DNA of 64,000 bases from Veillonella montpellierensis DSM 17217. GTDB taxonomy: Bacteria; Bacillota; Negativicutes; Veillonellales; Veillonellaceae. A model generated the notes under the pieces. It was not told where the DNA came from and made no database searches. It saw nothing but the letters and a program-made list of their open reading frames with translations. Where the stretch lies: the NCBI RefSeq assembly GCF_000426745.1, contig NZ_AUFY01000001.1, positions 62,001-126,000 on the forward strand, written 5' to 3'. The number at the start of each line of letters is the position of its first letter. Within the stretch, counting starts at the first letter, position 1. Position numbers and translations under genes: made by a program. Shown piece after piece: positions 1-64,000 of this stretch.

Positions 1-382
<382 letters not shown>

Positions 383-406
383 TTACTCCTCTACTATATT
401 GCAAAA

Positions 407-436
407 ATAAGAGAACACTATTCGGTGTTCTCTTAT
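407..436 (-). terminator. Terminator hairpin between tsf and pyrH
   Basis: Twelve-base perfect arms (ATAAGAGAACAC / GTGTTCTCTTAT) surround a six-base loop. On the minus strand the stem is followed by a T-rich run (TTATTTTTG). It starts about 8 bases after the tsf stop. It probably terminates part of the rpsB-tsf message and lowers pyrH expression. Confidence 0.8.
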
Positions 437-443
437 CTATATC

Positions 444-1124
444 TTACTTACCAGCGAATGCCATTACTTCTGCTGCGAAGTCATCATTACGTTTTTCAAG
501 GCCTTCACCTAAACCATAACGAACAAAACGGCGTACGTTAATGTTTTCACCGATTTTTGCAATATTTTCATTAATGATATCAGTAACTGTTTTGTCACCA
601 TCTTTAATAAATACTTGCTCCAATAAGCAATTCTCTTTATAATATTTTTCAATACGGCCATTAACCATTTTTTCCAATACTGCCGCAGGTTTTGGTTTAC
701 GACCAGCTTTAACGTCTTCTTCTGCTTCTGTCTTAGCCTGTTCAAGAAGAACTGCTTTTTCATGCTCAATAACAGTTGCTGGCACATCTTCACGTTTTAA
801 ATATGCTGGATTAGTAGCAGCAATTTGCATAGCAATATCTTTTGCCAATGCTTGGAAATCATCTGTTTTAGCAACAAAGTCAGTTTCACAGTTAACTTCT
901 ACTAATACGCCAATACGTCCGCCGCCATGAATATAAGATGCAACAACACCTTCAGCAGCAATACGTCCAGCTTTTTTAGCGGCAGCAGCTAACCCTTTTT
1001 CACGAAGAAGATCAATCGCTTTTGCCATATCTCCATCAGTTTCAGTCAATGCTTTTTTGCAGTCCATCATTCCTGCACCAGTAGTTTCACGTAATTCTTT
1101 TACTTGAGCAGCTGTAATCGCCAT
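444..1124 (-). CDS. tsf: Elongation factor Ts
   Basis: EF-Ts is the guanine nucleotide exchange factor that recharges EF-Tu during translation. The N-terminal UBA-like domain carries the hallmark [12 protein letters not shown] at about residues 16-27. The start is set at the ATG at 1124 ([13 protein letters not shown]) because GGAGG lies 8 bases upstream; a longer frame starting at 1139 would overlap that ribosome binding site. At 226 residues it is shorter than E. coli EF-Ts (about 283) and matches the compact dimerisation-domain form. It is co-transcribed after rpsB, with a palindrome in the spacer and a terminator downstream. Confidence 0.97.
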
Positions 1125-1145
1125 TCTATTATCCTCCATTACACT

Positions 1146-1176
1146 AATTAAGGTAAGGATTATCCTTACCTTAATT
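1146..1176 (-). repeat. Palindrome in the rpsB-tsf spacer
   Basis: An almost perfect inverted repeat has 14-base arms (AATTAAGGTAAGGA and its complement) around TTA. It lies between the rpsB stop and the tsf ribosome binding site. There is no T-run, so it may be an RNA-processing or partial-attenuation hairpin that sets the S2:EF-Ts ratio; that role is inference. Confidence 0.6.
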
Positions 1177-1210
1177 ATATTAAGTCATAAAAATAGTATA
1201 GTCTTATCTA

Positions 1211-1912
1211 TTAAGCTTCTTCAACCTGTTCGCCTTGACGACCTTCCAAAATAGCATCGGTCATTTTACCGGCTAATAATTTGACTGCACGAATTGCATC
1301 ATCATTAGCTGGAATTGGGAAATCAATTTCATCAGGATCACAATTAGTATCTACAGTAGCAACAACTGGGATACCCAATTTTTTAGCTTCTGCAATAGCA
1401 ATACGTTCTTTTTTAGGGTCAATAACTAGCAATGCTCCTGGCATTTTAGGCATATCTTTAATACCACCAAGGTATTTTTCTAATTTTTCCATTTCATGGC
1501 GAAGACCGATAACTTCTTTTTTAGGTAATACTTCAAATGTACCGTTTTCAGCCATTGTTTCTAATTCTTTTAAACGTTTAATACGAGTTTCAATTGTTTT
1601 AAAGTTAGTTAACATACCACCCAACCAACGTTCATTAACATAGAACATGTTGGCACGAATGGCTTCGTCCTTAATAGATTCTTGAGCTTGTTTTTTTGTA
1701 CCTACGAAAAGTACTACATCGCCGTTAGCAGCAACGTCGCGCAAGAATGCATATGCTTCTTCTACTTTTTTAACTGTTTTTGCAAGGTCAATAATATAAA
1801 TACCATTGCGTTCTGTAAAAATATACTTCGCCATTTTAGGGTTCCAACGACGAGTTTGATGTCCGAAATGAACACCGGCTTCTAATAATTGTTTCATTGA
1901 TACTACTGACAT
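1211..1912 (-). CDS. rpsB: 30S ribosomal protein S2
   Basis: Ribosomal protein S2 is a late-assembling small-subunit protein near the 30S neck. The sequence starts [27 protein letters not shown], the family N-terminus, and has the conserved stretch [16 protein letters not shown]. Its length of 233 residues is normal. The ATG at 1912 follows AACAGGAGGTAACTACC, a very strong ribosome binding site. It is first in the rpsB-tsf unit, behind a good sigma-A promoter and a leader of about 100 bases that could mediate autoregulation by S2. Confidence 0.98.
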
Positions 1913-2012
1913 GGTAGTTACCTCCTGTTACTAAACCTCCGCAACTTCATCCTCCGGGCCACTCAAAATCGAGCACAGTACCGAAGTCCATCAACGTGCG
2001 TATTTTTTATAC
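1913..2012 (-). ncRNA. rpsB mRNA leader
   Basis: The predicted start site near 2012 leaves a ~100-base untranslated leader. It is much more GC-rich than nearby intergenic DNA and has two GGAGG-type segments (CGGAGGATGAAG and CGGAGGTTTAG) upstream of the real ribosome binding site. Such composition suggests a structured, conserved leader. Autogenous control of rpsB by S2 is known in other bacteria; whether this leader does that is inference. Confidence 0.45.
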
Positions 2013-2018
2013 TGGTAA

Positions 2019-2048
2019 ATTATACCATAAAGAAAGATAGAGTAGCAA
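2019..2048 (-). promoter_or_regulatory. rpsB-tsf promoter
   Basis: On the minus strand, TTGCTA (-35, 2043-2048) and TATAAT (-10, 2019-2024) are 18 bases apart. This is a good vegetative sigma promoter placed correctly for rpsB. Confidence 0.75.
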
Positions 2049-2166
2049 GTATGTTTTTTACTTATATCGATAGACTGATGGCAATGATATATGCATATGA
2101 TTATCTCCTAAACTAGTATCTATTAAAACTAGTTCTATCTATTCATCTGTTACTTGCCCCTATATA

Positions 2167-2814
2167 TTAAGCTTTTAGTTGTTTAATGACAGCGGCTCTA
2201 TCACGTGCTCCAAAAATCGCAGATCCAGCTACTAATAATTCAGCGCCCGCCCTCTTGACTGCTTCACATGTTGTAGTATTAATACCACCATCCACCTCAA
2301 TGACTACGTGAGTGTTATCCATCAACTTTAATAGTGAGGATACTTGTTTAATTTTATCAATTGTTCTCGGTATAAAAGACTGTCCCCCATATCCAGGATT
2401 AACACTCATGATCAGCACCATATCTAGATCATTAATAATATTTTCTAACATAGCAACTGGAGTTGACGGATTTAAAGCAACCCCAGCTTTCATACCTGAT
2501 GATTTAATTTGTTGAATCAATCGATGTGCATGTGGTGCAGCCTCCACATGAAATGTAAAGTATTCCACACCAATATTGGCATACTCATCAATATATGTTT
2601 CTGGATTTGTCACCATAAAATGAACATCAAAAGGCAATGTTGTATAAGGACGAATAGCCTTTACAATAGGCGTTCCAAATGTAAGATTAGGTACAAAGTG
2701 ACCATCCATTACATCAATATGTAACATATCAGCGCCACATTGTTCAATATCTGCTAATTCCTTGGCTAATTCTGCAAAATTAGCCGATAACATAGATGGT
2801 AACACTTTAACCAT
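2167..2814 (-). CDS. rpe: Ribulose-phosphate 3-epimerase
   Basis: Rpe interconverts ribulose-5-phosphate and xylulose-5-phosphate in the pentose phosphate pathway. The TIM-barrel protein begins KVLPSMLSANFAELAKEL and contains HIDVMDGHFVPNLTFG (metal-binding His and catalytic Asp), MSVNPGYGGQSFIP and EVDGGIN (second catalytic Asp). Its 215 residues are typical. The ATG at 2814 follows AGAAAGGAATTAGTT. It is the last gene of the operon from priA, about 180 bases after rsgA, a position for rpe seen in many Firmicutes. Confidence 0.97.
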   Translation of the reverse strand: MVKVLPSMLSANFAELAKELADIEQCGADMLHIDVMDGHFVPNLTFGTPIVKAIRPYTTLPFDVHFMVTNPETYIDEYANIGVEYFTFHVEAAPHAHRLIQQIKSSGMKAGVALNPSTPVAMLENIINDLDMVLIMSVNPGYGGQSFIPRTIDKIKQVSSLLKLMDNTHVVIEVDGGINTTTCEAVKRAGAELLVAGSAIFGARDRAAVIKQLKA

Positions 2815-2996
2815 AACTAATTCCTTTCTTATGAAGATACTTCTCTACACATACTAGTACTGCCTATATAAAATCCTATTTTCTATGATATATATACCTA
2901 GATTGTTAATTCAATACAACAAGAATGCTGTATATAACGCCATAATTATAGTGCGTATTCACGTGCCCGTATATAAATCTAGAACGTTTCAATATA

Positions 2997-3857
2997 TTAA
3001 CGCTGTCTTTGCTTGATGATTTCCTCTCGAATCGCCAGATACGATGCATATCGTTGTTCACTAATATATCCATTCTGCAAAGCATCTTTGATTCCACAAA
3101 TTGGCTCATGATCATGATAACAAGGACTAAACTTGCACTGTGATTCATACTGTAAAAATTCTGGGTATAAAGAGGTTAACCGTTCCAATGATATATGGGT
3201 AAATCCAATGGCACTAAAACCAGGTGTATCCATAATAAACGACTCATCATTCAAGCTAAACAAAGACGCATGGCGAGTCGTATGACGACCACGCTTAATT
3301 TTTTCACTAACTTGACCTGTTTGAAAGGAAAAACTTGGCTCTATCTCATTAAGTAAACTACTTTTACCTACTCCAGATGGACCTGCAAAAGCACTTACCT
3401 TGCCTTGTAAACAATCTCTTAATTCATCAATCCCCTCATGTGTTCGAGTTGATGTAGTTAATACGCTGTACCCTAATTGACGATATTCATTAACCAATGC
3501 ACTCGTTGATGCATCAGCTAAGTCGTATTTATTAATACAAATTCGTACATATATATCGGCATCTTCAATCATCACTAATAATTTATTTAGCAGTAATGTA
3601 TTAATATCTGGGTCATGAGCCGCTACTACTAAAATAACTTGATTGATATTAGCAATAGCTGGACGAATTAAAGAATTGACTCTATGATGAATGCGTTCTA
3701 TAAAAGCATCCTCTGATATATCAACATAATCCCCCACTAAAAGGGAATATCTGGTTTTTTTTAATCTTCCTCGCACTTTACATTCATGTACAATTCCATC
3801 CTTAGATTGTACATAAAAATAACCATTCATATTTTTTATTACAATACCTGTAGTCAT
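2997..3857 (-). CDS. rsgA: Ribosome small subunit GTPase RsgA
   Basis: RsgA is a circularly permuted GTPase that helps mature the 30S subunit. An N-terminal OB domain (about residues 1-70) precedes the GTPase, whose G4 NKYDLAD comes before the G1 P-loop GPSGVGKSSLLNE, the permuted order. The switch region has the G3-like DTPGFSAIG. The C-terminal zinc-binding segment is CKFSPCYHDHEPIC. The ATG at 3857 follows TATAGGAG and lies 7 bases after prkC. The prpC-prkC-rsgA-rpe order is conserved in Firmicutes. Confidence 0.97.
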   Translation of the reverse strand: MTTGIVIKNMNGYFYVQSKDGIVHECKVRGRLKKTRYSLLVGDYVDISEDAFIERIHHRVNSLIRPAIANINQVILVVAAHDPDINTLLLNKLLVMIEDADIYVRICINKYDLADASTSALVNEYRQLGYSVLTTSTRTHEGIDELRDCLQGKVSAFAGPSGVGKSSLLNEIEPSFSFQTGQVSEKIKRGRHTTRHASLFSLNDESFIMDTPGFSAIGFTHISLERLTSLYPEFLQYESQCKFSPCYHDHEPICGIKDALQNGYISEQRYASYLAIREEIIKQRQR

Positions 3858-3864
3858 ATAACTC

Positions 3865-5796
3865 CTATAATGTTGAATCTTGTACTAATGCACCATCTAA
3901 ATAGACTTGCACTCGCACTGTACCCACGCCAGATACTTTTTTCACTATACGGTCACCCGATTTTTTTACATCATCATAAATTACTTTTGTGCCTGTATCA
4001 TCTGTGGTAAGAATTTTTAAATGTTGATTATTAGATCCAGATGGCACTGTTACATCGACTGTACCACTCGTTCCATCTGCATTAGATGCATTATTTTCTC
4101 GTTTTTTACTATCTTGCATTTCAGTAGTAATCGTAATGCCAGCTCCTACATCTACAGACTCATTAGCTTTCAAACTTTGCTTAGTTACCAATGCAGACTC
4201 ATCAATTGATCCTTGAATATTTAATAATGAAAGCTGTGCAGAAGCTAATGTTTCTCTCGCTTCTTTTAAAGTCATTCCAATAACACTAGGAACTGTTGTT
4301 TTCTTGGCCACTAATTTATTAACAGTAATATTAACAATAGTTCCCTTAGAAACTTTAGCATTACCTGATGGATCTTGCATAATAATCACACCGTCAGGTT
4401 GTTCTGAATCATTCGCCGTCGATATTTTCCCAATGGCAAGCCCCAAATCCTTGAGTTTTTCCTTAGCTTGATCGATAGTGAGTCCTGTTAAATCCGGTAT
4501 CGTAATATCTCCAATTCCTTTACTTACTACTAAATGAACTGTACGCTGTTCCTTAACCGTTTCTCCTGCCTGTGGTGTTTGTGAAATAACTTGTCCTGCT
4601 GGTACATCTGGATTAGTTACTTCGCTCACAGAAACTCGCAAATGCTTATCTTCCAAAATATGCTTTGCTACAGAGACTTGTTTACCTACTACATTAGGAA
4701 CATCTACTGTTGCATTGCTCCAGAAATTTCCAAAACTCAAAAAGGCCCATAAAAAAGCTACTACAAAAATAGCAATAGATCCTAATAAAATATATTTTTG
4801 TGGAATACTTGCTAATTTATTTAATATACCTCTTTTTGACTCTCTATCACTAGGCTCATACTCATCTTCATAATCGCTAAGTGCATCCGCATTAACAGAT
4901 GGTAATACTTGCGTCGCAAAGTCATGAGGAATCAAACGGCTACTTTTCGAATTAACAAACCCTTGAGACAATCGTAAATCACTAATCATGTCGGAAATAG
5001 AATGAAACCGCTCAATTGGATTTTTAGCCAATGCTTTCACAACAGCAGCCTCTAACAAAGGAGGTATACTTGGATTATACCGAGTAGGTGGGCATAGAGG
5101 TTCTCGTACATGTTTTAGAGCTACACTAATAGGCGTATCCCCTTCAAATGGAACATGACCTGTTAACATTTCATATAGGACTGCACCCAAAGAATAAATG
5201 TCTGTACTACCTGTTACTGGCTTTCCACTTGCTTGTTCTGGTGATAAATAATGTGCTGACCCCATAATAGAATTAGTATACATCATGGTATTAGTCGTAT
5301 TCATAGCTCTAGCAATACCAAAATCAGTTACTTTAACACGCCCCTCTTTAGTAATTAATACATTATGAGGTTTAATATCACAGTGAACAATCCCCATAGC
5401 ATGAGCATGTTCAAGTCCTTCAGCAATAGAAATCGCAATTTTAACAGCTGTATCAATGGATAAACGACCATGTCGTAAGATATACTCTTTTAATGTTTCT
5501 CCATCTACATACTCCATAACAATGTAGTGTAATCCCTGATCAAACCCAACATCATACATATTTACAATATTAGGATGGCTTAACTTTCCTGCTGCTTGTG
5601 CCTCTCTCTTAAAGCGACTAACAAATTCATCATCATTTGCAAAATTTTGGTGCAAGATTTTAATGGCCACTGTGCGACCTAATAAAGAATCTATTCCTTT
5701 ATATACATCAGCCATACCACCGATGCCGATTTTTTCTAAAATTTTATATCGATTATCGAGGATGATTTCTTGATTATCATGTATTATATTCATCAT
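3865..5796 (-). CDS. prkC: PASTA-domain Ser/Thr protein kinase
   Basis: This is a membrane Hanks-type kinase that senses cell-wall fragments and controls growth and wall synthesis. The kinase domain (about residues 16-275) has a glycine loop IGIGGMADVYKG, the VAIK lysine near 46, catalytic HCD near 138-140 and DFG near 158-160. One transmembrane helix lies at about 335-355, followed by three PASTA repeats and a ~80-residue Ser/Asn-rich tail ending in a short beta-rich segment. The usual HRD motif is HCD here, as in some PknB-type kinases. The start is placed at ATG 5796 (or 5793), after AAAGTGGTGA; a frame from 5826 would overlap prpC more. It is paired with prpC immediately upstream. Confidence 0.94.
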   Translation of the reverse strand: MMNIIHDNQEIILDNRYKILEKIGIGGMADVYKGIDSLLGRTVAIKILHQNFANDDEFVSRFKREAQAAGKLSHPNIVNMYDVGFDQGLHYIVMEYVDGETLKEYILRHGRLSIDTAVKIAISIAEGLEHAHAMGIVHCDIKPHNVLITKEGRVKVTDFGIARAMNTTNTMMYTNSIMGSAHYLSPEQASGKPVTGSTDIYSLGAVLYEMLTGHVPFEGDTPISVALKHVREPLCPPTRYNPSIPPLLEAAVVKALAKNPIERFHSISDMISDLRLSQGFVNSKSSRLIPHDFATQVLPSVNADALSDYEDEYEPSDRESKRGILNKLASIPQKYILLGSIAIFVVAFLWAFLSFGNFWSNATVDVPNVVGKQVSVAKHILEDKHLRVSVSEVTNPDVPAGQVISQTPQAGETVKEQRTVHLVVSKGIGDITIPDLTGLTIDQAKEKLKDLGLAIGKISTANDSEQPDGVIIMQDPSGNAKVSKGTIVNITVNKLVAKKTTVPSVIGMTLKEARETLASAQLSLLNIQGSIDESALVTKQSLKANESVDVGAGITITTEMQDSKKRENNASNADGTSGTVDVTVPSGSNNQHLKILTTDDTGTKVIYDDVKKSGDRIVKKVSGVGTVRVQVYLDGALVQDSTL

Positions 5797-5812
5797 TTCA
5801 CCACTTTCCAGA

Positions 5813-6511
5813 TTACACTGTTCCAATAATAATTGTTACATTATCACTAGCACCTAAATCATATACCATAGACATTAAATGGTTTAACGCCTCTTCATCT
5901 GACGAAATCTGTTCTAATGTGTCAGCAATGATTGTATCATCAGCATAACCTGTCAATCCATCTGAACATAATAATATACGGTCACCTGATTGTACTGATA
6001 TTTCACCACTATCAACCTGAACCGTGCTCTCTACCCCCACAGCACGAGTTAACAAATTCCTTTGTGGGTGTTGTAACAACTCTTCCTTTTTAAGATGCCC
6101 ATCCACATACAATTGGTGTACCATCGAATGGTCTGTTGTAATTTGTTCTAACTGATGATTAGAATACACATATAAACGGCTATCTCCTACATTAGCCCAA
6201 TATAGTGTTTTATTAACCACAGAAGCTATAACAGCAGTAGTTCCCATCCCTTTCAACGCCGGTTCTTCTTTTGCCCGTCTAGAAATGCTCGTATTAGCAC
6301 AAGTAATCGCATCAATTAATGTGCTTTGTTGAATCGGGCTATGAGACTCTAAAAAATGAACAATTTCATCAATAGCTAATGTACTGGCTAAAGCACCACC
6401 CTTATAGCCCCCCATACCATCTGTAACAATACAACTCGTACGAGTAATAGCAAATCTATCTTCATTTTGTTTGCGAACTAGTCCAATTTTACTCATGCCA
6501 ACGCTTTTCAT
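5813..6511 (-). CDS. prpC: PP2C-type protein phosphatase
   Basis: This is the partner phosphatase that reverses PrkC phosphorylation. The PP2C metal motifs are all visible: RKQNEDRF near residues 13-20, VTDGMGGYKGG near 29-39, VGDSRLYV, LLCSDGLTGY and ASDNVTIII. Its 232 residues form a single catalytic domain. It overlaps the rlmN stop by four bases (ATGA), indicating translational coupling, and precedes prkC directly. Confidence 0.96.
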   Translation of the reverse strand: MKSVGMSKIGLVRKQNEDRFAITRTSCIVTDGMGGYKGGALASTLAIDEIVHFLESHSPIQQSTLIDAITCANTSISRRAKEEPALKGMGTTAVIASVVNKTLYWANVGDSRLYVYSNHQLEQITTDHSMVHQLYVDGHLKKEELLQHPQRNLLTRAVGVESTVQVDSGEISVQSGDRILLCSDGLTGYADDTIIADTLEQISSDEEALNHLMSMVYDLGASDNVTIIIGTV

Positions 6512-7557
6512 TGCATCGCCTCTTTCTTATATACTGCATGCTGCGCTTTCAATTGTCCACAAGCAGCTTGAATGGCATCACCCATTTCTTTTCTAACTGT
6601 AACCGATATACCGTAAGAAAAAATAATTTTTTTAAAATCAGAAATATCTTTTATCGTAGGTTTATATAAGTGAATATGTTCATTACCATTCACCGGGATT
6701 AAATTAACATTACAATTAGGAAAATTAGCTGCGATTTGACCTAATTGATGGGCACATTCTTTAGAGCTATTGATTCCTTCAATTAAAATATATTCAAATG
6801 TAACTCGTCGCTGTGTTTTTTCATAATAATACTGGAGGGCTTTCAAAATTTCCTCTAATGAATACGTAGCACCTATGGGCATAATTTTTTGTCGCATATC
6901 ATCTGTCACTGCATGTAATGATAGAGCTAATGTAATCGGTAACCCCTCATCTGCTAATAAGTAAATATTTTCTACAATACCACATGTAGATATGGTAATT
7001 TTACGATAACTAATCATACATGTTTCTGATGCATGAATAAACTTCAAGGCTTTCATAACATTATCATAGTTCTGTAATGGTTCACCAGCACCCATAACCA
7101 CTAGCGAATGGATATTCTCTTGCAGCATATAGGCAAATAGTAACACTTGTGAAACTATTTCATGAACTTCTAAATTTCTATATAGACCATTAACAGTAGA
7201 TGCGCAAAAGATGCATCCCATAGCACAACCTACTTGAGAAGATACGCATACTGAATTTCCATAATGTTGTTTCATGAGCACTGTTTCAACACGGCTACCA
7301 TCATTAAGTTCTAGTAACAATTTACGTGTCTTACCATCAGGTGCTACATGTTCTGCTATAACACGAGGTATCGATATTATACAATTTTCTTTTAACCACG
7401 TTCGTAGAGACTTAGGAAACTGTAGCATACTATCAAAATCAAAAATATATCGTTTATAGATATAATCCATCAATTGTTTAGCTCTGAATTTTTGTATATG
7501 ATAAGTTATAAATAATTCTTGCAGTTCCTGTAAAGATTTACCTAGTAATTCTATCAT
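6508..7557 (-). CDS. rlmN: 23S rRNA/tRNA adenine-C2 methyltransferase
   Basis: RlmN is a radical-SAM enzyme that methylates C2 of A2503 in 23S rRNA and A37 in some tRNAs. The cluster motif is CAMGCIFC (CX3CX2C) near residues 115-122. The C-terminal methyl-carrying cysteine lies in AACGQL near 333-338. Its 349 residues are normal for the family. The start ATG overlaps the rsmB stop by four bases, and its own stop overlaps the prpC start. RlmN rather than Cfr is favoured by context and housekeeping operon position. Confidence 0.96.
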   Translation of the reverse strand: MIELLGKSLQELQELFITYHIQKFRAKQLMDYIYKRYIFDFDSMLQFPKSLRTWLKENCIISIPRVIAEHVAPDGKTRKLLLELNDGSRVETVLMKQHYGNSVCVSSQVGCAMGCIFCASTVNGLYRNLEVHEIVSQVLLFAYMLQENIHSLVVMGAGEPLQNYDNVMKALKFIHASETCMISYRKITISTCGIVENIYLLADEGLPITLALSLHAVTDDMRQKIMPIGATYSLEEILKALQYYYEKTQRRVTFEYILIEGINSSKECAHQLGQIAANFPNCNVNLIPVNGNEHIHLYKPTIKDISDFKKIIFSYGISVTVRKEMGDAIQAACGQLKAQHAVYKKEAMQ

Positions 7558-8915
7558 AATTTCTCCTTACGCAACCGAGCCATAAAAAAACCATCCATAC
7601 GATCCGTTGCTGGATTGATGGCAAGCATTTTATTTGGCGTAGGTAAATGAAGATACTCTGATATATCATCTACTATAAAATCTTTATGTGTCATTAAAAA
7701 ATGATTTACTACATCTTCATTTTCCAAATGATTAATCGTACATGTAGAATACACTAATATACCACCTTCTTTCACTACTTTAGCTGCTTCATCAAGAATC
7801 ATAGATTGCAATTTTGGCAATTCCTCAAGATGTTTCTCATTTTTTCTCCATCTCATGTCTAATTTTTTCTGTAAAATACCTAAACCTGAACAAGGGGCAT
7901 CAACAAGAACTTTATCAAATGATTGACCATATAAGTCATGCAAATCTCTACCATCTTGCAGGCGCGTTTCTACATTGGTAACTCCCAATCGTTTAGCATT
8001 TTGATTCATCAATGCCAACTTATGCTCATGTATATCACTAGCTATAATATGTCCAGTATTATGCATCATGGCAGCTAAATGCATTGTTTTACCGCCTGGT
8101 GCGGCACAAACATCTAAAATGTAATCGCCATCCTTAGGTGCTACCACATGTGCCACAAGCATCGATGCTATATCCATAAAGGTAATTTTTCCTGTTACTA
8201 CTAAAGGATGAGTAGATAGAGATTCCTTATGAGATATAATGTAAACTGCCTCTTTTATATACTCATGTTGCTTGATAGTCCATCCAGATTGCTCTAATTC
8301 TATCAAACAATCTTCTATAGATATTTTTAATGTATTAATGCGTGCTATTAAGCATGGTTGCTCATTAAACCATTCACATAAGCCAATTGTTTTAGATAAA
8401 CCCATCTCACGTTGCCAACGTTGGATTAACCATAGTGGCTGATTATACGTATAAGCAATTCGCTCATCTTCATCATGAGCAAGTTTATCAATACTTAAAT
8501 TATCTATTTTTCGAATGGCATTTCGCAATACACCATTAACAAATCCAGATAATCCTCGTACAAATTTTTTCGCTAATTTGACACTTTCATTGACGGCCGC
8601 CGTATGAGGTACTTTATCCATATAGAAAATTTGATATAAGCCTAATCGTAAAATTTCCACCACTATCGAGGATAATCTATGTATCGGCTTATTCGTTAAA
8701 GCTACAATAATTGCATCTAAATAATTTCGCCTACGAATAACGCCATATACTAACTCTGTAAAAAATCTCCGATCTAAATCATGCAATTCATAGGTCCTAA
8801 TATAATGTGCCAATACGATATTAGCATACGCACCTTGCCGATTAATTTCCGTCAATGCTTTAATTGCCAGCAAACGAATATTTATTTTATTTATAGTAAC
8901 TTGATTTTCTCCCAT
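7554..8915 (-). CDS. rsmB: 16S rRNA m5C967 methyltransferase
   Basis: RsmB methylates cytosine 967 of 16S rRNA with SAM. An N-terminal NusB-like RNA-binding domain (about residues 10-150) precedes the Rossmann methyltransferase. SAM-binding is shown by VCAAPGGKTMHLA and the catalytic cysteines by DAPCSGLG and YSTCTINHLEN. The ATG at 8915 is preferred over a TTG three bases earlier because GAAGGA lies 7 bases upstream. It overlaps the end of the DUF116 gene by about 29 bases. Confidence 0.95.
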   Translation of the reverse strand: MGENQVTINKINIRLLAIKALTEINRQGAYANIVLAHYIRTYELHDLDRRFFTELVYGVIRRRNYLDAIIVALTNKPIHRLSSIVVEILRLGLYQIFYMDKVPHTAAVNESVKLAKKFVRGLSGFVNGVLRNAIRKIDNLSIDKLAHDEDERIAYTYNQPLWLIQRWQREMGLSKTIGLCEWFNEQPCLIARINTLKISIEDCLIELEQSGWTIKQHEYIKEAVYIISHKESLSTHPLVVTGKITFMDIASMLVAHVVAPKDGDYILDVCAAPGGKTMHLAAMMHNTGHIIASDIHEHKLALMNQNAKRLGVTNVETRLQDGRDLHDLYGQSFDKVLVDAPCSGLGILQKKLDMRWRKNEKHLEELPKLQSMILDEAAKVVKEGGILVYSTCTINHLENEDVVNHFLMTHKDFIVDDISEYLHLPTPNKMLAINPATDRMDGFFMARLRKEKL

Positions 8916-9672
8916 CAATTAGTCCTTCTACGATACGTCTAACTTTTTTTACGTCAACTCTTGTATTACAACAAGGTCCATTTGGTCTTTCATTTAATAC
9001 GCCAATAACTGGTATGGGAAAGACATCAACCATTCCACTAGCCAAGTCACGTTCACAGGCAATTGCCACAATTGCTTTTGGCTTTATTTTTTTTACTTGC
9101 ATACGAGCCAACGTGCCTCCCGTGACAACTATAAATTGACATCCATAGTCATTAGCAATTTCTAATAAGTCCCCTACTTGACACCTACCACATTGCTTAC
9201 AATTATGTATATCATGTGTTACTTTATGAACACATGTACTTTCCTGTAAACAGTGAGGCGTTAATAATAAAATTTGACGAGCCTCTACCGTATACATATG
9301 AGAAGCAACTAAATGATTTATCATATCAATCATAGATTGCCTAAATTCATCTTTACTAATTCTACATAGCCATGCAATGCCAAGACTAATAGTAGAGCAT
9401 GCATAGACAAATCGATTACTCATACGTAAAAGATAAGGCGGTACACGATAGATACCATAAACAGCTATCAGTAATATCCCGTATAAACTCCAAATTATCA
9501 CAGGTAATATCAATATAGTACATTCGATGCCTAGTGCCACACTAAAGCCAAATTGACATAAACCTGGCCACAAAAGATACATAAACAAAGCAATCCATAA
9601 TGTAATGATGATAAAAGTAACTGTCATCATAGCAATATAGAGATGATATGTTTTATAACTTTGTTCTTTCAT
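8887..9672 (-). CDS. DUF116 membrane protein
   Basis: This is a DUF116 family protein of unknown function. Two or three hydrophobic segments occupy roughly residues 9-85. The soluble C-terminal half has a cysteine-rich motif CKQCGRCQVGD near 158-168, an IACERDLASGM stretch and a final GPCCNTRVDV. The cysteines suggest metal or Fe-S binding, which is inference. The gene lies between fmt and rsmB and overlaps the start of rsmB, so it is translated with translation-factor genes. DUF116 in this position is a recurring Clostridia/Negativicutes arrangement. Confidence 0.85.
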   Translation of the reverse strand: MKEQSYKTYHLYIAMMTVTFIIITLWIALFMYLLWPGLCQFGFSVALGIECTILILPVIIWSLYGILLIAVYGIYRVPPYLLRMSNRFVYACSTISLGIAWLCRISKDEFRQSMIDMINHLVASHMYTVEARQILLLTPHCLQESTCVHKVTHDIHNCKQCGRCQVGDLLEIANDYGCQFIVVTGGTLARMQVKKIKPKAIVAIACERDLASGMVDVFPIPVIGVLNERPNGPCCNTRVDVKKVRRIVEGLIDGRKSSYYK

Positions 9673-9681
9673 ATACTACAC

Positions 9682-10626
9682 TCATTCCTCAAATTGTAAG
9701 CCTTTACTAATTTGATACCCTCTACAGTAATCACCTGCGTTAACCGCCTTTTTATTTTCTGGTTGAACCATTGTAATCTCAATAGTTCCTGCGCCAGTAA
9801 GAACAACAAAGGAACGTTTAGTAACTGCTAAAATAGTGCCAGGTTTTTCCATAGTAGTCGGCATATCACTAATGGTTGCTTCCCATATCTTTAACCGTTT
9901 CCCATTAATAAAAGAATAGCACCCTGGTGCAGGATTTAAAGCACGTATTCTATTTACAATATTTCTTGCACTATCTTTCCAAGAAATTCGCCCCATATCT
10001 TTTGTGATTTTATTAGTAAAAGTAGCCTTATCATGATCTTGTGGAGTTGGAATGAGCTTTCCCCCTACATAATCGCTGATTACTTTATTGATGCATGAGC
10101 CACCTAATATGGATAATTTGTGGAATAATTCGCCTGTTGTTTCTTTCTCATCAATCATAACTCGATGAATATAAAGAATATCACCTGTATCGAGGCCATT
10201 ATCCATTTTCATAATCGTAACACCCGTCTCTGTATCACCGTTTAAGATGGCCCAATGGATTGGTGCCGGTCCACGATAAGACGGTAAAATAGAGGCATGT
10301 ACATTAATACAACCATATTTTGGTAATGCAATAAGCCAAGGTGGTAAAATTTTACCATACGCCACCACAACTATAAGATCAGGTGCTAAGGACTTTAACA
10401 ACTCTTCTGTTTTAGAATCCCGTAAAGTAACTGGCTGATAAACTGATAAATTATGAGATAACGCCACTTCTTTAACTGGTGGTTTCTGTATTTTTTTACC
10501 CCTCCCACTTTGCTTATCAGGTTGGCAAAACACGCCAACAATTTCATGTCCCTCCTCGATAAGAGCTTGTAATGTAGGAACTGCAAAGCTTGGTGTTCCC
10601 ATATATACAATTTTTAACGGGCTCAT
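9682..10626 (-). CDS. fmt: Methionyl-tRNA formyltransferase
   Basis: Fmt formylates initiator Met-tRNA using 10-formyl-THF. The N-terminal domain begins LKIVYMGTPSFAVPTL; the catalytic Asn-His-Asp set is visible in INVHASILPSYRG and in NGLDTGDIL. The C-terminal OB-like tRNA-binding domain follows from about residue 205. The ATG at 10626 is chosen because GGGAGG lies 5 bases upstream; a frame starting TTG at 10644 would begin before this ribosome binding site. It follows def by 24 bases. Confidence 0.96.
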   Translation of the reverse strand: MSPLKIVYMGTPSFAVPTLQALIEEGHEIVGVFCQPDKQSGRGKKIQKPPVKEVALSHNLSVYQPVTLRDSKTEELLKSLAPDLIVVVAYGKILPPWLIALPKYGCINVHASILPSYRGPAPIHWAILNGDTETGVTIMKMDNGLDTGDILYIHRVMIDEKETTGELFHKLSILGGSCINKVISDYVGGKLIPTPQDHDKATFTNKITKDMGRISWKDSARNIVNRIRALNPAPGCYSFINGKRLKIWEATISDMPTTMEKPGTILAVTKRSFVVLTGAGTIEITMVQPENKKAVNAGDYCRGYQISKGLQFEE

Positions 10627-10650
10627 AATAACCTCCCTTGCCAATCCACA

Positions 10651-11121
10651 CTAGTCAACGTTATTTTGAACAACATTCTTCAAATCAGTTGCTTTCTCAA
10701 TAAATAAAATTCCATCGAGATGATCGATTTCATGTTGTAAAATGCGTGCTAAAAAGCCTTCAGCCCGAATAACAACCTTTTTATTATGTTTATTAATAGC
10801 ATGAACTACAACTTTATTAAATCGAACAACATCACCATAATATCCAGGTACACTTAAACAACCTTCTAACCCAATTTGTGTGCCCTCTTTATGTACAATA
10901 ACTGGATTAATTAGTTCTAATAAACCATTTCCGTCATCTAACACAATAATTCGGCTGGATACACCAATTTGTGGTGCTGCCAATCCACATCCATCAGTTT
11001 TGTACATGGTTTCTGCCATATCTACTAATAAACTTCGTATCTTTTTATTTACAAATGACACAGGCTCCGCTACCTGTTTTAAAACTGGATTTCCTGCTTT
11101 TAACACGTCTAATACTGCCAT
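10651..11121 (-). CDS. def: Peptide deformylase
   Basis: Def removes the formyl group from nascent proteins, the counterpart of Fmt encoded next to it. All three motifs are present: GLAAPQIG near residues 44-51, EGCLSVPG near 86-93 (metal Cys) and HEIDH near 130-134 (metal His and catalytic Glu). Its 156 residues fit the type 1 enzymes. The ATG at 11121 follows TGGAGGTAAT, 10 bases after priA. Confidence 0.98.
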   Translation of the reverse strand: MAVLDVLKAGNPVLKQVAEPVSFVNKKIRSLLVDMAETMYKTDGCGLAAPQIGVSSRIIVLDDGNGLLELINPVIVHKEGTQIGLEGCLSVPGYYGDVVRFNKVVVHAINKHNKKVVIRAEGFLARILQHEIDHLDGILFIEKATDLKNVVQNNVD

Positions 11122-11131
11122 ATTACCTCCA

Positions 11132-13315
11132 TTAAACAGGATCTACATCAATCAATACACCTTCTTGTGTAAATATCCACGAATTATATATATATTTCTT
11201 AATATGATTGAGATGTGATCCTCGTAACATAATCGATAACCGATATAAATCTCTAATTTTAGAAATTCCTTCTTCATAAGGGCCAAAAATACTAACTGAT
11301 ATATCCGCCTGTGCCGATATATCATCAACAATCGAAGTAGCAATTTTATCTGCTACTTCTTTATGTTTATGACGAACCACTATATGAATCATTTCTCCAT
11401 AAGGTGGATACCCTAGGTCTCGTCTATTTTTAATTTCTTCATTGTAAAAGCCCACATAATCATGGGTCTTACTTTTTATTATAGCATAATGTAGCGGATT
11501 ATATGTTTGAATCACTGCTTTTCCTGATTTATTTCTGCGTCCTGCTCGGCCTACTGTCTGTGTTAATAAATCAAAAGTACGTTCAGCTGCCGTATATAAA
11601 GGAATATTCAACACTGAGTCAGCTGTTAAAACGCCAACTGCTGTAACATTTGGAAAGTCGTGTCCTTTCGATACCATTTGTGTGCCCAACAAAATATCAT
11701 AAGCACCTATTGCAAAATCATGTAAAATAGCATCGCCTTGTCCTTTTTTAGTAGCTATATCTTGATCTAATCGAGCAACCTTCGCATAGGGATACCGTTT
11801 TTTTAGTTCCTCCTCCACTCGTTGGGTACCAGAACCAAAGTATTTAATCTTTTTACTTTGACAGTGAGGACAAACCATAGGTATAGGCTCATGATATTCA
11901 CAATAATGACACTTTAACTCTTTAGCCGATTGATGGTACACTAACGCCACGTCACAATGAGGACATAAAATTGGCTTTCCACATTCACGACACATAACAA
12001 AAGTACTATACCCACGACGATTTAATAAAATAATCATCTGTTCCCGTTTTTCTAATGTTTCTTGAATTAATGATGATAATGCATCAGAAAAAACAGAATA
12101 ATTACCATATAATAATTCTTCTTTCATATCTACCAATTCAATGTGTGGCATCGGTTGATCAAAGATACGATGTGGTAATTCCAATAAATGATATTCAGAT
12201 TGTAATGCTTTATAATAGGATACTACCGATGGAGTAGCTGATCCTAATATAACTGGGCATTGATGTGCTTGCGCCCTCCACAAAGCCACCTTTCGTGCAT
12301 GGTACCTCACCATGTCTTCTTGTTTATAAGAGTTATCATGCTCTTCATCAACTATAATTAATCCAATATCATCCGATGGGGCAAATACTGCTGAGCGTGC
12401 CCCAATAATAATATGACTATCCTTTCGCCGTAATCGTTCCCAGTTATTATAACGTTCTTGTACAGTTAACTTACTATGAAAGACAACAACTTCATCACCA
12501 AAAGTATCTACAAATCGAGTAACAATTTGATCCGTTAGTATAATTTCTGGTACTAATATAATAACTGATTTTCCTTTTTCTAAACATGACGCAGCCGCAC
12601 GCAAATATACTTGCGTTTTACCGCTTCCAGTAACACCATGTAATAAAAATGGTTCATAGATATCATGATTAATTGCATGTTCGATAGATATAAAACACTG
12701 TTGCTGTTCTTCTGTTAAAGGAATATGTATATGTCTATGGTCCACATATTGAAATTGAGTAGTTGTCTTAGATAGTCTCTCTTCTACTACCACTAAAGGA
12801 TGATTCATCACCTGTTTAATCACAGCTAGTGTAAACCCTTTTGCCTTCACCAGCGATAGTGGCGCCACTTCTACTTCTTCTAAATAAGTAGCCAATGCTC
12901 GTTGCTTTTTTTTGCGTATTTCAAATTGTTCATGCGAAAAGCCTGGCAATATACGAATCCATTTTTCTTTAGGCCGCTCATAGCTTTTTAATTGCTTTTT
13001 AGTAATAGTAAATAATCGTAATGCATCACCGTATGAACAAAGATAGTATTCACTTAATTTTTTAGCAGTCCCTAACATTTCATCAGTAAACCAAGGTTCA
13101 CTATCTAATACTGCTACAATAGGCTTAATAGCAAATGTTGGCTTTTCTAATAGTTCCCGATACCCTATGAGAATTCCTTCTTCTCGTGCTGTTCCCAATG
13201 GAACAACGACCCGTGTTCCTATCGGTATAGTACCTAAATCTGATGGCACTTCATAGCTATAAGGTTTATGTAATTGTTTCGTGGGGCGATTAATAATGAC
13301 TTCCGCTACTACCAT
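11132..13315 (-). CDS. priA: Primosomal replication-restart helicase PriA
   Basis: PriA is the 3'-5' helicase that reloads the replisome at stalled forks. A DNA-binding N-terminus precedes Walker A GVTGSGKTQ near residue 228, the DEEH box (VDEEHDNSYK), and a zinc-binding cluster with paired CXXC motifs (CRECGKPILCPHC and CHYC...CPHC) near 445-490. Helicase C motifs follow (QMVSKGHDFPNVT, TVGRAGR). Its 727 residues are normal. It is the first gene of the operon with def and fmt. AGAGGTAG precedes the ATG. Confidence 0.97.
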   Translation of the reverse strand: MVVAEVIINRPTKQLHKPYSYEVPSDLGTIPIGTRVVVPLGTAREEGILIGYRELLEKPTFAIKPIVAVLDSEPWFTDEMLGTAKKLSEYYLCSYGDALRLFTITKKQLKSYERPKEKWIRILPGFSHEQFEIRKKKQRALATYLEEVEVAPLSLVKAKGFTLAVIKQVMNHPLVVVEERLSKTTTQFQYVDHRHIHIPLTEEQQQCFISIEHAINHDIYEPFLLHGVTGSGKTQVYLRAAASCLEKGKSVIILVPEIILTDQIVTRFVDTFGDEVVVFHSKLTVQERYNNWERLRRKDSHIIIGARSAVFAPSDDIGLIIVDEEHDNSYKQEDMVRYHARKVALWRAQAHQCPVILGSATPSVVSYYKALQSEYHLLELPHRIFDQPMPHIELVDMKEELLYGNYSVFSDALSSLIQETLEKREQMIILLNRRGYSTFVMCRECGKPILCPHCDVALVYHQSAKELKCHYCEYHEPIPMVCPHCQSKKIKYFGSGTQRVEEELKKRYPYAKVARLDQDIATKKGQGDAILHDFAIGAYDILLGTQMVSKGHDFPNVTAVGVLTADSVLNIPLYTAAERTFDLLTQTVGRAGRRNKSGKAVIQTYNPLHYAIIKSKTHDYVGFYNEEIKNRRDLGYPPYGEMIHIVVRHKHKEVADKIATSIVDDISAQADISVSIFGPYEEGISKIRDLYRLSIMLRGSHLNHIKKYIYNSWIFTQEGVLIDVDPV

Positions 13316-13733
13316 GTACTACTACCTCTTTAGCAACTATACTACATACTAATAATTTATTATATACCAACCCATGATATTATGAATAGTCTCTAAGCCA
13401 GAACCTACCAAAATATAACTCATAGCCATACCTACGTGTATCCGACAAAATCGTAGTCTTTGGTTCAACTTATATATAATTACTATTTTATCTAATCTAT
13501 ATTTCATATAATCTATCATCATAACTATAAATCATGTAATTGGCCTAGTAAACAATATATACTCCATACACAGCAACTTTATCATTAGTTATGTATAATC
13601 AAAATATAATTGTATTACCTAGTAAAAGAAAAATAAACAGCTACAATATCAGATATATAACACCTAATATTGTAGCTGTTCTCTAGTATACGATTCCTAC
13701 AATATAAATTATATGCATACCAAACTATAAACG
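13316..13733. other. Intergenic region secF-priA (418 bp)
   Basis: No ORF or RNA gene is supported here. It holds the secF terminator (13636-13680). On the minus strand a TATAAT at about 13361, within TATATAATAA, could be the -10 of a priA promoter, but its -35 (TTCATA) is weak. The rest is AT-rich and featureless. Confidence 0.5.
13636..13680 (-). terminator. Terminator of the ruvC-secF gene run
   Basis: Fourteen-base perfect arms (AACAGCTACAATAT and complement) flank a 17-base loop. On the minus strand the stem is followed by TTATTTTTCTTTT. It lies about 55 bases after the secF stop. Confidence 0.85.
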
Positions 13734-14621
13734 TTAAGCACGCTGTCTATTTTTAACTCTTGTTTTCCACATATTCCACAATGAAGTGGCAACACAAATA
13801 GAAGAATAACATCCACTAATAAAGCCAATGATCATAACCAATGCAAAGTTCTTAGTCGTATCTCCACCGAAAAAGAATAATGCTAAGCAGGCAAACAACG
13901 TTGTAGATAATGTATAAAAGCTACGATGAATACTTTGCGCAATACTTGCATTCGCTAAATCAGCAAATGTATCTGTTCGTTTATGAGTATGTGTATTTTC
14001 ACGAATACGGTCAAAAATAACAACACATTCATTCATAGAATAGCCAATAACTGTTAAAATCGCAGCTAAGAATGAAGAGTCAATTTCCAATTGAAAGAAA
14101 GAAAACACACCAAGCACCATAATCAAATCATGGAAAATAGCTATTAATGCAGAAATGGCTATTTTATATTCAAAACGATAGGAAATATAGAGTGCTAACG
14201 CTACAAAAGCAACGACTAAATTAATAATAGCATGTTGCGTAACTTCGGACCCAATAACAGCCCCTACACTTTCAATACGTTTAGTTTGATTTTCACCAAT
14301 TGTCTTAGTCATATTATCAATGACTGCCTTACTTTCATTAGGTGTTAAATTCCGTGTACGAATCATAACGTCTTTACCAGATGTATCATTAGATTCTCCT
14401 GATAACTGTATAACAGAATTTTCTAAATTAAATGTTTTTAAACTTTCACGAACCTGTGCAACTTCAACATTTTGTGTAAATTGAACTTCCACAATAGTAC
14501 CACCAGTATAGTCGATACCAAGATTAAAACCTTTAGTAAAAATAGATACTAAGCTAATAATTACTAACAAAGAGGAAATAGTAAACCAAATGCGATGACG
14601 TGCTATTACATCAAATTTCAT
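13734..14621 (-). CDS. secF: Protein translocase subunit SecF
   Basis: SecF works with SecD as an accessory of the SecYEG translocon that uses the ion gradient to complete export. Six transmembrane helices are expected: one near residues 12-30, a periplasmic domain to about 130, then five. The GIDYTGGTIVEV motif and the NECVVIFDRIREN motif are present. The start overlaps the secD stop by one base (TAATG), so the two are coupled. Length 295 is typical. Confidence 0.97.
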   Translation of the reverse strand: MKFDVIARHRIWFTISSLLVIISLVSIFTKGFNLGIDYTGGTIVEVQFTQNVEVAQVRESLKTFNLENSVIQLSGESNDTSGKDVMIRTRNLTPNESKAVIDNMTKTIGENQTKRIESVGAVIGSEVTQHAIINLVVAFVALALYISYRFEYKIAISALIAIFHDLIMVLGVFSFFQLEIDSSFLAAILTVIGYSMNECVVIFDRIRENTHTHKRTDTFADLANASIAQSIHRSFYTLSTTLFACLALFFFGGDTTKNFALVMIIGFISGCYSSICVATSLWNMWKTRVKNRQRA

Positions 14622-15892
14622 TATTTCTTCCCTCCTTTACTAGCTTCAATAACATCAAATACCGATTTAGATGGCGATATATTAGATCCAAACCAGAATG
14701 GGTGTTGGGTAAAATTACAAGCAATAAGCATTCGTAATAAATAGTGACTCATAGTAACTGCAGTAAACATACTTACCGCTACCCCTAGGGCTAAGGTGAT
14801 TGCAAATCCCTTAACTGGACCAGATCCTAAGGCAATTAGAATAGCAGCAGTGATCATGACTGATACATTGGCATCTAGAATAGTCGCAAAGGCACGTTTA
14901 AAACCAGCTTCCATAGCTACACGCATAGATTTACCAGTAAACACCTCTTCTTTAAACCGTTCAAATATCAGAATATTAGCATCTACAGCCACGCCAATAG
15001 AAAGTATAATACCTGCAATGCCAGGAAGTGTCATCGTCGCATTAAATCCAATGGGACTTAAAATAACTAACAAAATCAAAACATAAATCAACAATGCTAA
15101 ATTTGCCACAAATCCAGCCAATCTGTATAGCACTAATAAGAATACAACAATAAGTGCCAATCCAACAGTAAAAGCCATTACTGACTTATCTTTAGAATCT
15201 TGACCAAGACTTGGACCTACGGTACGTACTTCCATAACCTTAATTTTTACTGGTAATGCACCAGAACGTAACAAAATAGCAAGATTCTTAGCTTCTTCTA
15301 ATGTTTTGCTACCCGTAATAACAGCTTTACCACCTGTAATAGCATCATTGACAACTGGTGCCGTTAATTCTTCTCCGTCAAGATGAATAGAAATACGTTT
15401 ACCAATATTAGCAGCAGTTAGGTCACCAAATTTTTTAGCGCCTGCATCTGTCATTTCAATAGCAACTTCAGGTTTCTTATTCTGCCCTAATTCTTCTTTT
15501 GCATTTTTAAGATCATCACCAGTTAATTGAACTTGTCCAGCTTCATCCTTAAATTCAAGAACCGCTGTTTTACCAATCGTTTTAATTGCTTCGTCTGGAT
15601 CCTTAACACCAGGCAATTCAATAATAATGCGTTTAGCGCCTTCACGTTGAATGATTGGTTCTGTTAACCCCATTTCATTGATACGTCGGCTCAAAATTTG
15701 AATAGTTCGCTCTACCGCATCATCGGTAACTTTATTTTCTCCAGCATCTTCTGCTTCTAAAACAATATGTGTGCCACCTTGTAAATCAAGACCTTGCTTA
15801 ATCGATGTTGCTAATGGAACAATAAAATAAGCAAACAATCCAATAATTACAATGATGGCAAGTAAAAATTTTATAATTGCATTACGTTTCAA
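14621..15892 (-). CDS. secD: Protein translocase subunit SecD
   Basis: SecD is the partner of SecF in the Sec accessory complex. It has an N-terminal helix, GLDLQGGTHIVLE near residues 35-47, a large extracytoplasmic domain, and five C-terminal helices including DANILIFERFKEE. The start is placed at TTG 15892 (giving MKRNAIIKFLLAI) because AAAGGGTGG lies about 6 bases upstream. The longest frame begins at 15991 inside fthC and would add 33 implausible residues. This gives a 423-residue protein overlapping fthC by 11 bases. Confidence 0.93.
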   Translation of the reverse strand: MKRNAIIKFLLAIIVIIGLFAYFIVPLATSIKQGLDLQGGTHIVLEAEDAGENKVTDDAVERTIQILSRRINEMGLTEPIIQREGAKRIIIELPGVKDPDEAIKTIGKTAVLEFKDEAGQVQLTGDDLKNAKEELGQNKKPEVAIEMTDAGAKKFGDLTAANIGKRISIHLDGEELTAPVVNDAITGGKAVITGSKTLEEAKNLAILLRSGALPVKIKVMEVRTVGPSLGQDSKDKSVMAFTVGLALIVVFLLVLYRLAGFVANLALLIYVLILLVILSPIGFNATMTLPGIAGIILSIGVAVDANILIFERFKEEVFTGKSMRVAMEAGFKRAFATILDANVSVMITAAILIALGSGPVKGFAITLALGVAVSMFTAVTMSHYLLRMLIACNFTQHPFWFGSNISPSKSVFDVIEASKGGKK

Positions 15893-16478
15893 AAATGCCA
15901 CCCTTTCTATTTTTATTACATTCAATACATCCCAGTTCAGTAATAATCTTTGGCATATAGCAATCATACATGTCCATAGGTAATAAAGCATCTGTTACCT
16001 GCATAGACCAACAAACTCCCATATACCGCGATGTATCCACGGATGCTAAAAATCGATCATAATAGCCAGCTCCCATGCCCATACGACCACCACAACGATC
16101 AAATACAAGACCAGGTACTAATAGTAAATCAATGTGATTTGGTGTTTCCATATACCATGGCTTTTTAGGAACTCTAATACCTAATACACCCTTATCAACC
16201 TCTTCTAAGTTCCTCAAACGAGCTGGCTCTATCAAGCTTTCATTCATACAAACAGGAACATATACAGTTTTTCCTGCTCCTAAAGCATGCGTAATCACAC
16301 CATCCAAATTTGCTTCTTTTTCCATTGCCAAATACAACATAAGTGATGTTGCCTGTTCATATTCTGGTAAGGAAATAATTTGTTGTGTCAGTAATGATTG
16401 CCAAGCTTTACAATCTTCTGCACGCAAAGCAGCACGCCTAGCCTTGTATGCCAGACGCACTGCTTGCTTATCGCTCAC
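15882..16478 (-). CDS. fthC: 5-formyltetrahydrofolate cyclo-ligase
   Basis: This enzyme converts 5-formyl-THF to 5,10-methenyl-THF with ATP, recycling a folate storage form. The family is shown by the basic N-terminus (RLAYKARRAAL), the LYLAMEKEANL segment and the C-terminal GGRMGMGAGYYDRFL motif near residues 130-144. Its 198 residues are normal. The GTG start overlaps the yajC stop by one base. Its product feeds the 10-formyl-THF pool used by Fmt, although fmt is in the neighbouring operon. Confidence 0.94.
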   Translation of the reverse strand: MSDKQAVRLAYKARRAALRAEDCKAWQSLLTQQIISLPEYEQATSLMLYLAMEKEANLDGVITHALGAGKTVYVPVCMNESLIEPARLRNLEEVDKGVLGIRVPKKPWYMETPNHIDLLLVPGLVFDRCGGRMGMGAGYYDRFLASVDTSRYMGVCWSMQVTDALLPMDMYDCYMPKIITELGCIECNKNRKGGIFET

Positions 16479-16765
16479 TATTTAGCTTCCTTATGTTTAG
16501 TTACTATACTAGCAATACTAGAACGAGCAAATTTGATTTCTACTTTATCAGCCACTAGTAAAACAACAGTTTCATCATCAAGAGAAATAATTTCCCCATA
16601 CATACCACCAATAGTTACAACTTTTTGTCCTTTTTTCAAACTATTCAACAATGTGTCGCGTTGTTTTTGCTGTTTCTTTTGAGGTCGATATAATAAAAAG
16701 TAAAAAATAACTACCATTAATAAAATCGGCCAACTAGTTTGAATAATCTGTTCAAAATCACCCAT
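16478..16765 (-). CDS. yajC: Preprotein translocase subunit YajC
   Basis: YajC is a small SecDF-associated membrane protein. It has a single helix (WPILLMVVIFYFLLY, about residues 13-27) followed by the RPQKKQQKQR signature and the GDEVVTIGGI-like QKVVTIGGMYG. Length is 95. The ATG at 16765 follows TTTGGAGG. The tgt-yajC-secD-secF order is widespread in bacteria. Confidence 0.96.
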   Translation of the reverse strand: MGDFEQIIQTSWPILLMVVIFYFLLYRPQKKQQKQRDTLLNSLKKGQKVVTIGGMYGEIISLDDETVVLLVADKVEIKFARSSIASIVTKHKEAK

Positions 16766-16923
16766 GATAAACCTCCAAAATAATAAAGTATTACTAAAAA
16801 TAACTCATATGCTATTGTCACTGATAAACGAATTACATCTATCAGTACTCTAATGAGCTAAACAACTATATAATAATCAGTACTGCCAACTTGAATTTAT
16901 TAATTTCTTATAACTATAACAAA

Positions 16924-18048
<1,125 letters not shown>

Positions 18049-18179
18049 TTATAAAATCATTCATTATTATAACATATAACAGATTAATCTATCCAATAAA
18101 TATAAATAGTAATTCCTAATATCATATGAATCACTACATGTCTAGCATTACCTAATAAAACTAGAGTACACTCCATACA

Positions 18180-19205
18180 TCATCGAATAAACATGGCATC
18201 ACCAAAGCTAAAAAATCTATACTTTTCCTTTACAGCCTCATGATAGGCGTTTAAGCAATGATCTCTTCCTGCTAATGCACTAATGAGCATTAACAAAGTA
18301 GATTGTGGTAAATGAAAGTTAGTGATTAACGCATCTACCATTTTATAGGTATAACCAGGATAGATAAATATTTCTGTATTTCCACTACCTGCTTGTAAGA
18401 TACCTGCCTCATTAGTAGCAGATTCTAACGTGCGTACCGATGTGGTACCAACTGCAATAATACGTTTCCCTGCTTTTTTAGCTTGATTAATAATAGCAGC
18501 AGCATCTTCAGATACAGAATAAAACTCACTGTGCATCACATGATTTTCAACATTATCTACAGATACAGGTCTAAATGTACCCAATCCTACATGTAATGTA
18601 ATAAATACTTCAGTAACGCCTTTATCCTGAATTCGTTTCAACAGTTCTGGTGTAAAATGTAACCCTGCTGTCGGTGCCGCTGCTGATCCTTTATGCTCAG
18701 CATATACTGTTTGATATCTATCTTGATCCTTTAATGTTTCATGAATATATGGTGGTAATGGCATTTGACCTAATTCTTCAATAATATCATCAAATACGCC
18801 TTCACAAGAAAATTCTACAATTCGTCCGCCAAAATCTGTTTTATCAATAACAGTAGCCGTTAAACGATGATCAAAAATAATCTCTTGACCAATAGGACAT
18901 TTCTTACCCGGTTTTACTAAACATTCCCATCGATTCGAGCCACAAGGTGTTAATAGTAATACTTCAACCTTTCCACCACTCTCTTTTCTATGTCCAAACA
19001 AACGTGCTGGGATTACCTTCGTATTATTAAAAACAATGACATCGCCTTCTGATAATTCATCAATAATATCTGTAAAGGCATGTTTATGTTCTATGTTACC
19101 AGTAAGTTTGTCTAATATCATTAATCGTGATGAATCTCTTGGATATACAGGTGTTTGTGCAATTAATTCTTCTGGTAAATTATAATCAAAATCTGTTACT
19201 TTCAT
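18180..19205 (-). CDS. queA: SAM:tRNA ribosyltransferase-isomerase QueA
   Basis: QueA transfers the ribosyl group of SAM to preQ1-tRNA, making epoxyqueuosine. The N-terminus [18 protein letters not shown] and the stretches [22 protein letters not shown] and [16 protein letters not shown] are family hallmarks. The start is taken at ATG 19205, 7 bases after AAGAAGG; an upstream TTG lies too close to it. Length is 341. The queA-tgt pair explains a working queuosine branch, although preQ1 synthesis genes are not in the window. Confidence 0.97.
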
Positions 19206-19366
19206 TAACAACCCTTCTTATTATCTTTAATCTGTTAACCATCAATTCACTAGTATGGAATCTAACAATCACATAATACGAAATAAATACACTCTGCTTG
19301 CACGGTATATGATAAAAATATTGCAGTATGAACGCCACCTATTTCTTATCTTGCTACCATCAATAC

Positions 19367-20896
19367 TTAGTATATAGTATCAATGGAAACTCCCGTATAA
19401 TAGTGACGCAAAATTGTTTTATAAAAATTTACATCTTCATGCGTAGCGCGTTTTGCCATCTCTGCAGCACCCCATTGTGATAACCCTACGCCATGTCCAC
19501 ATCCATGACCTTTTATATAAATCATGTCATTATTCTTAGTAAATGTGTGATATATTTTTTCTTGTTTTCTATCCCACGACATAGTAGTCGGCTTATGATT
19601 GATATAAAAATCAAATAGTGTGGATTTTAAACCTAATATAGCCATTAACGCATCACCCGATATAGTAACGTGTCCTTTTGAGCCTATAAAAACAGCTGAT
19701 TTAATACGACCAGATACCCCTCTGTCAATCGTATATATTGGTGGAGCTACCAACGGAGACAACTGTATGGAATGCAACGTGCCCACTGACTTACCAGCAT
19801 GATATAATTTTTCTTCCAATTGCTTTTTGCTAATACTCACAAGCCATGTAGCCGTAGGAGCTGATTGATTCTCATCTTTTACACCTTGTAAATACGGTAA
19901 ATTAGTGCCCCATACATTTTCACTATTTTCCGTATATCCCCCACTATCCGAATGAAACAATGCATTAATAGGTCGTCCATTATATCTGATAATCACGCCA
20001 CGAGTAGCATCTACAGCTCGAGTCGTATTCGTATATTCTCCAGATTTTCCTCCATACACTTGATTCTTTGTGGTTGGTTGAATATCATATAATTTATTTT
20101 TATTGTTATTCATTGTGTATATAGCATAGGTCCGAGCCGCTACGGCTTGTGCTTCTAATGCAGACATCGGCCAACTTGGTATGGCTTCCTGTGGTACAAC
20201 ACCATATAAATATTCTTCTAAGGGCACATGATTAATCATAGTCATAGAATTAGGACCTGTAGCAATGAAAAAAATACTACCTCTATAATCCTGTCCATCG
20301 ATACTTATCGCCTCATTGGCAGAAATTGATTGTACAGTAATCATAGGGCCATATACTTTCTTATCAACAACTATATTATTATTTTTTACCATAATAGGTA
20401 CTCTCACCATCGCCGGAAAGAATGTATCTACTGTTGTATCCTTATCGTCACCTACAACTATTCTAGCACGTGACATAACAGCTATTTGTTGGCATTGTTC
20501 TCTTAATAACACGCGTATATAAGGTGTAGTATCTTTTTTATCGATAGATGACTTTCTAATAGGTGTCAACTTTGCATAATTCTTCAACACCTTTTCATTA
20601 TTACTAGATCTAATCGACTTTGTTAAAGGTTCACTTGAGGTAGATGATTTATGTAGAAGTAACCGTTTATTAATTTCCTTTTTCCCCACCCTATTAGTTA
20701 TACTAGATTTAGCACTTCCTTGTTTAGGTATACCTACCATCTTAGTCGGTCTAGGTAAAACAATCGTTCCTACTTTCTTTTTTTCATGAACCCCTTGACT
20801 AGGAGCGTTAGCAATGATCATGCCATGACACATCATTATACTGCTTATGATAGTGCATATACTAATTGCTCTCAGCAATATTTTCTTAGAAATCAT
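19367..20896 (-). CDS. SpoIID/LytB domain exported protein
   Basis: This family includes SpoIID, a peptidoglycan lytic transglycosylase, and LytB-type amidase enhancers. A signal peptide covers about residues 1-30. A basic low-complexity stretch follows to about 110, then the SpoIID domain with YGVVPQEAIPSWPMSALEAQ and AVAARTYAIY. The C-terminus has HGCGHGVGLSQWGA, the other family hallmark. The start at ATG 20896 overlaps the ruvB stop by one base (TAATG), preferred over 20920. A role in sporulation is unlikely if this is Veillonella; a wall remodelling role is inferred. Confidence 0.88.
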   Translation of the reverse strand: MISKKILLRAISICTIISSIMMCHGMIIANAPSQGVHEKKKVGTIVLPRPTKMVGIPKQGSAKSSITNRVGKKEINKRLLLHKSSTSSEPLTKSIRSSNNEKVLKNYAKLTPIRKSSIDKKDTTPYIRVLLREQCQQIAVMSRARIVVGDDKDTTVDTFFPAMVRVPIMVKNNNIVVDKKVYGPMITVQSISANEAISIDGQDYRGSIFFIATGPNSMTMINHVPLEEYLYGVVPQEAIPSWPMSALEAQAVAARTYAIYTMNNNKNKLYDIQPTTKNQVYGGKSGEYTNTTRAVDATRGVIIRYNGRPINALFHSDSGGYTENSENVWGTNLPYLQGVKDENQSAPTATWLVSISKKQLEEKLYHAGKSVGTLHSIQLSPLVAPPIYTIDRGVSGRIKSAVFIGSKGHVTISGDALMAILGLKSTLFDFYINHKPTTMSWDRKQEKIYHTFTKNNDMIYIKGHGCGHGVGLSQWGAAEMAKRATHEDVNFYKTILRHYYTGVSIDTIY

Positions 20897-21909
20897 TATT
20901 TTTTTAGCTCCTCTGTCCATGGCACACCAAGATGTTTATAAGCAGCTTCTGTGGCAATACGGCCCCTTGTAGTACGCGCTAAAAAGCCTAATTGCATTAA
21001 ATACGGTTCATATACATCTTCAATAGTTTCTCTTTCTTCACTAACAGATGCTGCAATCGTATCTACACCAACAGGTCCACCTTTAAACTTTTCAATAATA
21101 GCATATAGCACACGTCTATCAATCTTATCTAAGCCCATCGTATCCACATCAAGTCGCCGCAAAGCTTCATCAGCAATATTTTTTGTAATTATCCCATCTC
21201 CAACGACTTGTGCAAAATCGCGAACTCGTTTTAATAATCGATTCGCAATACGTGGCGTTCCCCGTGATCGCCGAGCAATCTCACTCGCCCCTTCCGAATC
21301 GATGCCAATCGATAAAATATCCGCTGCTCGTACAATAATGAGCTCTAATTCTCGCTGCTTATAATATTCCAATCGACTAACTACGCCAAATCTATCTCGT
21401 AATGGCGCAGCTAATGCACCTGCCCGTGTAGTAGCACCTACCAATGTAAACTTAGGCAAATCAATCCTCACGCTTCTTGCACTAGGACCTTTACCAATTA
21501 CAATATCTAGTGCGTAATCCTCCATAGCAGAATATAAAACTTCTTCTACACTACGAGATAACCGATGAATCTCATCAATGAATAATAAATCACCATCATC
21601 TAAATTTGTTAATAACGCAGCTAAATCGCCGGCTCTTTCAATGGCAGGCCCTGAAGTTACACGAAAATTAACACCCATTTCATTAGAAATAATACCTGCT
21701 AACGTTGTCTTTCCTAGGCCAGGAGGCCCATATAACAACACATGATCTAATGGTTCTTTCCTTTTTTTAGCAGCTTGAATAAAAATTGATAAATTTTCTT
21801 TTACTTTTTCTTGTCCTATATACTCTTTAAACAATCGTGGTCGCAAACTATATTGCCAAATATCTTCTTCCTGTTCGCCCTTATCTACGATACGAACTTC
21901 TTCATTCAT
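20896..21909 (-). CDS. ruvB: Holliday junction branch migration ATPase RuvB
   Basis: RuvB is the hexameric motor that drives branch migration of Holliday junctions with RuvA. Walker A is [13 protein letters not shown] near residues 62-74 and Walker B FIDEIHRL near 112-119. The arginine finger region [18 protein letters not shown] and a C-terminal winged helix are present. Length 337 is typical. AAAGGACG precedes the ATG, and the ruvA stop lies two bases upstream. Confidence 0.98.
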
Positions 21910-21911
21910 AG

Positions 21912-22520
21912 TTAACGTCCTTTCCCTAAGATAGCTAACGAAATTTTAATCAAAGTAGCCACATCATGCTGCCCATCATCACATTCTTCTACTACTGACT
22001 CTACTTCAGCTACGGTATAGCCTAATGATACCAATGCTTCAATAGCTTGATTAGCAACAGTGTTTTCTGTTTTTATAATTGGTGTAGATGGTACTGTTGA
22101 CTCTTCAGTAGCTATAGCTAATTTTTTGATTTTATCCTTTAGCTCTAATACAAGTCGTTCTGCCGATTTTTTACCTATGCCTGGTAATTTTATCAATTGG
22201 TCGGTAGACTCATTACAAATTGCCCGAACAAAATCCGTTGGCCTAATTCCTGATAAAATACCTAATCCTGCTTTAGGGCCAATCCCCGATACAGATATTA
22301 ACAAGCTAAATAATTCATATTCTTCTTCAGTAAAAAAACCATATAAGTGAATGGCATCTTCTCTAACATTAGTATACGTATATAATGTAGCTTCAGCTCC
22401 CGTTATTAATCGTTCTCTTGTACTAATTGGAATATATACTCGATATCCCACACCATGCACATCAACATAACAAAGATCATCATATAAGTGAGTAATAGTA
22501 CCTCGTACATAACCAATCAT
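21912..22520 (-). CDS. ruvA: Holliday junction DNA-binding protein RuvA
   Basis: RuvA tetramers bind the four-way junction and recruit RuvB. An N-terminal OB fold ([12 protein letters not shown]...) is followed by two helix-hairpin-helix motifs, [12 protein letters not shown] and [16 protein letters not shown]. After a flexible linker a C-terminal UBA-like domain ([13 protein letters not shown]) contacts RuvB. The start overlaps the ruvC stop by four bases. Length is 202. Confidence 0.98.
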
Positions 22521-23017
22521 AACTGCACCGTCCTTGTTAATCTATCTCGATGGGAACTATGAGCTGTACAAATCGCTACAGCTAATGCATCAGCCGTATC
22601 ATCTGGCTTTATTTTTTCACGAATTCCCAAAATATTCATCGTCATATACGTAACTTGATCTTTGCTAGCTTTGCCATAGCCAACTACAGCTTGTTTAATT
22701 TGTAACGGTGTATATTCATAAATAGGGATATGTTTTTTCTCTGCGGCTAATAAAATAACACCACGTGCCTGGCCAACCGTAATGGCTGTCGTAACATTTC
22801 TATTAAAAAATAATTGCTCTACCCCAAATTTATCAGGCTTATATGTTTCTAGAATCGTAGTTAAATCATTAAATACTATTTCTAACCGTTGCGCATCTGT
22901 AAATTCAGGTGTTGTCGTAATAGCACCGTAGGCCACAGGCTTTATCTTGCTTCCCTGTACATCAATGACACCATATCCACAAATCGCTGTTCCTGGATCA
23001 ATTCCTATAATTCTCAC
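22517..23017 (-). CDS. ruvC: Crossover junction endonuclease RuvC
   Basis: RuvC resolves Holliday junctions by symmetrical nicking. Acidic active-site residues are visible in GIDPGTAICGYG (residue 7), GVEQLFFNRN (near 66) and KPDDTADALAVA (near 137-144). The GTG start at 23017 follows AAGGAGCG. It is the first gene of the ruvC-ruvA-ruvB-spoIID-like run. Length is 166. Confidence 0.97.
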   Translation of the reverse strand: MRIIGIDPGTAICGYGVIDVQGSKIKPVAYGAITTTPEFTDAQRLEIVFNDLTTILETYKPDKFGVEQLFFNRNVTTAITVGQARGVILLAAEKKHIPIYEYTPLQIKQAVVGYGKASKDQVTYMTMNILGIREKIKPDDTADALAVAICTAHSSHRDRLTRTVQL

Positions 23018-23123
23018 AATACGCTCCTTATTTAAATTGAAATTACTTTTTATTATACCATACTTATAGCAATTCTAAGTTACTCATTAATACTTTTATA
23101 GCACATCAATAAAAGAAACTATA

Positions 23124-23175
23124 AAAAAGCTTTCCCAAAATATATAATGTAGATTACATATCTCGGAAAAGCTTA
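23124..23175 (-). terminator. Terminator of the C4-dicarboxylate transporter gene
   Basis: An outer stem AAGCTTTTCC / GGGAAAGCTT encloses a smaller palindrome (ATGTAATCTACAT). On the minus strand TTTTTTA follows. It lies about 20 bases after the transporter stop. Confidence 0.85.
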
Positions 23176-23193
23176 TATATCTATATAATTTTA

Positions 23194-24534
23194 TTACAAA
23201 ATAATATGTGCAATCACGTAGCCCACACAACAACCAGAAATTACCCCTATTAAACCAGGAATCATAAAACTATGATTTAAAATATATTTACCGATTCGTG
23301 TTGTTCCGGATCTATCAAACCCAATACATGCTAAATCAGATGGATACGTAGGTAGGAAAAAATATCCATAACAAGCAGAAATAAAAGATATTACTAAGAT
23401 TGGATCCATCCCTACATGTAACGCCATCGGTACTACAATAGCTATGGCTGCACCTTGCGAATTAACTAATTTTGACGTAAAGAATACTAATATGGCATAG
23501 GCCCAAGGATATGATTGTACGGCTACACCTAATACCTCTTTTAAAATAGTCATATGATTTGAAAAATACGTATCTGCCATCCAAGCAACACCATATACTG
23601 ATACTAGTGCAACAATACCAGATTTAAAGACTTGGCAATTTCCTACATCTTTTGCTTTAATTTTAGTAACAATTAATATCAACGCCGATACTAAAAGCAT
23701 TACCATTTGTATGACAACAACCATAGAAATTGGCTTACTAGCCCCTGTTTTATCTACAAAATGAGGTAAAAAAGATGGCAAATTACCTAATGCAGCAATC
23801 ACAATAATACCAACTAAAAATATATACATCGCCCAATGATACGATCTTGGCAACTCCTTATCGACAAGTGTTTCACTATCACCATATACATATTCTTTGT
23901 TTTCTTTATCCGCAATCAAGGCCTGAAAAGCAGGATCTTTATCTAAGTCTTTTCCTCGTCTATAACTCCATAATGCAGCTAATAACACTCCACAACCTGT
24001 GGCAGGTATTGATACTGATAATATTTGTAATACAGAGTAGTCATATCCTGCAGCCACAAAAAAAGCCGCCATAGATACTACTGCAACAGATACGGGAGAT
24101 GCACAGATAGCCATTTGTGAGGCTACTGATGCAACAGCCATAGGCCGTTCTGGTCGAATGCCTTGCTTAATAGCTATATCATAAATAATGGGAAACATAG
24201 TATACACTACATGCCCAGTACCACACAAAATAGTTAAGAACCATGTGGTTAATGGAGCAAAAATTGTAACATGCTTAGGATTATTACGCAAAAACTTTTC
24301 TGCATATTTTAGCATAACCGTTAAGCCACCAGATGTTTGTAGAAAACCAGCACAAGTAACAACTGCTAAAATAATTAACATAACATCTACTGGTGGTTTG
24401 CCAGGCTTATAGCCGAAAACAAACGTAAAAATAGTAAGACCAATACCACTAATAACAGCTAAACCTAATCCTCCATGACGAACACCAAATAATAAACACA
24501 GTAAAAGTACAATAAATCCTAAAATAATTTCCAT
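23194..24534 (-). CDS. Anaerobic C4-dicarboxylate transporter, Dcu family
   Basis: The protein resembles DcuA/DcuB transporters, which exchange fumarate, malate, aspartate and succinate across the inner membrane during anaerobic growth. It has about 10-12 hydrophobic segments over 446 residues. The segment CGTGHVVYTMFPIIYDIA and the following IRPERPMAVASVASQMAI are strongly typical of the family. In a Veillonella-like lactate/succinate metaboliser it would move succinate-pathway dicarboxylates, which is inference. TATAGGAGG precedes the ATG. It has its own terminator and a long upstream region with several hairpins. DcuA versus DcuB cannot be decided by eye. Confidence 0.9.
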   Translation of the reverse strand: MEIILGFIVLLLCLLFGVRHGGLGLAVISGIGLTIFTFVFGYKPGKPPVDVMLIILAVVTCAGFLQTSGGLTVMLKYAEKFLRNNPKHVTIFAPLTTWFLTILCGTGHVVYTMFPIIYDIAIKQGIRPERPMAVASVASQMAICASPVSVAVVSMAAFFVAAGYDYSVLQILSVSIPATGCGVLLAALWSYRRGKDLDKDPAFQALIADKENKEYVYGDSETLVDKELPRSYHWAMYIFLVGIIVIAALGNLPSFLPHFVDKTGASKPISMVVVIQMVMLLVSALILIVTKIKAKDVGNCQVFKSGIVALVSVYGVAWMADTYFSNHMTILKEVLGVAVQSYPWAYAILVFFTSKLVNSQGAAIAIVVPMALHVGMDPILVISFISACYGYFFLPTYPSDLACIGFDRSGTTRIGKYILNHSFMIPGLIGVISGCCVGYVIAHIIL

Positions 24535-25138
24535 ACAGACCTCCTATAATGATTATAATACTTATTAAGTGTTAAGTTGTTCTAGCTAAAATACTTATCC
24601 TAATAATTTACAAGGCTATTATAAAACGATATAACAAGAACTATAAAATAAAAAAAAATCATAAGACTCTAACTAATAGTTTTTTATATAGAATATACAA
24701 AATAGAATGCTATTGTGAATACATATAATGATATATAATATATATCCGTAATATATTGCTATATCTTAGACCACATTCAATATAATCCATCAAAAATCAA
24801 AAATATTCTGGTTAACTATATAAAAAAAGCATAGAACTGATATAAAAAAAACTTGCTTTTTTGTTACTAAGGAAAATCCACTTTAAAAAACCTTATCAAT
24901 AAGGTAATCTCAAAAAATCAAGTTTTTTATTATATTTTTTTGAGATACCTCATCTTTTTATCGTACATATAATCTATACACAAAATACTTAATTTGTTAT
25001 ATAATACGAATACTGTAAGGTTAGAACGGATTAAAAGTAAACTATTCATCATACAATGAACCGTAACATATACAAGTACGTATCTGTATATGATATGATG
25101 ATAATAATTTCTATTGTTAGTTAAAGGGGGATCGTTAT
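24535..25138. other. Divergent intergenic region, dcu/HD-GYP (604 bp)
   Basis: No ORF is supported. The region is very AT-rich and has three hairpins: AAAAAAGCA / TGCTTTTTT at 24823-24862, ACCTTATCAATAAGGT at 24890-24905 with a T-run on the minus strand, and a long stem (AGGTATCTCAAAAAA type) at 24902-24950. A TATAAT at 25000-25005 may serve the HD-GYP gene, and a TATAAT near 24557 may serve the transporter. The -35 elements are weak. Confidence 0.5.
24890..24950 (-). promoter_or_regulatory. Overlapping hairpins upstream of the dicarboxylate transporter
   Basis: Read on the minus strand, a long hairpin (AGGTATCTCAAAAAA with TTTTTTGAGATTACCT, 24902-24950) shares its last four bases with a short terminator-like hairpin, ACCTTATTGATAAGGT followed by TTTTT (24890-24905). 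The two stems compete for the shared ACCT. This could be an attenuator on a long leader of the transporter mRNA, but no convincing promoter was found upstream. Confidence 0.35.
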
Positions 25139-25741
25139 ATGTTTATGTTGTCATTGATGCAGCCATCAGGTCTGTATGAACTTGAACAAGATAGTTTAGA
25201 GGCTATCAGTGCACAATTATTGCAAATGATTCAAATGAAAAATCAACATCTATATACACATTCACTACAAGTAGCTAATTATGCAGTAAGTATTGCTGCT
25301 AAATTAGGATTGCCTTATAACGAAATAGAACAAATACGACATGCCGCCTTATTACATGATGTGGGATTACTTATAATCCCGAATGCAGTATTACAAAAAG
25401 CACCCTACTTAAATCGACAAGAACTAGCAAAATATAAACAACATCCTGTGAATGGTGCTAATATGATAGAGAACTATCCGTGTTGTCAGCAAATATTACC
25501 CTATATTCGCTATCATCATGAACGCTGGGACGGCGCTGGCTATCCAAAACATCTACGCGGTGCTAATATACCACTAGGTGCTAGAATTATTGCTGTGGCT
25601 GATTATTACGACTCTGTCATAAATCCTTCTAGTGAATGTTGGGTTAAAACTAAAAAAGAAGCAATTCAGGAATTATTTAGCGCTTCTGGTATTTTATTCG
25701 ATCCAGATATTGTAAAGGCCTTTATTACAGTATTAGGATAA
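25139..25741 (+). CDS. HD-GYP domain protein
   Basis: HD-GYP proteins hydrolyse cyclic di-GMP or related nucleotides. The domain fills almost the whole 200-residue protein: helix with YTHSLQVANYA near residues 38-48, metal-binding HD in LLHDVGLLIIPN near 77-88, and the signature YHHERWDGAGYPKHLRG near 121-137. The usual lysine after HDxG is replaced by leucine. There is no sensory or receiver domain, so it is a stand-alone output domain. AAAGGGGG precedes the ATG. It is one of only three plus-strand genes and is transcribed divergently from the transporter gene. The substrate is unknown. Confidence 0.88.
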   Translation: MFMLSLMQPSGLYELEQDSLEAISAQLLQMIQMKNQHLYTHSLQVANYAVSIAAKLGLPYNEIEQIRHAALLHDVGLLIIPNAVLQKAPYLNRQELAKYKQHPVNGANMIENYPCCQQILPYIRYHHERWDGAGYPKHLRGANIPLGARIIAVADYYDSVINPSSECWVKTKKEAIQELFSASGILFDPDIVKAFITVLG

Positions 25742-25771
25742 TAACAACTATATAAAATACTGTACTAGTAC

Positions 25772-25836
25772 AAATCACCTTTTATTTTGTAGTATTAGAT
25801 TAATTCTATACATACATAGATTAGGTGATTTTTTTC
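25772..25836 (+). terminator. Terminator after the HD-GYP gene
   Basis: The arms AAATCACCT and AGGTGATTT are followed by a T-run on the plus strand, about 30 bases after the stop. The loop is long (about 42 bases). comF converges from the other side. Confidence 0.7.
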
Positions 25837-25871
25837 TTTCCATTCACACTATGCTAATAAAAACAGCTATA

Positions 25872-26552
25872 TTAAAAACTTCCACTAGCCAATGTAAGAG
25901 CTTGAATACTATGCGCATCTCCGTCTTTAAGAATAGTGGCTACTGCCTCTATAGTAGCACCAGTAGTGTAAATATCATCTACAATAAGGATATTTTTTCC
26001 TTGTATCTTAGAACAATCACTATAGTCTTTTAATAATCTAAATGTATGTAGTACGTTCGTAGATCTTTCGTTTTTCGTCAACTCCCACATCGACTTTCCC
26101 GTATCTATTTTAGTTAAACAATCGCACCATTGCCAATAACGTCTTCCCTTCCTTATCCATAACTCCCTAACCCACTCTTTAAATAATATATCAACTTGAT
26201 TATAGCCTCTTTCTTCTATTTTTTCATCACTACTAGGCACTGGCACTACTATATCTGGCTCTATACTACATGCTGCTAATTGCAAAGAAAAGGATTGCAA
26301 AAAAGAAGCAGCCCATTTGGACTGCTTCTTTTGATGATTAAATTTAATATCATGTAGAATAGATTTAATACCTCCATCATAATGCGCTAATACCCAAACT
26401 CGATCCACAGGTGACCCCCAAGGCATATCAATCGAGTGAATATGTAATAATTCTTGATAACAACTTTCACACCAAACGCCTTCTGCCGCAACAGGTGTGC
26501 CGCAATGAGGGCAAACAGGTGGAAATAAGTAACTCCAAAGTATATCTAGCAT
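25872..26552 (-). CDS. comF: ComF family phosphoribosyltransferase-like protein
   Basis: ComFC-like proteins take part in DNA uptake during natural transformation. An N-terminal zinc-finger CPHCGTP...CESC (residues 14-32) precedes a phosphoribosyltransferase-like fold with the PRPP loop ILIVDDIYTTGATIEAVA near residues 192-209. VPVPSSDEKIEERGYNQV is the other family block. Length is 226. It stands alone, with no comFA helicase next to it. A short ribosome binding site (TAGGGAG) precedes the ATG. Competence use is inference, consistent with the pilus genes elsewhere in the window. Confidence 0.9.
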   Translation of the reverse strand: MLDILWSYLFPPVCPHCGTPVAAEGVWCESCYQELLHIHSIDMPWGSPVDRVWVLAHYDGGIKSILHDIKFNHQKKQSKWAASFLQSFSLQLAACSIEPDIVVPVPSSDEKIEERGYNQVDILFKEWVRELWIRKGRRYWQWCDCLTKIDTGKSMWELTKNERSTNVLHTFRLLKDYSDCSKIQGKNILIVDDIYTTGATIEAVATILKDGDAHSIQALTLASGSF

Positions 26553-26843
26553 ATATATATCTCCCTATTCATGATGTAAGACACCATACTTACTATATTT
26601 TGCTATTTATTATGGCCATACTCTATATCATTTTATATTTCTATTTTTTATCTAAATAACCATCATATCCCGATCATAATCATCTACGAATGCTTCACTA
26701 ATATAAAATAATGTTTTACACTACTTACGCTATAGTCTTCCATCATTACTAAAATGCTACTTAAAAATAGTATGATTACCTATTACAAATAAAGTCTATC
26801 TAATAAGTAATACTATAAATAATTAACATACTAATCTAAAGCT

Positions 26844-28994
26844 CTATTCACAAAGGCCCTGTAATCGCTCCTTAAATAAAGTATATCGATTATCTGTGCT
26901 AACAGAATGAACTGCCCTTTCAATAGCACTACTGGTGCCTACAAGTACTACTTTATTCTTTGCACGAGTAACCGCTGTATATAATAGGTTTCTCTGCAAC
27001 ATACCACCATAATTAGGGATAAAAGGAATGATAACTGTACCATATTCGCTACCTTGACTCTTATGAACAGTAATAGCATAAGCAGGCATAATCATAGTCG
27101 CTTCATCAATAGAAAGTCGTACCTCTTTATGAATAAAACGAATTAATATATCTGTTTTAGAAATCCCAAAAATAATTCCTATATCACCATTAAATACTTC
27201 TAACTCATAATTATTAATTACTTGAATGACCTTATCACCTACTCGATATATAATACCATTTACTTTTATATCTGGTTTCATAGATGATGACGGATTTACA
27301 ATATTTTGTATATGCTTAGAAATCGCAAGACTACCAGCCTGACCACGTCGCATAGGAGAAATAATCTGCAAGTCTAGTTCATCATGTACTATTTCCTTTT
27401 CTTTTTCATATATAGTAGCTATTGTATTCATCAATTCCGGCAAATTAGATACAGTAATAAAGATAAATTCTCCTTCCGATGATAATGTAGGCATCTCCCC
27501 TTGATTAATTCTATAGGCATTAGAAATAATACTATTACCTGAATCCTGTCGATATATCCTATATAGCTTTGTAAAAGGGACTATACCGCTATCTAATAAA
27601 TCTTTTAGTACAAAACCAGCACCTATCGGTGGCAACTGATTCACGTCACCAATAATTATAATTCTTGCCTCTTCAGGAATCGCATTTAATAAAGAATAAT
27701 ATAATCTCACATTTAGCATAGATGCTTCATCAATAATAACCACATCTGCCTCTAATGGATCTTCTTCATTTTTCATAAAATCATAGGAGTCACTGCCTTG
27801 AACTGGCAATAATAATCTATGAATCGTAGTAGCTTCATAATCTGTAGCTTCTGTAAGCCGCTTAGCAGCACGTCCTGTAGGCGCACATAGTACAATGCGA
27901 TGTTCACCAGCTAATTGAAACCCCTCTACTAATGTTTTAATAATTGTTGTTTTCCCTGTACCTGGTCCACCGGTAATAAGAGAGAATTGCTCTGTAAAAG
28001 CAAGTGTAATCGCTTCCTTTTGATCCTCTCCCAATAAAATATGATTCGTTGTTTCGAAATTCTGAATAAACTCTTCATAGTCTAAACTAATAGGAGCACT
28101 GTGCTGCAATAATCGTTTAGTTTTTTCTACACTTTCATATTCTGCTACATATAACTCTGGTGGATATACATATAAAATACCTGACTCATTGGTAGCACAT
28201 ATCTGCCCTATATCGATTAATTCTTCAATATAATCAGCTATTTCATCAGCATACCCAATCAATAAGTCAGATGCTTTCTGAATTAACTCATCTACAGGTA
28301 AACAGGTGTGTCCATAATTAGAAATGTTCTGTAAAATCCAAGATATCCCCGCTTCAATGCGTCGTGTATCATTCCCTTCCAACCCTAAATTACTTGCCAA
28401 TGTATCTACTACATTGAATGTAATATCATTAGCTATTTGCAATAAGGAATACGGATTATTTTCCAACACCTGTATCGCTGATGCCCCATAAAATGTATAT
28501 ACTAATCGGCTCCATTTCCCACTAATACCATGCTCTTCAAAGAACTTCGTAAGTTCTGATAACATGCCTTCTCCTAATAAAGTATTATACAATTCATTTT
28601 TAATGGAATTTCTTAGCCCTGGTACGTCCTTAATTTCTTTGGGATTGTTAGATTTTAATAACTCTAATAAGGCCTCGCCAAAATAGTCTATTATTTTTTC
28701 AACTGATTTTTCTCCTAATCCTTTAACCCCTAGATTAAATAAATATTGTTTTGCGGTGCCTAAGTTATCTGGTTTTAATTTCTCTATTGCTATAGCTTCA
28801 AATTGAAAACCATATTTTTCATGCTCCCTATAACGTCCTGATAATTCAATATCATCGCCTTCTCTAGGAGCCTCAAATTTACCAGTACAAGTAACGTATT
28901 CATCATTATAATCACGCAATCGAAACACACAATACGTATTAGTCGTATTACTATAAATGAGCCGATATACAAAACCTCTAATTGATTCTATCAT
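26844..28994 (-). CDS. recD2: RecD2 family 5'-3' DNA helicase
   Basis: RecD2 is a RecBC-independent superfamily 1B helicase involved in DNA repair and fork stability in Firmicutes. A long N-terminal region with OB-like and helix-hairpin-helix segments (residues ~1-300) precedes Walker A GGPGTGKTTIIKTL near 340, the DEASMLN box near 420 and the C-terminal motif YAITVHKSQGSEY and YTAVTRAKNKVVLVG. Length 716 is normal. Its ATG overlaps the stop of the chorismate mutase-shikimate kinase gene by four bases, so the two are coupled. Confidence 0.94.
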   Translation of the reverse strand: MIESIRGFVYRLIYSNTTNTYCVFRLRDYNDEYVTCTGKFEAPREGDDIELSGRYREHEKYGFQFEAIAIEKLKPDNLGTAKQYLFNLGVKGLGEKSVEKIIDYFGEALLELLKSNNPKEIKDVPGLRNSIKNELYNTLLGEGMLSELTKFFEEHGISGKWSRLVYTFYGASAIQVLENNPYSLLQIANDITFNVVDTLASNLGLEGNDTRRIEAGISWILQNISNYGHTCLPVDELIQKASDLLIGYADEIADYIEELIDIGQICATNESGILYVYPPELYVAEYESVEKTKRLLQHSAPISLDYEEFIQNFETTNHILLGEDQKEAITLAFTEQFSLITGGPGTGKTTIIKTLVEGFQLAGEHRIVLCAPTGRAAKRLTEATDYEATTIHRLLLPVQGSDSYDFMKNEEDPLEADVVIIDEASMLNVRLYYSLLNAIPEEARIIIIGDVNQLPPIGAGFVLKDLLDSGIVPFTKLYRIYRQDSGNSIISNAYRINQGEMPTLSSEGEFIFITVSNLPELMNTIATIYEKEKEIVHDELDLQIISPMRRGQAGSLAISKHIQNIVNPSSSMKPDIKVNGIIYRVGDKVIQVINNYELEVFNGDIGIIFGISKTDILIRFIHKEVRLSIDEATMIMPAYAITVHKSQGSEYGTVIIPFIPNYGGMLQRNLLYTAVTRAKNKVVLVGTSSAIERAVHSVSTDNRYTLFKERLQGLCE

Positions 28995-29758
28995 GATTCT
29001 GACATAGGTAATGCTTTAACAATAGCTGCTACTGTATCTGATACATTACTAGAATTTTCAATTTTAATATGACCAACTTTTTCATATAATGGATATCGTT
29101 CTTCATATAGTCGGAAAATATACTCAATACTTTCTTTTAATAACGGGCGAATTTCCATATCTAAATCATCAAGAATTTGCTTAACATTACGATGAATAAA
29201 TACAACAAAGCCATTCTCTCTCATAAGCTGAACTGTTTTTTCTGATAATACAGTCCCACCACCTGTAGCAATAACACTTGGGTTTTTGTCAGCAATGATA
29301 GCACTAATGACATCATATTCATATTGTCTAAATGTATCTTCTCCATCATGAATGATAATATTCTGAATCGATTTACCAGTTTTTTCTTGAATTTCTGCAT
29401 CTACATCAAAAAATTCTAATCCTTGTTCCTGAGCTAATGCTTTGCCTACCGTAGTCTTACCAGCTCCTGGCATACCAATTAAGAAAATATGTTGCCGCAT
29501 ATGATTCTTTAAAAACTTATTACTAATCGCAATAACAGATTCTAAATATTCTTCAATATACACCTTTATCGATTCATCTGTACACGCATCAGATTGTTTT
29601 TTCACAATTTCCCGATCTCTACTGTCATCAGTGATTGGCAAATGATGTTCATCTTTATATTTAGCAATGTCCAATACAATTTTTAATCGTTCTGCATATG
29701 TATTAGCTAGTATGGTATCTATAGCATCAATTTTATTTCTTGCTTCTTGTAAATCCAT
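28991..29758 (-). CDS. aroK: Chorismate mutase-shikimate kinase fusion
   Basis: Two aromatic-pathway enzymes appear to be fused. Residues 1-85 resemble an AroQ-type chorismate mutase (LQEARNKIDAIDTILANTYAERL, then the conserved DDSRDREIV). Residues ~90-255 are shikimate kinase: Walker A GMPGAGKTTVGKAL near 95, DVDAEIQEKTGKSI, GEDTFRQYE, ATGGGTVLS and the RPLL lid segment. Shikimate kinase makes shikimate-3-phosphate; chorismate mutase converts chorismate to prephenate two enzymes later. GAAGAGGTG precedes the ATG. The gene is followed without gap by recD2. Confidence 0.9.
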   Translation of the reverse strand: MDLQEARNKIDAIDTILANTYAERLKIVLDIAKYKDEHHLPITDDSRDREIVKKQSDACTDESIKVYIEEYLESVIAISNKFLKNHMRQHIFLIGMPGAGKTTVGKALAQEQGLEFFDVDAEIQEKTGKSIQNIIIHDGEDTFRQYEYDVISAIIADKNPSVIATGGGTVLSEKTVQLMRENGFVVFIHRNVKQILDDLDMEIRPLLKESIEYIFRLYEERYPLYEKVGHIKIENSSNVSDTVAAIVKALPMSES

Positions 29759-29843
29759 GATTACACCTCTTCATGTACCTTCTATATAGTAACTTCTACC
29801 AATGACTAAAAGTCTCCTTTATCATACACTGATAGTATAGCAT

Positions 29844-29886
29844 AAAAAAATAGTAGAGAGCCAAACTTTCTCTCTACCACTATTTT
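29844..29886 (-). terminator. Terminator of the rimP-ribF operon
   Basis: AAAATAGT and GAGAGA arms pair across a short loop, and on the minus strand TTTTTTT follows. It lies about 95 bases after the ribF stop and before the chorismate mutase-shikimate kinase gene. Confidence 0.85.
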
Positions 29887-29980
29887 ATACACTCTATCTT
29901 TGCCACAACAAAGATATAACCTTTATGCTATGATAAAATAATTCTCCACAGTAAAAGCATATAACTATTCTTATATCCCC

Positions 29981-30922
29981 TTAGATAAAATTCTTATCAG
30001 CTAAAATACGTAATGCTTTTTCTTCATCTAGCTTCATCTGCTCTATCAAAGCAGATAAACTATCAAACTTTTCTTCTCCTCGCAAAAAAGCAATAAACTC
30101 AACCATAACGGTTTCTCCATACACAGATTGATCAAAATCAAATACATGAACTTCACAACGATGATATTGATTTAAAAAAGTAGGATTATCTCCAATATTA
30201 CCTACTCCATTATACCATGTACCTTTTATGCACACACGATTTGCATATACGCCATCCATTGGTGTTACCATACATGAAGGAAATAAGAAATTTAATGTAG
30301 GAAAACCCAATGTACGACCTCGCTGATCACCTTTAATAACCGTTCCTGTAAAAGAATAGGCCCTGCCGAGTAATTCGTTAGCATATTCGATTTGTCCACA
30401 ACTAATAGCGTCTCGTATAACGGTGCTAGAAATAGGCGTATCAGAATTATGCCACTTGCTTAATGGTTCGACATATACAGTTGTCATCGTACCTGTAAAG
30501 TAACTCTGCAACGTAGTAACATTACCAAGTCCCTTTGCTCCATACGTATAATTTTCGCCTACAACGACAGCTAACAAATTATTTTGTATCGACAATGCTT
30601 CCATGAAATCATGAGCTGACATCCGTAGTAAATCTATGGTCATCGGCAATGATACTACATACTGCACTCCAAGCTCATCAAGAACTGCATACATCGTTTC
30701 CTTTAACGCCAGTGATTTAGGTGCATGACTTGGGGATAAAATGGATAATGGATGTGCTTCAAAAGTAACCACTACAAGCACTGCATCATGAGAAGTAGCA
30801 ATTTGTTTAGCATGATTGATAACAGCACGATGTCCTATATGAATACCATCAAAAGTACCTAATGCAATAACTATATTATGTTGTATCTCATGTAATTCTT
30901 CAAAAGAATGAATAATTCTCAT
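29981..30922 (-). CDS. ribF: Bifunctional riboflavin kinase/FAD synthetase
   Basis: RibF makes FMN from riboflavin and then FAD. The N-terminal nucleotidyltransferase has GTFDGIHIGHRAVI (residues 22-35) and the C-terminal kinase GDQRGRTLGFPTLNF near 196-210, with NIGDNPTFLN further on. Length 313 is typical. It is the last gene of the nusA-infB operon, 10 bases after truB, the common Firmicutes placement. Confidence 0.97.
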   Translation of the reverse strand: MRIIHSFEELHEIQHNIVIALGTFDGIHIGHRAVINHAKQIATSHDAVLVVVTFEAHPLSILSPSHAPKSLALKETMYAVLDELGVQYVVSLPMTIDLLRMSAHDFMEALSIQNNLLAVVVGENYTYGAKGLGNVTTLQSYFTGTMTTVYVEPLSKWHNSDTPISSTVIRDAISCGQIEYANELLGRAYSFTGTVIKGDQRGRTLGFPTLNFLFPSCMVTPMDGVYANRVCIKGTWYNGVGNIGDNPTFLNQYHRCEVHVFDFDQSVYGETVMVEFIAFLRGEEKFDSLSALIEQMKLDEEKALRILADKNFI

Positions 30923-30932
30923 AATAGCCCTT

Positions 30933-31811
30933 TTATAAAAATATATTTTTTTCCACTTTAATACTATCCTTTGTCCGTCGAGCTAATCCCAAAAAGCCTT
31001 TCGGTGAATATACTCGATAACATGTACCTACTTGTGTATGGGCAAAATGTTTAGTAATGCCTAACTGTTTTCCTTGCGTTAAATCTAATAGTTCTCTGTT
31101 ATCAATAGTAATTGTATCAAGAAAAGATACACAAGAATCTACGGGTAATAAAGCTGCATCAGTCTGCAACATCAACTCTTCTGCCGTAACAGTATCTGCT
31201 ATTTTATAAGAGCCTACTTGTGTACGTGCCAACTGTGTCATCGTGCCTGGAATACCTACCTGTAAAAAGATATCTCTCAACAGGGAACGTATATAAGTAC
31301 CTGATGAGCAGGTAACGCGAAGCGTAAAATAGGGATACTGATAGGCCAATAATTGTATATTAAAAATAGTAATTGTCCGTTCAGGCAATGTTACTGTCTT
31401 ACCAGCTCGCGCTAATTCATAGGCACGTACACCGTTCACTTTAATCGCTGAATAAGAAGATGGTCGCTGCTGAGATACGCCTAAAAATTTGTGACAAACA
31501 GTCTCCAACTCTTTCATTGTAGGAATATAATTACTTACCTTAATCATAGATTCTATAGGCACTCCAGAACTATCTTCTGTATCAGTAAAATGACCAAACA
31601 TGCCTTCTGCTACATATGTTTTTTCTAAGTCATTCGTATATTCAATTAACCTTGTTGCTTTCCCCACAAAAATAGGTAACACCCCATACGCTAGTGGATC
31701 TAATGTCCCACTATGTCCAATTTTTCGTTCTTTTAGAATACGTCGACAAATGCCAATAGCATCATGACTAGTAATTCCAGGGGGTTTAAAAAATGCAAGT
31801 ACTCCGTCCAT
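30933..31811 (-). CDS. truB: tRNA pseudouridine55 synthase
   Basis: TruB makes pseudouridine 55 in the T loop of tRNAs. The start MDGVLAFFKPPGITSHDAI and KIGHSGTLDPLAYGVLPIFVG, with the catalytic Asp near residue 38, are diagnostic. CSSGTYIRSLLRD is the third motif. The C-terminal PUA-like region is short. The start overlaps the nrnA stop by one base (TAATG). Length is 292. Confidence 0.97.
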   Translation of the reverse strand: MDGVLAFFKPPGITSHDAIGICRRILKERKIGHSGTLDPLAYGVLPIFVGKATRLIEYTNDLEKTYVAEGMFGHFTDTEDSSGVPIESMIKVSNYIPTMKELETVCHKFLGVSQQRPSSYSAIKVNGVRAYELARAGKTVTLPERTITIFNIQLLAYQYPYFTLRVTCSSGTYIRSLLRDIFLQVGIPGTMTQLARTQVGSYKIADTVTAEELMLQTDAALLPVDSCVSFLDTITIDNRELLDLTQGKQLGITKHFAHTQVGTCYRVYSPKGFLGLARRTKDSIKVEKNIFL

Positions 31812-32752
31812 TAATCAATTACCTGTAATAACTTACGTTTAGCTTCTTCCAATGAGGCAGAAATAGTGCATCCTGCTGCACGTATATGTCCTCCGCCACC
31901 AAAATGATTAGCAATAGCATTAACATCAGTTTGTTTAGACCGTAGGCTAACTCGAGTCGTCGTATCATCTTGTGCTTTTAATAAAATAGCAATATCCACT
32001 GAATTAATATTTCGAATAAGATCTACAAAACCATCTGTATCATTGCCTAATGTTTTCATAGCCTCTTGATGTAACTCTATCGTTGCAACGGTTCCATTTT
32101 TATAAAATGAAATCGTTTGCATCGCCAATTTAGTAATTTCAATACGCTCTATCGTCGTTGATTCAATCGCTTCTGATACGATATGTGGCATAGCACCACA
32201 ATCAACACAATAAGCTGCCATCGCCAACGTATGTCCTGTAGTATTACTAAACTTGAAGAATCCACAATCTGTAGCAATAGCCATATATAGTGCATTAGCC
32301 ATGGATGGAGTAATTTTCCAATTCCATTCTTTGTAAAGATAGGTCAGAATTTCTCCTGTGGCTGCAAAATTAGTTTGCAAATATAATCCATCTGCAAAAT
32401 TTGTATTAGATACGTGATGATCAATATTATATATCGTTGCGTACGAAAGTTCTCCAACTCGACCAATCCGTTCATACGTACTTGCGTCTAGCACCAGTAA
32501 CATATCTGCTCTATGAGATTGTACATAGTCATTTACATGATAAATGGCATCCACATGATCCAAAAATTTATATTTTATAGGAATGCTATCATCTACTACC
32601 ATAACTACATCTTTTCCTTGTTGTAATAATGTTTCATACATTGATAACATAGACCCTAAGGCATCTCCATCAGGATGAACATGTACCGTAAGAATAATAG
32701 TCTGTGCTTGCTTAATAGCTTGATGAAGTTCTGATATAGTAATCTTACTCAT
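31811..32752 (-). CDS. nrnA: NrnA-type DHH/DHHA1 phosphoesterase
   Basis: NrnA degrades nanoRNA and dephosphorylates pAp in Firmicutes. The DHH domain shows VHVHPDGDALGSML near residues 20-33, VLDAS and NIDHHVSNTNFADG. The DHHA1 domain ends with GGGGHIRAAGC. The start is set at ATG 32752, overlapping the rbfA stop by eight bases; a longer frame from 32830 would overlap rbfA by 86 bases. Length is 313. The rbfA-nrnA-truB order is typical. Confidence 0.95.
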   Translation of the reverse strand: MSKITISELHQAIKQAQTIILTVHVHPDGDALGSMLSMYETLLQQGKDVVMVVDDSIPIKYKFLDHVDAIYHVNDYVQSHRADMLLVLDASTYERIGRVGELSYATIYNIDHHVSNTNFADGLYLQTNFAATGEILTYLYKEWNWKITPSMANALYMAIATDCGFFKFSNTTGHTLAMAAYCVDCGAMPHIVSEAIESTTIERIEITKLAMQTISFYKNGTVATIELHQEAMKTLGNDTDGFVDLIRNINSVDIAILLKAQDDTTTRVSLRSKQTDVNAIANHFGGGGHIRAAGCTISASLEEAKRKLLQVID

Positions 32753-33104
32753 TGTTAGACTCGTCTTTCTTAATGGTTTGTAAAATAGATTCAATATGCA
32801 TACTGTAATCGAGCGAAGTATCCTGGTCAAATAAAATTTCTGGAGTATATCTTAGATGTAATACTTTTCCAAGTTCAGACCGTATATGTCCACTAGCATG
32901 TTGCAAAGCTCGTAATGTTTCCGCTTTAGCCGTTTCATCACCAAATAAACTCACATAGATAGTAGCCTGTCGCAAATCACCAGTCACTTCTACATCAGTA
33001 ACGGTAGTAAAACCAATACGTGGATCTTTTAATCCACGCATTAGCATGCCACTCACTTCTTGCTTTATAAATTGTTGTAATTTTCTTACTCGTACATCAC
33101 TCAT
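32745..33104 (-). CDS. rbfA: Ribosome-binding factor A
   Basis: RbfA is a KH-fold protein that helps 16S rRNA processing and 30S maturation. It shows RVRKLQQFIKQEVSGML and KDPRIGFTTVTDVEVTGDLRQATIYVS-type motifs. Length 119 is normal. It lies 10 bases after infB and is followed by nrnA with an eight-base overlap. Confidence 0.97.
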   Translation of the reverse strand: MSDVRVRKLQQFIKQEVSGMLMRGLKDPRIGFTTVTDVEVTGDLRQATIYVSLFGDETAKAETLRALQHASGHIRSELGKVLHLRYTPEILFDQDTSLDYSMHIESILQTIKKDESNNE

Positions 33105-33114
33105 ATAAAACCTC

Positions 33115-35466
33115 CTATAATGTAGGTTTAATTTCTTCCATCAGAAAGGCTTCAATAACATCGCCTTCTTTAATATCACGATACCCTTCGATAGAAATAC
33201 CACATTCAAATGTAGCCTTCACTTCCTTCACTTCGTCCTTAAAACGTCGTAAAGAATCAACTTTACCTTCATGAACTACAATACCATCGCGAATTAAACG
33301 GATTTCAGAGTCATTAGTAATGCGGCCTTCTGTAACAAAACAGCCTGCTACTATTGCTTTTGGTGTAGAAATAACTTGGCGTACATCAGCACGACCAACT
33401 ATAACTTCTTTAAATTCAGGCGCCAACATCCCAACCATAGCCGATTCAACGTCATTAATTGCATCATAAATAACACGATATGTCCGTAAGTCTACTTTTT
33501 CTTTTTCTGCCGCATTGCGAACGACTGCATCTGGGCGAACATTGAATCCAAGAATAATTGCATTGGACGCAGAGGCTAACATAATATCAGATTCATTAAT
33601 AGTCCCTACTGCAGCATGAACGATAACAATACGAACTTGATCATTTTTAATGCTTTCTAATGATTGACGTAATGCTTCCACAGACCCTTGTACATCGGCT
33701 TTAATGATAATATTTAAATCAGACATTTCCCCTTCTTTAATTTGTTGGAAAATATCATCTAAAGAAATCTTATGTGATGCTTTTGCTTCTTCAGCTCTCT
33801 GTTTTGCAATACGTTTTTCTGCAATTGTTCTTGCTTCATTATCATCAACGGATACCATTACTTCACCAGCTAATGGTACATCGGACAAACCAAGAATTTC
33901 CACTGGCATTGAAGGCCGTGCTACTTTTACTTTTTCGCCCCGTTCATTTGTCATAGCACGCACTTTACCATAAGCAGTACCTGCTAAAATAGTATCACCT
34001 ACACGCAAAGATCCTTTTTGCACCAACATTGTGCAAACTGGACCGCGCCCTTTATCCAACTGAGCTTCAATAACAACACCTTGTGCATGTCGATTTGGAT
34101 TTGCTTTCAATTCCATCACTTCTGCTACAAGAAGAATATTTTCTAATAAATCATCAATACCTTCTCGTTTCTTAGCAGATACAGGAACCATAATAACATC
34201 GCCGCCCCATTCTTCTGGCAATAAGCCATGTTCAGATAATTGCTGCTTCACATGGTCTGGGTTAGCTCCTGGTTTATCCATTTTATTAATCGCCACAATG
34301 ATAGGCACTTCTGCTGACTTAGCATGATTAATAGCCTCTACAGTTTGTGGCATAACACCATCATCAGCTGCTACAACTAATACAGCAATATCAGTAGATT
34401 TGGCCCCACGTAAACGCATCGCTGTAAACGCTTCGTGACCTGGAGTATCTAAGAAAGTAACTTTATTTCCTTTATAACGAACTTGATACGCCCCAATATG
34501 TTGAGTGATGCCACCAGCTTCTGTAGAAGTAACATTCGTTTGTCGAATAACATCTAACAAAGATGTCTTACCATGGTCAACATGACCCATAATAGTGACA
34601 ACTGGTGGTCGTGGTTGTAACGTTTCTGGTGCATCTTCAATATCAACAATATCAGTTGGATCCTCTTCAGGTTCAACTTCTACAACTTCTACACCAAAAT
34701 CTTCTGCTACGATTGTAGCTGTTTCCATATCAATTTCTTGATTAATGGTGGCCATAACTCCTAGCAACATCAACTTCTTAATAATTTCGCTAACTTCACG
34801 CCCCATCTTCTCTGCTAATTCTTTAACTGTTAAAGAACCACTTAATTCAATGGATGTAGCAATAGCGGCTTCTGCTTTACGACGTTCTTCTTCTTTATGA
34901 CGAATATTTTGTTCATTACGTTGTTTTACACGATTTTTATTTTTAGCAATCGATGTAGATAATAATGACTGTACTCTGCCCTTTGAATTATTTTTCTTCT
35001 TATTCCGTCGATCATTACGATCATTACGTTCATTACGTTCATTACGTTCATTATGATTATTACTATTTTTCTCATTATGAATATGTTTAGTGTGACTGTG
35101 TGCTGAATGATTAACTTTTCCCTCAGCTTTATCCATATGAGTATGTTTTTGATGTGCTACTTTATCCGTATTTTGAACTACTCTGCCATCATGTTCATCA
35201 TCATGCTTCTGATTTTTTTGAACCTCTTTTTTATGAGATTTATTACTTTCTTGTTTATGATGAGTAGTTACATGATTTTCTTGTGTATGGCTAACTCTTT
35301 CTGTTGTTTTAGGTGAAAGTGCTTTTTTTACCGTTTCATAAGCAACATCATCAATACCACTCAATACACTTTTAACTTGAATGTTATGTTGCTCTAAAAT
35401 AGCCATAACTTTTTTTGTGTCAATACCCATTTCTTTTGCTACTTCATGTACTCTTTTTTTAGACAT
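33115..35466 (-). CDS. infB: Translation initiation factor IF-2
   Basis: IF-2 is the GTPase that brings fMet-tRNA to the 30S initiation complex. An N-terminal IF2N domain (about residues 1-50) is followed by a His/Lys/Asn/Arg-rich low-complexity region to about 190, with an NER/NDR repeat near 137-151. A second IF2N domain precedes the G domain, which has [12 protein letters not shown] near 293, DTPGHEAFT and [10 protein letters not shown]. Domains II-IV follow. AAGGGGG lies before the ATG. Length is 783. Confidence 0.98.
35012..35056. repeat. Nine-base tandem repeat inside infB
   Basis: The unit CATTACGTT, with variants CATTACGAT and CATTATGAT, repeats five times in frame. It encodes NER/NDR triplets in the IF-2 linker. 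A nine-base unit keeps the frame when copy number changes. Confidence 0.85.
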
Positions 35467-35483
35467 CTACATACCCCCTTAAC

Positions 35484-35792
35484 TCATATTTCACCGATTT
35501 CCTTTAATAATGCCTTAGCAAAACCATCATCATTAATAGCCAATACGACTCGTAGCTCCTTACCGATGGCATGTCCCAACTGCTCTTTTGTTAGAATTTT
35601 TCGCATTGGAATATTATATTTCTTAGTTAATTCTTCATACTTTTTTTCATTATTAGCTGCACAATCCGTTGCCATCACTAGTAACTTGACGGTTCTTTTC
35701 TTGACAGCTTTCTCTACAATAAAGTCACCTGACTGCAGCTCTCCCGCTCGTTGTGCTAAGCCTAATAAATTAACTATTTTAATTTCATTCAT
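35484..35792 (-). CDS. ylxQ: L7Ae-family ribosomal protein-like YlxQ
   Basis: This is a small L7Ae/L30e/S12e-type protein predicted to bind kink-turn RNA. It has LLGLAQRAGELQSGDFIVEKAV, then LLVMATDCAANNEKK, and the LGHAIGKELRVVLAIND stretch of YlxQ. It overlaps the ylxR stop by eight bases. Length is 102. Its exact function is not established in the family. Confidence 0.92.
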   Translation of the reverse strand: MNEIKIVNLLGLAQRAGELQSGDFIVEKAVKKRTVKLLVMATDCAANNEKKYEELTKKYNIPMRKILTKEQLGHAIGKELRVVLAINDDGFAKALLKEIGEI

Positions 35793-36051
35793 ATCCTAAA
35801 TCATCTTTCAATGTATCATATACATCTTTTGATATAGCCCGTTTAAATGATTTTTCTAAACGTTTACCTGTATAGGCTGCTTCAAAACACATACTGTTAG
35901 GACAAATATAAGCACCACGGCCTGCGGCTTTACCAGTTCTATCAATAGACACAGTGCCATTAGGACTCATAACTATACGTAACAAATCCCGCTTATTTTT
36001 AGATTCACCACAGCCTATACACAAACGCATAGGTTGAGATTTCTTTTTCAT
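35785..36051 (-). CDS. ylxR: YlxR family RNA-binding protein
   Basis: YlxR (DUF448) is a small protein of the nusA operon, described as nucleic-acid binding. It shows RLCIGCGESKNKRDLLRIV near residues 9-27, GRGAYICPNSMCFEAA and a basic C-terminus. Length is 88. The start overlaps the nusA stop by one base. Confidence 0.94.
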   Translation of the reverse strand: MKKKSQPMRLCIGCGESKNKRDLLRIVMSPNGTVSIDRTGKAAGRGAYICPNSMCFEAAYTGKRLEKSFKRAISKDVYDTLKDDLGYE

Positions 36052-37148
36052 TAAGCATCACCTTCTGCAAAATCAACTAATACATTTTCTTCAGTAATAC
36101 TATCATCTTCTTCTGCAGCTTGACTTTCACTTTTTATATCGATTTTCCAATTTGTCAATTTAGCTGCTAATCGTGCATTTTGTCCCGATTTACCAATAGC
36201 CAATGAAAGTTGATAGTCAGGGACAATAACTCGTGATGTTTTCTCTTCTAAATCAACATCTACAGATATCACTTTGGCAGGGCTTAATGAGTTTGCAATA
36301 TATACTACTGGGTCTTCATCCCATTTTACAATATCAATTTTTTCATCATGCAATTCATCAACAATATTTTGTACCCGTTGCCCCTTAGGCCCTACACATG
36401 CCCCTACAGGATCAATATTTTCATCTCTAGATGTGACCGCGATTTTCGATCGTTGACCCGGTTCTCGAGCTACTGATTTTAATTCCACTACCCCTTCATA
36501 AATTTCAGGCACTTCCAACTCAAACAAGCGTTTTAACAAGCCTGGATGAGTACGCGAAATCATAATTTGTGGACCCTTATTCGTTTTCTTAACTTCTACT
36601 ATATAGCATTTAATACGCTGGCCTTCTACATAGGTTTCTGTACTAATTTGTTCTGTAGGTGGTAAAATTGCTTCTGTTTTTCCTAAATCAATAAAGACAT
36701 TTTTCCCATCAACTCGTTGAATAGTACCGGTAATAATATCTCCTTCTCGACTAGAAAATTCTTCAAAAACAACACTGCGTTCCGCTTCTTTTAGGCGCTG
36801 AATTAGCATTTGTTTTGCCGTATGAGCCGCACTGCGTCCAAAGTTTTTAGGTGTTACATCTACTTTTATTACATCACCTATATCATGACGTACATCGTAA
36901 TGATGACGTGCCTCTTGTAGAGAAATTTCACTTTCTTCATTCTCTACATCAGTAACCACTTTCTTTTTAGCAAATACCTTATATTCCCCTGTTTCTCGAT
37001 TTAATTCCACATAGGCTTCTGGGTTAGCATTTAGTTCTCTGCGATAAGCCTGCAATAAAGCAGCCTCTAAAGATTCAAAAATCACCTCTGGCGAAAAACC
37101 ACGTTGTTTTGTTAATACCAACACTGCTTGTATTAGTTCTTGACTCAC
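36051..37148 (-). CDS. nusA: Transcription factor NusA
   Basis: NusA modulates pausing, termination and antitermination by RNA polymerase. An N-terminal polymerase-binding domain (residues 1-125) is followed by S1 (GDIITGTIQRVDGKNVFIDLGKTEAILP near 140-166) and two KH domains (VGACVGPKGQRVQNI; LAIGKSGQNARLAAKL). At 365 residues it lacks the C-terminal acidic repeats of proteobacterial NusA, as in Firmicutes. GTG is the start, with GGAGG upstream. It is the second gene after rimP, from which it is separated by about 30 bases. Confidence 0.97.
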   Translation of the reverse strand: MSQELIQAVLVLTKQRGFSPEVIFESLEAALLQAYRRELNANPEAYVELNRETGEYKVFAKKKVVTDVENEESEISLQEARHHYDVRHDIGDVIKVDVTPKNFGRSAAHTAKQMLIQRLKEAERSVVFEEFSSREGDIITGTIQRVDGKNVFIDLGKTEAILPPTEQISTETYVEGQRIKCYIVEVKKTNKGPQIMISRTHPGLLKRLFELEVPEIYEGVVELKSVAREPGQRSKIAVTSRDENIDPVGACVGPKGQRVQNIVDELHDEKIDIVKWDEDPVVYIANSLSPAKVISVDVDLEEKTSRVIVPDYQLSLAIGKSGQNARLAAKLTNWKIDIKSESQAAEEDDSITEENVLVDFAEGDA

Positions 37149-37177
37149 TACAATTCCTCCATAACTATATAATATAT

Positions 37178-37636
37178 TTAAAAATCAAGGTGTAATCTAA
37201 TCTGTGCAATTGTTTTTCTTTCTAATGCTATAACCCTCTCATCAATAATAATAACAATTGTGTCCTCATCAAAACCATGCAATATACCTACATAGTGCTT
37301 ATTACCATTCACCGGTTTAAATAACTGTACGTCTACTTCTCTTCCATTATAACGAATCAAATCTTTATCTTTTTTTAATACTCTATCGAGGCCCGGAGAA
37401 GACACTTCTAAAAGATAATTTTCTTCGATTGGATCTTGTTTGTCCAATTCTTCGCTAAGTTTTTCACTTACCATCTGACAATCGTCTAAATCAATGCCGG
37501 TCTCCTTATCTAAGTATACACGTAAATACCAGTCACGTTCTCTAACATATTCTACGTCAACCAACTCCATCGTTGTGCCTTCTATAATATTCTCAACAAT
37601 GGCAGATACTAACTCCTCTATATCTTGTTTCTTCAC
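37178..37636 (-). CDS. rimP: Ribosome maturation factor RimP
   Basis: RimP assists 30S assembly, mainly the S12-binding region. It shows ELVDVEYVRERDWYLRVYLD, GIDLDDCQMVSEKLSEELD and LLEVSSPGLDR, with a C-terminal Sm-like domain. The start is placed at GTG 37636, 5 bases after GGGAGGTGA; an in-frame GTG nine bases earlier is within the ribosome binding site. Length is 152. It heads the nusA-infB operon with a strong promoter and a leader hairpin. Confidence 0.95.
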   Translation of the reverse strand: MKKQDIEELVSAIVENIIEGTTMELVDVEYVRERDWYLRVYLDKETGIDLDDCQMVSEKLSEELDKQDPIEENYLLEVSSPGLDRVLKKDKDLIRYNGREVDVQLFKPVNGNKHYVGILHGFDEDTIVIIIDERVIALERKTIAQIRLHLDF

Positions 37637-37661
37637 AACTATCACCTCCCTAGCATAAAGT

Positions 37662-37687
37662 AAAGAGTGAGCTATTGCCCACTCTTT
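37662..37687 (-). ncRNA. Leader hairpin of the rimP-nusA operon
   Basis: In the ~70-base leader, AAAGAGTG and CACTCTTT arms pair with GGCAATAGCT between them. The stem begins about 20 bases after the predicted start site and ends about 25 bases before the rimP GTG. A GAGTGGG / CCACTC hairpin ahead of rimP recurs in Firmicutes (recalled, not checked). It may be an RNA-stability or autoregulatory element. Confidence 0.55.
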
Positions 37688-37714
37688 TAAAATTCACATA
37701 TAAAAGTTGCCTTT

Positions 37715-37743
37715 ATTATAGCATTAATATCGTAATATTACAA
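37715..37743 (-). promoter_or_regulatory. rimP-nusA-infB operon promoter
   Basis: On the minus strand TTGTAA (37738-37743) and TATAAT (37715-37720) are 17 bases apart, with a TGC extended -10. The position fits the nine-gene operon. Confidence 0.8.
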
Positions 37744-37882
37744 GTATTGTCTACATAGATATAAAAATAGATAGGAACGCAAATGACTTGCTAAAAACTC
37801 ACTCGTACTTTTCCACAATTAATAAACGATAGTAGTTTACTATATCAAAATGTACTCATAGCATACTACATAGGCTACTACT

Positions 37883-38536
37883 TTATAAGCGATTTTCTAA
37901 TTCTCTTAACACAGTAATTAATGACGTATCTAATGCTACTTCTAATGCTGCAATGCTATCTGCATCAAGATCATGATTAATTTCTGGATAATTATGATGT
38001 CGTAATTCGGCAAAAAATTCATCACGAAAAACGTTATAGAATAATAGCAACCCATTTTTATTAGTACTATCTTTATATTCTGCAATAATATATGAACCAT
38101 TAATCATTTTAATCGCATTACTAGGGGTAATATCACATGTAAATGGTCCTACCGAAGATGGTAAATACTTAGAAAAATCCCAATTAACCAATCCTTTTTT
38201 CCGATATTGATAGGTAAACCTATTCTCTGGGCTTATAAATAAGCCTTCCATTTCTTGTACCATACGTTCTTGCAAGATATGCCAAAATTCACTGATTTTT
38301 GTTTTTATAAAATTGATATCCACAAATGAAAATAGAGGCATCACGATATGAACTGTATAATCTTCAACTTCTTTATCATATAATGCTTCCCATCGCCATC
38401 CAGCTTGATTTTGATAATGAAATAAACGATAAAAATCACCATCTATACATGTATCAATTGTTAAAGAAAAATCTCCCACAGTCGATGGAAGCCACGCATA
38501 ATCTAATTTTGCGCATTCCTCAATAATTTTATCCAT
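37883..38536 (-). CDS. Hypothetical protein, 217 residues
   Basis: I do not recognise this family. The protein is soluble, with no signal peptide or transmembrane segment. It has two similar-looking halves: LPSTVGDFSLTIDTCIDGDFYRLF near residues 17-40 and LPSSVGPFTCDITPSNAIKMI near 125-145, which suggests an internal duplication. Each half continues with a hydrophobic-aromatic stretch. AGAAAGGAATTAGT precedes the ATG. It follows the lytic transglycosylase by about 6 bases and so is probably in the polA-coaE operon. Confidence 0.75.
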   Translation of the reverse strand: MDKIIEECAKLDYAWLPSTVGDFSLTIDTCIDGDFYRLFHYQNQAGWRWEALYDKEVEDYTVHIVMPLFSFVDINFIKTKISEFWHILQERMVQEMEGLFISPENRFTYQYRKKGLVNWDFSKYLPSSVGPFTCDITPSNAIKMINGSYIIAEYKDSTNKNGLLLFYNVFRDEFFAELRHHNYPEINHDLDADSIAALEVALDTSLITVLRELENRL

Positions 38537-38542
38537 ATCTGA

Positions 38543-39109
38543 CTAATTCCTTTCTAGCGGATATAACACTTCATATTGCTTTTGATAGGCCAGTACCATT
38601 TCTACATATTTTCGTGTTTCTGGGAAAGGAATATCGCGAATATTAGAAAACTCATAATCCCATCCATTTTCTTTCATCCAATCATCCACATGTCCACGCC
38701 CCGCATTATAAGCTGCTAATGCTAAAATTTCATTATCATGATACTCCTCTAACAAATGTGCTATATACCAAGTTCCTAATTTTATATTCACCTTAGGATT
38801 TTTAATATCATTTTCAGATAATTCTGATTGGTTTAACTCCTTGCCGATCCAAAGAGCCGTATCGGGCATTAACTGCATCAATCCTACAGCCCCTCTGTCT
38901 GATGTTGCTTCTTCTTTAAACTTGCTTTCTGCTAAAATAATCCCTGCAATTAATGAAGCTGGCACATGATTCTCGATTGCTTCTTGTTCAACTACGTCTC
39001 GATACATAAAAGGATACGCATAATGTCTAGCCATATACGGTTCAATATGCACGAAATAACCAATCGACACAATAATAATAACCCACGCTAAGAAAGTATT
39101 ACCACGCAC
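38543..39109 (-). CDS. Lytic transglycosylase, SLT domain
   Basis: This is a membrane-anchored or exported SLT-type peptidoglycan lyase. A hydrophobic segment at about residues 7-20 is a signal anchor. The SLT domain has the catalytic glutamate in ILAESKFKEEA near 61-71, GLMQLMPDTA and AAYNAGRGHVD. Length is 188. The GTG start follows AAGGAG directly after coaE, with one base between. It presumably cleaves wall glycans; a specific role is not clear. Confidence 0.93.
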   Translation of the reverse strand: MRGNTFLAWVIIIVSIGYFVHIEPYMARHYAYPFMYRDVVEQEAIENHVPASLIAGIILAESKFKEEATSDRGAVGLMQLMPDTALWIGKELNQSELSENDIKNPKVNIKLGTWYIAHLLEEYHDNEILALAAYNAGRGHVDDWMKENGWDYEFSNIRDIPFPETRKYVEMVLAYQKQYEVLYPLERN

Positions 39110-39721
39110 TTATTTTCTCCTTACAAATCTATGACATTCTTTTCTCCACAGTTCATTTAATTGTTCATACAAATCACGCTCACTACCATTATTATCAATG
39201 ATAACCTGAGCATATTTTTTCTTATCTGCTAACGGCATTTGACTATCAATACGCGCTTTAGCCTGTTCTTGGGTATAACCGTTTCTCTCCATTAACCTTG
39301 CTAACTGCACATCATAATCCACATAGACAAGCCAAATTTCATCCATCATAGTAACCCATCCAGTTTCAATAAGTAGAGGAATATCATAAATAATAGTCTC
39401 ATATCCCTTCGCTTCATACTCAGCAGTTAAGTCCATCATCTTTTCGTAAATATATGTATGAAGTATTGTATTTAATTGATGTCGTTTATCTTCATCTCGA
39501 AATACAATAGCCCCCAATTCTTCACGATTTAATGTGCCATCATTTCTCACTATATCTTTTCCAAATGCTGCTACAACAGCCTCTAGCCCAGGTGTATGTG
39601 GTTCTACGACTTGCCGTGCTACAACATCCGCATCAACAGTTGCTATATCATGTGTCAATAACCAGTTTAAAACAGTACTTTTCCCTGCCGCAATGCCTCC
39701 TGTTAAGCCAATTTTATACAT
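39110..39721 (-). CDS. coaE: Dephospho-CoA kinase
   Basis: CoaE performs the last step of coenzyme A synthesis. The P-loop GLTGGIAAGKSTVLNWL occupies residues 5-21. The segment IYDIPLLIETGW near 111-122 and the LMERNGYTQEQAKARIDSQM lid are conserved. Length is 203. The polA-coaE order with a small gap is common in Firmicutes. Confidence 0.96.
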   Translation of the reverse strand: MYKIGLTGGIAAGKSTVLNWLLTHDIATVDADVVARQVVEPHTPGLEAVVAAFGKDIVRNDGTLNREELGAIVFRDEDKRHQLNTILHTYIYEKMMDLTAEYEAKGYETIIYDIPLLIETGWVTMMDEIWLVYVDYDVQLARLMERNGYTQEQAKARIDSQMPLADKKKYAQVIIDNNGSERDLYEQLNELWRKECHRFVRRK

Positions 39722-39746
39722 ACTATCACCTTATCCTTATAAACAG

Positions 39747-42380
39747 CTATTTTACAAGCGCCCAATTTCTAGCACTATGAATATCTACAATTAATGGTAC
39801 TTGTAAGGACACTACATGTTCCATAACAGAACGTAGTAATTCTACAATCGCTTGTTCTTCTGATTGTTTTACCTCTAACACTAATTCATCATGCACTTGT
39901 AATAATAAACGTGATGCAAACTTACCCTTTTCTAACTCTTGTTCAACACGATTCATGGCAATCTTAATAATATCCGCTGCGGTCCCTTGGATAGGTGTAT
40001 TCATAGCTGTTCGTTCTGCAAAGGATCGACGATTAAAGTTTTTACTATTAATGTCATCTAATTGACGAAGGCGACCAAACATTGTACGTACTTCACCAGT
40101 TTCATGTGCTTGTTGAATTACTGAATTCATATATTTTTTGATGTTAGGATACCGTTGATAATATAAATCAATATATTTTTTTGCCTCCTGTCGAGTAATG
40201 CCTAAATCTCTAGATAATCCAAAATCACTAATGCCGTAAATAATCCCAAAATTAACTGCTTTGGCATGAGATCGTTCTAAACTTGTAACATCTTCAGGTT
40301 TTTTACCTAGCACCTCTGCAGCTGTAAATCTATGAATATCAGCACCATCCTTGAAAGCCTGGATAAGTGCCTCATCTCCTGATAAATGAGCTAATATGCG
40401 TAGCTCAATTTGTGAATAGTCAGCACTAACCAATATATCATATCCCTCACCTGGCAAAAATAAAGCTCGAATTTCTTTCCCCTTTTCCGTACGAACTGGT
40501 ATATTTTGTAAATTAGGTTCAGAACTACTAAGTCTACCTGTAGCCGTTACCATTTGATTAAAATGCGTATGAATGCGATGTGTGTTTTTATTAATGAGAA
40601 CAGCTAGGCCTTCTAAATAGGTTGATACCAACTTAGCAACGGTGCGATAAGCTACTATCTTTTCAATAATAGGACTTTCATGTCGCAACATTTCTAATAC
40701 TTCTGCATCAGTAGAGTAACCCGTCTTAGTTTTTTTTATGACTGGTAGTCCTAGTTTTTCAAACAAAATAATTCCCAATTGCTTAGGCGAATTAATGTTA
40801 AATGTTTCTCCTGCTTCTTTATATATATCATCTTTCAATACATCGAGTTCTGCAGTAAATTTAAGACGCGTTTCATCTAACGCTATAGGATCAATATATA
40901 TACCATTTTTTTCCATAATAGCTAAGGTTCTAACTAAAGGCAATTCAATCGTCATATATAAATCCCACAACTTACGTGCTATCATTTCCTCTTGTGCAGT
41001 AGATACCATGGCATACAACGATGTTACCATCGATATAAATTCTTGTTCATTTCCCGATGCATGAATCATAGGGGCTTTAAAACGTTCACACAAATATAGC
41101 ATTCCATAATTAGTACGTGTAGGGTCAAGTAAATACGCCATTAATGCTACATCTAGCACATGTGCTTTTCCTGTTTCATTAAACAAAGGAATCTTATCTA
41201 TCATGTCAGTATCAAATATTTCTAACAACTGTTTACTTTGTATCGTAATAATGCGATTTGCTTTGTGAAGTGCCGCTACCACTTGTTGTATACCTGCACC
41301 ATCATCACCATGAACAGTAATAACATCTTCTCCATTATACAAATACACAGTTACTGCTTTTTCAAAAGGTGCTATGCCATCTGTTCGTACATATATAGCA
41401 ATATCTTTTTCTGTATAATATTCCGCTGTTAAGGAGGAACTTTCCAATGATTGTATAGCAGGTACTAAGGTGTTATCAAAAAATAATGAATCCTCATCAC
41501 CACTTACTTCATTAGGCGCCATGACTTTTACAAGACGAGGTATTAGATTATGAAATCCCAAGCGATTAAACAATGGTGTTACTTCTGATAGATGAAAGTT
41601 AGTTGTAAAATCTTCTAATGTAACATCTAACGCCATATCTGTTTTAATAGTGGCTAGTTGCTTCGATAGAAAAGCTAATTCTTTATTATCTATTAACTTC
41701 TCCTTTAACTTTTTCCCACTAATTTCATCAATATGGTCATATACACCTTCTAATGTTTGATGCGCCGTAATTAATTTTAATGCCGTTTTTTCCCCTACCC
41801 CTGGTACACCTGGAATATTATCAGAACTATCTCCCATCAACGCCTTCATTTCTATCACTTTATCTGGTCCATATCCGTATAATGATTCCATCGTACTCAT
41901 AGTGACCTCTAACATATCAGAAATCCCTTTTTTGGTGAGCATCACATCTGCATGCTCACTCACCAATTGTAGAGTATCGCGATCGCCAGTAATAATCTTA
42001 ACCCCTAGATCAGGAGTAGCAAATATCTTGCTTAATGATCCAATAATATCATCGCCTTCAAAGCCTTCTTGTTCAATAACACGTATCCCCATAGCTTCTA
42101 AAACTTCTCTAATCAAAGCAAATTGAGGCCGTAAATCATCAGGTGCTTCTGGACGATTGCCTTTATAGTCAGTATATAGTTCTGTACGAAATGTTACCTT
42201 TCCCTTATCAAAAGCTACCACTATATAATCAGGATGAATCTCTTCATATAATTTAATCAACATGGTCAAAAAACCATATACTGCATTTGTTGGCACGCCT
42301 AGCGCACTCTTTAGTGGAGGCAATGCAAAAAAAGCTCGATACAACAAACTACTACCATCTATAATCATTAACTGTTTCAT
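39747..42380 (-). CDS. polA: DNA polymerase I
   Basis: PolA fills gaps and removes RNA primers. The 5'-3' exonuclease domain (residues 1-290) starts KQLMIIDGSSLLYRAFFALPPL. A middle domain (about 300-470) resembles the inactive proofreading domain of Bacillus-type enzymes: the usual DTET motif is not seen. The polymerase domain has motif A SADYSQIELRILAHLSGD, motif B RSHAKAVNFGIIYG and motif C LQVHDELVLEV. The ATG at 42380 follows GAGGTG; a frame starting at 42410 would add ten residues without a binding site. Length is 877. Confidence 0.97.
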   Translation of the reverse strand: MKQLMIIDGSSLLYRAFFALPPLKSALGVPTNAVYGFLTMLIKLYEEIHPDYIVVAFDKGKVTFRTELYTDYKGNRPEAPDDLRPQFALIREVLEAMGIRVIEQEGFEGDDIIGSLSKIFATPDLGVKIITGDRDTLQLVSEHADVMLTKKGISDMLEVTMSTMESLYGYGPDKVIEMKALMGDSSDNIPGVPGVGEKTALKLITAHQTLEGVYDHIDEISGKKLKEKLIDNKELAFLSKQLATIKTDMALDVTLEDFTTNFHLSEVTPLFNRLGFHNLIPRLVKVMAPNEVSGDEDSLFFDNTLVPAIQSLESSSLTAEYYTEKDIAIYVRTDGIAPFEKAVTVYLYNGEDVITVHGDDGAGIQQVVAALHKANRIITIQSKQLLEIFDTDMIDKIPLFNETGKAHVLDVALMAYLLDPTRTNYGMLYLCERFKAPMIHASGNEQEFISMVTSLYAMVSTAQEEMIARKLWDLYMTIELPLVRTLAIMEKNGIYIDPIALDETRLKFTAELDVLKDDIYKEAGETFNINSPKQLGIILFEKLGLPVIKKTKTGYSTDAEVLEMLRHESPIIEKIVAYRTVAKLVSTYLEGLAVLINKNTHRIHTHFNQMVTATGRLSSSEPNLQNIPVRTEKGKEIRALFLPGEGYDILVSADYSQIELRILAHLSGDEALIQAFKDGADIHRFTAAEVLGKKPEDVTSLERSHAKAVNFGIIYGISDFGLSRDLGITRQEAKKYIDLYYQRYPNIKKYMNSVIQQAHETGEVRTMFGRLRQLDDINSKNFNRRSFAERTAMNTPIQGTAADIIKIAMNRVEQELEKGKFASRLLLQVHDELVLEVKQSEEQAIVELLRSVMEHVVSLQVPLIVDIHSARNWALVK

Positions 42381-42502
42381 ATAGCACCTCATTATTACAT
42401 ATATCATCAACTTACTAGAAAATATTTATTTACTTAGTAAACTATAGTCTATTATCGCACTTTCTTGTTTCTATTATATCATATAACCCAACTCTGAAAG
42501 TA

Positions 42503-42531
42503 TTGCAGAATATAAAGCACTATGATATAAT
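42503..42531 (+). promoter_or_regulatory. rpsT promoter
   Basis: TTGCAG (42503-42508) and TATAAT (42526-42531) are 17 bases apart on the plus strand, about 40 bases before the rpsT start. It lies in the divergent polA-rpsT spacer. Confidence 0.8.
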
Positions 42532-42571
42532 GCTTTAGGTATAGTATTATTAACATAAGGAGGTGACTCAA

Positions 42572-42832
42572 TTGCCAAATATTAAATCCAGTATTAGAAG
42601 CGTAAAAACGGATGCTGAACGTCGTGCAAAAAACTCTGCTGTTAAATCCCAGATTCGTACTGCCACTCGTAAAACCGTTGAAGCTGTTCAAGCAGGCGCA
42701 GTAGAAGATGCTAAACAAGCACTAGTTCAAGCGACTAGCGTAATTGATAAAGCAGCCTCCAAGGGCATTCTTCACAAAAATACAGCAGCTCGAAAAAAAT
42801 CTAAATTAGCTGCAAAAGTAAATGCTTTATAA
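42572..42832 (+). CDS. rpsT: 30S ribosomal protein S20
   Basis: S20 is a small primary 16S-binding protein. The mature start is PNIKSSIRSVKTDAERR, and a KNTAARKKSKLAAKVNAL C-terminus is typical. The start is TTG at 42572, 5-7 bases after AAGGAGGTG; a GTG at 42563 is inside the ribosome binding site. Length is 86. It is monocistronic, with its own promoter and terminator, divergent from polA. A rare start codon on rpsT may fit autoregulation, as reported for S20 in E. coli (which uses TTG). Confidence 0.97.
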   Translation: MPNIKSSIRSVKTDAERRAKNSAVKSQIRTATRKTVEAVQAGAVEDAKQALVQATSVIDKAASKGILHKNTAARKKSKLAAKVNAL

Positions 42833-42857
42833 GATACTCTATCTTTTAAGCATTAGG

Positions 42858-42898
42858 GCCATAACATAGAGTTCCCACTCTAATGTTGTGGCTTTTTT
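42858..42898 (+). terminator. rpsT terminator
   Basis: GCCATAACAT pairs with ATGTTGTGGC, followed by TTTTTT on the plus strand. A smaller AGAG/CTCT stem lies inside. Confidence 0.88.
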
Positions 42899-42953
42899 AC
42901 AAATATTATACACATCATAGATGACACTTAATCATCTGTAGATAGGGGATATT

Positions 42954-44327
42954 ATGTCAAAAGAAATTTCTAATTCTAATCAAGTTCAGCGGGGGTTGAC
43001 CAATCGTCATATACAAATGATCGCTATTGGTGGATCTATTGGGACGGGTCTTTTTTATGGTTCTGCCACATCGATTCAAATGGCGGGCCCCGCTATTTCT
43101 CTCTCCTATGTAATCGCCAGTATTATTATCTTTTTAATTATGCGTATGCTCGGTGAAATGTGCGTAGAAGAACCTGTTTCTGGATCGTTTAGTTATTTTG
43201 CAAAAAAATACTGTGGTGAGTTTTCTGGCTTCATGGCCGGTTGGAATTATTATATATTATACTTATTATGTGCCATGTCAGAATTAACTGCTGTTGGCAT
43301 TTATATTAACTATTGGCTTCCTGACATGCCCCAATGGTTATCTGCTTTTATTTGCCTAGCCGTTATCACTACAGCTAATTTAATTAATGTTCGCATGTAT
43401 GGCGAGATGGAATCAGCCATGTCAGTTATTAAAATTAGTGCTATTATCGCCATGATTATATTGGGCATATACCTACTCTTCTCCAATGGTACTCCTTGCC
43501 CACAAAATCTCAGCAACTTATGGGCCCATGGTGGTTTCTTACCTAATGGATGGCACGGCCTACTAACCTCATTAGTTATTGTAGTATTCTCATTTGGTGG
43601 TATAGAATTAATCGGTATGACGGCTGCTGAAGTGCAACGTCCTGAAAAAGTACTGCCTCGTGCAATCAATGAAGTTATTGTTCGTATTCTACTATTTTAT
43701 GTAGGCACTATGCTTGTATTAACCGCCCTCTTTCCTTGGAATCAAATTGGTTTAGATGGTAGTCCATTTGTTACTATTTTCCGTGATATAGGCATTACAT
43801 CTGCCTCCCATATCTTCAATTTTGTAATTTTAGTAGCCGCTATTTCTGTATACAATAGTGCCATTTATTCTAATTCTCGCATGTTATACAGTTTAGCTAA
43901 AAATGGACAAGCTCCCAAAATATTCACTAATCTATCTGTTCACGGCGTACCAATTCTTGGTATTTTCTTCTCATCCGGTATTACCTTAATTGCAGTAGCA
44001 CTTAATTATATTATTCCTAAAGATGTATTTATGTATATATTGTTAGTAACCGTTGTGGCCATTATTATGACATGGTTTTCTATCATTATCACTCATTTAG
44101 GGTTTAGAAAAGCTAAAATCAAAGCTGGTCTTGTAGAGACACTAAAATTCAAATCTCTATTCTATCCTATTTCCAATTACATATGTCTCGCTTTCCTTGC
44201 CCTAATTGTAATCGAAATGTGTTTAATGGATAGCATGCGTCCTGCAGCTTATTTAATTCCTATATGGATGATACTACTATATATAGGTTTTAAATGTATG
44301 AAAGCCAAACAAAATCGTGATAAATAG
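42954..44327 (+). CDS. Amino acid permease, APC/AAT family
   Basis: This is an amino-acid:proton symporter of the AAT subfamily (AroP, ProY, LysP and GabP belong to it). Twelve hydrophobic helices fit 457 residues. The conserved first helix has IAIGGSIGTGLFYGSA near residues 24-39. SFGGIELIGMTAAEVQRPEKVLPRAI near 210-235 and NSRMLYSLAKNGQAPK near 306-321 are family blocks. The substrate cannot be told from sequence. GATAGGGG precedes the ATG. It is flanked by hairpins and not in an operon. Confidence 0.92.
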   Translation: MSKEISNSNQVQRGLTNRHIQMIAIGGSIGTGLFYGSATSIQMAGPAISLSYVIASIIIFLIMRMLGEMCVEEPVSGSFSYFAKKYCGEFSGFMAGWNYYILYLLCAMSELTAVGIYINYWLPDMPQWLSAFICLAVITTANLINVRMYGEMESAMSVIKISAIIAMIILGIYLLFSNGTPCPQNLSNLWAHGGFLPNGWHGLLTSLVIVVFSFGGIELIGMTAAEVQRPEKVLPRAINEVIVRILLFYVGTMLVLTALFPWNQIGLDGSPFVTIFRDIGITSASHIFNFVILVAAISVYNSAIYSNSRMLYSLAKNGQAPKIFTNLSVHGVPILGIFFSSGITLIAVALNYIIPKDVFMYILLVTVVAIIMTWFSIIITHLGFRKAKIKAGLVETLKFKSLFYPISNYICLAFLALIVIEMCLMDSMRPAAYLIPIWMILLYIGFKCMKAKQNRDK

Positions 44328-44341
44328 GATCCAGTGATACC

Positions 44342-44382
44342 ATAGATGATAGTATTTTCTTAATGAAAGTACTATCATCTAT
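44342..44382 (+). terminator. Hairpin 1 after the permease
   Basis: Eighteen-base arms (ATAGATGATAGTATTTTC type) with one mismatch and a five-base loop. It starts about 15 bases after the permease stop. No T-run follows, so it is a stabilising 3' hairpin or a weak terminator. Confidence 0.7.
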
Positions 44383-44398
44383 ATAGTGACATAAGTGA

Positions 44399-44442
44399 AT
44401 AGTAACCAATTAACTGACATATGCAAATTAATTGGTTACTAT
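44399..44442. repeat. Hairpin 2 after the permease
   Basis: Fifteen-base perfect arms (ATAGTAACCAATTAA and its complement) around a 14-base loop. Neither strand has a strong T-run directly after it. Confidence 0.65.
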
Positions 44443-44500
44443 ATCTGTAGTATACTAATGAAACAATATATGCCAAATATTTCCACATCTATACAACAAC

Positions 44501-44543
44501 AATAGAGGAAAGTTGATTGCCCTATAATCAACTTTCCTCTATT
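44501..44543. repeat. Hairpin 3 between permease and deoB
   Basis: Eighteen-base perfect arms (AATAGAGGAAAGTTGATT and its complement) around the loop GCCCTAT. It is perfectly symmetrical and could act on either strand, including as a deoB 3' hairpin. Confidence 0.65.
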
Positions 44544-44828
44544 TCGTATATCCTATATCTGTAATCTACTATCAGATTTATTACATGGTATATAGCTTAT
44601 ATGAGTGATCCCAGACTAACTACCTATGTTCTAGGATAAACAAAATTTGTTATACCCACTCTCTTAGTATATAAATATGCATACATCAAGATTTCATATA
44701 TAAACTATATAAAACATAAACACCATTTCTCAATGAAGAACAATTGTATTGATTTCATATAACCAATTATACTAACAATCCATTTTTAGGATAACATACG
44801 ATTCTGATTTTCTATCCGCTTCATCAAA

Positions 44829-46004
44829 TTATTCTCTTATAAGCTCATGTAGAAAACTTTTTCCGTAAGGACTAGAACAGTTAAAATTATCTAAAATAGT
44901 TTGGCCTAAATCAGCAAAAGTTGACCTAACACCTACGTTAATCGACTTAGTAAATTGTTTAGAATATCCTAATAACGGAACTCGTTCCCTTGTATGATCT
45001 GTGCCAGTCCAAGTAGGATCATTTCCGTGATCTGCTGTAATTAACAATAAATCACTCTCATCAAGCAAAGGTAAAACCCCTCGCAATTGACAATCAAATT
45101 CTTCAATAGCTCGCTTATATCCTGTTACATTACGGCGATGACCATACAAACTATCAAACTCAACAAGATTAACCATCATTAATCCATTGGTAAATTCATG
45201 ATTCAATAAATATGAAACCATTGCCATTCCATGTGCATTTGACTCTGTAGGATACGATGCACTCCATCCTACATGAGCATAAATATCACCAATCTTTCCT
45301 ACCGCTATCGTTTGATAGCCTGCCCGTTGTAATAATTCTTGATTCATGGTGTGTTCCGGCATTCGGCTATAATCATGACGGTGAGAGGTTCTTTCAAAGG
45401 ATCCTAAGTTACCAATAAAAGGACGAGCTATAACGCGTCCTACTGCATAAGGACCAATGCATACCTTTTCACGAACAATATGACATATGTCATATAACTC
45501 ATCAAGAGGAATAATATCTTCATGGGCGGCAATTTGGAATACCGAATCTGCTGACGTATAAACGATAGGTTTTTTCGTAGCCATATGCTCTTTTCCCAAT
45601 CGTTCAATGATTTCAGTACCTGATGCAACTTCATTTCCCAAATAACCAACACCAGTTTCTCTTTCAAAAGCCTCCATCAATTCACTAGGAAACCCTTTAT
45701 AAAATGTAGGAAACGGTGTATCTACTGGATGTCCCATCATTTCCCAGTGGCCACTAGTTGTATCTTTACCCACACTAACTTCTTGCATTTTTCCATATAT
45801 TCTTGCCATAGATTTATGGTTTGTTTTAGTCATATCCGCGATAGATTCAAGCCCTAGTGATCGCAGCATGGGGCAATAAATAGGGCCCGCAACTTCTTCG
45901 ATGTGACCTAACGTATTCGCCCCATCATCACCAAATTTTTTAGCATTAGGATCATGTCCAATTCCTACACTATCCATAACTAATACAATAATCCGTTTAA
46001 ACAT
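44829..46004 (-). CDS. deoB: Phosphopentomutase
   Basis: DeoB interconverts ribose-1-phosphate (or deoxyribose-1-P) and the 5-phosphate in nucleoside salvage. It is an alkaline-phosphatase-superfamily metal enzyme: the N-terminus IIVLVMDSVGIG has the metal Asp near 10, and the C-terminal half has LLLITADHGNDPTWTGTDHTRERVPLLGY. The nucleophile Thr lies in DDGANTLGHIEE near residues 26-37. Length is 391. TAGGAGGTG precedes the ATG. The upstream NUDIX gene is 27 bases away. Confidence 0.96.
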   Translation of the reverse strand: MFKRIIVLVMDSVGIGHDPNAKKFGDDGANTLGHIEEVAGPIYCPMLRSLGLESIADMTKTNHKSMARIYGKMQEVSVGKDTTSGHWEMMGHPVDTPFPTFYKGFPSELMEAFERETGVGYLGNEVASGTEIIERLGKEHMATKKPIVYTSADSVFQIAAHEDIIPLDELYDICHIVREKVCIGPYAVGRVIARPFIGNLGSFERTSHRHDYSRMPEHTMNQELLQRAGYQTIAVGKIGDIYAHVGWSASYPTESNAHGMAMVSYLLNHEFTNGLMMVNLVEFDSLYGHRRNVTGYKRAIEEFDCQLRGVLPLLDESDLLLITADHGNDPTWTGTDHTRERVPLLGYSKQFTKSINVGVRSTFADLGQTILDNFNCSSPYGKSFLHELIRE

Positions 46005-46031
46005 AATAACACCTCCTACCGATAGGAATCT

Positions 46032-46565
46032 CTATTTGATAAACGGCATGGCTAACAATAACGCCGATAATGTTTTCGTATCTTTAATACGTTCTTTCTG
46101 AATTACTCTTAATAACTCATCTACTGTATAATATTCTAATTCCACGTATTCATCTTCATCCCAATGAACTTGACCAGAAGATAAATCTTTAGCTACATAT
46201 AAATGAATTACTTCATTACAAAATCCTGCACTAGTAGCGATAGTTCCCAAAGGAATCCATGTCGATGCCCGATAACCTGTTTCTTCCTCCAACTCTCGTT
46301 TAGCACACGCCAAAGGATCTTCATCACCATCCAATTTACCGGCAGGTATTTCTAGTAATGTTTGTTGCAAAGCATATCGATATTGTTTCTCCATAACAAT
46401 TTTTCCGTCATCAGTTACGGCTACCACCGCACTAGCACCTGGATGATGTACTACTTCACGCCATGCCTGTTTGCCATTTACCTCTGCCATATCATATGTT
46501 ACTTTAATCAATTTTCCATCAAATTTCATATCTGATGATAATGTTCGTTCTATCATATCTCTCAT
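46032..46565 (-). CDS. NUDIX hydrolase, probable ADP-ribose pyrophosphatase
   Basis: The NUDIX box is GKLDGDEDPLACAKRELEEETGY near residues 93-115. The N-terminal strands and IPAGKLD are like ADP-ribose pyrophosphatases, which would generate ribose-5-phosphate and AMP. This fits its pairing with deoB, which works on ribose phosphates. The start is uncertain: the ATG at 46565 is favoured, with AGAAAGATGG upstream; 46574 is also possible. Substrate assignment is by family resemblance only. Confidence 0.88.
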   Translation of the reverse strand: MRDMIERTLSSDMKFDGKLIKVTYDMAEVNGKQAWREVVHHPGASAVVAVTDDGKIVMEKQYRYALQQTLLEIPAGKLDGDEDPLACAKRELEEETGYRASTWIPLGTIATSAGFCNEVIHLYVAKDLSSGQVHWDEDEYVELEYYTVDELLRVIQKERIKDTKTLSALLLAMPFIK

Positions 46566-46608
46566 ACATACCATCTTTCTTTTTATATATTTATATAAGG
46601 AATAAGAA

Positions 46609-46638
46609 AATAGCCATAGGCATACGCCTACGGCTATT
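46609..46638 (-). terminator. Terminator after dut
   Basis: AATAGCCGTAGGCG and its near complement form a strong GC-rich stem. On the minus strand TTTTCTTATT follows. It is about 6 bases past the dut stop. Confidence 0.85.
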
Positions 46639-46643
46639 ATTAT

Positions 46644-47093
46644 TTATTTATTTCCTGTACTTCCAATACCGCCTTTACGAATGCCTTGTGCATCATCTTC
46701 ATTTGTTAATAAGTATTTAGAAAAAATTCCCTGTGCTACACGTTCACCTTTATCCAGTGACACTGCTTCTGAACCTAAATTATAAAGTCCAATAAGAATA
46801 TGCCCTTCATTTTCCTCATTATTATAGTAATCACTGTCAATAATACCAGTACAATTTGCCAACATCAAATGACGTTTAATAGCTATACTAGAACGTATAT
46901 GAATTGCTAAATATTCATCATAATTCATAAATGCTTTTACGCCAGTAGCAACTAATCGCACTTCACCTGGTTGAATGGTAACACTTTCACCACATTCTAT
47001 ATCATAACCAGCACTTTCTGATGTCTTACGTTGCGGTAGATTAATATTTTTTTCTTCAAAACTAGATATAACTTCAAAGCCTCGAATATCCAT
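46644..47093 (-). CDS. dut: dUTP diphosphatase
   Basis: Dut hydrolyses dUTP to keep uracil out of DNA. Motif 1 GYDIECGE near residue 28, motif 2 IHIRSSIAIKRH, motif 3 CTGIIDSDYY with the catalytic Asp, motif 4 KGERVAQGIF and motif 5 RKGGIGSTG are all present. Between motif 3 and 4 there is NNEENEGHI, an insertion seen in Firmicutes and phage enzymes. Length is 149. It lies about 40 bases after pnp and has its own terminator. Confidence 0.95.
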   Translation of the reverse strand: MDIRGFEVISSFEEKNINLPQRKTSESAGYDIECGESVTIQPGEVRLVATGVKAFMNYDEYLAIHIRSSIAIKRHLMLANCTGIIDSDYYNNEENEGHILIGLYNLGSEAVSLDKGERVAQGIFSKYLLTNEDDAQGIRKGGIGSTGNK

Positions 47094-47132
47094 ACAAAAC
47101 TCCTTACATACGATGAGGTCATCAGAAATATA

Positions 47133-49202
47133 TTATTTCAAACAGTCTTTACGAGATAAATTAATACGACCTTTATCATCAATTTCAATCACTTTGACCA
47201 TAATCTGATCACCTACATTAACAATGTCTTCTACTTTTTCTACTCGTTCTTTAGCTAATTTAGAAATATGAACTAATCCTTCTTTACCAGGTAAAATTTC
47301 TACAAATGCACCAAACTGCATTAAACGAGTAACAGTACCTAAATAAGTCTCGCCCACTTCAGGTTCTTTAACAATATTAGTAATAATTTCTACAGCTTTC
47401 TCTGCACCAGTAGATTCAACAGAAGCGATGGATACTAATCCATTATCATCAATATCAATTTTAGCACCTGTTTCTTCAATTATGCTCCGAATCACTTTAC
47501 CACCTGTGCCAATCACATCTCTAATTTTATCAGGATCAATTTGCATGGTAATGATTCGTGGTGCCCATTGTGACATAGTATCACGAGGTTTTGAAATAGT
47601 ATCAAGCATAATGTTCATAATATGCATACGGCCAATATGAGCTTGTTGTAGTGCTTCTTCTAATATTTCACGGGACAAACCAGAAATTTTAATATCCATT
47701 TGAATGGCTGTAACGCCTTTAGCAGTACCAGCTACTTTAAAATCCATATCTCCCAAAGCATCTTCCATACCTTGAATATCTGTCAATATGGTATAATGTT
47801 CACCTTGTGTCACAAGACCCATTGCAATCCCTGCTACTGGTGCTTTAATAGGTACACCTGCGTCCATTAACGATAAAGTACTACCACAAACAGATGCCAT
47901 AGAGCTAGAGCCATTCGATTCTAATACTTCAGACACTAAGCGCAATGTATAAGGAAATTCTTCTTCCGATGGAATAACAGGAACTAATGCGCGTTCCGCC
48001 AAGGCACCATGTCCAATTTCACGACGTCCTGGACCGCGCGAGGAACGAGTTTCGCCTACTGAAAAGGATGGGAAATTATAATGATGAATATATCGTTTTT
48101 CTGTTTCAGCGCCAATACCATCAATTGTTTGTTTTTCAGAAAGAGGCGCCAATGTACAAACATTTAACACCTGTGTCTGTCCACGTGTAAATAGGCCTGA
48201 TCCATGTGTACGTGCTAATAGACCTGTGCGGCATGAAATTGGCCGTACTTCATCTAGCTTACGCCCATCTGGACGAATTTTTTCCACCGTAATCATATGC
48301 CGTACAATTTCTTTAATTAATTTATCAAACGCCATATGCACCTGATCCATATCATCTGCATATATATCTGTGAAATGAGCTTCCACATCATTCCATACAG
48401 CCTCTTGTTGCATATCACGTTGCTGTTTATCGACACATCGAACGGCTTTATCTAAAGCTTCATAGCAATAGTCTTTAACAGCATTCACTATATCTTCTGA
48501 AATCTCTTTTGTTGGAAATACACGTTTAGGTTTGCCAACTTTAGCTATAACTTCTTCCTGGAAAGCTACAATTTTTTTAATTTCTTCATGCGCCGCCATA
48601 ATAACTTCTAATAAAGTTTCTTCTGGGACTTCTTCGGCGCCACCTTCAACCATCAAAATGGCATCTTTTGTACCAGCCACTACTACATTCAAATCTGAGA
48701 TTGCTAATTCTTCAACTGTTGGATTCACTACCAGCGAGCCATTAACACGCCCCATTCGTACCCCTGCAACAGGGCCTGCCCATGGAATATCAGAAATGGC
48801 CAATGCTAATGAGGCACCAATCATACCACAAATTTCTGGTGCATTATCTGGATCTGCAGACATAACTGTTGCCACTACATGAACTTCATTACGGCAACCT
48901 TTATCAAATAAAGGACGAATTGGTCGATCAATTAAGCGACTAAATAAGATAGCACTTTCTGGTGGACGTGCTTCACGTTTAATAAATCCACCTGGCAAAC
49001 GACCTACGGCATACATTTTTTCTTCATAATCCACTGTTAATGGAAAGAAATCAATATCTTTCGCATCTTTAGAACCTGTTGCTGTTACTAATACCGCGGT
49101 ATCACCATATCGTACCATAACAGCGCCACTTGCTTGTTTTGCCAATTCGCCAGTTTCAATAGAAAGTGTTCGACCAGCTAATTGCATTTGGAATTCTTCC
49201 AT
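47133..49202 (-). CDS. pnp: Polyribonucleotide nucleotidyltransferase
   Basis: PNPase degrades RNA 3'-5' with phosphate. Two RNase PH domains (residues ~10-220 and ~310-540) include [26 protein letters not shown] domain ([16 protein letters not shown] near 556-571) and an S1 domain ([30 protein letters not shown] near 619-650) complete it. Length is 689, slightly shorter than E. coli. AGAGGAGGAATTGG precedes the ATG. A good promoter lies about 45 bases upstream. Confidence 0.98.
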
Positions 49203-49244
49203 TCCAATTCCTCCTCTTAATCACTGTATATTATAATCTTTATT

Positions 49245-49273
49245 ATTATAGCATGACCTAATCATTTATACAA
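49245..49273 (-). promoter_or_regulatory. pnp promoter
   Basis: On the minus strand TTGTAT (49268-49273) and TATAAT (49245-49250) are 17 bases apart, with an extended TGC before the -10. The leader would be about 36 bases. Confidence 0.8.
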
Positions 49274-49660
49274 AAATCTCATCAATTAATTCACAAACAA
49301 CTTACATGTAAAACACTAGTCGCTACTAGTAGCAATACACGATATAAGATTAATATGATTGTTAACTATATCTTTCCCTGATAGATTAAGTTTAAAATTT
49401 TTTCTTTATTATATAAATCTTTAAAAATATAGTAGGTCATAATAAGACGTATACGTCTTATTACAACCTATGCATAAATCTATCTATGTCATTATATAAT
49501 ACGTACTATAAAACACCCTATATATTCCCATACACTTTCATACTAATTAAGCATTATTCCATATTTCAAGTATTCTTTTATTATCAAGTGTTAAGGCAAA
49601 GAAAATAGAGTCCTAGTATCTTACTATCATAGAAATGTAAAGTTTCTGAACTATATCTGA
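49274..49660. other. Intergenic region pnp-amidohydrolase
   Basis: No ORF is supported. It contains a 24-base perfect palindrome at 49440-49463 (TAATAAGACGTA and its complement), with imperfect extension on both sides (AGGT/ACCT). The rest is AT-rich. No clear terminator for the amidohydrolase was seen. Confidence 0.55.
49440..49463. repeat. Perfect 24-base palindrome
   Basis: The sequence is symmetrical about ACGTA/TACGT with no loop, and AGGT and ACCT flank it a few bases out. A loopless palindrome is more like a protein-binding operator than a terminator. No T-run follows directly. Confidence 0.55.
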
Positions 49661-50914
49661 TTATTTTTTATCGAACCAAGCTCCCACTGCTGAAAGCATG
49701 GCTTTCATTCCCGTAACTAATGTTGTTTCTAAATCAACCACCCAAAATGGTGAGTGCGGTCCTGGTAGACTGCCGATATCATCATTGGCTTCTGCTTTAT
49801 TATATAATTCAGGCGCAGTACTCCCAACAAACCAATATACATACGGTATATGCCAAGCACGCCCATAACGACTAAAATCTTCACTAGCACCTAACGGACT
49901 CATTTCAAAAGCATCATCACCAAATGTCAAAGCAAACTCTTTTTCTATCTTTTCAGTAGCAACTACATCATTAACTGTAAGAGGATAATTATTAATTTCT
50001 TCAAATATTGGCATTTTAGGTGCCTTTGACGCTTGCGCTTCTGCATTGCAAATCCGTTTAATTGCCTCTAACATATGAGCTCTAACGCTTTCATCAATAG
50101 TACGAATATTCAATTTAATATAGGCTTCATCAGGAATAATATTTTCTGCTTTGCCCGCATGAAATTCACCAATAGTAAGTACTGCCTGTGTTTGTGGTGC
50201 CACTTCTCGAGCCACAATAGTTTGCAATCTAACCACTGCCGAAGCGGCCATAACGATAGGATCAATCGCATTATTTGGCATGCCCCCATGCCCTCCTGCC
50301 CCGAAGAAGGTTACTTTTAAACTATCTCCAGCTGTCAAAATTTGACCTGGTCGATAGCCAACAGTTCCCGATTTAAAAGACATTAAATGCTGTCCTAATA
50401 TAACTTCAGGCTTAGGAATATGGGCCAACAAATTATCATCTATCATGGCTTGTGACCCTTCTGCCGTTTCTTCTCCTGGTTGAAAGATGGCTACAATAGT
50501 CCCAGACCAGGCATCTTTTTTCTTGGCCAATACGGTAACAGCACCCAATAGCATAGTAGCATGCATATCATGTCCACACATATGTGATACAGGCGTTTCA
50601 TTTCCTTTGCGATCAATCATAGTCTTGACACTAGCATAGGATAAGCCGTTAGACTCTTTCATTGGCAAGGCATCCATATCAGCGCGAAGCATAATAGTAG
50701 GACCTTCTCCATTACGAATGATGGCTACTACACCAGTGCCTCCTATCCCTTCAGTAACATCAATGTCTAATTCTTTTAGTTGATTAGCTATATAAGAACT
50801 AGTCTCATATTCTTGCATAGATAGCTCAGGATTTTGATGGATATGTATATATACCTCTTTTAAGACAGGCAATTCACCTATAATAATAGATTCTACCTTC
50901 TCTATTAATCGCAT
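49661..50914 (-). CDS. M20 family amidohydrolase
   Basis: This is a zinc aminoacylase/carboxypeptidase of the M20D group (HipO, IAA-amino-acid hydrolase, AbgA-like). Metal and catalytic residues are in MLRADMDALPM, SHMCGHDMHATMLLGA near 103-118 and QPGEETAEGSQ near 139-149. A lid domain (about residues 195-310) follows. The start is at ATG 50914, with AAAGTAGGTG upstream; a frame from 50980 would add 22 residues. Length is 417. The substrate is unknown. It appears monocistronic. Confidence 0.92.
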   Translation of the reverse strand: MRLIEKVESIIIGELPVLKEVYIHIHQNPELSMQEYETSSYIANQLKELDIDVTEGIGGTGVVAIIRNGEGPTIMLRADMDALPMKESNGLSYASVKTMIDRKGNETPVSHMCGHDMHATMLLGAVTVLAKKKDAWSGTIVAIFQPGEETAEGSQAMIDDNLLAHIPKPEVILGQHLMSFKSGTVGYRPGQILTAGDSLKVTFFGAGGHGGMPNNAIDPIVMAASAVVRLQTIVAREVAPQTQAVLTIGEFHAGKAENIIPDEAYIKLNIRTIDESVRAHMLEAIKRICNAEAQASKAPKMPIFEEINNYPLTVNDVVATEKIEKEFALTFGDDAFEMSPLGASEDFSRYGRAWHIPYVYWFVGSTAPELYNKAEANDDIGSLPGPHSPFWVVDLETTLVTGMKAMLSAVGAWFDKK

Positions 50915-51103
50915 AAAAGCACCTACTTTCTTAATGTATACTCCAAATATATTAACAGTTACAGTATACTCTTTCCTCATAGTAACTACAATATAATGCC
51001 TGTAATAACTTAACTAATCATATCCATACGCTAAGGTCAATGCATACCTATCATTTATAAAAATTCCATTGTCTGCCCCTTTAAAATCTATACAACTGAT
51101 ATA

Positions 51104-51139
51104 CAAAAAAGGCATCAGTGCCATGCACTGATGCCTTTA
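51104..51139 (-). terminator. Terminator of the tRNA-Ser gene
   Basis: AAAGGCATCAGTG pairs with CACTGATGCCTTT across a five-base loop, and on the minus strand TTTTTTG follows. It begins 5 bases after the CCA end of the tRNA. Confidence 0.92.
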
Positions 51140-51143
51140 CTTT

Positions 51144-51235
51144 TGGCGGAGAGCCAGGGATTTGAACCCTGGGTACGGAGTTCACCGCACACATGATTTC
51201 CAATCATGCTCCTTAAGCCACTCGGACAGCTCTCC
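51144..51235 (-). tRNA. tRNA-Ser(GGA)
   Basis: The acceptor arms GGAGAGC and GCTCTCC close the cloverleaf, with CCA encoded at the 3' end. The anticodon loop is TTGGAAA between ATGA-type stem arms, so the anticodon is GGA, reading UCC and UCU. A long variable arm, and GGTTCAAATCC in the T loop, are typical of serine tRNA. Confidence 0.96.
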
Positions 51236-51250
51236 ATAAGGTACTTTATG

Positions 51251-51279
51251 AGTATACCTTGTAATCAAATAGATGTCAA
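51251..51279 (-). promoter_or_regulatory. tRNA-Ser promoter
   Basis: A consensus TTGACA (51274-51279) and TATACT (51251-51256) with 17-base spacing lies about 16 bases upstream of the tRNA on the minus strand. Confidence 0.9.
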
Positions 51280-51419
51280 CCAAATTTTTATAAATCTGCA
51301 AATTTATAAATTTACATACAATAAACGGTCCATCTTTACATATAATGTGAGTAGTAATACAACAGACATCGAATTACCATCACTTCATCTTATAAAACAA
51401 AGTGAACTTATACTACTAA

Positions 51420-52205
51420 TTAGATTGTCATAGCTTCACTCATCATAGCAATACCATCAACACCCCATGTTAATACATCTTGATAGGTATGACTTGTAAC
51501 TCCACCTAATGCATATATTCTAAAAGGTAATGTCTTGTCATTTTTAGTTTTATAAACTATATCCATATCTCTAGTATCATAGTTCCTATCTAAATTTATA
51601 TCACCACAATTAGTATGTATTTCATTAATAATCGATACTACTCCAGATTTACCCAACGCTATAGCATTAGGTTTACATGATGTAGGTAATACAGGACTGA
51701 TGAGGATATAGTCCCAACCTGTAATAGAGTACTGTTTTACATAGGCAAGCCAACTTTCCCATTGCCCGACGGAATGAATCGACGTACCTTTAATATGTTT
51801 CAATAAAAATCGACCAATCATAGGACTTGTATCTATAGACTTACCAAATTTTCTTATCATATCTTGCAATGAATACAATGGCATATGAACATACAAGTCT
51901 CGAGTAACAATTCTATCTATATCTTCTAATCCTTGCACCATCATTCCATGAATAAGCATCCGACACTGATTCATTGTGGGGAGTAACTCATCAATTAATT
52001 GCCAATACGTATCATGATCCATATCAGGTTCTCTAATAATAATTTGACAATCCCCATAATTTGTAATCCAATGTGAATCTTCATAGAAATGTAGATGTTC
52101 TTTATGATGAATTGCATCTTTATGACACTCTATTATATACGTAATTTGATCTTTCAAGGGTCTCTTGGCTAATCTTCGATTACTAATAATAGTAATAGGA
52201 TACAT
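51420..52205 (-). CDS. TenI/ThiE-like thiazole tautomerase
   Basis: The C-terminal half resembles ThiE/TenI: GTSIHSVGQWESW near residues 140-152, GWDYILISPVLPTSCKP near 165-181 and IYALGGVTSHTYQDVLTWGVDGIAMM near 232-257. The histidine of TSIHS is at the place of the TenI catalytic His. TenI isomerises the thiazole tautomer and is favoured over the ThiE synthase by context (thiazole genes) and by HS instead of ThiE-type residues. The N-terminal ~100 residues are unusual for either. It is the last gene of the thi operon. Confidence 0.8.
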   Translation of the reverse strand: MYPITIISNRRLAKRPLKDQITYIIECHKDAIHHKEHLHFYEDSHWITNYGDCQIIIREPDMDHDTYWQLIDELLPTMNQCRMLIHGMMVQGLEDIDRIVTRDLYVHMPLYSLQDMIRKFGKSIDTSPMIGRFLLKHIKGTSIHSVGQWESWLAYVKQYSITGWDYILISPVLPTSCKPNAIALGKSGVVSIINEIHTNCGDINLDRNYDTRDMDIVYKTKNDKTLPFRIYALGGVTSHTYQDVLTWGVDGIAMMSEAMTI

Positions 52206-52222
52206 CTTAATTCACCCGTCTT

Positions 52223-53407
52223 TTATCCTACATAAATATAATCGCTCATCACTGGTTGCATGTTTTTATCTTTAATGGCCTTCATCACTTCTTCTACGCT
52301 GCGACTATCAGAAATTTCAAATTGTGCATCGCCTTCAGCTTCTTCTTGATTAATGCCCCCATGACTACCAATGCCTGTGCTAACACCAGCTGATATTTTA
52401 GTTGCTCCCAAGGTGATAACATGATCTCTAAAAGTAGGTTTTTCTCGCGTAGAAATCGTAATGCTAGCAAATGGTAAGAACAACCGATAGGCTAATATAA
52501 CTTGCAATAATTGTGTTTCATGAACATCTTTAGGATTAATAGTAGCATCATTAACGATAGGACATAATCGAGGGCAAGAAATAGAAATTTCTGCATGTGG
52601 ATATTTTCGTTGTAATAACCATGCATGATATCCTGTAGCAAACGCATCTTTTCTAAAATCATCAAGGCCTAATAGAGCCGCAAAGCCAACTCCACGCATG
52701 CCACCCATAAGTGCTCGCTCTTGTGCTTCTAAGCGATATGGGAAAATACGTTTATTGCCTCCCAAATGCAAAGTTTCATATTTTTTATCATTATATGTTT
52801 CTTGAAATACAGTAACATAGTCGCAACCACATTCATGTAAATAACGATAATTTTCTATATTAGTCGGATAGATTTCAATGCCCACCACCGAAAAATATTG
52901 TTTAGCTAATTCACAAGCACGTCCAATATACTTTATATCGCTCCAATATTCACTTTCACCAGTTAGAATCAAAATTTCTTGCAATCCAGTTTTCGCAATG
53001 GACTCTAATTCAATAATAATTTCAGCTTCATTCAATTTAGCTCGGTGAATATTATTATGGCAATTAAATCCACAATATACACAATAATTTTCACAATAAT
53101 TGGAAATGTATAAAGGTGTAAATAATTGTACATTATTACCAAAATAACGATGACGAACAGAGGCCGCTTTTGCCGCTATTTCTTCTAGAAATGGTTCTGC
53201 TGCAGGTGATAATAAGGCTTGAAAATCTTGCACTGATAAGATATCTTTCTGTAAGACTCTCTTTACATCTTTTTCTGTATAATTACAATAATCATAAGCA
53301 TTCATAGCTGTGATTACAGATTCACGTACAGTACTATCAATTTGATCCATATATGGCATATATTTCATATGATCTGTTTTATTATTCGGAATAGCAACTC
53401 CATTCAT
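52223..53407 (-). CDS. thiH: 2-iminoacetate synthase ThiH
   Basis: ThiH is a radical-SAM enzyme that cleaves tyrosine to dehydroglycine (2-iminoacetate) for the thiazole ring, used in anaerobes instead of ThiO. The cluster motif is CENYCVYC (CX3CX2C) near residues 108-115, in the order typical of ThiH. LEILILTGE-like GLQEILILTGESEY follows. The C-terminal end has GGINQEEAEGDAQFEI. Length is 394. AGGAGTTTTT lies before the ATG. It follows thiG. Confidence 0.96.
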   Translation of the reverse strand: MNGVAIPNNKTDHMKYMPYMDQIDSTVRESVITAMNAYDYCNYTEKDVKRVLQKDILSVQDFQALLSPAAEPFLEEIAAKAASVRHRYFGNNVQLFTPLYISNYCENYCVYCGFNCHNNIHRAKLNEAEIIIELESIAKTGLQEILILTGESEYWSDIKYIGRACELAKQYFSVVGIEIYPTNIENYRYLHECGCDYVTVFQETYNDKKYETLHLGGNKRIFPYRLEAQERALMGGMRGVGFAALLGLDDFRKDAFATGYHAWLLQRKYPHAEISISCPRLCPIVNDATINPKDVHETQLLQVILAYRLFLPFASITISTREKPTFRDHVITLGATKISAGVSTGIGSHGGINQEEAEGDAQFEISDSRSVEEVMKAIKDKNMQPVMSDYIYVG

Positions 53408-53554
53408 ATAAAAACTCCTATTCTAATTAGCAATATGTTTACTTTACTATCACCTATTCATGTATAAATGGTCGACCAAGCTAAACATACGACTAATATA
53501 CATCACAAAATTCTAACTATTTAAATTATCACGCAAGCAGATTAAGAAAACCAC

Positions 53555-54319
53555 TTAATCTATCAAAAATCCTGTTAATGGAGATGATGCTTCAGCCCCC
53601 GAATCTAATATGCGTCCTAATTTTGCTAAATATCCTAAACGGCCTGCTTCAACGGCTTGTCCAAAAGCTCGTGCCATCATAGGAATATCGCCAGCTGTAG
53701 CAATGGCCGTGTTCACCATAACTGCAGTAGCTCCCATTTCCATAACCATCGCTGCTTGTGATGGTGTACCTATGCCTGCATCTACAATAATAGGCACATC
53801 CACTTCATTAATTAGTAATTGAATAAATGCTTTTGTTTCTAAGCCACGATTGGAACCAATAGGTGCTGCTAAAGGCATAACTGCCGCTGCTCCAGCATTT
53901 ACTAAATCTCTTGCCACATATAAATCTGGATACATATAAGGTAGAACCGTAAAGCCCTCATTAGCTAATATTTCTGTAGCCTTTATGGTTTCATAATTAT
54001 TAGGTAGCAAATATTTAGAATCACCAATAACTTCTACTTTTACTAATTCACCACAACCACATTCTCTTGATAATTTAGCAATGCGAACTGCTTCTTCTGC
54101 TGTTCTAGCACCACTCGTATTAGGTAACAAACTAACCGTATTAGGAATATAATCCAATATATTTTCTATCTTTCCACCTACGGCACGTCGCAATGCCAAT
54201 GTAACAATTTCTGCATGAGCTTCATTGATTGCTGCCTGAATTAAAGGTAAAGAAAACTTACCTGATCCTAAAATAAACCGCGATGTAAATGTATGATTTC
54301 CTAATGTCCATGTATCCAT
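53555..54319 (-). CDS. thiG: Thiazole synthase ThiG
   Basis: ThiG builds the thiazole phosphate from DXP, 2-iminoacetate and ThiS thiocarboxylate. It begins [18 protein letters not shown]; the catalytic lysine is in [10 protein letters not shown] near 93-102. It contains [14 protein letters not shown] and [17 protein letters not shown], giving a phosphate-binding TIM barrel. Length is 254. TAAGGAG precedes the ATG. Confidence 0.97.
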
Positions 54320-54344
54320 TATTATGTCTCCTTATTATATATCA

Positions 54345-54914
54345 CTAACTATTACTCAAACACTGTATCATTTTATTCGCCATATGCCCGGCACATACCA
54401 TAACACGAGCTGCGGTAATTTTTCCCAATTCATCAATATCACTTTGAAAGTCTCCGCACACATACCAATTATGACGGAACTGTCTACACAGGATATCATT
54501 ACTATCACCCCAGCCGGCCATGCCAGAACATCCAATCAAACAAATAAGGTTAGGTAACTGCAAAATCTCCTCTGTAAGCCACGCTTTCGTAGTCGCCTTA
54601 TCAACTGCCTCTATAATAAATTGTTCTTTCTCTAAAATATCTCCTATCGTATCTTGACTTACCCATCGTGATTCAACCTCAATGTGTACATTAGGATTAA
54701 CCTGTTCTAAATACGCTTTTAAAGCTATTACTTTATCAATCCCAACGTCTGCATGCGTATAACATTGTCTTCCCAAATTACTCACATCTACCGCATCTCG
54801 GTCAATTAACCGTAAGGTTCCCACTCCAGCACGACACAAAGCTACCGCTACATGAGATCCAATTCCACCAACGCCTATGATTGTCACCCGCTTATGACTT
54901 AATGTATTTTCCAT
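54345..54914 (-). CDS. thiF: ThiF-like adenylyltransferase
   Basis: ThiF adenylates and then thiolates the C-terminus of ThiS. The nucleotide-binding motif VTIIGVGGIGSHVAVALCRAG occupies residues 11-31 and the RQ pair GRQCYTH near 52. At 189 residues it is a short form lacking the C-terminal zinc domain with CXXC, as in some anaerobes. AGAGAGGGT precedes the ATG. It is encoded between thiS and thiG. Confidence 0.93.
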   Translation of the reverse strand: MENTLSHKRVTIIGVGGIGSHVAVALCRAGVGTLRLIDRDAVDVSNLGRQCYTHADVGIDKVIALKAYLEQVNPNVHIEVESRWVSQDTIGDILEKEQFIIEAVDKATTKAWLTEEILQLPNLICLIGCSGMAGWGDSNDILCRQFRHNWYVCGDFQSDIDELGKITAARVMVCAGHMANKMIQCLSNS

Positions 54915-54956
54915 ATATACCCTCTCTAAAACGACAATACTACTCTCTACTGTGCA

Positions 54957-55202
54957 TTAGCCGCCACCAACAAACGATACAATTTCTATAATGGCTCCAG
55001 CTACGACTAATGTATGATTCCATACATCGCGCTTAACAATATTTCCATTATATTCAACCGCTACTCGTTCTAAACGATATCCTAGTCCTATAATTAGCTG
55101 TTCTAATGTTATTGATTTTTCTTGTTCATATCCAAGTTGCTCCAATAATATAGAGTACGAATACATCTGTCCATTAATCCTAAGTGTACACTCATCTTTC
55201 AT
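54957..55202 (-). CDS. thiS: Sulfur carrier protein ThiS
   Basis: ThiS is a ubiquitin-like sulfur carrier; its C-terminal GG is thiocarboxylated. The protein ends VSFVGGG, and the VAVEYNGNIVKRDVW stretch is typical. At 81 residues it is longer than the usual 65 because of an insertion between LLEQLGY and LEQLIIGLGY. The start is ATG 55202, after AGAGGTGAT; a GTG at 55211 is inside the ribosome binding site. It heads the thi genes behind a TPP riboswitch. Confidence 0.93.
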   Translation of the reverse strand: MKDECTLRINGQMYSYSILLEQLGYEQEKSITLEQLIIGLGYRLERVAVEYNGNIVKRDVWNHTLVVAGAIIEIVSFVGGG

Positions 55203-55271
55203 ACATATCACCTCTGTCCTATATATTATTATATATGTCTATATAGTATGTACCAATACAAATCAGTTACT

Positions 55272-55321
55272 AAAAAAAGACACCAAGAAATCATACCCGT
55301 GGTGGTATGCCCCTTCGTGCC
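55272..55321 (-). terminator. Terminator between TPP riboswitch and thiS
   Basis: On the minus strand an outer stem (CACGAAG with CTTGGTG) and an inner CATACC/GGTATG stem are followed by TTTTTTT. It lies about 60 bases before the thiS start. It is the best candidate for the expression platform of the riboswitch, acting in cis to stop thi transcription when TPP is bound. Confidence 0.75.
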
Positions 55322-55392
55322 TTAGCAGTCTAATCATATCTATTTAATTAATTAGTAATAAACTATACTATACTATTCACTATAATTAAAAT

Positions 55393-55419
55393 ACAGGAAC
55401 ACCAATGTAGTATCCCTGT
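55393..55419 (-). terminator. First hairpin after the TPP riboswitch
   Basis: ACAGGGATAC pairs with GTGTTCCTGT (including G-U pairs) about 15 bases after the aptamer, followed by only a weak ATTTTAATTAT run. It may be an antiterminator element or a weak terminator. The repeat of AGGGAT from the aptamer's 3' edge suggests competing pairings. Confidence 0.5.
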
Positions 55420-55431
55420 TCTCTATTATGC

Positions 55432-55511
55432 ATCCCTACGTTGGCATTATCCAAATCAGGTTCTAGGTCAAAACATTCGTTTACTCTCAGCCAACCAGTG
55501 TTAGCTCCCTT
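55432..55511 (-). ncRNA. TPP riboswitch (THI element)
   Basis: The minus strand carries the conserved parts of the TPP aptamer: GGGAGC at the 5' end, GGCTGAGAGTAAA, then AACCTGATTTGGATAATGC and CAACGTAGGGA at the 3' end. It senses thiamine pyrophosphate and is placed before thiS-thiF-thiG-thiH-tenI-like. A promoter lies just upstream and hairpins lie downstream. These features fit the THI-box consensus closely. Confidence 0.93.
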
Positions 55512-55532
55512 TTCATATATAATTATATTTTC

Positions 55533-55560
55533 ATTATACTAAAATTTTCAAATTTATCAA
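55533..55560 (-). promoter_or_regulatory. thi operon promoter
   Basis: TTGATA (55555-55560) and TATAAT (55533-55538), 16 bases apart, lie about 20 bases upstream of the TPP aptamer on the minus strand. Between here and the nrdG stop at 55808 nothing else is supported. Confidence 0.75.
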
Positions 55561-55807
55561 TAGGAATTTACTATTTTATAACGATCAATTCTATAGTAGT
55601 CAAACATTGGCGATATAAATCTATAAGAACCCTATATAAGAACTAATTATTATAGAAAATTATTTCTCATATTTCATAACATCTATCAAACTGTTTAAAA
55701 ACTGACATCTACTAACATACTATCCTATTGATATGAATAGCCTACGGTGCATCAATTTTTTACCTATCCTCATAGCCTTTTACTATTACTAGGAAATTAT
55801 TATACCA

Positions 55808-56317
55808 TTACAGAGCTTCTTCTATATCTAATAAAACAGGCTTAGAAACTTTTAAACTTTTTTGTATATCAATAATTCGTTGATTTGATGATCCTCTAAA
55901 TGGCAACGATGGATCTTTTAATGCATCTACAAATAATCCGTCAACTAATACATCGCACAATACTAATAATCTATATTTATGAGGGCACGCCATAATTTCT
56001 TCAAATGTATAACCAGAATACGCCCAAATGTCTTTATCCGGTATTGCCGCCCGTACATTAGTTACCAATTCTACTAATCCATCAACATTTTGAAAAGGTT
56101 CTCCCCCAAGTAATGTAAGTCCGCGAATATTTTCATCCTTTATATACTCAATAACTTGCTGTGTTTCTGTATCCGTCCATTCTGCACCTGCAGTAAAATC
56201 TTGATATGACTCATTAAAACAATTATAACATTTATGAGTACAACCAGTTACAAATACAGACGTACGAATCCCTATTCCATTAGCTATATCATACTTTCGT
56301 ATTTGTCCATATCTCAT
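55808..56317 (-). CDS. nrdG: Anaerobic ribonucleotide reductase activase
   Basis: NrdG is the radical-SAM activase that makes the glycyl radical on NrdD. The motif CTHKCYNCFN (CX3CX2C) is near residues 26-35, then LTLLGGEPFQN near 76-86. Length is 169, usual for NrdG. GTAGGG precedes the ATG. It is the second gene after nrdD, separated by 185 bases containing a hairpin. Confidence 0.96.
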   Translation of the reverse strand: MRYGQIRKYDIANGIGIRTSVFVTGCTHKCYNCFNESYQDFTAGAEWTDTETQQVIEYIKDENIRGLTLLGGEPFQNVDGLVELVTNVRAAIPDKDIWAYSGYTFEEIMACPHKYRLLVLCDVLVDGLFVDALKDPSLPFRGSSNQRIIDIQKSLKVSKPVLLDIEEAL

Positions 56318-56337
56318 AATAAATCCCTACCATCATC

Positions 56338-56384
56338 ATAGCTATACAAACAATACTTATCATGAGAATTGCTTGTATAGCTAT
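56338..56384. repeat. Hairpin in the nrdD-nrdG spacer
   Basis: Long arms ATAGCTATACAA and TTGTATAGCTAT continue as CAAT/ATTG with one mismatch. On the plus strand a T-run (ATTTTTAA) follows; on the minus strand the hairpin ends about 20 bases before the nrdG ATG. It could stop antisense transcripts or modulate nrdG translation. Confidence 0.65.
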
Positions 56385-56502
56385 TTTTAATTTTACACGA
56401 TATAAATCAACTTGCTCGTATATACGCATTTTTCTTACATTATATAATCCGCATCATATAAAAACATACCGTCTAGTAAGCTGATGCAACCTAACATGTC
56501 AT

Positions 56503-58653
56503 CTAAATATGCATAACTCGATCTTTAATTTCTTTAGTGCGTCCTTCATTCCAAAAATTTTCACCTAAATAACCACAAGTGCGACGAATAACAGTTAATG
56601 TATCACGATTTGTATTATGACATCGTGGACATTCCCACTCATTATCATCATTTACAATGATTTCTCCATCAAATCCACATTCATGACAATAATCAGATTT
56701 TGTATTAAATTCAGCATACGAAATATTATCATAAATGAAACGAATCATTGATAGTACCGCTGGTATATTATGCGTCATATTAGGAATTTCTGCATACGAA
56801 ATACATCCACCAATTGATTTTTTTTGAAATTCAGATTCATAAGCAAATTTATCAAACACATTAATCTCTTCACGTACATTCACATGATAGCTATTAGTAT
56901 AATACCCCTTATCTGTAATATCTTCAATCATACCAAATCTAGCCCGATCAATAGATGAAAAACGATTTGTCAAACTTTCAGCTGGTGTTCCATAAATAGC
57001 AAACCCTATATTGGTTTCTTTTTTCCATGAATCTACGGCTTCATTCATAACGTCCATGATTTTCATAGCAAATTTTTTACCACGAGGGCTTGTGTTAGAT
57101 TCACCAGTAATTAATCTAGTAGCTTCATAAATACCAATATATCCTAAAGAAGCAGTCGCATACCCTCCCAATAAGTATTTGCCAATACATTCGCCTTTTT
57201 TCAAGCGAGCAATGGCTCCATGTTGCCAATGAATTGGTGATACATCACTTGTTACATTTTTTAATAAATTATAGCGTAATAATAGTGCTTTTTTACAAAG
57301 CTCTAATCGTTTTTTCATAATTTCAAAAAATGTTTCTTCATCGCCATTAGCCAAGATTGCCATTTGTGGTAAGTTAATACTAACTACACCCATATTAAAT
57401 CGTCCATCAAATACATATTCACCTTTTTCATTTTTCCATGGTGATAAAAAGGATCTACATCCCATCGGACTAAATACGTTACCTTCATAAATTTCTTTCA
57501 TTTTCTTAGCGGAAATATAATCAGGATACATTCTCTTAGCTGTACAACGAGCAGCTATTTCCGTTAAGTAATAATATGGTGCATCTGGTGTCGCATTATG
57601 CTCATCTAACACATAAATCAATTTAGGAAACGCCGGAGTGATATATACATTAGCTTCATTCTTAACGCCAATAATCCGTTGTTCCAAAATTTCTTCGTCA
57701 ATAAGTGCCGCTTCTTTGGCGTATTCACTATGAGGATCAAAATACATAAATAATGTAACAAATGGAGCCTGTCCATTCGTAGTCATTAATGTATTAATTT
57801 GATATTGAATCGTCTGTATTCCATCTTTTACTTCTTTACGTGTACGTTTCCATGCAATTTCTTTAGCTTTTTCTAAATTAGGTTCTATACCATAAATTTC
57901 AACTTGTTCTTCTAATACATTAGCCAAAATTTTATCATATGATTTTCTCACAAAAGGCGCTAAAATTCGATCAATACCGTTAATACTTTGACCCCCATAC
58001 TGACCTGAAGCTACTTGTGCAATAATTTGTGTCGTTACCGTACAAGCCACTTGAAATGATTTAGGTGTATCTATTTTTTTACCATTAATCACAGTCCCAT
58101 TTGTTAACATATCTTCTAAATTAATTAGACAACAGTTAAACATAGGTTGAATAATGTAATCCATATCATGAAAATGGATAGCCCCACTATCATGAGCTTC
58201 CAAAATATCTTCAGGAATCAGTTTACGTCGAGCAATATCTTTGCTAATCTCCCCGGCAATCAAATCTCGTTGTGTAGATACAATAGCTGCATCTTTATTA
58301 GAATTTTCATCTAATACGGCAATATTAGTGCTATCTAACAATCCAAGGACACCTTCATCACTGGTATTTACCTTTCGTTTAAAAGCTTGAACCGCCTTAT
58401 ATCCTTCATAAGCACGTGCTGTAGCTGGATTATTATATTCCAACAAACGATAATATACTTGATCTTCAATAGCATAAATCGTTATATCTTTATGTAACTT
58501 ATGAGCATATTCCTCAATTTCAGTAGCAATCTTATCAGCTAGACCTTCTTCATATAAACCAGTACTACTGTGCATTGCTTTTTCAATGGCCACAACAATT
58601 TTATTTTTATCAAAATCAACTACTGTACCATCCCGTTTAACGACTCGCAACAT
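56503..58653 (-). CDS. nrdD: Anaerobic ribonucleoside-triphosphate reductase
   Basis: NrdD makes deoxynucleotides without oxygen by a glycyl radical. An N-terminal ATP cone (residues 1-95, KRDGTVVDFDKNKIVVAIEKAM) is followed by the reductase barrel. The C-terminus has the zinc site CHECGFDG...CPRC and the glycyl-radical motif RRTCGYLGE near residue 693. Length is 716. AAGGGGAGGAGACG precedes the ATG. A promoter with two NrdR-like boxes lies 140-185 bases upstream. Confidence 0.97.
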   Translation of the reverse strand: MLRVVKRDGTVVDFDKNKIVVAIEKAMHSSTGLYEEGLADKIATEIEEYAHKLHKDITIYAIEDQVYYRLLEYNNPATARAYEGYKAVQAFKRKVNTSDEGVLGLLDSTNIAVLDENSNKDAAIVSTQRDLIAGEISKDIARRKLIPEDILEAHDSGAIHFHDMDYIIQPMFNCCLINLEDMLTNGTVINGKKIDTPKSFQVACTVTTQIIAQVASGQYGGQSINGIDRILAPFVRKSYDKILANVLEEQVEIYGIEPNLEKAKEIAWKRTRKEVKDGIQTIQYQINTLMTTNGQAPFVTLFMYFDPHSEYAKEAALIDEEILEQRIIGVKNEANVYITPAFPKLIYVLDEHNATPDAPYYYLTEIAARCTAKRMYPDYISAKKMKEIYEGNVFSPMGCRSFLSPWKNEKGEYVFDGRFNMGVVSINLPQMAILANGDEETFFEIMKKRLELCKKALLLRYNLLKNVTSDVSPIHWQHGAIARLKKGECIGKYLLGGYATASLGYIGIYEATRLITGESNTSPRGKKFAMKIMDVMNEAVDSWKKETNIGFAIYGTPAESLTNRFSSIDRARFGMIEDITDKGYYTNSYHVNVREEINVFDKFAYESEFQKKSIGGCISYAEIPNMTHNIPAVLSMIRFIYDNISYAEFNTKSDYCHECGFDGEIIVNDDNEWECPRCHNTNRDTLTVIRRTCGYLGENFWNEGRTKEIKDRVMHI

Positions 58654-58789
58654 AACGTCTCCTCCCCTTATACGCCATCTATTTAATTGCTCTATTTAAG
58701 ATACAGATGCAAACTAATTGTAAAACACACTAGCCACATCCTATATTGCATAATATGTTTCTTTTCATAAATTAGAATTCTTATCAATA

Positions 58790-58818
58790 AGTATACTATA
58801 TATAGTAATTTTACTCAA
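58790..58818 (-). promoter_or_regulatory. nrdD promoter
   Basis: TTGAGT (58813-58818) and TATACT (58790-58795) have 17-base spacing on the minus strand, about 135 bases upstream of the nrdD start. A box-like palindrome overlaps the spacer and the edge of the -10. Confidence 0.75.
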
Positions 58819-58837
58819 CACAAATACTATATATACC
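58795..58837 (-). promoter_or_regulatory. Tandem NrdR-like boxes upstream of nrdD
   Basis: Two copies of ACTATATATA lie at 58795-58806 (ACTATATATAGT, fully palindromic) and 58826-58837 (ACTATATATACC). Their centres are 31 bases apart, about three helical turns, as expected for paired NrdR boxes. One overlaps the promoter spacer and -10 edge; the other abuts the -35. Confidence 0.7.
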
Positions 58838-59130
58838 AATTATGCGATTTTTTCATATGTATAGTATTGACATTTTATAAAATCCTAAACACCTCTATTT
58901 TCCTTAGCTATTACTCATGCATATAAAAATAAATGAATATTTTATCATGTTACACATCTTTATAAAGTAGCATAAATACTAGATATATTATTTTGGCATA
59001 GTAATAGCCTCACTATACCAATTACTCACACTCTTCTTATAAATGGCTTCTGTAAAAGTATCTATAACTATGCTAATCATCTAACTTCAAAACTATATAT
59101 CTACAATTCAACGTATATAAAACTTCATAG

Positions 59131-59167
59131 AAAAAAGCACTCCTATGATATGTCCTCATAGGAGTGT
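59131..59167 (-). terminator. Terminator of the ABC-F gene
   Basis: CACTCCTATGA pairs with TCATAGGAGTG, and on the minus strand CTTTTTTC follows. It lies about 100 bases after the ABC-F stop. Confidence 0.88.
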
Positions 59168-59267
59168 TTATTATGTATTCTATATATTTGTACTACTACA
59201 TGACTCATGATGAATATATACTTGCTCTCTCACTAAAGAGGCTATCTACTACCAATAGTCTGCTAAA

Positions 59268-61214
59268 TTATTCACCGCCCATTAAGGTTTCCCACACTTC
59301 ATATAAATGATCTAACTCTTTTTTCTCCATTTCTAATTCACAGGCTACTCGTTCTAATTCACCTATATCAGATTGTAGTGCTGGATCCATTAACTGTGTT
59401 TCATACATTTTTATAGTGGCTTCTGCTCTGGCAATATTCATTTCTACTTCCCCTATTTTCTTCTCGGCCATATATGAATTAGTAGGTTTAAGAATATGTG
59501 TATCCATTATACTCGTATCATCAGAGTCTTCAAGTTTTTTTCTAGTGGAAATAGTACTTTCTCCTACCTTGTCATCATTCGTGTTTTGAATAATACCTTC
59601 TTTATGCTGTTGCGACAAAAATTCTTGTTCTTTTATTTTTTCTTTATAATACGAATAGTTGCCTATATATTCTGTTATATGTCCATCTTTTAATGCCAAT
59701 GTGCGCGTCGTTATTTGATCTAAAAAATACCGATCATGAGAAATAACAAAACAAGTCCCTTCAAAATCTTGCAAGGCCTTCTCTACTACTTCTCTAGTAC
59801 CGATATCTAAATGATTGGTTGGTTCGTCGAGTATTAAAAAATTATTCCCTTCTAAAAATATTTTCAATAATGCTACTCTAGCTTGTTCTCCCCCAGATAG
59901 CTCCTTAACACGTTTAAAAACATCATCTCCTCGAAATAAAAATCTTCCTAATACATGTCTCGCTTTTTCTTCAGATCCATCAAAATAGCTCTTCACTTCA
60001 TCAATCACTTGCCATTGTGGATGCAATGTTTCATGTTCTTGAGAAAAATACCCTACTTCTACTCGGTTTCCTACTGTAATTGTCCCATCAATAGGCGCTA
60101 TATCTCCCATAATAGTCTTAACTAATGTAGATTTTCCTGCCCCATTAGGCCCAATCAACGCTACCGTTTCTCCTCTACGAACGACAGTTGATAATCCACT
60201 CGCAATAGGCTGCTGACGGTCATAGCCTACTGTAACATCATCTAAAATTAGTACCTTATCCGCACTCATAGACGGTTTAGGGAACGTAAACGCGATTTGT
60301 TCTGTTATTACCGGTGCCTCAATTCGTTCTAATCGATTTAATTGTGATTGTCGTCCTCGTGCCATTTTTGATTTAATTCCTGCACGATATTTATCAATAT
60401 ATGCTTCCGTTTTCTTAATATACTCTTGCTGTTTTTCATAAGCAGCTGCCATTGCTTTCATAGCATGCGCACGCTGATTAATATACTTTGTATAATTACC
60501 TTTGAATACATTGATTTTACATTGCTCTAATTCTACTACACTGGTAACAATATGATCTAAAAAATATCGATCGTGACTAATGACTAGAATTCCTCCTTTA
60601 TAAGAAGATAAATAATTTTCTAGCCATTCTAGCATATCCATGTCCAAGTGATTCGTTGGTTCATCTAAAAACAAAAAATCTGGACTACGTACAAGTGCTT
60701 TCGCCAAATTAATACGTGTTTTTTGACCGCCAGAAAATTCATTAGCCGACTTTCTTAAGTCACTATCAGAGAATCCTAATCCCTTAATAATTCGTTTTGT
60801 TTTTAGTTCATATTCATAGCCGCCGAGCCATTCTAATCGATTCTGCAAATAATCTAATCGTTGTAATTCTTCTTGATTAGGTTCATGACATGCCATATAA
60901 GAAGTCAACTCTTCTAACTGACGTTCCAAGTGATGAATATCTGCCCAAGCAGATTGAATTTCCTCCTCTAAACTACTATCCCCTAAATTGACATCTTGTT
61001 GTAAATAACCAATTTTAACAGTACCGTTTTTAACAACCTGCCCTTTGTCTAGTTCCTCTAACCCTAAAATACATTTCATCAAGGTAGATTTTCCTGCTCC
61101 ATTAGGTCCTACTAGGCCTATACGTTCACCTTGTTTTATCTCAAAAGACACATTAGAAAATATTTGGTCAATACCAAATGATTTTTCTAGCCCTATCATC
61201 TGAATGCGTTCCAT
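59268..61214 (-). CDS. ABC-F family ATPase
   Basis: ABC-F proteins are soluble twin-ATPases that act on the ribosome. Two nucleotide-binding domains are complete: Walker A VGPNGAGKSTLMKC near residues 34-47 and IGPNGAGKSTLVKT near 353-366; signature SGGQKTRI and SGGEQARV; Walker B DEPTNHLD twice. The charged P-site tRNA-interacting linker (residues ~235-300) and a C-terminal coiled coil (~580-645) are present. There are no membrane segments. The long form with coiled coil resembles Uup/YdiF-type more than drug-resistance ABC-F, but this cannot be settled here. CTAGGAGG precedes the ATG. Confidence 0.92.
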   Translation of the reverse strand: MERIQMIGLEKSFGIDQIFSNVSFEIKQGERIGLVGPNGAGKSTLMKCILGLEELDKGQVVKNGTVKIGYLQQDVNLGDSSLEEEIQSAWADIHHLERQLEELTSYMACHEPNQEELQRLDYLQNRLEWLGGYEYELKTKRIIKGLGFSDSDLRKSANEFSGGQKTRINLAKALVRSPDFLFLDEPTNHLDMDMLEWLENYLSSYKGGILVISHDRYFLDHIVTSVVELEQCKINVFKGNYTKYINQRAHAMKAMAAAYEKQQEYIKKTEAYIDKYRAGIKSKMARGRQSQLNRLERIEAPVITEQIAFTFPKPSMSADKVLILDDVTVGYDRQQPIASGLSTVVRRGETVALIGPNGAGKSTLVKTIMGDIAPIDGTITVGNRVEVGYFSQEHETLHPQWQVIDEVKSYFDGSEEKARHVLGRFLFRGDDVFKRVKELSGGEQARVALLKIFLEGNNFLILDEPTNHLDIGTREVVEKALQDFEGTCFVISHDRYFLDQITTRTLALKDGHITEYIGNYSYYKEKIKEQEFLSQQHKEGIIQNTNDDKVGESTISTRKKLEDSDDTSIMDTHILKPTNSYMAEKKIGEVEMNIARAEATIKMYETQLMDPALQSDIGELERVACELEMEKKELDHLYEVWETLMGGE

Positions 61215-61271
61215 ATCATCCTCCTAGGATTTTAAACTCAATACTATTATCTTACCACGAGTACAGCAATT

Positions 61272-61371
61272 AAAAAAGAGAACTTATACGGCCTATCATG
61301 ATAGAAATTTCTAATCTCTTTTACATATGATTAGAATAATACTTTCATAGTATACCTATAAGTTCTCTTAT
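61272..61371 (-). promoter_or_regulatory. Attenuator-like leader of the ABC-F gene
   Basis: On the minus strand, AAGAGAACTTATA (61357-61369) pairs with TATAAGTTCTCTT (61276-61288), followed by TTTTTT at 61272-61277. The two arms are about 70 bases apart and enclose another hairpin (TTCTAATC/GATTAGAA, 61309-61336) and the palindrome CTATCATGATAG. A five-codon ORF lies just after the 5' arm. The structure could terminate transcription 60 bases before the ABC-F start unless the 5' arm is blocked. Confidence 0.65.
61331..61348 (-). CDS. Possible leader peptide MKVLF
   Basis: ATG AAA GTA TTA TTC TAA lies 8 bases after the 5' arm of the terminator-like stem. A weak AGG sits 6 bases upstream. A ribosome at its start would cover the right half of that arm and prevent the terminator from forming. 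It is too short for compositional evidence, so its coding status is inference from position. Confidence 0.4.
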   Translation of the reverse strand: MKVLF

Positions 61372-61427
61372 TATGTTCCATCGATACACGTATATAGAAA
61401 TTCTCGTATACACATATATCGTCTTAC

Positions 61428-62831
61428 TTATAAAATAGTAGCTTTTACCAATATCATAAGTTCCACCTTATCATTAGTTTTTCTACTATGTTTAAATAAA
61501 TTTCCTAACAAGGGAATATCTCCTAACAGAGGTATTTTCTCTATTTGTGTGCCTTTTCTATGGTCCATTAGCCCCCCTATAATTAATACATCTCCCGGTT
61601 TCATACGCACTCTAGTTTTAGCTTGTCGTGTTGATATTTTATAAGCTTTCATTTCTGATACCATTACAGGATTGCTTACTTCTGCAGAAATCGTCGCATC
61701 TACCATACCATCTTCTAAAATATATGGCTTATAGTACAAACGTATACCTGACTCTTCATATCGAACAGAAGCCTTATGTCCGCCGTCACTATATATATCT
61801 TCTAAAACGGGAATTTTTTCACCTATAAGAATACTCGCTTCTTCTCCATTCATAGTTACAATAGATGGTCGAGCTACAATGACTGCTCTTCCTGAATTTT
61901 CCATAGCTCTTAATTCTGGGTTAATAAAAAATTTATTCGCCGCCCTTGTCGTATCTGTTTTAAAATGTATGCTCCCATCCCCACTTGATATATTCTGAGA
62001 ACGGCTTAATAAATTGGCCCAGGACCATCTAAGTCCTACTTCTCGTACATAACTATTTTCAATGGCAACTACGATAGCCTCCAATTGCACTTGTTTAGGA
62101 ATTTCATCAATCGTCTGTATAACAGTTTCTACTTGCTGGCGTTCTTGTGCTGTTCCATATACTACTAATTGATTCGTTTCTGGTACAATCGTCATACCTT
62201 CATCACCAACAATACCTGCAACCGATGCTTTAATAGACTCTGGTCGCAAATGAACAGGTTTTATTAACAATATATCTTTTTCTATATTGTTCCCCATTCC
62301 TCTACCATCAACAATAATCATTTGATTTTTTTCTTTTACTACAAAATGTTGTATCATTCCTAGTTGTCGCAGTATATCAATACCATTAGCACCTTTGATT
62401 TGTGCAGTAACTGTACCCTCTAATGTTTCAATACCTATAATATTCATTTTATACTCACGAGCAATGCCTCTTACCACATCAGAAAGTGATGCATCTTTAA
62501 CAGATAGTTGTACTGTATTTTTCCTGTCTACCCTACTCCTATTCTTTATAGGATCTATATGATTTATAGTAGTCACTGACAAAGATTCTTCCTCATGATT
62601 ATCTATTAAATTATTATTATCTCTATGAGAAGATACAGATGTTGCCATAGACTTTGAATCAGCGTTCCTATTCGTTTCCTTTCTATACGTACTAGATTCA
62701 TTTATATCATTATTATTCATTGCATAAGCGGTATAACAATCTACATTGGTATCAATTAATAGGTTCGCATATACACCATGTATAACCACATATACAAGCA
62801 ATACTTTTTTTATCAATCTAATGTAATCCAT
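61428..62831 (-). CDS. PilQ-like secretin
   Basis: Secretins form the outer-membrane channel of type IV pili, type II secretion or competence systems. After an N-terminal signal-like helix (about residues 6-24) and a low-complexity Asn/Ser linker (to ~95), a secretin/TonB short N domain with VQLSVKDASLSDVVRGIAREY follows, then an N1-like domain (TNQLVVYGTAQERQQVETVI) and the C-terminal secretin domain (IGEKIPVLEDI, VRMKPGDVLIIGGL, IEKIPLLGDIPLLGNLFKHS). Length is 467, short for PilQ. It overlaps the pilP-like stop by 19 bases. Confidence 0.88.
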   Translation of the reverse strand: MDYIRLIKKVLLVYVVIHGVYANLLIDTNVDCYTAYAMNNNDINESSTYRKETNRNADSKSMATSVSSHRDNNNLIDNHEEESLSVTTINHIDPIKNRSRVDRKNTVQLSVKDASLSDVVRGIAREYKMNIIGIETLEGTVTAQIKGANGIDILRQLGMIQHFVVKEKNQMIIVDGRGMGNNIEKDILLIKPVHLRPESIKASVAGIVGDEGMTIVPETNQLVVYGTAQERQQVETVIQTIDEIPKQVQLEAIVVAIENSYVREVGLRWSWANLLSRSQNISSGDGSIHFKTDTTRAANKFFINPELRAMENSGRAVIVARPSIVTMNGEEASILIGEKIPVLEDIYSDGGHKASVRYEESGIRLYYKPYILEDGMVDATISAEVSNPVMVSEMKAYKISTRQAKTRVRMKPGDVLIIGGLMDHRKGTQIEKIPLLGDIPLLGNLFKHSRKTNDKVELMILVKATIL

Positions 62832-63607
62832 CGATCAACACTCCCTACTCGTATCAATACTCTCTCTGCCTCAATAGAAATAATCGTGCATCCCCTAACT
62901 ATATCGCCCTCTGTACATATATAGTGTTCTCCTCCAATCTCTAACGCCGCTTGTCTTACATTCCCAATCATAACACCAGTCAACTTTATCTGTTGAGTTG
63001 GCCCCGTATTATATGTCAAGGTATTATGATGATTTCCATGGATATCACCTGATGAACTCATAGACGTAGTAGTATTGCTTTCACTAATGCCTTGCCATGT
63101 TCTAGAATTTGCCATGCCCATCCTCTGATCGATGTAATACCTAGGCATAGATCTAGGTTCTCTATAATTAATCGGCCTATTTTCATTTTCTATAGATTGG
63201 TTTACATCATAATCATCGATGGATTTCTCTTTCTTCATACTAGTGTCTGTAGAACCAAATACTTCTTTCAATGGATATGGTCGTATACTGCTCACAATAT
63301 CATAAATACGGTGTCCTCTATTTTCTTGATCCTCCTCTACTTGTGTACTTTCTCCTTTAGTTTTACTATGCTCATTTGACCGTATAGTCTCTCTTCTTAA
63401 TGATTCATTTTTATCTGATCTATTCTCTGAATAACTGTAGTTTTCTTCATTACTCCTATATTGGTTAATAGACCACGCATCTTTATAAATACCATATCCA
63501 CAAACAAGGCAAAGAAAAAAGGTCATTCCCAAAAGGGAGCGACCTCGTTTACGTATCATATATTTTATATTTTCTTTTGTTGGCAAGTGTTGATCTAATA
63601 ATGACAT
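62813..63607 (-). CDS. PilP-like pilus assembly protein
   Basis: This protein has a basic N-terminus, one transmembrane segment near residues 25-42 (LLGMTFFLCLVCGYGIY), a long charged Ser/Asn/Arg/Glu-rich linker (residues 45-190) and a small C-terminal domain: IKLTGVMIGNVRQAALEIGGEHYICTEGD, then VLIRVGSVDRWITLD. That last domain resembles the PilP/GspC HR fold, which docks on the secretin, fitting its location before the secretin gene. The start is ATG 63607, after AAAGGAG. Assignment is by domain pattern and neighbourhood, not by strong identity. Confidence 0.7.
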   Translation of the reverse strand: MSLLDQHLPTKENIKYMIRKRGRSLLGMTFFLCLVCGYGIYKDAWSINQYRSNEENYSYSENRSDKNESLRRETIRSNEHSKTKGESTQVEEDQENRGHRIYDIVSSIRPYPLKEVFGSTDTSMKKEKSIDDYDVNQSIENENRPINYREPRSMPRYYIDQRMGMANSRTWQGISESNTTTSMSSSGDIHGNHHNTLTYNTGPTQQIKLTGVMIGNVRQAALEIGGEHYICTEGDIVRGCTIISIEAERVLIRVGSVDRWITLD

Positions 63608-63740
63608 AAAAACTCCTTTATATTCGTAATCCCACGACAACTAGTAATAAATATGCATGCTATATATTTGCTATTAGTCATGCCATAGTCATATAAAAGT
63701 TCCACGTAATATGTCAAAATCCTTTATTGATTTAGAAATT

Positions 63741-64000
63741 TTATCTATCACCATAGCCATATGGATGTTGTTGATGCCATTGCCATGCATCGCTAATTAT
63801 CTTATCTACATTACTATATTGAGGATTCCATCCCAGTAATCGCTTAATTAAATCGGACGAAGCAATGAGCACACTAGGATCACCAGCACGACGCGATCCA
63901 TAAGAAACCGGAAAATCAATTCCTGTGACTCGTTTAGCCGTTTCAATAATTTCTTTTACACTAAAACCATGCCCACTACCAAGATTAAACGCAATAGAAT
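63741..64000 (-). CDS. galE: UDP-glucose 4-epimerase, 3' part only
   Basis: Only the last ~86 residues are visible; the gene continues past the right edge. They read NLGSGHGFSVKEIIETAKRV, SYGSRRAGDPSVLIASS and KRLLGWNPQYSNVDKIISDAWQWHQ, the C-terminal hallmarks of GalE, which interconverts UDP-glucose and UDP-galactose for surface polysaccharides. The stop TAA is at 63741-63743. There is a 130-base gap to the pilP-like gene. Confidence 0.93.
   Translation of the reverse strand, partial: SIAFNLGSGHGFSVKEIIETAKRVTGIDFPVSYGSRRAGDPSVLIASSDLIKRLLGWNPQYSNVDKIISDAWQWHQQHPYGYGDR

Follow-up and report, generated by a model that had tools for sequence, protein, structure and literature searches.

The nrdD gene of Veillonella montpellierensis is preceded by two NrdR-box-like palindromes which lie three helical turns apart over its predicted promoter. 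We consider it very probable that the two boxes together are the operator through which NrdR represses nrdD, and probably nrdG too, in a dATP-dependent manner; binding, nucleotide dependence and repression are attributed by analogy with homologues. The NrdR box pair is a standard bacterial switch that lowers the expression of a gene for DNA building blocks, and the nrdD operator is a further case of this known switch, with the standard architecture.

Two boxes over the predicted nrdD promoter

The window (i.e. the whole stretch of 64,000 nucleotides analysed) carries on its minus strand nrdD (56503..58653; 716 aa), which encodes the anaerobic ribonucleoside-triphosphate reductase (class III; NF006732 931.6 bits and TIGR02487 527.9 bits, both above cut-off), and downstream of it nrdG (55808..56317, 169 aa), which encodes the activating radical-SAM protein (TIGR02491 173.1 bits, above cut-off). 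An intergenic region of 614 bp with a G+C content of 27% (58654-59267) lies between nrdD and an ABC-F gene of the same strand, whose end is at 59268. A terminator-like stem-loop of 14 pairs, with T-rich tails on both strands, is found 3' of the ABC-F gene (window 59135-59169). An Rfam search of 58500-59400 matched nothing at E 0.1.

The first-pass annotation had described two NrdR-like boxes with centres 31 bases apart, and both were found where it had placed them: ACTATATATAGT at 58795-58806 and ACTATATATACC at 58826-58837, with a centre-to-centre distance of exactly 31 bp. The spacer of 15 bp sets the boxes a whole number of helical turns (three) apart. Scored against the 16-mer NrdR-box consensus ACACWATATATWGTGT, the proximal box (TTACTATATATAGTAT, 58793..58808, minus strand) agrees at 13 of 16 positions, with the conserved C4 and G13 both present and a perfect core, and the distal box (TTGGTATATATAGTAT, 58824..58839, minus strand) at 11 of 16. 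One box of the pair is imperfect, with CC instead of GT at one end.

The promoter-like pair TTGAGT-17-TATACT proposed along with the boxes is likewise present, on the minus strand. Its predicted -35 (TTGAGT, 58818-58813) lies between the boxes, and the proximal box covers the spacer and overlaps the predicted -10 (TATACT, 58795-58790). The distal box was said to abut the -35; it does lie upstream of it, but this wording is loose, the gap being 5 bp from the 16-mer and 7 bp from the 12-mer core. The position of the predicted -10 would put the transcription start near 58783 and give the nrdD mRNA a leader of ~130 bases; the centre of the proximal box is ~147 bp from the nrdD start codon.

Conservation of the pair in Veillonella

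Lack of conservation of either box in related species would have refuted the NrdR reading. Both boxes precede nrdD in all 14 Veillonella genomes, which include many near relatives and are not independent; G000 and G003 have them 31 bp apart, and the remaining 12 genomes 32 bp. A TTG and a TATACT separated by 17 bp are also found before nrdD in 14/14 genomes. With the sequences stacked without gaps and aligned at the proximal box, mean column identity reaches 0.93 in this box and 0.83 in the distal one; the 16-base segment before the proximal box has 0.79, and the flanks have 0.64 (upstream) and 0.63 (downstream). Since such a stack does not allow for the one-base difference in spacing, the distal value is lowered. 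The leader around the boxes is poorly conserved.

Paired sites elsewhere in the genomes

The search pattern for paired sites consisted of two 12-mer cores with W, up to 3 mismatches allowed, at a distance of 31 or 32 bp. The genome of V. montpellierensis has this pattern in two places, i.e. before nrdD at 31 bp and before nrdA (followed by nrdB) at 32 bp, for one match at 31 bp and none at 32 bp with the reversed-pattern control. Over the 14 genomes the 32-bp pattern occurs in 15 places (12 nrdD, two nrdAB in G000 and G003, and one before a FapR-like gene in G013; reversed control 0), and the 31-bp pattern in 13 (two nrdD in G000 and G003, seven copies of one common intergenic site and four others; reversed control 3). 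Class I nrdA is found in 13 of the 14 genomes and the best pair at 31-33 bp before it is spaced by 32 bp in all 13, with a weak distal box; most nrdAB pairs of the relatives fall under the pattern threshold and were located by alignment. The sole genome with no class I nrdA match, G001, is in ~240 contigs and may lack the gene only through a gap in the assembly.

The common 31-bp site, present in 7/14 genomes of the genus (L142-L147 and L149, bases 1501-1543), may reflect shared descent only. In L147 it is intergenic and precedes a small ORF of 89 aa, which we take to be PC4/YdbC-like. The paired box-like site of G013 (L141, bases 1501-1544) stands before what are presumably a FapR-like gene and plsX.

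The NrdR regulator

Absence of an nrdR gene would likewise have refuted the NrdR reading. A single one is present in the genome, ~46 kb outside the window (C1:172225-172665; TIGR00244 199.2 bits, above cut-off), and nrdR, like nrdD, was found in all 14 Veillonella genomes searched. The protein has two CxxC motifs (CPFC and CMAC), D15, R17, RRRR at 26-29 and R37, and D15, R17, R26-R29 and R37 are DNA-contact residues named for the NrdR of Streptomyces coelicolor, with D15/R17 and RRRR serving box recognition (PMC9110341). Residue 12 is a lysine, where S. coelicolor has an arginine, one of six contacting phosphates. NrdR aligns over 149 residues to the solved NrdR 9fvr (E 4.5e-40), the best of five distinct structure sequences.

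Autoregulation of nrdR is not supported: inspection by eye of its upstream region in 13 of the 14 genomes (G001, with no start assigned, was left out) revealed no pair conserved at a three-turn or four-turn distance. Several relatives have a box-like 16-mer ~75-80 bp before nrdR, and V. montpellierensis has another at -46.

Chance resemblance or another regulator

The region is of a kind in which TATATA-rich promoter DNA might resemble two boxes by chance: its G+C content is low, and the -10 and box sequences overlap. Single boxes are indeed no commoner than expected, with 98 matches in the window at up to 3 mismatches vs 105.7 expected and, per strand of the whole genome with 2 mismatches or fewer, 350 vs 405 for the reversed control; single-box scans were therefore discarded as evidence. 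Promoter-like sites in the region show no excess either (5 vs a shuffle mean of 5.9). The pair behaves otherwise. Two 12-mers with at most 2 mismatches in total at 31-32 bp did not arise in any of 3000 dinucleotide-shuffled versions of the intergenic region, and an equally good pair under the 16-mer consensus (24 of 32) arose in 12/3000. Pairs scoring at least 24 at distances of 16-60 number three in the whole window, and among them that of nrdD alone is spaced by about 31 bp. Since, moreover, the other reductase operon is also preceded by a pair and the nrdD pair is kept with fixed spacing in 14/14 genomes, coincidence is highly improbable, and we regard it as already refuted by conservation.

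Conservation alone does not give the identity of the protein, and another dimeric regulator acting on paired palindromes could account for it. Look-alikes do exist at the pattern threshold, as the site before the FapR-like gene of G013 illustrates. But NrdR, which the genome does encode, agrees with the sequence, the 16-bp size, the three-turn spacing and the restriction of the sites, in V. montpellierensis, to the two reductase operons, and we give very little credence to a different regulator.

A degenerate distal box

In the left half of the distal nrdD box GG stands for AC, so that the conserved C4 (one G-C pair) is gone; the right half is kept. This C4 is present in 13/13 relatives and is lost in V. 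montpellierensis only (1/14). Because of this loss the distal box is probably weaker in this species. Inversion of the conserved G-C pairs reduced binding 50-60 fold in S. coelicolor (PMC9110341), and the affinity of E. coli NrdR for a single box is reported to be 530-1000 fold lower (PMC12051234); together with the loss of C4, these results suggest that repression of nrdD may also be weaker.

The same loss, confined to one genome, and the same E. coli values would also agree with an operator that is decaying in V. montpellierensis, i.e. a distal box that no longer works and an nrdD weakly or not repressed by NrdR. We consider this unlikely: the right half of the distal box and the spacing are kept, the core of the proximal box is perfect, and C4 is likewise missing from the distal box before nrdAB in each of the 13 genomes with such a box, so that weakness of the distal box may be tolerable. 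Decay of the box could also have tuned the affinity of the operator: with the distal C4 gone, and the proximal box and the spacing unchanged, NrdR would have a looser hold on the anaerobic reductase in V. montpellierensis than it has in sister species. We offer this as a tentative and rather doubtful proposal.

Comparison with other bacteria

We also examined 80 further nrdD loci, from Veillonella to Clostridia, with 400 bases upstream (several are short, one has 356 bases, and some are conspecific with the 14 genomes). The best pair before nrdD is spaced by 31-33 bp in 43/80 loci vs 56/800 shuffles, by 41-42 bp in 13/80 vs 55/800, and by another distance in the remaining 24/80. A pair score of at least 25 is reached at 47 of the 80 loci and in none of 800 shuffles. 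In Peptoniphilus/Aedoeadaptatus (L085, L086, L087, L088 and L089, with L094 an unplaced Bacillota MAG) the nrdD boxes are 41-42 bp apart and both are conserved in alignment, a four-turn spacing outside Streptococcus. In Megasphaera (L063, L065, L066) a box pair with 42-bp spacing lies close to the ribosome-binding site of nrdD, and a second, possible pair at ~33 bp stands farther upstream.

Both three-turn and four-turn spacings are reported to bind NrdR; spacers measure 15-16 bp in most bacteria, and NrdR boxes overlap the RNA polymerase site (PMC12051234). The published box-pair architecture, bound by NrdR tetramers loaded with dATP/ATP, is the same (PMC12051234, PMC9110341). The earlier statement that this spacing is typical of NrdR-controlled reductase genes is borne out by these sources, for spacing as for promoter overlap.

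Listeria monocytogenes nrdDG is similar in layout, with paired 16-bp boxes, a 15-16 bp spacer (15 here, 16 in 12 Veillonella relatives) and an overlapped RNA polymerase site, but its start codon comes 13 bp after box 2, far nearer than in V. montpellierensis (PMC12051234). The nrd promoters of Pseudomonas aeruginosa have two boxes per reductase promoter with box 1 over the -10, and that species has three reductase classes (PMC4409342), whereas classes I and III were found in V. montpellierensis. Streptococcus pneumoniae nrdDG is also preceded by helically phased paired boxes, but with a 25-bp spacer, i.e. four turns instead of three (PMC12051234).

GTDB species genomes have been scanned with a box-pair profile, and the nrdD site may well be included in the published set (PMC9110341). 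A literature search for NrdR and Veillonella gave, among the papers listed, none on Veillonella NrdR boxes, judged by title, and a search by four taxon names gave no NrdR paper among the matches listed.

Implications for reductase control

At high dATP, NrdR would be loaded with dATP and ATP and form a tetramer; this tetramer would bind the two boxes from one face of the helix, cover the -35 and -10 and switch nrdD off. Where ATP dominates, NrdR would be released from the boxes. The box pair leaves a clean phylogenetic footprint in Veillonella. These results place both nrdDG and nrdAB of Veillonella in the NrdR regulon and confirm the three-turn box pair as a reliable annotation rule.
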